Below are positions 1 to 39,344 of a DNA stretch of 39,344 bases, piece by piece. The DNA comes from a bacterium. Its GTDB lineage: Bacteria > Patescibacteriota > Saccharimonadia > Saccharimonadales > JAGQNK01. Every line of letters begins with the position of its first letter. Within the stretch, counting starts at the first letter, position 1. The notes beneath the pieces were generated by a model. The model was not told where the DNA came from and made no database searches. It was given only the letters and a program-made list of their open reading frames with translations. The translations under genes were made by a program, and so were the position numbers. The stretch lies in NCBI GenBank assembly GCA_029557815.1, contig JAKQHX010000028.1:1-39344 (forward strand). The letters are read 5' to 3'.

Positions 1-1
1 T

Positions 2-655
2 GCGGTGCCCGTACCAAAGCCGACGCCTCCACCGCCACCTCAGCCCCAACCAACCCCTCCGCCCGCACCCAAGAAGCCGGCTCTAAGTATCCAAAAAGAT
101 ATCCGTGCGAGCGGTGATACAGCGTGGCTGCAAGAGGTTACGGCAGATCCTGGTGAACAGCTCGAATACCGTATCACCGTCACGAACACCGGTGAAGCGG
201 ATCTACAAAACGTGCGCATACAGGATTCCTTACCAGACGACGTGAGTTTTGAAGATACAAACCTAAATGGTTCTGAAGGGGTCGAAGGTTTTCGGGTCAG
301 TGAGCTCGTAGGCGAGGGAATAGAGCTGGCATCTCTGGAGGTAGGCAATTCGATTGAAATCGTCTTCTCGGTCACTGTCGGTACGCAGGTGGACGCGTGT
401 AAAGTACCAATGCAAAACGTGGCCTTTGCAGAGGCCGATAATGTGCCGGAAGAGCAGGATGACGCGTTGGCTCAGGTGTGCCAGCCTGAGAAACCTCAGC
501 CAGTCGTAAGGGTAAAGGCCGTCACGACCCCTCCGCCCGCCCAGAAGCTACCCGATACGGGGATGGCAGGAGTGGTAGGCATCTTCTCTATCACCAGTTT
601 TCTAGGGTTTGCTGCCTATAAGCTTAAAGAGTTCTATGCATACTTCTTACGCTAA
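2..655 (+). CDS. DUF11-domain surface protein, 5' truncated by window edge, LPDTG-like C-terminal anchor + TM + basic tail
   Basis: ORF open to window start; DUF11-type 'LEYRITVTNTGEADLQNVRIQDSLPDDV'; C-term 'KLPDTGMAGVVGIFSITSFLGFAAYKLKEF'. Confidence 0.8.
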   Translation, partial: AVPVPKPTPPPPPQPQPTPPPAPKKPALSIQKDIRASGDTAWLQEVTADPGEQLEYRITVTNTGEADLQNVRIQDSLPDDVSFEDTNLNGSEGVEGFRVSELVGEGIELASLEVGNSIEIVFSVTVGTQVDACKVPMQNVAFAEADNVPEEQDDALAQVCQPEKPQPVVRVKAVTTPPPAQKLPDTGMAGVVGIFSITSFLGFAAYKLKEFYAYFLR

Positions 656-690
656 TATTTTGAATAATGTGCCACTAAATTGTATTAGTA

Positions 691-719
691 TTGACATAGA
701 AGGTTACTTATGGTAGAAT
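691..719 (+). promoter_or_regulatory. sigma70-like promoter upstream of the Thr-rich protein gene
   Basis: TTGACA (691-696), 17-nt spacer, TAGAAT (714-719). Confidence 0.7.
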
Positions 720-785
720 CTAAGCATAATACGTCAAAGAAGTGGGCGTAGGGATTAAGAAACAAGGAGTTTAAAGGATACGTTT

Positions 786-2300
786 ATGGAACATCCAGTA
801 AATCCGTTCGAGAATATTACCACCTTCGAAGAAGGTGCTCGTGTGCTAATGGATCTGCAGGCACTACACAAAGCCAAAATGGCAGAGACGTCTGTACAGG
901 TCGCAGAACTGGCCCCAGAGCCGGTAGTAGCTGTAGTGGCCGAACAGCCTGTAGCAGAAGTTCGTGACATTACGTCAGCGCCGAGCGCTCGCAAGGCCGA
1001 AGCAGGCATCAACCCACGCCGTCGTGCTCTCGCAAGTGTCGCTGCATCAGTTGCAGTACTTGGTGTAGCACTTGGGATGGGCACTGGTCGCACAGAAACA
1101 GCAGCAGCTAGTACCCAAGAGGTTGCCATGGACCAGCTTGGTTTCTTGCCATCAGACGGTACCCTGAGCGAAAGTTATGACAACCCAGCAACTACCCAGG
1201 TAGAAACTATCGCTGACCGCGAAATCGTATTCTTTGCCGAACAGGCTCCAGAAGGCAGCAACTACTGGGGTCCAGAGGGTGAAAAGTCAGCTCCCGCCGA
1301 TGCCCTTACAAATATGCTCGCCCGTGATATTGTTGACCCGACTTCTTTGGTTGGTCACCGCGAAGAGGCTGGCCTTTCCGAGCGAATGACTCCAGAGCAG
1401 CGCGACGAACTCGTCAATCACTACATCAACGACCGAGAGGCTTTTGCGGCTGCGCAGGAAGAGTTTGCTAACTACCTATCGCAAGAAGGTGCAAAGATTA
1501 GTTTCTCTACCTTCGAAGGCAAGCACGTTGATTACTACACGATGTACATGAAGACGCGTGAAGCCGAAGGTCTGGCGCCAACGATCCACCAGTCTAAGGA
1601 GTCAATGCAGGGCAAAATTGTCCTCCGCATTGACCTGCCGGGCACAGTGGATGCCAAGGGCGTAACCGGTAAAGCACAAACACTTTACTACAAGATTGAC
1701 TGTGGCTACCAGCCAGTCAGCCCTGTTCCATTTGAAAACGTACCAGAACTACCTCCAGAAGAAACCCCTACGACATCTACTACTACCCCTGAAACTACCA
1801 CTTCGACCACCTCTACCACAACTCCTGAGACATCAACTACCACCTCTACCACAACAAGTATTCCGGAAACCACTACCACAACTTCTACTACCACTACGTC
1901 TACCACCTCTACAACGGTTCCAGAGACTACAACAACTACGTCTACAACCGTTCCTGAAACTACCACCTCTACCACAACTCCTGAGACAACCACTACAACT
2001 ACAATTCCACCAAAGGAAGACGATGGTGAAGTACCTGGTGAGCACAACGAGCCAGGCGAGCCAGATGATCCAGGTGAAGGCCCAGCCGAGCAAGAACCAG
2101 GCGAAGATGGGTACTTGCCAGGCGAAGTTCCAGTAACTCCTCCAGAGACTCCACCGACAACTGTCCCTACAACTACGACGACAGTTCCTCAGTCGCCTGC
2201 CACGACCTCACCGGCTCCAAGTAGCACAAATCCGCCGGTATCAGTAACGACAGTCGTACCGACTACCGTCCCAGAAGACCAAATGCCACAGCTGCCATAA
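786..2300 (+). CDS. Membrane-anchored Thr/Pro-rich stalk protein (internal TM near residue 85, TTTST/PETTT repeats)
   Basis: Long ORF with upstream promoter and purine-rich RBS; hydrophobic 'ALASVAASVAVLGVALGMGTG'; low-complexity Thr-rich C-terminal half. Confidence 0.8.
   Translation: MEHPVNPFENITTFEEGARVLMDLQALHKAKMAETSVQVAELAPEPVVAVVAEQPVAEVRDITSAPSARKAEAGINPRRRALASVAASVAVLGVALGMGTGRTETAAASTQEVAMDQLGFLPSDGTLSESYDNPATTQVETIADREIVFFAEQAPEGSNYWGPEGEKSAPADALTNMLARDIVDPTSLVGHREEAGLSERMTPEQRDELVNHYINDREAFAAAQEEFANYLSQEGAKISFSTFEGKHVDYYTMYMKTREAEGLAPTIHQSKESMQGKIVLRIDLPGTVDAKGVTGKAQTLYYKIDCGYQPVSPVPFENVPELPPEETPTTSTTTPETTTSTTSTTTPETSTTTSTTTSIPETTTTTSTTTTSTTSTTVPETTTTTSTTVPETTTSTTTPETTTTTTIPPKEDDGEVPGEHNEPGEPDDPGEGPAEQEPGEDGYLPGEVPVTPPETPPTTVPTTTTTVPQSPATTSPAPSSTNPPVSVTTVVPTTVPEDQMPQLP
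1768..2010 (+). repeat. Low-complexity tandem repeat encoding PETTTSTTT-like units
   Basis: Recurring acyaccacctctaccacaactcctgag-type units in frame. Confidence 0.85.
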
Positions 2301-2324
2301 CAAAGGATATAAGGAGATATATTC

Positions 2325-3926
2325 ATGAAAATCTTTAGCAAAATCCGTGAAAGCTTCCGCAAGCTCTCCAAGACTGCAGTTGTCACAGTTGCTGCGCTTG
2401 GTATCCTAGCTGGCGTTGGTATTGCCGCAAAGCTGGTAACAGCAGAGTTCTATCCGAACCGTACACCGTTTGACTACAGCAAGCCATGTAACCCGAACGA
2501 TAGCGACATCTATGATCGTTGTGGTTCGTTGACTGGTCCGGTTTTCAACTCATTCATCAATACGCCGAGCTACGGTGACGAGCGCGCTTTCGTAGACGCT
2601 CGCCGCAGCGACCAGAACACAGGCGACGATCTGTACAAGAACGTCTTGCCAAACGTGACAGAGGGTAGCAAAGAAGTCGTTGTACGTATGTACATCCACA
2701 ACAACGCTAACCAAAGCACAAACGCTAGTGGCTTGGGTGTGGCAAAGAATACGAAAGTCCGTGTTTTTGTGCCGACTGCTACTAGCCAGGCGCTGCGTGC
2801 TCGCGGTTACATTTCTGCAGACAACGCAGCAGTTGTCGAGGACACTGTCGACTTTACAGCTAACAAAGAGTTCAAGATGTCATACGTACCTGGCTCTGCC
2901 AAACTGTATGACAACGACAACTTCAAGAATGGTGTTCAGCTCGCTGACACAATCGTCACAACTGGCGCACCTATTGGTAGCGATGCGCTCGATGGTAAGT
3001 TCAAGGGTTGTTTCGAGTACGAAGCAGTTGTAGAACTAAAACTAAAGGTTACTCCAAAAGAGAACCCAAATGTGAAGTTCGAAAAGCAAGTTCGCAAAAA
3101 AGGTGACAAGACGTGGGTTGAATCAGTAAATACCAAGCCTGGTGACGAAGTCGAATGGCTGCTGACCACCCAGAACACTGGTGATGCCGTTTTGAACGGT
3201 GTAACAGTCCGTGATGTCCTGCCACCACACGTAAAGCTAGTGAACGGCAGCGTCAAATGGATCGCTCCTTCCCAGACCGTTACCCAGAATGACAAGCCAC
3301 TCTTCGATGGTGGTATTAACATCGGTAACTATGCCAAAAATGGTGGTGCATACATTATGTTCACCACTAAAGTGCAGGACGATTTACCTGCCGATAAATG
3401 TGAAGTCCGTGTACGTAACCTGGCATACATGAAGTCTGACAAGACCAAAGAGACGGAAGACAGCGCTGATGTTGTCATCAAGAAAGACAAGTGTGTACCA
3501 CCACAGCCAGAAAAGCCGAAGTACGACTGTAAAGCCGTATCGCTCAAAGAGCTCGGCGGTCGCAAAGTTCGCGTAAGTGTTACGCCTACTATGACTGGTG
3601 ATGTAACGGTCAAGCACTACACCTATGACTTCGGTGACGGCAGCACGCCACTCGTAACTGACAAAGATACTGTTGAGTACACATATGCCAAAGACGGCAA
3701 CTACGTGACTCGCGTGAAAGTCGCCTTCAATGTCGGCGATGAAGTCAAGGAAGTCGACAGCGATAACTGTGCGGCACCAGTTACCTTTACCACAGAAGTA
3801 AAGGGCGAGCAGACACCAACCGTGCTGCCAGCAACTGGCCCGACGGAATTAGTCGGTATCTTCGTTGCTACCAGCTTTGCCGGTGCAATCGCTTACAATG
3901 TGGTTTACAGACGCTTCAGTAGGTAG
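2325..3926 (+). CDS. Secreted DUF11 + PKD-domain protein with LPATG-type C-terminal anchor
   Basis: RBS aaggagat; N-terminal TM; DUF11 'DEVEWLLTTQNTGDAVLNGVTVRDVLP'; PKD 'YDFGDGSTPLVTDKDTVEYTYAKDGNY'; C-term 'LPATGPTELVGIFVATSFAGAIAYNVVYRRFSR'. Confidence 0.85.
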   Translation: MKIFSKIRESFRKLSKTAVVTVAALGILAGVGIAAKLVTAEFYPNRTPFDYSKPCNPNDSDIYDRCGSLTGPVFNSFINTPSYGDERAFVDARRSDQNTGDDLYKNVLPNVTEGSKEVVVRMYIHNNANQSTNASGLGVAKNTKVRVFVPTATSQALRARGYISADNAAVVEDTVDFTANKEFKMSYVPGSAKLYDNDNFKNGVQLADTIVTTGAPIGSDALDGKFKGCFEYEAVVELKLKVTPKENPNVKFEKQVRKKGDKTWVESVNTKPGDEVEWLLTTQNTGDAVLNGVTVRDVLPPHVKLVNGSVKWIAPSQTVTQNDKPLFDGGINIGNYAKNGGAYIMFTTKVQDDLPADKCEVRVRNLAYMKSDKTKETEDSADVVIKKDKCVPPQPEKPKYDCKAVSLKELGGRKVRVSVTPTMTGDVTVKHYTYDFGDGSTPLVTDKDTVEYTYAKDGNYVTRVKVAFNVGDEVKEVDSDNCAAPVTFTTEVKGEQTPTVLPATGPTELVGIFVATSFAGAIAYNVVYRRFSR

Positions 3927-3965
3927 TATAATACGCCTCATCGAGTAGTTTGACTGGCCGCTCAC

Positions 3966-4001
3966 AAGACCCCACTCACACGCAGTGGGGTCTTTCTTTT
4001 T
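3966..4001 (+). terminator. Rho-independent terminator after the surface-protein locus
   Basis: AAGACCCCA ... TGGGGTCTT followed by TCTTTTTAT. Confidence 0.85.
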
Positions 4002-4164
4002 ATCTCCTTATCTGTTACAATAGCGCGGTTACTTCATCTGGAAAATAGGCTAAAAAGGAAGTCTATCATTCCTGAAAGTCCCATGCCTCATACTTTGTAT
4101 GAGCCACAAATTACTCGGAAATGCCAAAAAATGTAAACACTTTTTGTCGCTTCACTCGTAATTT

Positions 4165-4239
4165 GGCCTCATCGTCTAACGGTTAGGACACCAGGTTTTC
4201 ATCCTGGCAATCGGGGTTCGATTCCCCGTGAGGTCACCA
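4165..4239 (+). tRNA. tRNA-Glu (TTC), CCA encoded
   Basis: GGCCTCA/TGAGGTC acceptor, CCAGG-TTTTCAT-CCTGG anticodon arm, CGGGG-TTCGATT-CCCCG T-arm, encoded CCA. Confidence 0.97.
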
Positions 4240-4273
4240 AAACAAGAGCCCCTGAAAGTGGGGTTTTTGTTTT
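4239..4273 (+). terminator. Terminator hairpin immediately after tRNA-Glu
   Basis: AAAACAAgagCCCC tgaaagt GGGGtttTTGTTTT. Confidence 0.75.
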
Positions 4274-4481
4274 GGTGGTTTCTCTACGCGAGAAACGAAT
4301 CGAACACCGGTTCGAAGAACAAGGCAGCGCACAGGAGTTTACTCCGAGCACTGCTGCAGTTCGCAAGCCTTTAGGCTTATTCCCCGTGAGGTCGTGACCG
4401 CAGGAATCGAGCGCCGCTGGATTCGTCCTCGCGGGGGGTCTTTTTATTGATACAATAAATTATGAAGATATTTAATAACTA

Positions 4482-5021
4482 GTGGCCATTAATGCAGGAA
4501 GAACGGATATGGAACCACGTAGCGCCAAAGCATCCGGCAAAGACTTCCCTTATCGTTCAAAGACCGTTTGCTATATTGAGATAGATAAAACTGGCAAAGT
4601 CACACAGGGTGCTGACCTTGATGCCTATAAGCGAGCAGTTGCCGGCGAGTCTACCCTATATGCGGTGTGGCCAGGAAATTAGAGTAGCGATCTTTTTGTA
4701 ATCGACGATTTAGACGAGTACGCTCGGGCTATTGGTATTAAGCACGATACTGAACGAACGGGTCTGCAAGACCATAAGCATACTGTAGAGTGGAAGATTA
4801 GTCCCTATGAAGATAACCCTAATGGCGTGTACATCAACATTGATCTGCGACTTACTTGTGGGTGCGCTATACGTGACCTTGATCTATTTGCTGCCCAGAT
4901 GCGCGAGCAGCGTGGCTGGGATATAGCCACGACCACTGGCTGGGGATCTCACGGAAAACCTGACGACCCGAGCTCAACCGAGTACTCAATCCGTATTCGT
5001 CGTAAGAGCCTTTCGGCATGA
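4482..5021 (+). pseudogene. Conserved-looking hypothetical protein interrupted by a single in-frame TAG (4680-4682)
   Basis: ORFs 4482-4682 and 4827-5021 share a frame; the 48 codons between them are open and read 'SSDLFVIDDLDEYARAIGIKHDTERTGLQDHKHTVEWKISPYEDNPNGVY'. ATG at 4509 is an alternative start. Confidence 0.75.
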
Positions 5022-5176
5022 TTCTGCTTGTCCCTGTGTTCGTGTAAGCTGCATCATGGCTACAGATAAATTTTCAGGATCAGATGACGCTCCAGAAGTA
5101 GTTAAGAGCCTAGGGTGTAAAACAGCACATGAAGGTATGTCATTGCTTGTTTAAAGCTCAGAACTACTGTGACGAC

Positions 5177-5629
5177 TTAATAATCCCGAGCTTCTAGTCT
5201 CCGGCGTTGTGCCTGTACACCAAAGTCATAGTCTATAAGAGATTGTGCCACCCATAACGTATGTTCATGGCCAAGCTCTGGTACATCTGTTGGCGGTTGA
5301 AAGAAGTCTTCGTAATTGAAAGCGACAGTATCCTCGGGCATCATCACTGCTTCAATACCTGGCTCCAATCGTGCATGTCGCTCAGCTGTGTACACCAGTA
5401 AGCCTGAGGCCAACGTTCGCATACGCAGTGCATCATTTTTTATGCGCCCCATGATAGCGCCGGCCAGGGTCATATAAATTTTTTCCAGTCTGTCGGCATG
5501 GCCGCTAACGCTTTCGGCTCGGATCTCCATGCCCTGACCACCCTCTGCTGCTTCATCTTCCAGTAAAAGCTCAAGCTTTACGTCACGGTTTAGGGGTCGT
5601 CCATTGCCATCGTAGAAATACCGACTCAT
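5177..5629 (-). CDS. Hypothetical protein (150 aa)
   Basis: ORF whose start overlaps the upstream stop by 1 nt (TAATG), translational-coupling geometry. Confidence 0.7.
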   Translation of the reverse strand: MSRYFYDGNGRPLNRDVKLELLLEDEAAEGGQGMEIRAESVSGHADRLEKIYMTLAGAIMGRIKNDALRMRTLASGLLVYTAERHARLEPGIEAVMMPEDTVAFNYEDFFQPPTDVPELGHEHTLWVAQSLIDYDFGVQAQRRRLEARDY

Positions 5630-6510
5630 TACATACCTCCATTCACTCTGGCTTCAAATTGCTCGTCAAAGTGTTGGCGACAGTAGGTTTGATGGAGGCT
5701 CGTACTGACTTCCATAGCCTTTAACTCTGCGCTCTCTTGCACCGCTATTTCTCGGTAATCGCTCGTTTGGAGCCAACGTCTGATGGTCCTATAGTTCAGG
5801 GCTAAGGAGCTGACTGCGAAAGCTGTTGGTATGACGAGACGGCCATATGTCATGGGCAGTTCTGGGGCTACAAAGTTGGGTGATGTGAGGATAACAGTAC
5901 TTCCGCCAACCGCAAGACCGCCCATACGGGCCACAAAACCCAGAAACTTCTTGTTAGATTGCATTCGTTCCCAGCTTACTAATGGATTTTCGAGGCCTTC
6001 TTTTACGCCAATTGCAAGGCCATGAGCGAGCGCTTGTGGCACTTCATGTTCTAGTGCTTCTAGGGCACTTACGCCATCCTCGTTGGTAACACGCTCCAGG
6101 ATGTCTTCGTCGTCCGTATTCGCTATCATCTGCAGCTGGCCCAGTAGACCGCGTTTGAATTCCTCGCCCAGGCTTGCCCTGTCGTTACCAAAACCCACAA
6201 TAAGACTGACGCCCTCTTTGTGAAGCGTGGGCCGGAGGGCAAATGCTCCAGGAGGAATATGGTCTTCACCCTCCTCGGGAGCGATTAATAAGACATCAAC
6301 GTGGGGAGCAGAATCGCTCGGGAGTGTGGTAGTCTTTGAGCGACTATTCGTCGTCGCGACTAAGGGGTTCAAACCATAAGCCTGATGTGCAGCTTCGGTT
6401 ACTTGTAGCGTCCCCCATGAGTACGGTACGGTGTATTCAACGGGCAATTCAAACTCAGCCGAGTTCGGCTGCGCTTCGTAAGGGAAAATTGTCCATTCAC
6501 CTTTTGACAT
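5629..6510 (-). CDS. Hypothetical protein (293 aa) with central hydrophobic/TM segments
   Basis: Long ORF with a consensus promoter just upstream. Confidence 0.75.
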   Translation of the reverse strand: MSKGEWTIFPYEAQPNSAEFELPVEYTVPYSWGTLQVTEAAHQAYGLNPLVATTNSRSKTTTLPSDSAPHVDVLLIAPEEGEDHIPPGAFALRPTLHKEGVSLIVGFGNDRASLGEEFKRGLLGQLQMIANTDDEDILERVTNEDGVSALEALEHEVPQALAHGLAIGVKEGLENPLVSWERMQSNKKFLGFVARMGGLAVGGSTVILTSPNFVAPELPMTYGRLVIPTAFAVSSLALNYRTIRRWLQTSDYREIAVQESAELKAMEVSTSLHQTYCRQHFDEQFEARVNGGM

Positions 6511-6518
6511 AAGTGTGT

Positions 6519-6547
6519 ATTATACCATTAATCGGCATGAGTGTAAA
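6519..6547 (-). promoter_or_regulatory. Promoter for the 5629-6510 gene
   Basis: Minus strand TTTACA, 17-nt spacer, TATAAT; ATG begins 8 nt after the -10. Confidence 0.75.
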
Positions 6548-6596
6548 TACATTTCACGCGAGAGTATCCCTTATCAACAAGGAAGTTCTTTAAATG

Positions 6597-6630
6597 AAAA
6601 ATCCCTCCGTCTCGCATAAGACATTGGGAT
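6597..6630 (-). terminator. Terminator-like hairpin at 3' end of the candidate RNA
   Basis: Minus strand ATCCC-aat-GTCT-tatgcg-AGAC-gga-GGGAT then TTTT. Confidence 0.65.
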
Positions 6631-6885
6631 AATCCATCCACTATTCCGCTACCAGATGCTTCGGGCGCTTACTAGTTTAAGCTTCGCCCTAGGACAGGAA
6701 TGCCTTCCCGTTGTACCCCGGTAGATGATGCTTTACGTAGAATTGGTTCGCTCCGGCGTTTAAGCATCAATCAGATTGTTCTTAGTTTGCACCTAAGAAT
6801 TCTCTTTCGGAACTCTCGGAGACCGCAATAAGTTGGTCAAAATGACCCCCTTTCTTTTAGTCTTTGCGCACCAGTTTGGATTATA
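6597..6885 (-). ncRNA. Candidate structured RNA (~280 nt) carried by the IS element; family not recognised
   Basis: Minus-strand TATAAT (6885-6880), several nested complementary stems, and a 3' terminator-like hairpin + T5. Confidence 0.55.
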
Positions 6886-7045
6886 ACCCCATGAGGATTT
6901 AAAGAATATTGCTTACGCTAAGGCAAGATACTCCTTATCAATAAGGATGTTGTTACGAACATTGACTTATTATTGACATAAGCACACAGCTACGTAACAA
7001 TAATATTGAAACTATCAATAAGTTTATAGTGACAAGTTGGTAGTG

Positions 7046-7080
7046 AAAGAAAAACAGACCCCGCCTAGTAGAGTCTGTTT
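7046..7080 (-). terminator. Terminator downstream of the 26-aa ORF
   Basis: Minus strand AAACAGAC ... GTCTGTTTTTCTTTC. Confidence 0.7.
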
Positions 7081-7118
7081 ACCACAATTCTGCGCGAATT
7101 GATTTTTCTAGAGCCACT

Positions 7119-7199
7119 TTACTGTATTACAGGGGGTGGCTCTTCGCATATTTCGCATTCTTCATCATCACAAAGGACAACGGTTGCTTCCACATGCAT
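7119..7199 (-). CDS. 26-aa ORF MHVEATVVLCDDEECEICEEPPPVIQ inside the IS element
   Basis: Strong SD agaaggaggt upstream of ATG; promoter and terminator flank it. Confidence 0.55.
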   Translation of the reverse strand: MHVEATVVLCDDEECEICEEPPPVIQ

Positions 7200-7304
7200 A
7201 CTTTACCTCCTTCTCCCTTACCCTCTCAAAAGGGTCTAGGCGTCGGTCATCTGCGCGGTAGTCCTCCTGGTTCTGGGCGGGCGCCCTGCCCACACAGTAC
7301 GAGA

Positions 7305-7334
7305 GAATTTGGTAAACAGCATTATACCAAATTC
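7305..7334 (-). promoter_or_regulatory. Operator-like palindrome overlapping a TATAAT -10
   Basis: Perfect GAATTTGGTA-10 nt-TACCAAATTC; minus-strand TATAAT lies at 7326-7321. Confidence 0.7.
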
Positions 7335-7400
7335 ATCGCTCTTAGTAACTAGCCATAACGGGTTACAATATATGTATGAATCAGAAGAAACGCTTTAAAG

Positions 7401-8228
7401 CTATCTTAAAACTCGTTTCGACGCCCGTTCCAAAAGAACAGGATAAGCAGCTACATCCCGATAAGAATAGCGAAAAACAAACTCGTCGAGGTAAGACTGT
7501 AAATATTTCCGTGAAACGTGGTGGTAAGTCCCGTCAATAGACCGTTTTAGTTGCCCCCAGAAGCCCTCTATGGTGTTCGTATGTACTCCGTCACGCACGT
7601 ATTCACCGATGCTATGGTGTACCGTCTTATGGTAGTAATCAGCCTTTGTCCAGTGGTAAATCGGGCTTTCGTCAGTATGTAATGTCGTGCCAATCTGCAC
7701 CGTGGACGGTATGAACGATTTAGTCCGTGCAGCAGAGGCGGTATCGGTGACCACAGCTCGAGCTCTTTTACTACTCAAAGCACCTAAAATAGGCGTTTTC
7801 TTGTTTCTTGCACCTAAGTAAGTTTCGTCAGCTTCAACTACACCCGAAAGCTTCATACCACCTTGTCTCATAGCAACTCGTATCTGCTTGCACATTCGCC
7901 ATGCGGTCTTATATGTGACTCCCAGATGACGTTGCACTTCTTTAGCCGACACACCATTCTTTGAGACGGAATAGAGATACATAACGTAGAACCAGCTGGT
8001 GAGTGGAATGTGGGACTTATGAAAAATTGTCTCAGCCAATGGATGTAGCTGGTAGCCACATTCACCACAGGCATAGCACTTGCGACCCTTTACTCGATAG
8101 AAAGTAACACCAATAACGCCACAGTGAGGACATGTATCTAAGTCACCATATCTAGACTGGAAAATACTATCTAAGCAAACATCGTCGTCAGGGTAATCTT
8201 TTCTAAACTGGGTAACTGAATAATTCAT
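7401..8228 (-). CDS. IS1595/ISXO2-like DDE transposase, apparently intact
   Basis: Zn-ribbon CPHCG...CYACGECGYQ, 'VVEADETYLGAR', 'LHTDESPIYHW', 'HTNTIEGFWGQLKRSI'. Confidence 0.93.
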   Translation of the reverse strand: MNYSVTQFRKDYPDDDVCLDSIFQSRYGDLDTCPHCGVIGVTFYRVKGRKCYACGECGYQLHPLAETIFHKSHIPLTSWFYVMYLYSVSKNGVSAKEVQRHLGVTYKTAWRMCKQIRVAMRQGGMKLSGVVEADETYLGARNKKTPILGALSSKRARAVVTDTASAARTKSFIPSTVQIGTTLHTDESPIYHWTKADYYHKTVHHSIGEYVRDGVHTNTIEGFWGQLKRSIDGTYHHVSRKYLQSYLDEFVFRYSYRDVAAYPVLLERASKRVLR

Positions 8229-8391
8229 ACCTAATTATAGCATTTAACAGGGGTAGTAGTCAATCTTTTTATGAATATTGCAACTAATAATTTACGAGGG
8301 CTTCCTTGTTAAAAAGGGACAGTCGCGATTTCACGGATGAATTATGCGTGACACTCACTGTCTTGAGAGCGAAATAATACTTCACACAGTA

Positions 8392-8607
8392 CTATTTCCT
8401 AGTTTGTAATCGATAAAGAATGTGCCTCGTCCTTCTTTGTAATACGATAACAGCTAATACGATCGCAGATGTTATGCCTATTCGCAGCAATAAGCCTGCG
8501 CCGGTATTGTTAAGTTCGCCGTACTGCCTATCCGTGCAGTCGGCACTATTGTTAGATGCCCATGTACTATCTACAGTATTGTTGGCGCCTGCGGCAAGGG
8601 TGTTGTG
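8392..8607 (-). pseudogene. Fossil C-terminus of a cell-surface protein (LNNTG-like motif + TM + basic tail)
   Basis: Open frame 'HNTLAAGANNTVDSTWASNNSADCTDRQYGELNNTGAGLLLRIGITSAIVLAVIVLQRRTRHILYRLQTRK*' with upstream stop and no plausible start or N-terminus. Confidence 0.6.
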
Positions 8608-8680
8608 TCAATTCCTGTAAACGGCTTTAATCTTTTCCCTTGAAAAGGAAAACCATTACCGGTTACACTAGTATAGAAGT

Positions 8681-10126
8681 ATGAGCGAAATGACTCACAG
8701 GGCACCGAATGTGCCGGTAGATAAATTTAAGCGGACCAAGATCATCGCTACTATTGGTCCTTCTACTATGAATTACGGTTCGGTTCTCAGGCTCATCAAG
8801 GCTGGCGCGAACGGCATACGGTTGAACTTTAGCCATGGTAGTCACGATGAGAAAGCTGAACAGATCAAATGGGTGCGCAAGGCCAGTCAGGAGTACGGCA
8901 AGCCGGTAGCAATCATTCAGGATTTGCAAGGACCGAAAATTCGACTTGGTGATTTTGAGGGAATTATTAACGTACGGACCGGACAGGCTTTGGTGTTCAA
9001 GTACAATGCCGACTATGAAAAGACTGGCTGTATCCCGACACAATACGACCTAAGCAAAAAGGTTAAACGAGGCGAAAGCCTATATCTCTACGACGGAAAA
9101 GTAAAAGCAACCATTACAAGCGTATCTAGCGATGGTACGGTACACGCCAGGGCTGAAAATAATGGAATCTTGATCAAGCGAAAAGGCATGAACTTGCCGG
9201 ATACGGACTTTGCCGGCGATGTTATTACGCCGAAAGACAAAGAAGATATAGCCTTCGGTTCGGGTCATGACATTGACTGGGTGGCAATGAGCTTCGTGCA
9301 GACCGCTGACGACGTACAGACCCTGCGTAAAATGTTGCGCAACCTTGGCAGCGATGCCAAGATCATGGCAAAGATCGAAACCAAGGCAGCGATTGATAAT
9401 TTGGATGAAATAATCCAAGCGGCCGATGGCGTCATGGTTGCACGTGGCGACCTGGCAGTTGAGACATTGCCGGAATCTGTACCTATCCTGCAGCGTAAGA
9501 TAATCGGCCTTGGCTTGCGGTATGCCAAGCCGACAGTTGTCGCAACGCAGATGCTCGCAAGTATGACCGAAATGCCAGAGCCGACACGGGCAGAGGTTTC
9601 TGATGTGGCGACGGCAGTCATCGTCGGTGCAGACTGCGTGATGCTGAGTGACGAAACGGCCAATGGCCAGTATCCGATTGAAGCGGTCAAAGTCATGAAA
9701 GAAATTATTCTCTATACCCAAAACAATTTGCCGGTCAAGGCGATTTTTCCATACGAGTATGAGGGCACGACAAGCCGTCAAGGGGCTATATGCACCTCGA
9801 TTATTAACCTTGCAGACAGCGTGAGCGCAAAGGCGATCGTCGCCGAGACCAAGTCCGGGGCGACCGCACTGCAGATAGCCGCACGCCGTCCGGAGCGACC
9901 GGTCATCGCGGTGACATCTGTCGCTCGCGTGGCCCAGCAGTTGGCGCTTAGCTTTGGCACCAAGAGCTATATCCGACCGGATAGCAAATACGCGGCTGCC
10001 AGGCTTGCCGATTGGATGCTAAAGAACAAAATACTACACAAAGGCGATATGATCGTGTCAGCTTCTGGGAGTTATCCTGGCGTGGTCGGAACGACGGATA
10101 CTATCAAAGTCCGGGTACTAGAATAA
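8681..10126 (+). CDS. pyk: Pyruvate kinase
   Basis: 'TKIIATIGPST', 'IRLNFSHGSHDE', 'MVARGDLAVE', 'PTRAEVSDVATAVIVGADCVMLSDETANGQYP'. Confidence 0.97.
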   Translation: MSEMTHRAPNVPVDKFKRTKIIATIGPSTMNYGSVLRLIKAGANGIRLNFSHGSHDEKAEQIKWVRKASQEYGKPVAIIQDLQGPKIRLGDFEGIINVRTGQALVFKYNADYEKTGCIPTQYDLSKKVKRGESLYLYDGKVKATITSVSSDGTVHARAENNGILIKRKGMNLPDTDFAGDVITPKDKEDIAFGSGHDIDWVAMSFVQTADDVQTLRKMLRNLGSDAKIMAKIETKAAIDNLDEIIQAADGVMVARGDLAVETLPESVPILQRKIIGLGLRYAKPTVVATQMLASMTEMPEPTRAEVSDVATAVIVGADCVMLSDETANGQYPIEAVKVMKEIILYTQNNLPVKAIFPYEYEGTTSRQGAICTSIINLADSVSAKAIVAETKSGATALQIAARRPERPVIAVTSVARVAQQLALSFGTKSYIRPDSKYAAARLADWMLKNKILHKGDMIVSASGSYPGVVGTTDTIKVRVLE

Positions 10127-10151
10127 AAAACGGAAAGGGTGGCCATAGGAA

Positions 10152-11438
10152 GTGAGCTTCCATAAAAAAACAATACGCGATATCAAGCTGCAGGGCAAAG
10201 CTGTACTGGTACGAGTAGACTATAACGTACCATTGGAAAACGGCAAGATCTCTGATGATTATCGTATACAAAAATCCCTCCCGACTATTCAGTATTTGCT
10301 GAAGCAAAAATGCAGAGTTATCTTGTGCTCACACATGGGGCGGCCAGAACGGTCTGATGATAGAAGTTTTTCTTTGGAGCTTTGCGCTAAACGTCTCGGT
10401 AAGTTGTTGGATAAGAGAGTTCAATTTGTCGATGATTGCGTGGGAGCAGAGGTGACGGCTGCGGCCAAAAGCTTGAAACAGGGTGAGATACTGTTACTAG
10501 AGAATTTACGATATCACAAAGAAGAGGAGGCAAATAATGACAGATTTGCCAAAGATCTTGCCGGTCTGGCTGAAGTGTTTGTGCAAGACGCTTTTGGCGT
10601 AGTACATCGTGCGCATGCGTCCACAGATGCCATCACTCGTCATTTGCCAAGCGTCGCGGGACTGCTGCTAGAAAAGGAAGTCGACACCATCACGGAAGTC
10701 ATAAAAAACCCAAAAAGGCCACTTATGGCAATCATCGGTGGTGCCAAGATATCTGACAAAATTGATATTTTGAATCGTTTCATAGACATTGCGGATTTTG
10801 TGGCAGTTGGTGGAGCTATGTCAAATACGTTTCTGCTTGCCCAAGATATAGAGATTGGCAAAAGTCTAGCGGAAGCAGCGGAGGTGCCCCTGGCGGAAGA
10901 GATTATTGAGAAAGCCCAGGCCAAGTCAAAAAAACAGCGCTTTACATTCTATGTGCCACAGGATGGTGTGGTGGCAAAGAAAATCGACAGTCGTGTAAAG
11001 ACACGGATTGTTGATTGGGATGCGCATGTCGTCGCAAGTATAGAAAACTATCCTTCGCGTCCACCGCGCAGATCTGGTGAAGTACTGGAAAGTGAAATGA
11101 TTCTTGACATCGGACCCTTTTCTGGCGCATTTATTGCAGGCAGTATGCAGCTAGCGAGTACGGTTATCTGGAATGGCACTATGGGTGTTACGGAAACGGA
11201 CGGTTTACAAGGGCCAGTCGGTCCATTCGCTCATGGTACTGATATGATCGTTGACGCGATGCTTGGTGAGTACGGACACAAGCCATTCACAGTTGTTGGC
11301 GGCGGCGATACGGTCGGGTATATTGAGGAACGCGGTCTCGTCGAGAATTTCGGACATGTTTCGACAGGTGGTGGTGCCAGTATGGAGCTGATGAGCGGCA
11401 AGAAGTTGCCAGGAGTTGAAGCGCTACTTGATAAATAA
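10152..11438 (+). CDS. pgk: Phosphoglycerate kinase (GTG start)
   Basis: 'VLVRVDYNVPLENG', 'LCSHMGRP', 'AIIGGAKISDKI', 'FTVVGGGDTVGYIEE', 'VSTGGGASMELMSGKKLPGVEAL'. Confidence 0.97.
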   Translation: MSFHKKTIRDIKLQGKAVLVRVDYNVPLENGKISDDYRIQKSLPTIQYLLKQKCRVILCSHMGRPERSDDRSFSLELCAKRLGKLLDKRVQFVDDCVGAEVTAAAKSLKQGEILLLENLRYHKEEEANNDRFAKDLAGLAEVFVQDAFGVVHRAHASTDAITRHLPSVAGLLLEKEVDTITEVIKNPKRPLMAIIGGAKISDKIDILNRFIDIADFVAVGGAMSNTFLLAQDIEIGKSLAEAAEVPLAEEIIEKAQAKSKKQRFTFYVPQDGVVAKKIDSRVKTRIVDWDAHVVASIENYPSRPPRRSGEVLESEMILDIGPFSGAFIAGSMQLASTVIWNGTMGVTETDGLQGPVGPFAHGTDMIVDAMLGEYGHKPFTVVGGGDTVGYIEERGLVENFGHVSTGGGASMELMSGKKLPGVEALLDK

Positions 11439-11476
11439 TGATACAATTACAACAAACATAAGCGAAATAGAAATAT

Positions 11477-12280
11477 ATGGCCATCACCACTACTCCGAAA
11501 AGAACCCTCATCGTTGGAAACTGGAAGCTCCATCTCAATACTTCGCAGGCCAGCCTCCTGCTCCACCGACTGCATGAACGTATAAAAATTTATCGTGACA
11601 TAGAGGTCGTGCTTGCGCCGAGCATGCTTGTACTCCAGCCCCTGAGCGTACAGATTGATCGACGCAAATTTCGTCTGGCTGCGCAAAACGCCTTTCACAA
11701 AGATACCGGCGCTTACACTGGAGAAGTCAGCTTTGCCATGCTACAAGACCTCGTGCACTACGCAATTATTGGCCATTCGGAACGGCGAATATATTTTAAC
11801 GAATCGCTGGAAATGATCCGCGAAAAAGTCGCATCAGCCGTCCGCAACGGTATTACGCCGATTTTGTGCGTTGGGGAGACGAAGGAAGAAAATCGGGCCG
11901 GTGAGACCAAGCAAGTTTTGCACGACCAAATTACCTCAGCGCTCGCAAACCTGACAGCGACCGATATAAAAAAAATCGTCATTGCCTACGAACCCGTCTG
12001 GGCCATAAGCACCTTCGGGGGCGAGCTCGCCAAGCCGGATGAGGTAAAGAAACGCATGGACTTCATCCGTCATCAGATTGCAGACCTTTATGGTAAAAGA
12101 GCCGCCGACAGGGTGCGGGTGTTGTACGGTGGTAGTATCGACCACGATATTGCCAGTGGCTATCTGTCAATCGAAGGCTGCGACGGGGTGCTCGTTGGTG
12201 GCGCCAGCACTAATTACCAGAAGTTTTCGGGAATCGTAGACGCTGCCTATAGGCTGCGTTACCGGGATGGGGTCGAATAA
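11477..12280 (+). CDS. tpiA: Triosephosphate isomerase
   Basis: 'VGNWKLHLN', 'YAIIGHSERR', 'VIAYEPVWAIST', 'VLYGGSI', 'DGVLVGGAS'. Confidence 0.97.
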   Translation: MAITTTPKRTLIVGNWKLHLNTSQASLLLHRLHERIKIYRDIEVVLAPSMLVLQPLSVQIDRRKFRLAAQNAFHKDTGAYTGEVSFAMLQDLVHYAIIGHSERRIYFNESLEMIREKVASAVRNGITPILCVGETKEENRAGETKQVLHDQITSALANLTATDIKKIVIAYEPVWAISTFGGELAKPDEVKKRMDFIRHQIADLYGKRAADRVRVLYGGSIDHDIASGYLSIEGCDGVLVGGASTNYQKFSGIVDAAYRLRYRDGVE

Positions 12281-13602
12281 TGGCGACGGACAAGCCTTCA
12301 AAGAAACCATCTCAGTTCATGGATGTGTCCAAGCCGGGCAAGACCGCTCCAACTGCATCGTCGCGTCCGGTTATTGTAGGCCATAAACCGACGGTCCAGG
12401 ACCCAATGGTAAACGAAGACAGCATGCCGCCTGAGGCGCATAAAATTGACGTCAAGCGCACTGCACCAAAGGTTGTTGCGCCGCTTGACTCAGCCAAAGA
12501 GCTAGAGGATACAAAAGAGCCGTCTGTCTCAGAGGAGGCTTCCGAGCCCAACGTCGATACAGCAGAGATTCCTACCGAAGACACCCCGCCAGTTGAACAG
12601 ACTCAAGATAACGTTGTAGAAGAAACGACCGTACAAGAAGGGGCTTCAGCTGCTGCTTCGGGTGGCGACTCAAGAAGCACGAAGGCCTCCAAAGACAAAG
12701 GCTCGTCTACCGTCAGCGCCGTAGCTGACCAGGCATCAAAAGGCAAAGACAAGAAGTCCGATCAGAAAATCGAAGAATTAGAAAAGCGACAAGCCGAAAT
12801 CGAGAAGCTGATAGAGGACAAAAAATACTTTGTACACACTGCTCAGGCCACCAAAAAGCAACGCAAAACCCGATGGATTGCTATTATCCTGGCGTTTCTA
12901 TTGCTTGTTGGGGCGTACCTCGCAATAGATGCCCAGGTAATTAAAAACGACATCCAGCTTCCCTACGAGTTCTTTAAGGAAAGTCAAAAAGATACAGCCA
13001 ATGAAGTACATAACCCTGCGCCAGCTACGTCGCCGACTGAGGATAAGTCTTCAAAGCAGCAGCCTCTCGAATACGAAAATAAGGAATTCGGTTTTGGCTT
13101 TACAATTCCGGCTGAATGGGCCGCACTTATAGATAATGTAGATGAAATAGTGTACGAGGACCTGCTAACCGAATCGTCGGCAGGGAAAGTCTACCGTATA
13201 TCGGTAACGAGCAAATTCACAGGTGGCTTTGTTACGCGCGACTATGTACCAAAAAATCCAGATAGCTCCAGCGTATCGACAATAGGTTTTGCGGCATATG
13301 AGGCCTGCCCGCAAGGCGATGCTCGTTTTGTAAAAACACTGTACCAGGATGAGAGTACATGTGTAGTGGCGCAAGCGTTTGCTGGAAATCCTGACGATAC
13401 TGTATCGGGGAGTGACTTTTGTACTGTGCTCGTCCAGCGAAAGTTAAATGCTGAGAAGACAGTTGGCCTAGAGTTCGTAAGTGCACCATTTGCACTACAA
13501 GAGCTGTCTCAAGCCGGCCTAGAGCAATACCTGAAAATAGAGTCGGTCGCTAAGCAAAACCAGCTTATTATAGACTTTGCTAAATCCATTAGACGGTTAT
13601 AA
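12280..13602 (+). CDS. Hypothetical membrane protein, charged low-complexity N-terminus + single TM + extracytoplasmic domain
   Basis: ATG overlaps tpiA stop by 1 nt (TAATG); TM 'WIAIILAFLLLVGAYLAI'. Confidence 0.8.
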   Translation: MATDKPSKKPSQFMDVSKPGKTAPTASSRPVIVGHKPTVQDPMVNEDSMPPEAHKIDVKRTAPKVVAPLDSAKELEDTKEPSVSEEASEPNVDTAEIPTEDTPPVEQTQDNVVEETTVQEGASAAASGGDSRSTKASKDKGSSTVSAVADQASKGKDKKSDQKIEELEKRQAEIEKLIEDKKYFVHTAQATKKQRKTRWIAIILAFLLLVGAYLAIDAQVIKNDIQLPYEFFKESQKDTANEVHNPAPATSPTEDKSSKQQPLEYENKEFGFGFTIPAEWAALIDNVDEIVYEDLLTESSAGKVYRISVTSKFTGGFVTRDYVPKNPDSSSVSTIGFAAYEACPQGDARFVKTLYQDESTCVVAQAFAGNPDDTVSGSDFCTVLVQRKLNAEKTVGLEFVSAPFALQELSQAGLEQYLKIESVAKQNQLIIDFAKSIRRL

Positions 13603-13642
13603 AACAACAGATTTTGCGCTGCTGAATTGTTACAATTAAATA

Positions 13643-15808
13643 ATGCTTAACGATCTCTTGGCGGGTTTGAATCCAGAGCAGCAGCGGGCGGTGGAATGTA
13701 CTGACGGGCCGCTCCTGATTCTGGCGGGCGCCGGTTCCGGCAAAACCAAAACACTGACGCATCGGATTGCGTACCTTATTGCCAAGCAAAAGGCGACGCC
13801 GTATAACATTCTGGCGGTGACATTTACAAACAAAGCCGCCCGCGAAATGCGCGAGCGCGTTGCGCGACTGCTCGGTCAGAGTGCTGACAACCGGGGCTTT
13901 ATGCCGTACATGGGCACGTTCCATAGTATCTGCGTGAGGCTATTGCGCCAGGACGGCGAACACATAGGCATCCCTAAAAATTTTGTTATTTTTGATGAAT
14001 CGGACCGTCTGAGCGCCGTCAAGCAGGCATGTAAGGCAGCCCTGATCGATGAAAAGAGCTATCCGCCCAAAACGCTCGCAAGCATTATCAGTCATGCCAA
14101 GAACGAATTAGTCAGTCCGGCGGACTACCTAGGTGTAGCTAGCGGCCCGACGCAACGTGCAGCCGCCCAGATTTATCCGTTGTACCAAAAGACACTGAAA
14201 GACAATAGCGCTCTCGATTTTGATGACCTTATCTCCCGGACGGTGAACCTGCTCCAGACACAAAAACCGATACGCGACAAATGGCAGTCTCAGTTCAAAT
14301 ACATCATGATTGATGAGTACCAGGATACTAACGCTGCCCAATACAAACTCGTAAAGCTTCTTACTAACGATGACAAAAACATTGCCGTAGTTGGTGATGA
14401 CTGGCAGTCAATTTATAGCTGGCGGGGAGCTGATTTCCGGAATATCTTGAACTTTGAAAAAGATTATCCGGACGTTACGATTATCAAGCTCGAGCAAAAT
14501 TACCGCAGCACCCAGGCCATTTTGGAGGCAGCACACAAAGTCATTACGAAGAACCAACAGCGTTCTGACAAAAAGCTCTGGACCGAAAGTGGCCGCGGTA
14601 ACGAAGTTAGTGTACTGCAGGTGGCCAACGAGCGGGCTGAAGGCGAAGCTGTTACTCGCCGGGTAAAGAACGCTGTCGATGCACGGTTCAGAAACTACCG
14701 AGACTTTGCCGTGTTGTACCGGACCAACGCCCAATCACGTAGTATCGAAGAAACCTTCATCCGCTACGGCATACCTTACCGCATCGTAGGAGGTCAGCGT
14801 TTCTATGACCGCAAAGAAATCAAGGACATCATGGCGTACCTGCGCCTTATCTACCAACCCGAAGATAGGATAAGTTTCGAACGGATCGTAAACGTTCCGA
14901 CCCGTGGCATTGGAGCCAAGTCGGTAGAAAATTTCTTTGCGTGGAAAACTGCTAATGATATGTCATTGCAACAGGCGCTGGAAGCAGTTCGGGACCATCC
15001 AAACCTCACCAGTAAGGCTAAAAAGGGCCTGCTGGAATTAGGGGAGATGTTGCAGGCATTACGCATTGTTTCGGAAGATGCACCTTTGCCTGCGCTACTT
15101 GACAGTTTGCTCCGCAGGGTTGGTTATTTTGCATACATTGATGACGGTACGCCGCAAGGTGAGTCGCGTGCGGAAAACGTGCGTGAGCTCGTAAGCGTAA
15201 CGCAGAGCTACCAAGATCTTGGACTCGCGGGATTCCTCGAAGAAATGGCGCTTATCAGCGACCTTGACTCTGCGGAGTTTAGCAATAACGCCGTAACGCT
15301 CATGACCGTCCATGCTGCCAAGGGTTTGGAGTTTCCGGTGGTCTTTATGATTGGCATGGAAGAAACTATCTTTCCGCACTCCCGGGCATTGTACGATCAG
15401 GCGGAAATGGAAGAAGAACGTCGGCTGTGTTACGTGGCCATGACTCGTGCCCGCGAGGAATTGTACATGAGCTATGCAACTTCCCGGATGCTATATGGCG
15501 GTGTGCAGCACAACCCACCATCACGGTTTTTGGGAGAATTCGATGCGAACTTCCAGACTGACAGCGTGAGTCTCGGCGGCGGTATGTGGCAAAATACCTT
15601 TGACCAAGAAGCTTATGACGACTTGCCAACGACCGTTATTGACGAGCCGCACCACGTTCCGGATTTAAATGAAGGGGATCTGGTAAGGCATGATGTCTTC
15701 GGGCAAGGTACTGTTATGGAAGTCGATGGTGATAACGTAGTGGTGTATTTTAAGGGAAAGGGTGCGAAGAAACTCAATGTATCTTTTGCACCACTTCAAA
15801 GAATGTGA
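13643..15808 (+). CDS. UvrD/PcrA/Rep-type superfamily 1 DNA helicase
   Basis: 'LAGAGSGKTKTLTHRI', 'DEYQDTNAAQYKLVKLL', 'VGDDWQSIYSWRGAD', 'MTVHAAKGLEFPVVF', 'EEERRLCYVAMTRA'. Confidence 0.96.
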   Translation: MLNDLLAGLNPEQQRAVECTDGPLLILAGAGSGKTKTLTHRIAYLIAKQKATPYNILAVTFTNKAAREMRERVARLLGQSADNRGFMPYMGTFHSICVRLLRQDGEHIGIPKNFVIFDESDRLSAVKQACKAALIDEKSYPPKTLASIISHAKNELVSPADYLGVASGPTQRAAAQIYPLYQKTLKDNSALDFDDLISRTVNLLQTQKPIRDKWQSQFKYIMIDEYQDTNAAQYKLVKLLTNDDKNIAVVGDDWQSIYSWRGADFRNILNFEKDYPDVTIIKLEQNYRSTQAILEAAHKVITKNQQRSDKKLWTESGRGNEVSVLQVANERAEGEAVTRRVKNAVDARFRNYRDFAVLYRTNAQSRSIEETFIRYGIPYRIVGGQRFYDRKEIKDIMAYLRLIYQPEDRISFERIVNVPTRGIGAKSVENFFAWKTANDMSLQQALEAVRDHPNLTSKAKKGLLELGEMLQALRIVSEDAPLPALLDSLLRRVGYFAYIDDGTPQGESRAENVRELVSVTQSYQDLGLAGFLEEMALISDLDSAEFSNNAVTLMTVHAAKGLEFPVVFMIGMEETIFPHSRALYDQAEMEEERRLCYVAMTRAREELYMSYATSRMLYGGVQHNPPSRFLGEFDANFQTDSVSLGGGMWQNTFDQEAYDDLPTTVIDEPHHVPDLNEGDLVRHDVFGQGTVMEVDGDNVVVYFKGKGAKKLNVSFAPLQRM

Positions 15809-16269
15809 TGCAGAAACTATGGGTACTCAGTGGCAGGATAGCGTATTGGTTGAGTTGGCCGCTGCTGTTTCTATATCTGCAGAGGAGTGAGCGGACACGC
15901 GTCTTGGTGGTATGCGGTGACGAAGTTCTGGTGGTGCGCGGCTGGCTGGGTAACGGGCGATGGTGTCTGCCTGGTGGCGGAATACACAGAAACGAACTGC
16001 CAAAGGATGGAGCGGTAAGAGAGCTGATGGAGGAAACAGGCATAGAAGCAAATGCGACAGATTTGCAATTTATTTTTTCAAGAAAGTCTACCCAAAAACA
16101 TGGTCCAGGCTTCAAGATGCATATCTATGCTTTGACGTTAGCAAATAAGCCTAAGCTTCTAAAGCAGAAATTAGAAATAACGCACATTCTATGGATGAAA
16201 AAGCGTGACTTACTGGATAGCCCGCAAGTAGAAGATGATGCAAAGGACATTGTAACGGCTATGCGTTAA
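15805..16269 (+). CDS. NUDIX hydrolase
   Basis: NUDIX box 'GGGIHRNELPKDGAVRELMEETGIEA'; start overlaps helicase stop (ATGA). Confidence 0.88.
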   Translation: MMQKLWVLSGRIAYWLSWPLLFLYLQRSERTRVLVVCGDEVLVVRGWLGNGRWCLPGGGIHRNELPKDGAVRELMEETGIEANATDLQFIFSRKSTQKHGPGFKMHIYALTLANKPKLLKQKLEITHILWMKKRDLLDSPQVEDDAKDIVTAMR

Positions 16270-16331
16270 CGCCATGTATACTAAAATAGTTAGCAAGAAA
16301 CTAGGGAAGTCTACAAAAGTAAAGTATAGTC

Positions 16332-16934
16332 GTGAAACTAGATTTTAAATGGAGTAATGACGGCAAGTATCACCAGTACTGTGAGCACTGCCATGCGGAG
16401 GCTATAAGCCGTATCCAGGTCGGCGAGAAAACGTTTTATGCGTGCAGCTCATGCAACGGACGCTACGATAGGTCAATCGTCATTGATCCGGCCATTGTGT
16501 GGTGGGTTGATGACGCTAACGAGTATTGGCACGAGAGCGCCGGTGTCTTTATTAGGAACAAAGATAACCGTTTTCTTTTTTTTGAACGGGTAATATTTCC
16601 ATTTGCACTGACAATCCCATCAGGCCATGTAGACGCGGGCGAAGATGCGGCTGAAGCAGCAAAACGGGAAGTTGCCGAAGAGGTTGGAATTGCCGTCAAA
16701 AGTCTTCGAAAGGTTGCGGTGCATGACGTATGGGGCGATCAGTGTCGCAGGGGTGCTGACGTACATCGCTGGCACGCGTATGTCACAGATAGTACCGAAC
16801 CCACAAGTCCCGTGCTCAATAATGAGGGACTGCGTCCGCGCTGGCTGACACTGGACGAGGCAGTAGCTTCTGACGTGATTATCCCTGTGCGTTATATGAT
16901 AGAGAATTACAAGGAACGCATCATTTCATCCTGA
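16332..16934 (+). CDS. NUDIX hydrolase with N-terminal Zn-ribbon
   Basis: 'YCEHCHAEAIS...FYACSSC' and 'GHVDAGEDAAEAAKREVAEEVGI'. Confidence 0.88.
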   Translation: MKLDFKWSNDGKYHQYCEHCHAEAISRIQVGEKTFYACSSCNGRYDRSIVIDPAIVWWVDDANEYWHESAGVFIRNKDNRFLFFERVIFPFALTIPSGHVDAGEDAAEAAKREVAEEVGIAVKSLRKVAVHDVWGDQCRRGADVHRWHAYVTDSTEPTSPVLNNEGLRPRWLTLDEAVASDVIIPVRYMIENYKERIISS

Positions 16935-17644
16935 GCGTCCGCCGCAGGCAGCCCTTGTTTGCACTCCAATGCAAATGTGATAAGCCGCCGGGCAATAGGG
17001 AATATCCTCTCTTGCGCAATCCGTTTGCCGGATTTTTCTGGCGTGTCCTCGTAGAAACCGCTCGTGTCAAGCACGACGTCAAAGTCATCGTGGTCGTTGA
17101 ACAAATCAAAACCGTAGAGCCGCATGAATAAACTGCGGGTATAACTGTCCTTGTCGTGTATAAGCCGCCGAGCGTCATCTACGGTTGGTCGGGCTGCTGC
17201 CGGGTAAGAAGCTAAGCATCTCTGGACCCGGGTATCTTCATCCGCATACACAAACACTCGTAGGGCATCTTCTTCCCAAAGCCATGGAGTTGCCCAGGCA
17301 TCGACGACAGCATCTGGCGTATCGCGCAATTTAGCAAGTATAAGCCCGTCAAGTTCCCGATCAATATGATCACCTTGCCGCGCTTCTTGTATATCATCGG
17401 CCAAGTCCGTCGCCCAAACCGATTGCTCATCAGTCTGGACGCCAACAAGTTTCAGTAATTGTGATGTGGCGTCAAACCATGGGCGACCGAGCGATTCCGC
17501 AATCAAAGACGAATAGTTGCTTTTGCCTGATGCAGTCAACCCTGAGAATAAGATAGGTACAGGTGGGTCGAATGTTGGTTCTGCGGGCTTTTCGACGAGG
17601 CTCATGTTTCGGTCAGTGTAACGGTTGGCTTGCTGCTCGGTCAA
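16907..17644 (-). CDS. P-loop kinase (cytidylate kinase-like)
   Basis: Walker A 'GLTASGKSNYSSLIAESLG', 'DKDSYTRSLFMRLYGFD'; convergent 28-bp overlap with the NUDIX gene. Confidence 0.7.
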   Translation of the reverse strand: MTEQQANRYTDRNMSLVEKPAEPTFDPPVPILFSGLTASGKSNYSSLIAESLGRPWFDATSQLLKLVGVQTDEQSVWATDLADDIQEARQGDHIDRELDGLILAKLRDTPDAVVDAWATPWLWEEDALRVFVYADEDTRVQRCLASYPAAARPTVDDARRLIHDKDSYTRSLFMRLYGFDLFNDHDDFDVVLDTSGFYEDTPEKSGKRIAQERIFPIARRLITFALECKQGLPAADAQDEMMRSL

Positions 17645-17808
17645 GGCTATTCAAGAAAATCAGGGAGGTAAGCGTATAAGAGCCGTCCTTGATGAGAAGC
17701 CGCGGGCTTTTTATAAGGGGTAAAATCTGTTACAGTGAAAGCTGGTTAATAACAGGCCCATCTTTGGTGAGAGTCACTGCTATAAGCAAGTCTCCATATA
17801 AGAGCGCT

Positions 17809-19026
17809 ATGAGCAAAAGATATAACGTAGGCAAGCAGTATCGTCCCTATATCGATCGATTTCATAATCACCCGTATGCCATACCGGTGACAACTTTTTT
17901 GGTGCTATTTTTTGTTTCGATTGCGAGCTTTATCGGTCTCAACGCCCGAACTGATCCGCCGAGCGATTCGCACATCATTGAATTTTCCGTTGAGGGCGAA
18001 CGGCGATCAATCCCAACCCGCGCAAAGACTGTCGGTGAATTCCTGAGGAAGGTTGACGTCAAATTAGGGCAAAACGACATCGTCGAACCAAACGCCGAAA
18101 CGAAGATTGACGACGAAAAATTCCACATCAATGTATATCGGGCACGTCCTGTTACCATCGTTGATGATGGACGGGAGCGCAAGTTTGCCTACAGTGCTGC
18201 AACGACGCCGCGGAGTGTCGCCAAACAGGCTGGCATAAAAGTCTATCCGGAAGACCGTGTCGAATCCAAGGTGCCGGAAAGCTTTCTAAAAGAGGGTGTG
18301 CTTGGTGAAAAGGTGGTTATCGATCGATCGACGGCCGCCAATGTCAACCTCTACGGTTCACATGTGCCGATTCGTACACATGCCCGGACGGTTGGGGAAC
18401 TGCTCGACGAGAAGAATATAGAAGTAGCTGCCAAGGACGAGGTCAAGCCCTCACTGGATACGGCCATAAAGCCCAATATTCAGATTTTTGTCGTAAGGCC
18501 CGGCACCAAACTCGCAACCGTACAGGAAGATATTCCGATGCCGGTCGAGACGATCGAAGACCCACGGCTATCATTCGGTGTCCAGGCAGTCCGTCAGGAA
18601 GGATCTCCTGGCAAAAAAGTCGTAACCTATCAAATTATCTTAGAGAATGGTAAAGAGATCGGCCGCAAAAAAATCCAAGAAGTAGTTGCGGTTGAGCCCG
18701 TAAAGCAAATTGTCGCCAAGGGCAAGGCTGTATATATCGCTGACAACCACTCAGCCATCATGTCGGCGGCAGGTATTCCGGCCTCGCAGCAAGCGGCAGC
18801 CGATTATATCATCAGCCACGAATCAGGCTGGCGCGTCAACGCGACAAACGCTGGTGGATGTGCTGGCCTTGGACAGGCTTGCCCTGGTAGCAAACTAGCG
18901 GCAGCTTGTCCGAATTGGCAGACGGACCCTGTTTGCCAGATGGGTTTCTTCAATAGTTATGCTGTCGGCCGATACGGCAGTTGGAACGCGGCATACGAAA
19001 CATGGTTGAGCCAGCGTTGGTGGTAG
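17809..19026 (+). CDS. Rpf-like secreted cell-wall protein: TM + DUF348 repeats + G5-like + lysozyme-fold C-terminus
   Basis: DUF348 'RTKAVGEF..'-like repeats ('IPTRAKTVGEFLRKVDVKLGQNDIVEP', 'IRTHARTVGELLDEKNIEVAAKDEVKP'), G5-like segment, C-term 'ISHESGWRVNATNAGGCAGLGQACPGSKL...YGSWNAAYETWLSQRWW'. Confidence 0.85.
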   Translation: MSKRYNVGKQYRPYIDRFHNHPYAIPVTTFLVLFFVSIASFIGLNARTDPPSDSHIIEFSVEGERRSIPTRAKTVGEFLRKVDVKLGQNDIVEPNAETKIDDEKFHINVYRARPVTIVDDGRERKFAYSAATTPRSVAKQAGIKVYPEDRVESKVPESFLKEGVLGEKVVIDRSTAANVNLYGSHVPIRTHARTVGELLDEKNIEVAAKDEVKPSLDTAIKPNIQIFVVRPGTKLATVQEDIPMPVETIEDPRLSFGVQAVRQEGSPGKKVVTYQIILENGKEIGRKKIQEVVAVEPVKQIVAKGKAVYIADNHSAIMSAAGIPASQQAAADYIISHESGWRVNATNAGGCAGLGQACPGSKLAAACPNWQTDPVCQMGFFNSYAVGRYGSWNAAYETWLSQRWW

Positions 19027-19066
19027 GGGTTGGCCCTTGCTTTGCTGCATGCGGTACACTAGGGAA

Positions 19067-19864
19067 ATGACACATACCCCTCCGCCAAAGAAATCACTCG
19101 GACAGCACTGGCTACACGACGCCGATGCTCTCGGGGCTATGTGTGATGCCGCCGAGGTAGGTGCTGATGATACGGTACTTGAGATTGGCCCTGGTCTTGG
19201 GACACTGACTACCCTGCTAACTAAACGGGCTAAAGCTGTCGTGGCCGTTGAATTCGATGAATCTCTGGCCCAGGCTTTGCCGGGCAGGGTAGGGGCTGAC
19301 AACCTCACCACCCAGCAGCATGACATCTTGACCTTTGATCTCACGACGCTACCCAGGGGCTACAAAATCGTCGCAAATATACCATACTATTTGACGAGTA
19401 ACCTCATTCGGGTCATAAGTGAGTCATTGAATCCTCCGGCGGTCGCTGTGCTATTAGTACAAAAAGAGGTAGCCGAGCGTGTTGCAGCTCGTCCGGGCGA
19501 TATGTCGCTCCTCAGTGTCAGCGCACAGTTTTATTGGGAAGTCGCAAACGGCAGAGAGGTGTCCGCAGGACTCTTTACGCCACCCCCCAAGGTTGATTCG
19601 CAAATTCTCATTTTGAAAAAGCGTTCAGAGCCACTCTTTCCAGGGGTAGATATTCAGGTTTTTTTCCAGATAGTGAAGGCCGGATTTTCATCTCGCCGGA
19701 AGACATTGCTGAATTCCCTGAGCGCCGGACTACGTATAGACAAGAAGCGAGCAGGGGAGCTGCTGACGACTGCGAAGGTAGAGACCGGACTGCGGCCGCA
19801 ATCCCTTGCCCTGCCCCAATGGTATGCCCTGTATCAGGCTGCGCAATCCCTGAAACTGGTATAG
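19067..19864 (+). CDS. rsmA: 16S rRNA (adenine-N6,N6)-dimethyltransferase
   Basis: 'KKSLGQHWLHDADAL', 'VLEIGPGLGTLTTLL', 'VANIPYYLTSNLI', 'FTPPPKVDSQIL'. Confidence 0.95.
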   Translation: MTHTPPPKKSLGQHWLHDADALGAMCDAAEVGADDTVLEIGPGLGTLTTLLTKRAKAVVAVEFDESLAQALPGRVGADNLTTQQHDILTFDLTTLPRGYKIVANIPYYLTSNLIRVISESLNPPAVAVLLVQKEVAERVAARPGDMSLLSVSAQFYWEVANGREVSAGLFTPPPKVDSQILILKKRSEPLFPGVDIQVFFQIVKAGFSSRRKTLLNSLSAGLRIDKKRAGELLTTAKVETGLRPQSLALPQWYALYQAAQSLKLV

Positions 19865-19869
19865 TATAG

Positions 19870-19893
19870 ATTTACTTAACACGTTAAGTAAAT
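19870..19893. promoter_or_regulatory. Operator-like palindrome ATTTACTTAA-CACG-TTAAGTAAAT
   Basis: 10-bp perfect inverted arms upstream of the 19983 gene. Confidence 0.6.
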
Positions 19894-19982
19894 ACTATGA
19901 TGAATACCACGAAGCTTTCTTGATATATAAGCCGCTTATGACTTTTACTTTTGCTCCCTGTTTCGGTACTCTAGTAGTTGAT

Positions 19983-21572
19983 ATGTATCCCGAAAATCAA
20001 AACCAAGGCGGATACCCAAACCAGGCACCTCAACAGCAACCTGGTTATCCGGGTGTTCCTCCTGCGCAACCGACCCCATCGGTCTACGGGCCGCAGCAAT
20101 ACTCACCGATGCCGGTCAACGGCCAAGGCGTGCCTGGCCAACCTTCGCCCAAAAATAGCAAAAAGCTGCTCATTGTCATTGTTGTGTTGACGCTTCTGCT
20201 AGCCGTTGCTATCGGTGCGGCAGTATTCATGAACCTCCAAAAAACCAGCAACCAAACCGGTCAGGACATAACCCAGGCCTATAGCTCACCTGTCGGTCTG
20301 GTGCCAGGGATGCAAGCGGCAAGTGTCCGGTCAGGCACGTTCAAGCTTCGTGCAAGCTATGTCACCGGAGGTGAATTTACGCGCGAGGGAACGTTTTCTG
20401 CGGAGGATGGACATGTGAACTTCAGTATGGTACCAGATGCAGATCGGGTAAATGAGCTGATGGAATATCTTCACAGCCGCCAGGATAGCAAGGTTGCTTT
20501 TGACGCTGCGAAACATGGGGTTAGCAAACACATTTCCTACGACTTTGCGGCCATGCTTGGCTACTACTATCTCTACGATCAGAACGCAGGTGAACTCAGT
20601 GGCTTTATCCCTGCCGTTGAAGCGGCCAAGTCTGCCCCAACCGCGGATAAACGCTATACGCTAACCACGGCTTGCGATGCAGCCCTCGCAGACGTCAAAA
20701 AACAAACCGATATGAACACGGTAGGACTGGCGTTCGAAGTGCAAAGTGTGGGTGTGAACAAGAAACAAGCAACCGTTAGCTTTGCCACCTTGCGGACAAT
20801 CGATAAATCCGTCGTAGCGTTTTTTGACAATTGTTTTGACCTGGACCAGCCTGCCGCCCTGAACCTAAAGAAATTTGTGGATAGGCGCAGGGAGAATGTC
20901 ACCAAAAGTCCGACATTCACATACTGGCAAGAGGGTGGCGTAAATTACCTCGACGTGAGTGCTCCGGCGAAAGATACGCCGTTTGGAGGTGAACTTCACT
21001 TTGAGCTGAAGGATCTCAGTTCATCAGCCGCTGATGACGGGGGCGGCACGGCTGGCTCGTATGTGGAGAGGCGAAACCAGTTCGGGCTCGCTTATAGTTT
21101 ATGTCGGGTGGATCCGGTCGTTATGAGGACCCCTTCTGATGGATATAGGTTTATCCGCGAAGACCCAGCCTATGCATACCCGAGCATTCTTGATACGGGC
21201 TACTACTGTTCAACCCTTGATGTACCGCCGCAGTTTTTCCCACCAAGCACCATTGCCCTCGCATCGGCAACCGGCGCAAATGTCTCTGTGGCCGGGGCAC
21301 CAGTGCATGGCTTGCGCGGCCTGCATGACCTTGTGTACGAAGTTGAGAAGTACAACCTTAGCAACAAACGATATCCAGGGCCTATAGAGTTCCGGGATAT
21401 GGCGAGCGGCAACATGGATGCTCTTACGGCGGTAACTCAAGCCGCCTTTGCCGCAAAGACACTTGTCTATACACCGCAGCCGGCGGAGTGCGTAGGGACG
21501 TGTAACGACTTTGTGCTAAGCTTTGTCGCGGCTCCGAATGTCCAGGTCCAGCGTACGACCTACAAGCCATAA
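19983..21572 (+). CDS. Hypothetical membrane protein with Gln/Pro-rich N-terminus and single TM
   Basis: 'MYPENQNQGGYPNQAPQQQPGYPG...' then 'LLIVIVVLTLLLAVAIGAAVFM'. Confidence 0.8.
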   Translation: MYPENQNQGGYPNQAPQQQPGYPGVPPAQPTPSVYGPQQYSPMPVNGQGVPGQPSPKNSKKLLIVIVVLTLLLAVAIGAAVFMNLQKTSNQTGQDITQAYSSPVGLVPGMQAASVRSGTFKLRASYVTGGEFTREGTFSAEDGHVNFSMVPDADRVNELMEYLHSRQDSKVAFDAAKHGVSKHISYDFAAMLGYYYLYDQNAGELSGFIPAVEAAKSAPTADKRYTLTTACDAALADVKKQTDMNTVGLAFEVQSVGVNKKQATVSFATLRTIDKSVVAFFDNCFDLDQPAALNLKKFVDRRRENVTKSPTFTYWQEGGVNYLDVSAPAKDTPFGGELHFELKDLSSSAADDGGGTAGSYVERRNQFGLAYSLCRVDPVVMRTPSDGYRFIREDPAYAYPSILDTGYYCSTLDVPPQFFPPSTIALASATGANVSVAGAPVHGLRGLHDLVYEVEKYNLSNKRYPGPIEFRDMASGNMDALTAVTQAAFAAKTLVYTPQPAECVGTCNDFVLSFVAAPNVQVQRTTYKP

Positions 21573-21612
21573 TCCTTGATGTGTTAACTTTTGGGGCTAT
21601 AATGAGAATAGT

Positions 21613-22077
21613 ATGTCGTTTAATGACAACATCGGTTATTTGCTCCAGCATACGGCAACCTCGCTTGCCCGACAATCTGACCAGATGCTCCAAGAGCGTC
21701 TCGGGATAGGCTTTTCGCAGTTCAAGATCATGATGGTACTACAGTGGAACCCGAGCGTGCAGCAGCGTCATATAGCAGAACGCCTGGGGCAAACAGAAGC
21801 TAGCATTAGCCGGCAGATAAAACTCATGCACGAAGATGGGCTCCTGCAGAGTACCGTACGGCCAGAAAACCGTCGCGAGCACGTTACGACGCTTACCCGC
21901 AAAGGTGAACGGCTTGCCGACGAAGCGTCGTCGCTGCTTAATCAGTACCATGCTCCCATCTTTGCGACGCTTAGCGAGAAGCAGCAGCGCCAGTTCGCTG
22001 AAGTGTTGGAACGGATGCATCAAGAAATCTGTCGAGGTGACCGTGTGGGCCGCTGCCACCAGAGTTATTTGGACTAG
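21613..22077 (+). CDS. MarR-family transcriptional regulator
   Basis: wHTH 'IAERLGQTEASISRQIKLMHEDGLLQSTVRPENRREHVTTLTRKGERLADEA'. Confidence 0.9.
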   Translation: MSFNDNIGYLLQHTATSLARQSDQMLQERLGIGFSQFKIMMVLQWNPSVQQRHIAERLGQTEASISRQIKLMHEDGLLQSTVRPENRREHVTTLTRKGERLADEASSLLNQYHAPIFATLSEKQQRQFAEVLERMHQEICRGDRVGRCHQSYLD

Positions 22078-22097
22078 ACATAAGCGTAATTATACGG

Positions 22098-22103
22098 TAT
22101 AAT
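22098..22103 (+). promoter_or_regulatory. -10 element upstream of tmRNA
   Basis: TATAAT ~38 nt before the mature 5' end. Confidence 0.6.
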
Positions 22104-22141
22104 AATCGATAGCCCTTGAAAAAAAAGGGTCAAATAGACAT

Positions 22142-22535
22142 GGGGCTGAATTTTAAGCTCGACGTTGGAACTTTATCAATTAGCTCAGCAGGTCGCTTGT
22201 CAGCGTATAGACGAAACCAATAAATGCAAAAGCATTTGATCGCGTAGCTGCTATCAAGGACTTGGCTTCACGCCTTGCTCCTCAGCCGCTCGCAACAGCT
22301 GCCTAATTATTTGGACAGCCGCGTTATACGTGACGTCAGATAGCGTATCGACGCGCCATATTTTTCTGGCTGCGTTCGGCTACTGATCCTTGAGCTGAAT
22401 CAAGACTATAGGATCAACCCTTTTGTAGTTTTTGGTCATTTTCATCTACGAGAGGTACGCCAAATGACCTAAGCCTGTAGGATAGACTAATTAGATAAGC
22501 TAGCGGACCCGGAGGGCAGTTCTCCGGCAGCTCCA
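22142..22535 (+). ncRNA. ssrA: tmRNA (transfer-messenger RNA)
   Basis: 5' GGGGCTGAATTTTAAGCTCGACG resembles the tmRNA 5' domain; GGGGCTG/CAGCTCC acceptor; tag ORF AKAFDRVAAIKDLASRLAPQPLATAA*; terminator downstream; no CDS in region. Confidence 0.8.
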
Positions 22536-22540
22536 CAAAA

Positions 22541-22569
22541 AACGCATCAGAGGAATCTGGTGTTTTTTT
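22541..22569 (+). terminator. Terminator after tmRNA
   Basis: CGCATCAGA-ggaa-TCTGGTG followed by T7. Confidence 0.75.
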
Positions 22570-22604
22570 GTTTCCTGTGACAGAAATTATTCACTTTGTG
22601 AATA

Positions 22605-22626
22605 TTTTTACATACTAAGTAAAAAA
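22605..22626. promoter_or_regulatory. Second TTTACTTA-type operator-like palindrome
   Basis: TTTTTAC-atactaa-GTAAAAA; reverse strand TTTTTTACTTAGTATGTAAAAA. Confidence 0.45.
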
Positions 22627-22655
22627 CGATGTTTAGACTAAAAGTAGGAGGAGAT

Positions 22656-22794
22656 ATGGGTAACAGAACTACGCCTCGCTACTACATCCGCGACAGCGAA
22701 ACAAACGAACTATGGTGCCTTGATGCCCGACGGCTCGCAGGCTCGGCTGCCTGAGTGGCAGAAGTGCACCCTGGGAATCGCTGGGGGATATTGA
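22656..22794 (+). pseudogene. Small ORF with apparent frameshift (MGNRTTPRYYIRDSETNELWCL / MPDGSQARLPEWQKCTLGIAGGY)
   Basis: SD aggagga before ATG 22656; frame 1 stops at 22754, the neighbouring frame continues to TGA 22794. Confidence 0.45.
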
Positions 22795-22892
22795 AATGCA
22801 CTGTGGTGGCGTACTAGGGTGAACAAAGGCTGTAATAATATTCACAGTTCTCTGTGCCGTAGCAGCGTAGAGTCAGTCAAGAGGAGTATGCC

Positions 22893-23336
22893 ATGACTAT
22901 AACGAGTACAGCATTTCAGAACGATGAAGAAATACCAAGGGAATACGGTTTTGATGGCAGAAATGTGAATCCACCGCTGACATTTTCTGAAGTAACCTCA
23001 GAGGCAAAAAGTCTTGCATTGATCCTTGAAGATCCGGATGCGCCAGGTGGGGTGTTCGTCCACTGGATCTTATACAGCATGTCACCCGCTACCCTGCAGG
23101 TCTTGGAAGGAGAGCTGCCGCGAGGGGCAAAGCAGGCGACAAATGACTACGGTACTGTCGGGTATGGTGGTCCGAGGCCGCCCTCGGGTACGCACAGGTA
23201 TGTATTCAAGTTATTTGCCCTAGATGACTTGCTTGATGAGCTTCGTGCTACGGATGGTAGAGAAGCCTTTTACGAAGCCGTAGAGGGCCACATCCTGGAT
23301 GAAGCCGTCATTACGGGTCTCTTTGAAGCGGCTTGA
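22893..23336 (+). CDS. YbhB/YbcL-type PEBP (Raf kinase inhibitor-like) protein
   Basis: 'RNVNPPLTFSEV', 'ILEDPDAPGGVFVHWILYSM', 'YGGPRPPSGTHRYVFKLFALD'. Confidence 0.95.
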   Translation: MTITSTAFQNDEEIPREYGFDGRNVNPPLTFSEVTSEAKSLALILEDPDAPGGVFVHWILYSMSPATLQVLEGELPRGAKQATNDYGTVGYGGPRPPSGTHRYVFKLFALDDLLDELRATDGREAFYEAVEGHILDEAVITGLFEAA

Positions 23337-23502
23337 TTGACCTTACGCTTGAATCATGCTACAATACCGGTATTGTTTCTGAAAAGTGAATCCGGGTTGT
23401 TAGGTTAGTTTTTACTTTGGCTTCATTTGGTGACAATCGAAGTAATACTAACTTTAGGCGTGCTTTGTGTAAGCGCCTATACAACAAAAGGATTCTTTTT
23501 TT

Positions 23503-24708
23503 ATGCCTTCTACTTACAGAAAAACCACTAGCCAGCGGTCCGCTTTCGGCGGCCGTAGGCGTAACTATCGTGCTGCGCCGAAACAAAACAAGCGCCGGCA
23601 AGGTCAGTACATTGACCCGGCTCGTTTTGTGAAAGCAGCTCGTCCGGTCGAGGCCGAGCAGTACGAAGCGACACATAGGTTCAGTGATTTTGCGATACAT
23701 GAGTTGCTCAAGCAGAACCTAAGGGCCAAAGGTTATGAAACGCCATCGCCAATTCAAGATCAAACGATACCCGTAGCCCTCGTCGGTAACGATATTATCG
23801 GTATTGCTAATACGGGTACCGGCAAGACGGCGGCGTTTGCTCTTCCGGTCTTGCACCAACTCATAGAAGATAAACATGCCCGGGCACTTATCATTGCGCC
23901 GACCCGTGAACTTGCCCAACAGATTGAAGCAGAAATGAAATCCATTGCCAAGGGTAGCGGCCTCTTCGGCGTACTTCTGATCGGTGGCACCAATATCGGT
24001 CCGCAGTTGCGCGACCTGCGCTTAAGCCCCAGAGTGGTCATCGGTACACCGGGACGCATCAAAGATCATCTGGAGCGCAAAACCCTGCGACTTGACACCT
24101 TCAAATTTGCCGTGCTGGACGAAGTGGATCGTATGCTCGACATGGGCTTTTTGCCCGATGTGACGACTATCATGAACCAACTGCCGGCTGAGCGGCAGTC
24201 GCTATTTTTCTCGGCTACCATGGACAATAAAGTGCAGATGCTGATTGAAAACTTCGCCAACCAACCAGTCGCTATCAAGCACAAAACGAGCGATACAAGC
24301 GACAATGTTCACCAGAACGTCGTACGCATATCGTCGTCGAGCGAGAAGATGGACAAACTGCACGACATCCTTATCCGTGAAGAAGTTGAAAAAATTATTG
24401 TCTTTGATGAAACGCAGCGCAGCGTCGAACGTCTGAGCAACGAGCTGATAGCCCGCGGCTTCAAAGCTGATGCCATCCACGGAGGCAAGAACCAGGGGCA
24501 ACGTCAACGTGCACTCAACCGTTTCAAGAAGAGTGAAATAAATATTCTAGTCGCGACCGACGTAGCTGCCCGTGGGATTGATGTCAAAGACATCACGCAT
24601 GTTATTAACTACACTGTCCCCCAGACATACGATGACTATACACACCGCATTGGCCGTGCCGGACGTGCCGGACGCATCGGCCATGCCCTGACTTTTATCA
24701 GCCACTAA
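23503..24708 (+). CDS. DEAD-box RNA helicase
   Basis: 'NTGTGKTAAFALPVL', 'APTRELAQQ', 'VLDEVDRMLDMGF', 'FSATM', 'VATDVAARGIDV', 'HRIGRAGRAG'. Confidence 0.97.
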   Translation: MPSTYRKTTSQRSAFGGRRRNYRAAPKQNKRRQGQYIDPARFVKAARPVEAEQYEATHRFSDFAIHELLKQNLRAKGYETPSPIQDQTIPVALVGNDIIGIANTGTGKTAAFALPVLHQLIEDKHARALIIAPTRELAQQIEAEMKSIAKGSGLFGVLLIGGTNIGPQLRDLRLSPRVVIGTPGRIKDHLERKTLRLDTFKFAVLDEVDRMLDMGFLPDVTTIMNQLPAERQSLFFSATMDNKVQMLIENFANQPVAIKHKTSDTSDNVHQNVVRISSSSEKMDKLHDILIREEVEKIIVFDETQRSVERLSNELIARGFKADAIHGGKNQGQRQRALNRFKKSEINILVATDVAARGIDVKDITHVINYTVPQTYDDYTHRIGRAGRAGRIGHALTFISH

Positions 24709-24720
24709 AAGGGTACCTTT

Positions 24721-26556
24721 ATGACTGCAGTAGCTATCCAAGATCCAACCAAAATCCGCAATATTGCTATTATTGCCCACGTAGACCACGGCAAAACCAC
24801 CTTGGTGGACGGCCTGCTCAAGCAGTCGCATACGTTCCGCGACAACCAGGCGGAAATGGGTCAGGAACTCATAATGGACAGTGGTGATCAGGAACGCGAA
24901 CGCGGCATTACGATTACTGCAAAAGTAACAGCCGTGCAGCATGGCGATTATCGTATCAACATCATCGATACGCCTGGGCATGCTGATTTTTCGGGAGAGG
25001 TTGAGCGTACGCTGAACATGGCCGACGGCTGTATACTGATCGTCGATGCCCAGGAGGGCCCTATGCCACAGACTAAGTTTGTGCTTGGCAAGGCGTTGGC
25101 GGCCGAACTGAAGCCGATCGTCATTATTAATAAAATAGACAAGCCCGGGAGTCGTATAAGAGAAGTTGAGGATGAGCTAGCTGATTTGTTCTTGGAACTG
25201 GCCGTGCACGAAGACCAGCTGCATTATCCGGTGTATTATGCGATTGGCCGTGCTGGCAAGGCATGGCCGGCCGTGCCGTCAAATACGGAGGCCGACGCCA
25301 ATCTAGAGGCCGTTTTTGATGCGATTATCGAGCACGTTCCAGCACCAGTCGTGGAGCTGGATAAGCCATTTCAGATGTTGGTAACCGCCCTTGCTTGGGA
25401 TACATACAAAGGCAAATACGCTGTCGGTCGTATCACCCGTGGAGAAGTAAAGGCCGGCGATCAAGTTACTTTGTGCAAAAAAGACGGGTCATCTGCCAGG
25501 GCAAAAGTCGACAATGTCTTCATGAGCCATGGTGTGAGCAAGTTTGAGGTTCCTGCCGGGGTTGCCGGCGACATCGTGCAACTAACAGGTATCGCAGACG
25601 CACAGATTGGCGAGACTATTGCCGATATCGATGCACCCGAAGCATTGCCAGTCTTGGAGATCGAAGCGCCGACACTGAAAATCTACCTCGGCCCAAATAC
25701 CTCACCGTTCAAAGGTACGGAAGGCGAGTTTAGCACGTCCCGACAAATCGGCGAGCGCCTGAATAAAGAGCTTGAAGTTAATGTTGGCCTAAGGGTTGAA
25801 GACCAGGGTATTGGCTTTCTTGTGTCTGGCCGAGGCGAGTTGCATCTCAGCGTGTTGATTGAAACGATGCGTCGTGAAGGCTATGAGTTTGAGGTTGGTC
25901 GTCCGCAAGTCGTCACGCGCGAAAAGGCTGGTGTACCAGAGGAGCCACTGGAGGAGCTTATCATCGAAGTACCAGCAGAACATGTCGGTACGGTACAGAT
26001 GGAGCTTGGCGCCCGCCGCGCAGAACTTGTTGAACAGTTTGCGAGCCCCAAAGGCGTAACGAAGCTGGTTTACAAACTGCCCACCCGGGCACTGCTTGGT
26101 TTGCGCAACATCTTGATTACGAATACCAAAGGGACGATTGTTATGAACAGCCTCATGGTCGGCTATCAGCCGCTCGGCCCAGAGCTGCAACAAATTCGCA
26201 ATGGTGTCCTGATCGCTTTTGAAACCGGACTCACCACGCCGTACGCACTGCAAATGGCAGAAGATCGTGGTGAAGTATTTGTGGGCCCGGCAGAAAAAGT
26301 CTATGCCGGACAGATCGTCGGTCTGAACAAGCGTCAAGAAGACATGGAAATGAACGTTTGCAAGGCAAAGCATCTGACGAACATGCGCAGTTCTTCGTCT
26401 GACGGTGTGGTACAGCTTACGCCACCAACTATTCTGAGCCTAGAACAATGCCTGGACTTCATCGAGAAGGATGAAGTCCTGGAAGTGACGCCCAAAAACT
26501 TGCGGCTGCGCAAAAAAGAGCTCGATCACAGCAAGCGCAAGCGCCAGAACAAATAG
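24721..26556 (+). CDS. typA: GTP-binding protein TypA/BipA
   Basis: 'IAHVDHGKTTLVDGLL', 'RERGITITAK', 'DTPGHADFSGEVER', 'NKIDKPGSR', full-length BipA C-terminus. Confidence 0.97.
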   Translation: MTAVAIQDPTKIRNIAIIAHVDHGKTTLVDGLLKQSHTFRDNQAEMGQELIMDSGDQERERGITITAKVTAVQHGDYRINIIDTPGHADFSGEVERTLNMADGCILIVDAQEGPMPQTKFVLGKALAAELKPIVIINKIDKPGSRIREVEDELADLFLELAVHEDQLHYPVYYAIGRAGKAWPAVPSNTEADANLEAVFDAIIEHVPAPVVELDKPFQMLVTALAWDTYKGKYAVGRITRGEVKAGDQVTLCKKDGSSARAKVDNVFMSHGVSKFEVPAGVAGDIVQLTGIADAQIGETIADIDAPEALPVLEIEAPTLKIYLGPNTSPFKGTEGEFSTSRQIGERLNKELEVNVGLRVEDQGIGFLVSGRGELHLSVLIETMRREGYEFEVGRPQVVTREKAGVPEEPLEELIIEVPAEHVGTVQMELGARRAELVEQFASPKGVTKLVYKLPTRALLGLRNILITNTKGTIVMNSLMVGYQPLGPELQQIRNGVLIAFETGLTTPYALQMAEDRGEVFVGPAEKVYAGQIVGLNKRQEDMEMNVCKAKHLTNMRSSSSDGVVQLTPPTILSLEQCLDFIEKDEVLEVTPKNLRLRKKELDHSKRKRQNK

Positions 26557-26580
26557 CTGTAGGTATGCTTTACTAAAAGC

Positions 26581-27078
26581 ATGGCGAACTACAAAGGGCA
26601 CATAGCCGGCGGGCTCGGTGCAGGCGTCGTGTATGTGACGGCGTTGAACTTTTTGCCCGGAGAATTGCTGGAACAAACCGGTGGCCTGCTGAGTGATTGG
26701 CAAATGTTAGCCGGCCTACTGGTGTTGTCGATGCTATTTAGTCTCTGGCCAGACATCGACACCAACTCGAAGGGCCAAGACATATTCTTCGGCGCTGCTT
26801 TTGTGCTGGATGTGCTACTCATAGCGTATGGCTATTTGGAGGCGGCAGCGTATTTCGGGCTCATATGTATGTTTCCGATTCTTGGCAAGCACCGGGGCTG
26901 GACTCATAGTAAATGGGCGATGTTCCTGGTGCCGTCGCCGATCGTACTCGTGCCATATCTGAATAAATCAGCGCTGCTGGCGACGTATCTCGTTTTTTAT
27001 GGCGCGGCAGTGGCCGGTTACTTCAGCCATCTACTCCTTGATGGCCGAATTGTGAAGTGGGTACGGGTCAAGGGCTAG
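26581..27078 (+). CDS. Membrane-bound metal-dependent hydrolase (YdjM/DUF457-like)
   Basis: 'HIAGGLGAGVVY', 'LWPDIDTNSKGQ', 'KHRGWTHSKWAM', 'GYFSHLLLD'. Confidence 0.8.
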   Translation: MANYKGHIAGGLGAGVVYVTALNFLPGELLEQTGGLLSDWQMLAGLLVLSMLFSLWPDIDTNSKGQDIFFGAAFVLDVLLIAYGYLEAAAYFGLICMFPILGKHRGWTHSKWAMFLVPSPIVLVPYLNKSALLATYLVFYGAAVAGYFSHLLLDGRIVKWVRVKG

Positions 27079-27118
27079 AACTAGACAAAAATTACTAAGT
27101 ATGATATAAATAGTAAAT

Positions 27119-27364
27119 ATGAAATACATTTGTTTGGCAATTACCCTGGTGGCCCTTCTCAGCCTTGGCCACACTAGCGTAGTTAACGCCGCCGACGAAG
27201 AGATGTTCGTGCCGCAGACATCTTCGACCCGAACTGACGTACCTAGTCCGCCCCGTATGCCAGAGACTGGTGCGGGCAATATTGCAGGCGCATTCGCATC
27301 GGTAAGCATATCTGGGTATGTAGCGCATCGTGTGATTCTGCGGCGCCGAACCTTGACCAGATAG
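27119..27364 (+). CDS. 81-aa secreted mini-protein with MPETG anchor-like motif
   Basis: Signal peptide 'MKYICLAITLVALLSLGHTSVVNAAD'; C-term 'MPETGAGNIAGAFASVSISGYVAHRVILRRRTLTR'. Confidence 0.75.
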   Translation: MKYICLAITLVALLSLGHTSVVNAADEEMFVPQTSSTRTDVPSPPRMPETGAGNIAGAFASVSISGYVAHRVILRRRTLTR

Positions 27365-27518
27365 CGACATCCACGAAAGGTCCTGGATACTCCTCGGAGC
27401 TTTGCTGCCTGTTATCATGGTAACTTTTCCCCGGATTACTTCATAAGCCGAGTAGTTTGTGATATTTATTACTTGCATATAGGAGTAAAATATAAGGTAG
27501 GTAAGCGAGGGACATGCG

Positions 27519-28670
27519 ATGAGGAAACGAACTATGCTAGGAGCGCTGCCCCTGTTTTTATTGCCGATTTTTCTATGGGTAGGGTTGGCCGGCGCCCAGA
27601 CATTCAGGTCTGGCGATACGGCTACGGTCTCGGCTAGTGAAACGGTCAATAGTTCACTATTTGTGAGCGGGCGCACGGTGGATATCGCCGGGACGGTAGA
27701 TGGTGATGTCATCTGTGCCGGCATGAATATATCTATAAGCGGAACAGTGAGGGGCGATGTCATCTGTGCCGGCCAAACCGTAACGGTTTCCGGTGATGTC
27801 GAGGGTGATGTACGCCTCGCGGGCCAATCCGTTACCATTGGCGGGCAGGTGAGCGGCAACGCGTCCGTAGTAACTGCTGCGTTTTTGCTGGAAAGCGAAG
27901 GGAGCGTTGGGCAGGATCTGAGTGCTGCGGGCAGCGACTTGGTTTTGAACGGTGAGGTGGGACGTGATGTTTCGCTTGCAGGGGCGACTGCCACCATAAA
28001 CAACCAGATTGGCCGTAACGTTAACGCGAGTGTTGAAAATATCCGGCTTCACGGCCAAGCGGACATCGGCGGCGGGCTGTACTACACGAGTTCTCGTGAA
28101 GCCCAAGTTGCACAAGGTGCGGCTGTGGCAGGTGAGACGAAGCGTACCCAGCCAGCCCAAAAGAAGGGTACCTTTGAGACTCCTCTTGTAACGGGTATGA
28201 GTTTTGCGCTGTACATAATTGCAGCCCTGATGATCCTGTCGCTCGCTCTTGTGCTGCTTTTCCCTGCCGCAATCCATGCGACTACTTCGATTGCTCTCGC
28301 AAAACCACTGAAAGTACTGTTGACAGGATTTATTGCCGGCCTGGCTGTACCAGTGTTGATCGCTGTATTGATGATTACGGTCCTTGGCATCCCCCTGGCC
28401 TTATTACTGCTAGGTGTCTGGCTGCTGGTATTGTTCCTCTCCGGCCCGGTCTTTAGCTACTATATCGGCCGACTGCTGCTGAGTGACCAGAGAAATCCGT
28501 TCCTGATTATGGCACTTGGATCTCTAGTGGTTCTGGTCTTGCTCTTTGTCCCGATACTTGGTTTTCTTGTATGGCTGGCGGCAATCTGGATGGGCTCAGG
28601 AATGCTTCTGCTGGAGCTTATGCGCCGGACCCCCCGTCCGCAGTATGAAGTTGCTCCCGGCAAGAAATAG
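27519..28670 (+). CDS. Secreted/membrane bactofilin-like (polymer-forming domain) protein with C-terminal TMs
   Basis: Signal peptide; repeats 'GTVDGDVICAGMNISISGTVRGDVICAGQTVTVSGDVEGDVRLAGQSVTIGGQVSGN'; several TM helices. Confidence 0.8.
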   Translation: MRKRTMLGALPLFLLPIFLWVGLAGAQTFRSGDTATVSASETVNSSLFVSGRTVDIAGTVDGDVICAGMNISISGTVRGDVICAGQTVTVSGDVEGDVRLAGQSVTIGGQVSGNASVVTAAFLLESEGSVGQDLSAAGSDLVLNGEVGRDVSLAGATATINNQIGRNVNASVENIRLHGQADIGGGLYYTSSREAQVAQGAAVAGETKRTQPAQKKGTFETPLVTGMSFALYIIAALMILSLALVLLFPAAIHATTSIALAKPLKVLLTGFIAGLAVPVLIAVLMITVLGIPLALLLLGVWLLVLFLSGPVFSYYIGRLLLSDQRNPFLIMALGSLVVLVLLFVPILGFLVWLAAIWMGSGMLLLELMRRTPRPQYEVAPGKK

Positions 28671-28743
28671 CCTCGCGCAGTAAACCTCCTGCCTTTGAAC
28701 GTGCTATTCTATAACCAATAGCACTTAACTTAGAAGTACCTCT

Positions 28744-30072
28744 ATGAAGTTTCGGAAATCAAAATTGCCTGCTATTCCGGCAGTTCCGTCTGCCATATCG
28801 AACTTAGCGGCCATGCCAATAAATACGCTCAACCCAAAAGTCCTGACCGACATCTTGTTCAAAAAAGACAAACGCACACAGTTATTCTTGGATCTGTCAC
28901 CGCAGAAGCGCCTGTTGTTACTGCGTTCACTGACAGCAAGCGTGCGCAAAGATATTTTGATACACGTGCCCGATGAGGATCTGGTGGAGCTATTACACAT
29001 GGTCGATCCGGACGAGGCTACGGACATGCTACAGCTGTTGACTGCGAAACGACGTGAAAAGATCCTGCAAATGGTGAGTGTAAGTCTCAAGGAGTCGCTC
29101 AGTACGCTGCTTGAATTCGACGCGGCGACGGCTGCCGGTCTGATGACCCTGGATTATATTCAGGTGGATACCGGTGATACCATCGCCGAAGTCGCCAAAA
29201 AGTTCAAAAATCACGAAAAATCCACCGGCCGGCCACCGGTCATTTTGGCTATGAAAGAGGACGGTAAACTGGCTGGTTTTTTGCCCGGACACGAGCTCGG
29301 TTTCGGCCGAGCTTCGGAGTTGATCGGCAAGTATGTCAAGCGTTTGCCTTCCATTTCCTACGCAGCAACCCATGACGCCGTTATACATATGTTTCATGCA
29401 CACCCGCATTCGAAAGTTGCCGTCAAAAACGATGCCGGGGATGTCATCGGTATCATCTACTCGGATGATGTGTTGAAGCTCATGCAGGAACAGGAAGCAT
29501 CATCTCTGTATGACTTCGCCGGTATCGTCCAGGAGGAGAGCGTGTCTGACAGCGCGCGCCGCAAGGTCAGGAACCGCTACCAGTGGCTCATTATCAACCT
29601 TGCAACAGCGTTCTTGGCAGCCTTTACTATTGGTCAGTTCGAGGATATCTTGAATGAATTTGTGTTGCTGGCCGTTTACATGCCGATAGTTGCTGGCATG
29701 GGCGGAAACGCCGCAACCCAGACGCTGGCTGTTTTGGTGCGTGGTATTTCGTTGGGGCAAATTGACCTAAAGACGGCCGGCCGGACGTTGCGTAACGAGC
29801 TTGGTGCCGGCTTCATAAACGGCATGATAAACGCCATATTGGTGGCTGCGGTGGTCATTGTCGTGAACGGCGACTTCAAGATTGCCCTTGTTCTGGCACT
29901 AGCCATGGTCATCAACCTTGTCGTCGCGGCTTTCTTCGGTACGCTCGTGCCCCTCATCATGACTAAGCTTGGCAAAGATCCGGCAGCGTCTGCAACGATC
30001 TTTATTACGACAGCGACGGACGTGCTTGGTTTCTTGGCGTTCTTGGGGCTTGCTACGCTGGTGTTAAAATAA
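28744..30072 (+). CDS. mgtE: MgtE-family magnesium transporter
   Basis: MgtE_N 'DEDLVELLHMVDPDEATDMLQLL', two CBS domains, TM domain 'PIVAGMGGNAATQTLAVLVRGI'. Confidence 0.95.
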   Translation: MKFRKSKLPAIPAVPSAISNLAAMPINTLNPKVLTDILFKKDKRTQLFLDLSPQKRLLLLRSLTASVRKDILIHVPDEDLVELLHMVDPDEATDMLQLLTAKRREKILQMVSVSLKESLSTLLEFDAATAAGLMTLDYIQVDTGDTIAEVAKKFKNHEKSTGRPPVILAMKEDGKLAGFLPGHELGFGRASELIGKYVKRLPSISYAATHDAVIHMFHAHPHSKVAVKNDAGDVIGIIYSDDVLKLMQEQEASSLYDFAGIVQEESVSDSARRKVRNRYQWLIINLATAFLAAFTIGQFEDILNEFVLLAVYMPIVAGMGGNAATQTLAVLVRGISLGQIDLKTAGRTLRNELGAGFINGMINAILVAAVVIVVNGDFKIALVLALAMVINLVVAAFFGTLVPLIMTKLGKDPAASATIFITTATDVLGFLAFLGLATLVLK

Positions 30073-30076
30073 GGAC

Positions 30077-30505
30077 ATGGCAGAACCCAAGACCAAGCCC
30101 AACGACGCGGACGTAGACGCTTTCTTAGATACTATCACCGATGCGCAAAAACGTGCCGATAGTCAGCAGCTGTGCGCACTATTCGAGGAAATTACCAACG
30201 AGCCGGCCAAGATGTGGGGATCAAGCATTGTTGGCTTCGGTACATACCACTACAAGTACAAGTCTGGACGCGAAGGCGACTGGCCGATAGTCGCTTTTTC
30301 ACCGCGCAAAAACGCCATAACCCTATACATAATGGACAGCTACAAGTTCGACGCCCACCAGGATTTGCTGGACAAACTGGGTCCGCACAAAACCAGCAAA
30401 GCCTGTCTGTATATCAAGCGCTTATCAGACGTGGATGAAGAAATCTTGCGTCAGCTCATCTCTGAGTCGGTTAGACACGTCAAGTCCGGAGATTTTTTGC
30501 TTTAA
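30077..30505 (+). CDS. DUF1801-domain protein
   Basis: 'MWGSSIVGFGTYHYKYKSGREGDWPIVAFSPRKNAITLYI', 'KTSKACLYIKRLSDVD'. Confidence 0.85.
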   Translation: MAEPKTKPNDADVDAFLDTITDAQKRADSQQLCALFEEITNEPAKMWGSSIVGFGTYHYKYKSGREGDWPIVAFSPRKNAITLYIMDSYKFDAHQDLLDKLGPHKTSKACLYIKRLSDVDEEILRQLISESVRHVKSGDFLL

Positions 30506-30557
30506 TTGTCAGAATAGATTGACTCAGGTAGCGCTCGGGTCTTACCCTTAATATAAG

Positions 30558-31850
30558 ATGTTTGAAGACGCAACCAAAAAACTAAAGAAAACAATCCGTG
30601 GACTTATACCCATTCATCCGCGTTATGAACTCAAGTCAAATGACGTCAAGCCGGCTCTCGAGTACATCGACGCCTATTGGCACAAACTGGAGCGGTATCA
30701 CCCCAAGGATGATGAAAGTCTGCTGGGCTTACCGAATAAGTATCTTGTACCAGCCTTTGAAGAAGGCCATGAATTTGATTTCAATGAGATGTACTACTGG
30801 GATAGCTATTTTATGGTGCAGGGCATGATGGATGCAGAGCACAAGGCACTCGTTGTAGGGATCCTGGAGAATCTGGTGAGTGAGTTTGAGCGCTTCAAGG
30901 TTATCCCAAACGCTTCACGCATGTACTTGATGGGTCGTAGCCAGCCCCCTTTCCTGACGTCCTTTATATGGGAAGTGTATGACACGTATGACATGGACAA
31001 GAAATGGTTGAAGCGCATGATGAAAGCGGCAGAAGCGGAGTACACTTCCGTGTGGATGGGCACCTCAAAGCCAAATGCCCGACAGGTTTATAAAGGACTC
31101 AGCCGTTACTATGACATCAATCACCTGAATGACCTGGCGGAGGCTGAGAGCGGTTGGGATATGACGACGCGTTTTGGCCGCAAGGCGCTCAGCTACGTGC
31201 CGGTCGACTTGAATGCGCTCTTGTATAAGTATGAAATGGATTTTGCCCGCTACTATCGGCTAATAGACGAAAAGCGTAAATCTGCGGCATGGGAAGTTGC
31301 CGCCAAATACCGCAAAAACGTCATGGATGGCCTTATGTGGAGCAACCTGCGTGGTATCTATTTTGATTATAACTATGCCAAAGAGAAGCGAGGTACGGTG
31401 AGTTCATTGGCGACCTACTACCCGATGTGGGCCGGCATGGTTGACAAACAGCAAGCCGAGCAGCTCGTCAAGGCGCTCAGGCGATTCGAGCAACGTGGTG
31501 GCTTGGCTACAACTGACGGCCAGGCACTGAATCAGATGGTTCCAGGCGTCATCGCCCCCGGAACTATGCCAACGCAGTGGGCATACCCAAACGGCTGGGC
31601 ACCGTTGCATTACATCGTCATAAAAGGCCTACAGCGATATGGCTACCATGAAGATGCCCGCAGGATTGCTATGAAGTGGCTTAAAACAAATCTGGATTGG
31701 TTTAACACGAACGGTGTGTTCCTAGAAAAGTACAATGTCGTTTCACCCGACAAGCCGCCCGCAAAAGGGGTATATCCTTCCCAGACAGGATTTGGCTGGA
31801 CGAACGCGGTATTTGAACGGCTCTGCAAAGAGTATATTGATGGAATCTGA
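30558..31850 (+). CDS. Trehalase-like glycoside hydrolase family 37 protein
   Basis: 'FNEMYYWDSYFMVQGM', 'NASRMYLMGRSQPP', 'AESGWDMTTRFG', 'QWAYPNGWAPLHYIVIKGLQRYG', 'LEKYNV'. Confidence 0.9.
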   Translation: MFEDATKKLKKTIRGLIPIHPRYELKSNDVKPALEYIDAYWHKLERYHPKDDESLLGLPNKYLVPAFEEGHEFDFNEMYYWDSYFMVQGMMDAEHKALVVGILENLVSEFERFKVIPNASRMYLMGRSQPPFLTSFIWEVYDTYDMDKKWLKRMMKAAEAEYTSVWMGTSKPNARQVYKGLSRYYDINHLNDLAEAESGWDMTTRFGRKALSYVPVDLNALLYKYEMDFARYYRLIDEKRKSAAWEVAAKYRKNVMDGLMWSNLRGIYFDYNYAKEKRGTVSSLATYYPMWAGMVDKQQAEQLVKALRRFEQRGGLATTDGQALNQMVPGVIAPGTMPTQWAYPNGWAPLHYIVIKGLQRYGYHEDARRIAMKWLKTNLDWFNTNGVFLEKYNVVSPDKPPAKGVYPSQTGFGWTNAVFERLCKEYIDGI

Positions 31851-32013
31851 AGATACTAAGCTACCATGCGTCGACAAGATGGCGTTTGACACAAAAAAGG
31901 AAGCCGAAGGGTCAGCCGTCGCCGTTTCTTGGCAACACGGCACAAAGCTGAAGCCCTATAAGTGCCAACATTGCAATCTCTGGCACCTGGCAAGCACGTA
32001 CGAGGATTTCTAG
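31840..32013 (+). CDS. 57-aa small protein with CxxC...H motif (YKCQHCNLWHL)
   Basis: ATG overlaps trehalase end by 11 nt; stop TAG abuts ATG of the next gene. Confidence 0.65.
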   Translation: MESEDTKLPCVDKMAFDTKKEAEGSAVAVSWQHGTKLKPYKCQHCNLWHLASTYEDF

Positions 32014-32655
32014 ATGAACGTCAGCGGTATGTACCAGCGGGCACTGGAGCAAGCCGGTGTAAAAAATGAAAGCGTCCATCACGAGTTTGTAACAGGCGTT
32101 CATGGTATAAAAATAGATTTTGATGTCACGCATAATAACCGTTCCAGCCCACTTTACATCGCGGGGGTTATGTTTAAGGCATCACTAATAATGCGAGAAT
32201 CTGGCGGTGAGGGGGTAATCGGGATACTCGGAATCGATACGGGTACTACTAGGCACGCCAAAGACGTGGCGACTGTTATAACGTCAGCAGGATTTGCGAT
32301 GCGGGCGGTCGCACTGACTACTCATAAGAGAATCGAAGATGGCAAAAAACACATTGAATTGACTGATGAGACACGTGAATTAGTGTCCGCCCACAAAATC
32401 AGGCACATCGCTATCGATGATGATACAGGCACGACCGGCAGCTCAACTGCACAACCGGTTCCAGCCCTTCGTGACCTCGGGGTAGAGGATATATCCGTTT
32501 ATTATGATTGGATTCGCAATCCCGAGCTTCCCTATTTGGATGAGCTAGGTGTCGCTTACGAGGGTATTATTCGGGTCTGCCTTCCTGATTATGAACCCGA
32601 TGATTGTGAATTATGTGATAGCAATGTTCCGCTTATCCCGTACGCTAGTAAGTGA
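32014..32655 (+). CDS. Phosphoribosyltransferase-like protein
   Basis: PRPP-loop-like 'IRHIAIDDDTGTTGSSTAQPVPALRDLGVEDISVYYDW'. Confidence 0.55.
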   Translation: MNVSGMYQRALEQAGVKNESVHHEFVTGVHGIKIDFDVTHNNRSSPLYIAGVMFKASLIMRESGGEGVIGILGIDTGTTRHAKDVATVITSAGFAMRAVALTTHKRIEDGKKHIELTDETRELVSAHKIRHIAIDDDTGTTGSSTAQPVPALRDLGVEDISVYYDWIRNPELPYLDELGVAYEGIIRVCLPDYEPDDCELCDSNVPLIPYASK

Positions 32656-32932
32656 CCACTCTCCTACGTGAGTGATAGAGTGAAAAGGCTAGGTAGGCAA
32701 AGATTTTATGCGTCAGGCGTCAGAAACGCCGGAATTCATGAAGCGGGCCTCAAAATACTGGATAGATTGATAGGCACGAAACAGACTGTAACCCTCCATG
32801 ATCTGCTATAATGCAGTAGCTATGACAAGTATTTGTCGCCAAACTCGCATAAGTACGATGCCCGGGCGGGCTTAAGATATTTCTCTCTTTGATTTTCTCT
32901 TATCACCCTAAACAGGTACACTAGTAAGAAGC

Positions 32933-34384
32933 ATGAACTACTACATTACAACCTCTATTCCGTATGTAAATGCAGAGCCGCATATCGGCTTTGCACTTGA
33001 GCTCGTCATGGCTGACGTGCTGGCCCGTAATGCGCGTGCGCAGGGCAAGCCGGTTATCTTTAGTACTGGCACTGATGAGCACGGTGGCAAGATTGCCGAA
33101 AAGGCTGAAGCCAACAAACAAACGCCCAAACAGTTTACAGACGGTATAAGTCAGCAGTTCCGTGAGTTAGCCAAAGCGCTTAACGTCAGTAATGACCGCT
33201 TCATCCGTACGACTGATCCTGGGCACGAACAGCGCGCCCAGCTTATCTGGAAGTCGTTAGAGAAGGATATCTACAAAGGAAGTTACAGCGGCCTGTACTG
33301 TACTGGCTGCGAAGCTTTTGTTACCGAAGCAGTCGCTAAAGAGAATAACGGTGTCTGCCCCCACCACAATAAGCCTTACGAAACGCTCGAGGAAGAAAAC
33401 TATTTCTTTAAGCTTAGCCAGTATGCTGACCAGATCAAACAAGCAATTACGGATGGCAGTTTCCATATTATCCCAGCAACCCGCAAGCATGAAGTGTTGA
33501 ATGTTATCAAAGACGGGCTGGAGGATATAAGTATCAGCCGCCCTAAGGACAAGATATCATGGGGGATTCCTGTGCCGGGCGATAAGAACCAGGTCATGTA
33601 CGTCTGGTTCGAGGCGCTCATGAACTACCTGACGGTGCTTGGCTACCCGGAACACGATGATTTCAAAAAGTTTTGGCCGGCGAACGTGCAGGTTATCGGT
33701 AAAGACATAATTCGTTTCCATGCGGCGATTTGGCCTGGTATGCTGCTTGCGCTTGGCTTGCCCCTGCCAAAGACGTTGTATGTGCACGGATTTATTAACG
33801 CCGAAGGTGGTGTCAAGATGAGCAAATCCCTTGGCAATGTGGTCGTGCCAAAAGATATTCTCGCTGAATACAGTGCCGATGTGCTCCGGTACTATCTTTT
33901 GCGGCACATCCCTTCGTATGGTGACGGTGATTTTAGCTTGGATCGCTTGCGCATAGTCTATAACAGTGAGCTCGCCAATGAGCTTGGCAATACGGTCCAG
34001 CGTACGGCTGCCATGGTCAAGACATACCAGAATGGCATCATCGGGAATATCCCGCCCTCAACGCACGACATTGCGCAGTATATTGAAGCTATGGAAAAGT
34101 GTAAGTTCGACCGGGCACTCGATGAGATATGGGAACTCATCAAAGGATTGAACCAGTATATCGATGAACAAAAGCCATGGGAGGTGCACAAGCGCGGCGA
34201 CAAGGATCACCTCCAGGAAGTCCTGGCCTATCAGGTAAGTTGTTTGCTGCAAGTTGCTGAGCTGCTACAGCCCTTTATGCCGGAAACAGCCCTTAAAATT
34301 CGCCACGTATTTGAAGAAGGCGTTATACAGCCTATTGATGGCACGCTTTTCCCCCGCAAAGAAACCCCAGTCGCCAAGGCGTAA
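32933..34384 (+). CDS. metG: Methionyl-tRNA synthetase
   Basis: 'YITTSIPYVNAEPHIGFALE', 'GTDEHGGKIAEKA', 'KMSKSLGNVV'. Confidence 0.97.
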   Translation: MNYYITTSIPYVNAEPHIGFALELVMADVLARNARAQGKPVIFSTGTDEHGGKIAEKAEANKQTPKQFTDGISQQFRELAKALNVSNDRFIRTTDPGHEQRAQLIWKSLEKDIYKGSYSGLYCTGCEAFVTEAVAKENNGVCPHHNKPYETLEEENYFFKLSQYADQIKQAITDGSFHIIPATRKHEVLNVIKDGLEDISISRPKDKISWGIPVPGDKNQVMYVWFEALMNYLTVLGYPEHDDFKKFWPANVQVIGKDIIRFHAAIWPGMLLALGLPLPKTLYVHGFINAEGGVKMSKSLGNVVVPKDILAEYSADVLRYYLLRHIPSYGDGDFSLDRLRIVYNSELANELGNTVQRTAAMVKTYQNGIIGNIPPSTHDIAQYIEAMEKCKFDRALDEIWELIKGLNQYIDEQKPWEVHKRGDKDHLQEVLAYQVSCLLQVAELLQPFMPETALKIRHVFEEGVIQPIDGTLFPRKETPVAKA

Positions 34385-34388
34385 AGCC

Positions 34389-35156
34389 ATGCAGTTTGTC
34401 GATACACACTGCCACATCCACTTTCCGGATTACGAATTGGAGCCGGATGAAGTCCGTATGGCTGCAGCCGACAACGGCGTAACACGGTTAATATGTGTAG
34501 GCTGTACATTGCCTGATAGTCGGGATGCGGTCGAATATGCCGCCAAACATGAAGGGGTGTGGGCAGGCATTGGTTTGCACCCACACGAGGCCGATCTTTA
34601 TATTCACGATCACAAGAAGCTGCAACAGTTTCGCGATTTAGTCCATAAGCCGAAGGTGGTTGCCGTAGGTGAAACGGGACTGGATTACTACTATGGGCAT
34701 TCTTCGCCTGAAAACCAGCAGAAACTGTTGCGGTTTCAGTTGGACATGGCAGCGGAATATGGATTGCCGATTATTTTCCATGTACGAGATGCCTTTGACG
34801 ATTTCTGGCCGATTTTTGACGAATATAAAGGGTTGGAAGGTGTTATCCATAGTTTTACCGCCACCGAAAAGGAATTGGACCAAATCTTGGCGCGCAATCT
34901 GTATATCGGCTTGAACGGCATCATGACATTCACGAAAAATCCCGAGCAATTGCACGCTGCAAAAAAGGTGCCTCTCGACCGCCTGTTGCTAGAGACCGAC
35001 GCACCATTCTTGACCCCTGTTCCGTTTCGTGGTAAAATCTGCGAGCCAAGGCATGTAGTGGTTACGGCCGAGTTTTTAGCCAGTGTACGAGAGGAGCGTC
35101 TCGAAGATTTGGCTGCGGCTACGACACAGAATGCCCGCGACTTGTTCAAAATATAG
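34389..35156 (+). CDS. tatD: TatD-family metal-dependent deoxyribonuclease
   Basis: 'VDTHCHIHFPD', 'GIGLHPHEAD', 'AVGETGLDYYY', 'LLLETDAPFLTPVPFRGKICEP'. Confidence 0.93.
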   Translation: MQFVDTHCHIHFPDYELEPDEVRMAAADNGVTRLICVGCTLPDSRDAVEYAAKHEGVWAGIGLHPHEADLYIHDHKKLQQFRDLVHKPKVVAVGETGLDYYYGHSSPENQQKLLRFQLDMAAEYGLPIIFHVRDAFDDFWPIFDEYKGLEGVIHSFTATEKELDQILARNLYIGLNGIMTFTKNPEQLHAAKKVPLDRLLLETDAPFLTPVPFRGKICEPRHVVVTAEFLASVREERLEDLAAATTQNARDLFKI

Positions 35157-35163
35157 GAGATGT

Positions 35164-35631
35164 ATGTTCGGAAATCACGGGGCAACCCCCACAGGATTCA
35201 ATTCCATAGAAGCGCTCAGGGACAATAACCCTGAAATGGCTGGTGCTGTAGATGTCGTCTACAGAAGGATGGCTATTATGGATAAAGCCCTGGAAAATAC
35301 CCGCAGAGCCCTTGGAATTGTGCCCACCTCCCAAGAGGTGCATCAGCATGCTGCCCAGCAGGAATCGTTTACGCAAACTGTTTCTCAGGAATATGATCCG
35401 GTTGCCGAGGCAGAAGCAGTGCTGCAGCGAGCGGCAGCAGAACGTCAGCGGCAGGCTGCGATGGGTGCAGGTGCCCGCGAGCGTCTCCAGACGATACCGG
35501 ACAATAACCCGACTTTCGACCCTGGCCTGACTCCTGTCCAGCCTGTACCACCATCAGAAGTTGAGAGTCAGATAGCGTTCGTAAGTCAGATTGCCGACAA
35601 TCGGTATAACAACCTGCATGGGATGAATTAA
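35164..35631 (+). CDS. Hypothetical protein (155 aa), Ala/Gln-rich helical
   Basis: ORF after tatD with SD aggaga. Confidence 0.65.
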   Translation: MFGNHGATPTGFNSIEALRDNNPEMAGAVDVVYRRMAIMDKALENTRRALGIVPTSQEVHQHAAQQESFTQTVSQEYDPVAEAEAVLQRAAAERQRQAAMGAGARERLQTIPDNNPTFDPGLTPVQPVPPSEVESQIAFVSQIADNRYNNLHGMN

Positions 35632-35634
35632 GGT

Positions 35635-36003
35635 ATGTTAAAGAAAATCATGAATGGCCTATCAGCCCAAAAGGACGCCCAGCGCAAAGCGGACCTATAC
35701 CGCAAATTGTTGCGACACGAGGCTAGAATCGGCGGTGAGGTCTTTGGTCCGGTACAGCCTGGCGGCCGTCGTGAATTCTTTTGCTTGGACGAGCATACAT
35801 GGGTATGGCACGAAGAATGGGTTGACCAAAACGGACAACATCAATATGCCACAACGCGTTACGACATTCGTCCAAACGGCTTGGTGAAATCGCAAAACGG
35901 CCAGTACAAGCCTGTTTCTGACCAGGAAGCCCGCAACCTCTTGAGTGCCGCGGAATTGTACAAACAACGGGTCAATAGCGAACTCTACTCTTTTGTCGCT
36001 TAA
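35635..36003 (+). CDS. Hypothetical protein (122 aa)
   Basis: ORF directly following, 'WVWHEEWVDQNGQHQYATTRYDIRPNGLVKSQNGQY'. Confidence 0.7.
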   Translation: MLKKIMNGLSAQKDAQRKADLYRKLLRHEARIGGEVFGPVQPGGRREFFCLDEHTWVWHEEWVDQNGQHQYATTRYDIRPNGLVKSQNGQYKPVSDQEARNLLSAAELYKQRVNSELYSFVA

Positions 36004-36027
36004 AAACCGGTTTGGTAGGCTAGAGGT

Positions 36028-37170
36028 ATGAAGAAGCCGATTTATATGGACCATGCGGCCGCGACTCCACTGGATTCAGAGGTGTTACTGGCGATGCAGC
36101 CGTACTTTTCGGAGAAATTTTATAATCCGTCTGCTCTATATTTGGCCGCAAAAGACACCTCCAAGGACATCGCGGCAGCTCGAACGCGGGTTGCCGGCCA
36201 TTTCGGTGCTCGGCCTGCCGAGGTGATCTTTTTGGCAGGTGGCACGGAAGCCAATAACTTGGCAATACACGGTGTTATGAAAAAATATCCAGAAGCCAAC
36301 GTCGTCGTCAGTGCGGTAGAGCACGAGGCGGTACTACAGCCAGCCCGACAGTATATGCACAAGGAGGCTTCGGTCACGGCTGACGGCCGCGTAGACGTGA
36401 GCAGTCTGGCAGGGCTCATTGATGATCAAACGGTACTGGTGAGTGTTATGTACGCGAACAACGAAGTCGGTACCATCCAGCCTATCAAACAGGTTGCTCG
36501 TCTTCTGTCGGAATTGCGAAAACGACGCAAAAACAGCGGTAACACATTGCCGCTTTACTTCCATACTGATGCATGCCAGGCCACATTGTACTTGGACCTA
36601 CATGCAGCCCGACTGGGTGTCGATCTGCTGACCATAAATGGCGGCAAGATGTATGGCCCAAAACAGAGCGGCGCATTATACGTCCGTACAGGGGTGCACC
36701 TGCTACCTCAGATTTTGGGTGGCGGACAGGAGCTTGGCGTACGCAGCGGCACGGAAAACGTACCTGGCGTGATAGGACTGGCGGCTGCGCTTGATCTGGC
36801 ATACTCACGACGTAGCAAAGAAGTAGAGCGACTCCAGCGACTCCAGACGTTGTTTATTGCTATGGTCGAGGACAAAATTCCACATGTATTGGTAAACGGT
36901 TCGCGTAAACACCGGTTACCAAATAATGTTCATGTCACATTTCCCGGCGTAGACAATGAACGGCTTATCATGGCGCTCGACGAGGCTGGTATACAGGCGG
37001 CCGCTGGATCGGCCTGCAGCGCAAGCAGTGAAGAACCGTCCCATGTACTGCGAGCTATTGGGCTGTCTGATGAGGAGGCGCAAAGTTCGCTACGCTTTAC
37101 GATGGGCAGGACCACGAGCGAAGAAGATGTCCGCTATGCAGTAGACACGCTTGTCCGGTTAGTCGTATAA
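36028..37170 (+). CDS. Cysteine desulfurase (NifS/IscS family)
   Basis: 'IYMDHAAATPLDSEV', 'GGTEANNLAIHGV', 'HTDACQA', 'NGGKMYGPKQSGALYVR', 'GSACSASSEEPSHVL'. Confidence 0.95.
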   Translation: MKKPIYMDHAAATPLDSEVLLAMQPYFSEKFYNPSALYLAAKDTSKDIAAARTRVAGHFGARPAEVIFLAGGTEANNLAIHGVMKKYPEANVVVSAVEHEAVLQPARQYMHKEASVTADGRVDVSSLAGLIDDQTVLVSVMYANNEVGTIQPIKQVARLLSELRKRRKNSGNTLPLYFHTDACQATLYLDLHAARLGVDLLTINGGKMYGPKQSGALYVRTGVHLLPQILGGGQELGVRSGTENVPGVIGLAAALDLAYSRRSKEVERLQRLQTLFIAMVEDKIPHVLVNGSRKHRLPNNVHVTFPGVDNERLIMALDEAGIQAAAGSACSASSEEPSHVLRAIGLSDEEAQSSLRFTMGRTTSEEDVRYAVDTLVRLVV

Positions 37171-37295
37171 TGCCTATGGTTGGACATACGATGAAAACAA
37201 AAATCAAACAAAAGATCTCTATCCCCAAGGTCCTGGCCCTGATGGGGCTTGTGCTTCTGATGCTACTCGGAACTTCCGGTCCGCTACAGATCTAG
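37170..37295 (+). CDS. 41-aa (or 34-aa from ATG 37191) single-TM peptide between cysteine desulfurase and ATPase genes
   Basis: MPMVGHTMKTKIKQKISIPKVLALMGLVLLMLLGTSGPLQI*; start overlaps nifS-like stop by 1 nt (TAATG). Confidence 0.5.
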   Translation: MPMVGHTMKTKIKQKISIPKVLALMGLVLLMLLGTSGPLQI

Positions 37296-37411
37296 GACAC
37301 TGGTATTTTCGGTTGGCCAAGTATGAGTCCGCCTTGCTATGCAAAAATGCAAAAGTCCTATATATTTATTACTGAAGTTAAAAGCATGAGCGAAAAGGTG
37401 GGAGATATCCG

Positions 37412-38035
37412 GTGGAAATCTGGCAATTAGCACTCATTGTCGGGAGCTTGGCGGCAAGTACCCTGGCGTTTGTCTGGATGGCCCTGCAATCTGGAGGGGC
37501 TGGCGGTAGGAAAGGGAAAAAAGGCCAGGATCCTTATACGGAAATGGCCGAACAGGACGTTGAGCATATTTTCAATGAAACATTCCGTGAAGAGCTCAGG
37601 AACCGTGGACGTCTGCACTTTGAAAAGATCATTGGCGAAAACGCAATGTTTCTGCAACAAGACTTACGCCTGACAACCTCGCAGCTCAACGAGTTCCTGA
37701 AAGATGAAATTACCAAAAAACTCCAACAGGAATTCACCAAGTACGAAGAGTCCATAACTGACGCCAAAGAGCTTGCAATTGATGCGATTGCCAAAACTCA
37801 GCAAGCAATTGAACAACAGCATCAAGTCATGAGCCAACAGATTGCCAAAGAATTGGCCGATGAGAAGGCTCGCCTAACGAAGCATTTCGAAGAAAATATG
37901 GCGGATATCGTCAACCACTACGTACTGGCCGCTATTGGTGACCAGATAGACCTCAATGATCAGTTGGAATATATTCTGGCCAGTTTGGAAGAAAACAAAG
38001 AGGCGATAATCAAGGATATTTCAAACGGGGCTTAG
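37412..38035 (+). CDS. F-type ATPase b-subunit-like protein (N-terminal TM + coiled coil), GTG start
   Basis: TM 'LALIVGSLAASTLAFVWMAL', long helical stretch, adjacency to delta-like and alpha genes. Confidence 0.65.
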   Translation: MEIWQLALIVGSLAASTLAFVWMALQSGGAGGRKGKKGQDPYTEMAEQDVEHIFNETFREELRNRGRLHFEKIIGENAMFLQQDLRLTTSQLNEFLKDEITKKLQQEFTKYEESITDAKELAIDAIAKTQQAIEQQHQVMSQQIAKELADEKARLTKHFEENMADIVNHYVLAAIGDQIDLNDQLEYILASLEENKEAIIKDISNGA

Positions 38036-38057
38036 GAGTAAAGGGGTTTATAAAAAC

Positions 38058-38753
38058 GTGGAAAAAGACACCCTGACATTGCCGATACAAATAACCAGTC
38101 GAGTGGAGGTTGGTCGTTTGCTGCGTGAAGTCGAGCAGGTGGATGATTTTTTGAAGCAAGGGGCCGTTCGCGAACCCGGTACGGCGGTCAAGATGCCCAA
38201 GACGTCTCGTTTACTTGATGAGCTTGTCGAGGTAAACAATATGAACTTACTTCATGATGATGACCGGGCTCGGGTGTGGAGCTTTCTTATTGCCGTCAAA
38301 ACAAAAGCCCCACTGTTGCACATGAGTTTCGGTGCCGATCCGGCCCCAGCCTTTGTACAAAAACTCATGACTTGGTTACGCAAAGAAATACACCCGCTTT
38401 TGTTGTTGCAAGTGGGCTTGCAGCCTAATATTGGCGCTGGCTGTGTGGTACGTGGTACGAGTGCCTACTTTGACTTTAGTCTGCGTGAGCATTTCAAGAA
38501 GCAACGCCCGCTCCTCTTGACGAAGCTGCACGGCGACATTCAGCTGGATACCTCAGGCTCTGGTGCGGACAAAGCCGCTGTGGCAAATTCGGTAGCCGTT
38601 ACACCACCGGTACCCGAATCAGTGGCAACCAGTATCAAGAAGCCTCCTACATCCGCGACCGCAACAAATAGGCCCGCACCCCATTCGATAGAAGTGGCCA
38701 CACCGACAACGCCTGTCCCGGAGCCGCACCCGGATGGGAGTCAGCATGCCTAA
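38058..38753 (+). CDS. F-type ATPase delta-subunit-like protein, GTG start
   Basis: 'PLLLLQVGLQPNIGAGCVVRGTSAYFDFSLREHF' resembles the delta/OSCP C-terminal motif; extra Pro/Thr-rich tail. Confidence 0.65.
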   Translation: MEKDTLTLPIQITSRVEVGRLLREVEQVDDFLKQGAVREPGTAVKMPKTSRLLDELVEVNNMNLLHDDDRARVWSFLIAVKTKAPLLHMSFGADPAPAFVQKLMTWLRKEIHPLLLLQVGLQPNIGAGCVVRGTSAYFDFSLREHFKKQRPLLLTKLHGDIQLDTSGSGADKAAVANSVAVTPPVPESVATSIKKPPTSATATNRPAPHSIEVATPTTPVPEPHPDGSQHA

Positions 38754-39344
38754 TACCACCACCCAAGCCTCAGCATCAAATACCGGCAATCAGCATTTCG
38801 ACAGGTTGGTCACATCTGGCAGTCCCGTTGGCGAAGTGGTCGCCGTGGAAAAATTCCTCATTCGAGCCACTGGGCTGCAACCATGTACTATGCACGCTTT
38901 GATTATGTTCGAAGATGGCAGCAAGGGTTTCGTGCACCACATTGCAGAGGACCATGTCGTGATTCTGCACCTTGGCACTACCCCGCTAGAGGTTGGTATG
39001 GTGGCTGCCGTGCAGCACCAGGAGCTAGTGAGCAAAGTCGGCAAGGGTTTTATCGGCCGCGTGGTTAGCGTCACTGGCGAGCCGCTTGACGGCAAGGGCC
39101 CGATAGCTGCTGACGGGGTGTGGCCGGTTTTCAATACTGCGCCTCCAATGTCTGAGCGTAAACTGCTCAACGAGCAACTAGAAAGCGGCATAACTACCAT
39201 CGACGCACTTTTTCCGATTTTGCGTGGTCAGCGTATGGCACTGCTCGGCGATAGCAAGTCGGGTAAAAGTACGCTTGTCGCTCAACTTACTATGAATCAG
39301 AAAAATACTGATCAAGTAGTCGTATATGTGCTTATCGCAAAGCG
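38746..39344 (+). CDS. F1 ATPase alpha-subunit-like protein, truncated by window end
   Basis: 'GKGFIGRVVSVTGEPLDGKGPI', 'SGITTIDALFPILRGQRMALLGDSKSGKSTLVAQL'; ATG overlaps delta-like stop by 8 nt; frame open to window end. Confidence 0.9.
   Translation, partial: MPNTTTQASASNTGNQHFDRLVTSGSPVGEVVAVEKFLIRATGLQPCTMHALIMFEDGSKGFVHHIAEDHVVILHLGTTPLEVGMVAAVQHQELVSKVGKGFIGRVVSVTGEPLDGKGPIAADGVWPVFNTAPPMSERKLLNEQLESGITTIDALFPILRGQRMALLGDSKSGKSTLVAQLTMNQKNTDQVVVYVLIAK

Follow-up and report, generated by a model that had tools for sequence, protein, structure and literature searches.

The window analyzed here, a 39,344-nt contig from a member of the Saccharimonadales, contains a complete IS1595-family element of 1,769 bp, and the candidate RNA segment lies inside the ends of this element. 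Its sole long open reading frame (ORF) encodes the IS1595 transposase. The features of the element are as follows (strand in parentheses):

6551-6558 (no strand): left copy of the 8-bp target duplication ATTTCACG, read directly and identical to 8328-8335
6559-6585 (+): outer left terminal inverted repeat of 27 nt, with 81% complementarity to 8301-8327
6926-6954 (+): inner, degenerate left-end copy oriented like the outer one, 86% over 22 nt
7052-7080 (-): terminator-like hairpin separating the candidate RNA from the transposase side, 11-bp stem and T-rich tail
7119-7199 (-): 26-codon ORF MHVEATVVLCDDEECEICEEPPPVIQ with a GGAGG ribosome-binding-like site, from the ORF list, no Pfam match
7401-8228 (-): IS1595-family transposase, 275 amino acids, Pfam DDE_Tnp_IS1595 and Zn_ribbon_IS1595
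8301-8327 (-): right terminal inverted repeat, pairing with 6559-6585
8328-8335 (no strand): right copy of the target duplication ATTTCACG, matching the left copy

The transposase matches PF12762 (DDE_Tnp_IS1595; 4e-31) and PF12760 (Zn_ribbon_IS1595; 1e-10). The catalytic residues of the IS1595 family are D-D-N-K, and D134, D186, N218, and K228 are invariant across 11 of 11 aligned relatives. Given both ends, the 8-bp duplication, the IS1595 domains and the retention of these four residues, the element and its transposase look intact, and the matching target duplication shows that the outer ends now in place were mobilized as a unit. The alignment score of the inner left-end copy (6926-6954) was equalled by 1 of 500 shuffles; the alternative that it derives from the right end was rejected, a directly oriented left end being the better fit. 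The candidate RNA segment is situated between the outer left end and this degenerate inner copy, an arrangement suggesting that an RNA-like block was probably added outside an older left end of the element. The product of the 26-codon ORF MHVEATVVLCDDEECEICEEPPPVIQ is acidic and contains cysteine, and the ORF lies inside the transposon with a terminator-like hairpin downstream.

The features of the candidate RNA itself, all on the minus strand, are listed here in the direction of the proposed transcript:

6880-6885 (-): TATAAT, candidate -10 box, from the sequence
6820-6863 (-): 5' hairpin domain of the predicted fold, weak alone (z about -1.5)
6643-6813 (-): core with a GUUCCG/CGGAAU closing stem and three branches (z = -3.4; base-pair probabilities)
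6596-6635 (-): 3' hairpin followed by UUUUU, a probable intrinsic terminator (z = -4.7 for 6590-6642; pair probability near 1)

The predicted layout of minus-strand positions 6597-6875 thus comprises a 5' hairpin, a core whose three branches are predicted hairpins at 6773-6805, 6726-6769, and 6649-6724, and a 3' hairpin with a run of U, as the first-pass annotation had described for the end of the segment. Most of the helices named in that annotation reappear with high pair probability on the minus strand: GGUC/GACC (1.0), GAUGCUU/AAGCAUC (about 1.0), CUACC/GGUAG (about 0.95) and CUUAG-GUGCAAA-CUAAG (about 0.86), together with GGGC/GCCC (1.0) and GCUU/AAGC (about 0.6) inside CUACC/GGUAG. The proposed CGCAA/UUGCG pairing has to compete with a better AGACU/GGUCU stem. 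A CUCCG/CGGAG pseudoknot is possible, and the GGAG of this candidate also pairs locally with a probability of about 0.6.

Fold stability relative to shuffled sequence, expressed as z, was compared with that of the window's own tmRNA (22142-22538) as a yardstick, which scores -3.6 by the same method. For the whole segment, the minus strand gives z = -2.8 in one run and -2.6 in another, versus -1.7 for the plus strand; the corresponding values are -3.4 versus -1.9 for the core and -4.7 versus -2.7 for the 3' hairpin. The folds of the two strands are about 17 kcal/mol apart over 6590-6890, a gap larger than expected from a simple DNA palindrome. The fold signal is clear but not rare, since z falls below -2.8 in 2.7% of 560 overlapping 280-nt windows taken from both strands of this stretch. 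The tmRNA at 22142-22538 (+) is itself recognized by Rfam with 57.6 bits and is missed by ARAGORN.

The gene-like signals around the fold consist of the 3' hairpin with its U-run and a -10 box without a -35 box. The TATAAT reported earlier is indeed present at 6880-6885 on the minus strand, but it lacks a TG extension and is omitted by a promoter scan, having no usable -35 box. A strict terminator scan omits the 3' hairpin at 6596-6635 because of its internal loops. In line with the first-pass annotation, the segment contains no convincing coding sequence: the longest ORF spans at most 51 codons from stop to stop, and the ORFs that were searched have no Pfam match. Those searched lie at 6672-6770 and 6700-6831, and the 26-codon frame at 7119-7199 likewise has no match. 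The first of them had been described as a 31-amino-acid ORF; its extent is 6672-6770, with 32 codons starting from TTG.

Together, these features point tentatively to a non-coding, lineage-specific RNA passenger of the IS1595-family transposon, a reading to which we give somewhat less than even probability. On the minus strand, an RNA of about 265 nt would begin just 3' of the TATAAT (6880-6885) and end near 6597, and the transcript would fold into the 5' hairpin, the closed three-branched core and finally the terminator hairpin. The terminator-like hairpin at 7052-7080 would separate this RNA unit from the transposase unit, and, being located within the ends of the element, the passenger would move with it. 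The RNA passenger is favored by the completeness of the element, the strand-biased fold, the U-run, the lack of a convincing ORF and the separator at 7052-7080. It is weakened by the lone -10 box, by a whole-segment z that is met by about 3% of windows and by the failure of the searches described below to find a homologue.

About as likely, with the RNA passenger at most slightly ahead, is that the segment is filler that folds by chance, that is, captured or decayed DNA between the two left-end copies without an RNA function. The hairpins would then be leftover inverted repeats combined with the ordinary folding of a sequence of about 45% GC. The moderate z, met by about 3% of windows, and the -10 box standing without a -35 box fit this explanation, as do the single-copy status of the segment, the lack of a detected homologue and the fast turnover of passengers in related elements. 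Chance folding accounts less well for the bias toward one strand and the compact core with its three branches, or for a good 3' hairpin and U-run located exactly where the structured part ends.

No known RNA family was recognized in the segment, in agreement with the earlier annotation: an Rfam search at the gathering score gave no match to tmRNA, RNase P, SRP, 6S or group I/II introns, and at E <= 10 only two matches were obtained, SNORD30 and mir-302 (E = 6.6 and 9.5), both eukaryotic and rejected as chance. We hold it to be highly improbable that a chromosomal RNA such as RNase P, SRP, 6S or tmRNA gave rise to the segment by divergence or capture. Its size and multi-branched fold do resemble those of housekeeping RNAs; however, none of these families matches even at E <= 10, the tmRNA of the window sits elsewhere, and the genome holds no second copy of the segment.

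Searches for relatives of the candidate RNA covered sets of genomes from the order, class and phylum that overlap one another, with stricter filters in the large searches. The segment is single-copy in its genome, and its DNA is absent from one other genome of its family. BLAST against 393 genomes of the order returned nothing except a 34-nt match in one genome, which falls in what reads as recX and was rejected as chance across 393 genomes (locus in G244). When the whole element was compared with 394 genomes of the class, the listed matches lay only on or beside the transposase gene. R1, a covariance model built from the 171-nt core (6643-6813), matched only itself among the 393 genomes of the order and among 384 genomes of the phylum. 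Homologues next to IS1595 transposases, which the first-pass annotation had proposed to collect, did not materialize, R1 again finding no sequence but its own in the roughly 40 loci that hold related transposases. BLAST of phages and plasmids with the segment and a search of viral contigs with four exact patterns gave no match, and a transposase scan of viral contigs led to one locus, in which R1 had no match. None of the sets searched yielded a homologue in which to look for covariation of the candidate RNA helices.

What survives of the original proposal of a novel structured RNA in the transposon is a non-coding segment with a strand-biased fold, inside an IS1595 element and outside known families, whereas a link to transposition is not supported. 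The segment is absent from the related transposase loci searched, exists in one copy, and is accompanied by no TnpB/IscB-type gene or intron core. We accordingly regard a transposition-associated guide RNA or intron, of the omega-RNA or IStron kind, as very improbable. Location inside a mobile element is the only point in its favor; against it, the element lacks a TnpB/IscB-type gene, its transposase is of the IS1595-family DDE type, Rfam gives no intron or guide-RNA match, and related elements do not share the segment. IS200/IS605 and IscB elements with their omega-RNAs, and the IStrons, are alike in placing a structured RNA within a transposon, yet belong with a different class of transposase.

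Related transposases were found in 81 of the 393 genomes of the order, and most elements with both ends placed have ends like AGGCGACTATCCC...GCAAGTA together with variable passengers. This comparison also bears on whether the segment could be a cis-acting part of the element, controlling transposase expression or end recognition as an untranslated structure or a feature of the left end. Such a role would suit its position on the transposase strand, flanked by two left-end copies, but a terminator-like hairpin intervenes before the transposase gene, and the segment is missing from all related elements, although a cis-function should be common to them. We consider this explanation unlikely.

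In ten relatives (L004, L010, L019, L020, L021, L029, L039, L043, L045, and L046; paired locus labels, L019/L050, L020/L056, L021/L054, L029/L055, and L043/L059), a tRNA-like gene is located upstream of the transposase. Eight of the ten score 35 to 63 bits against the tRNA model, and those of L004 and L010 were recognized by eye only. In each of the ten, an exact second copy of 11 to 15 nt of the anticodon arm lies 83 to 117 nt downstream, and the resulting tRNA-like/antisense pairs lie about 115 to 280 nt upstream of the transposase start. Read on the opposite strand, this copy has a -10-like box before it and a terminator-like hairpin after it, which predicts a short antisense RNA directed at the tRNA-like arm. 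The matched segment is different in every element and always matches within one, and each antisense RNA pairs best with its own partner (mean, -24.7 kcal/mol, versus -11.0 kcal/mol for other pairings). Such a repeat occurs at this position in 9 of 35 loci, compared with 0 to 1 of 35 at six control positions. From sequence, the two genes look like a self-contained RNA pair, and we infer that they form an addiction or regulatory module.

Host tRNAs were considered and rejected as targets of the antisense RNAs of these relatives: in two genomes, exact 13-mers were found only in the element itself, and one site with a single mismatch is not in a tRNA. The candidate segment of the window was likewise rejected as a displaced tRNA-like/antisense module, having no tRNA match and no qualifying repeat. 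Direct repeats of at least 10 nt in the window's element comprise only one of 11 nt, which the transposase gene shares and of which about 0.4 are expected by estimate, and one of 10 nt that lies outside the segment. Two related loci without a tRNA-like gene, L007 and L041, show a strong hairpin RNA-like segment in the same place upstream of the transposase (GGCGGGTGAG...CTTATCCGCCTGGCCA and GACGGGTGAG...CTCATCCGTCTGGCCA).

The RNA-passenger reading gains from these relatives, which carry variable passengers and ten of which bear small structured RNA genes. By analogy with their RNA pairs, the most likely role, itself a guess, is that the RNA would serve the element by aiding its maintenance or regulation in the host, rather than acting in cutting or target choice. 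IS10 is an insertion sequence that encodes a small RNA, the antisense RNA-OUT, as the present element would; here, however, direct-repeat or antisense matches to the transposase message do not exceed chance. CreTA is an RNA-only toxin-antitoxin pair of two small RNAs, one of which acts on tRNA function (PMC8501985). The resemblance is by analogy only and concerns mainly the tRNA-like/antisense pairs of the related elements; unlike CreTA, no CRISPR repeats are involved, and the RNA of the window has no detectable partner.

Elsewhere in the window, a structured element at 4235-4450 (+) adjoins a tRNA-Glu gene (4165-4239), with z of -7.1 to -7.9 and no Rfam match. It is arranged in the order tRNA gene, hairpin, T-arm-antisense segment, motif GCGCACAGGAGTTTACTCCGAGCAC and 15-nt repeat of the tRNA 3' end. 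The motif recurs in eight other genomes, mostly beside a tRNA gene (Glu, Lys, Met, Leu, or Ile). Across the loci of this type (L078 to L086), its two helices show compensatory changes, with 93% of cells paired and both sides altered in 4 of 8 pairs, making 4235-4450 a conserved, covarying structured element. The evidence for this element and for the tRNA-like/antisense pairs is stronger than that for the candidate RNA.

The element described here resembles IS1595-family members with passenger genes in its transposase domains, terminal inverted repeats, 8-bp duplication and cargo between the transposase and one end, and differs in that this cargo is a non-coding RNA-like segment where theirs is a protein gene. 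Saccharimonadales-type IS1595 transposons might even carry interchangeable RNA-only maintenance modules, a tRNA-like/antisense pair in some and an unrelated three-branched RNA here, though we hold this wider proposal to be rather doubtful. An orphan fold alone settles nothing; its value lies in having pointed to related elements whose RNA pair can be tested. If transcribed, the segment would be a non-coding passenger in a transposon family known mainly for protein cargo, and in bacteria whose small RNAs appear to be little described in the literature searched.
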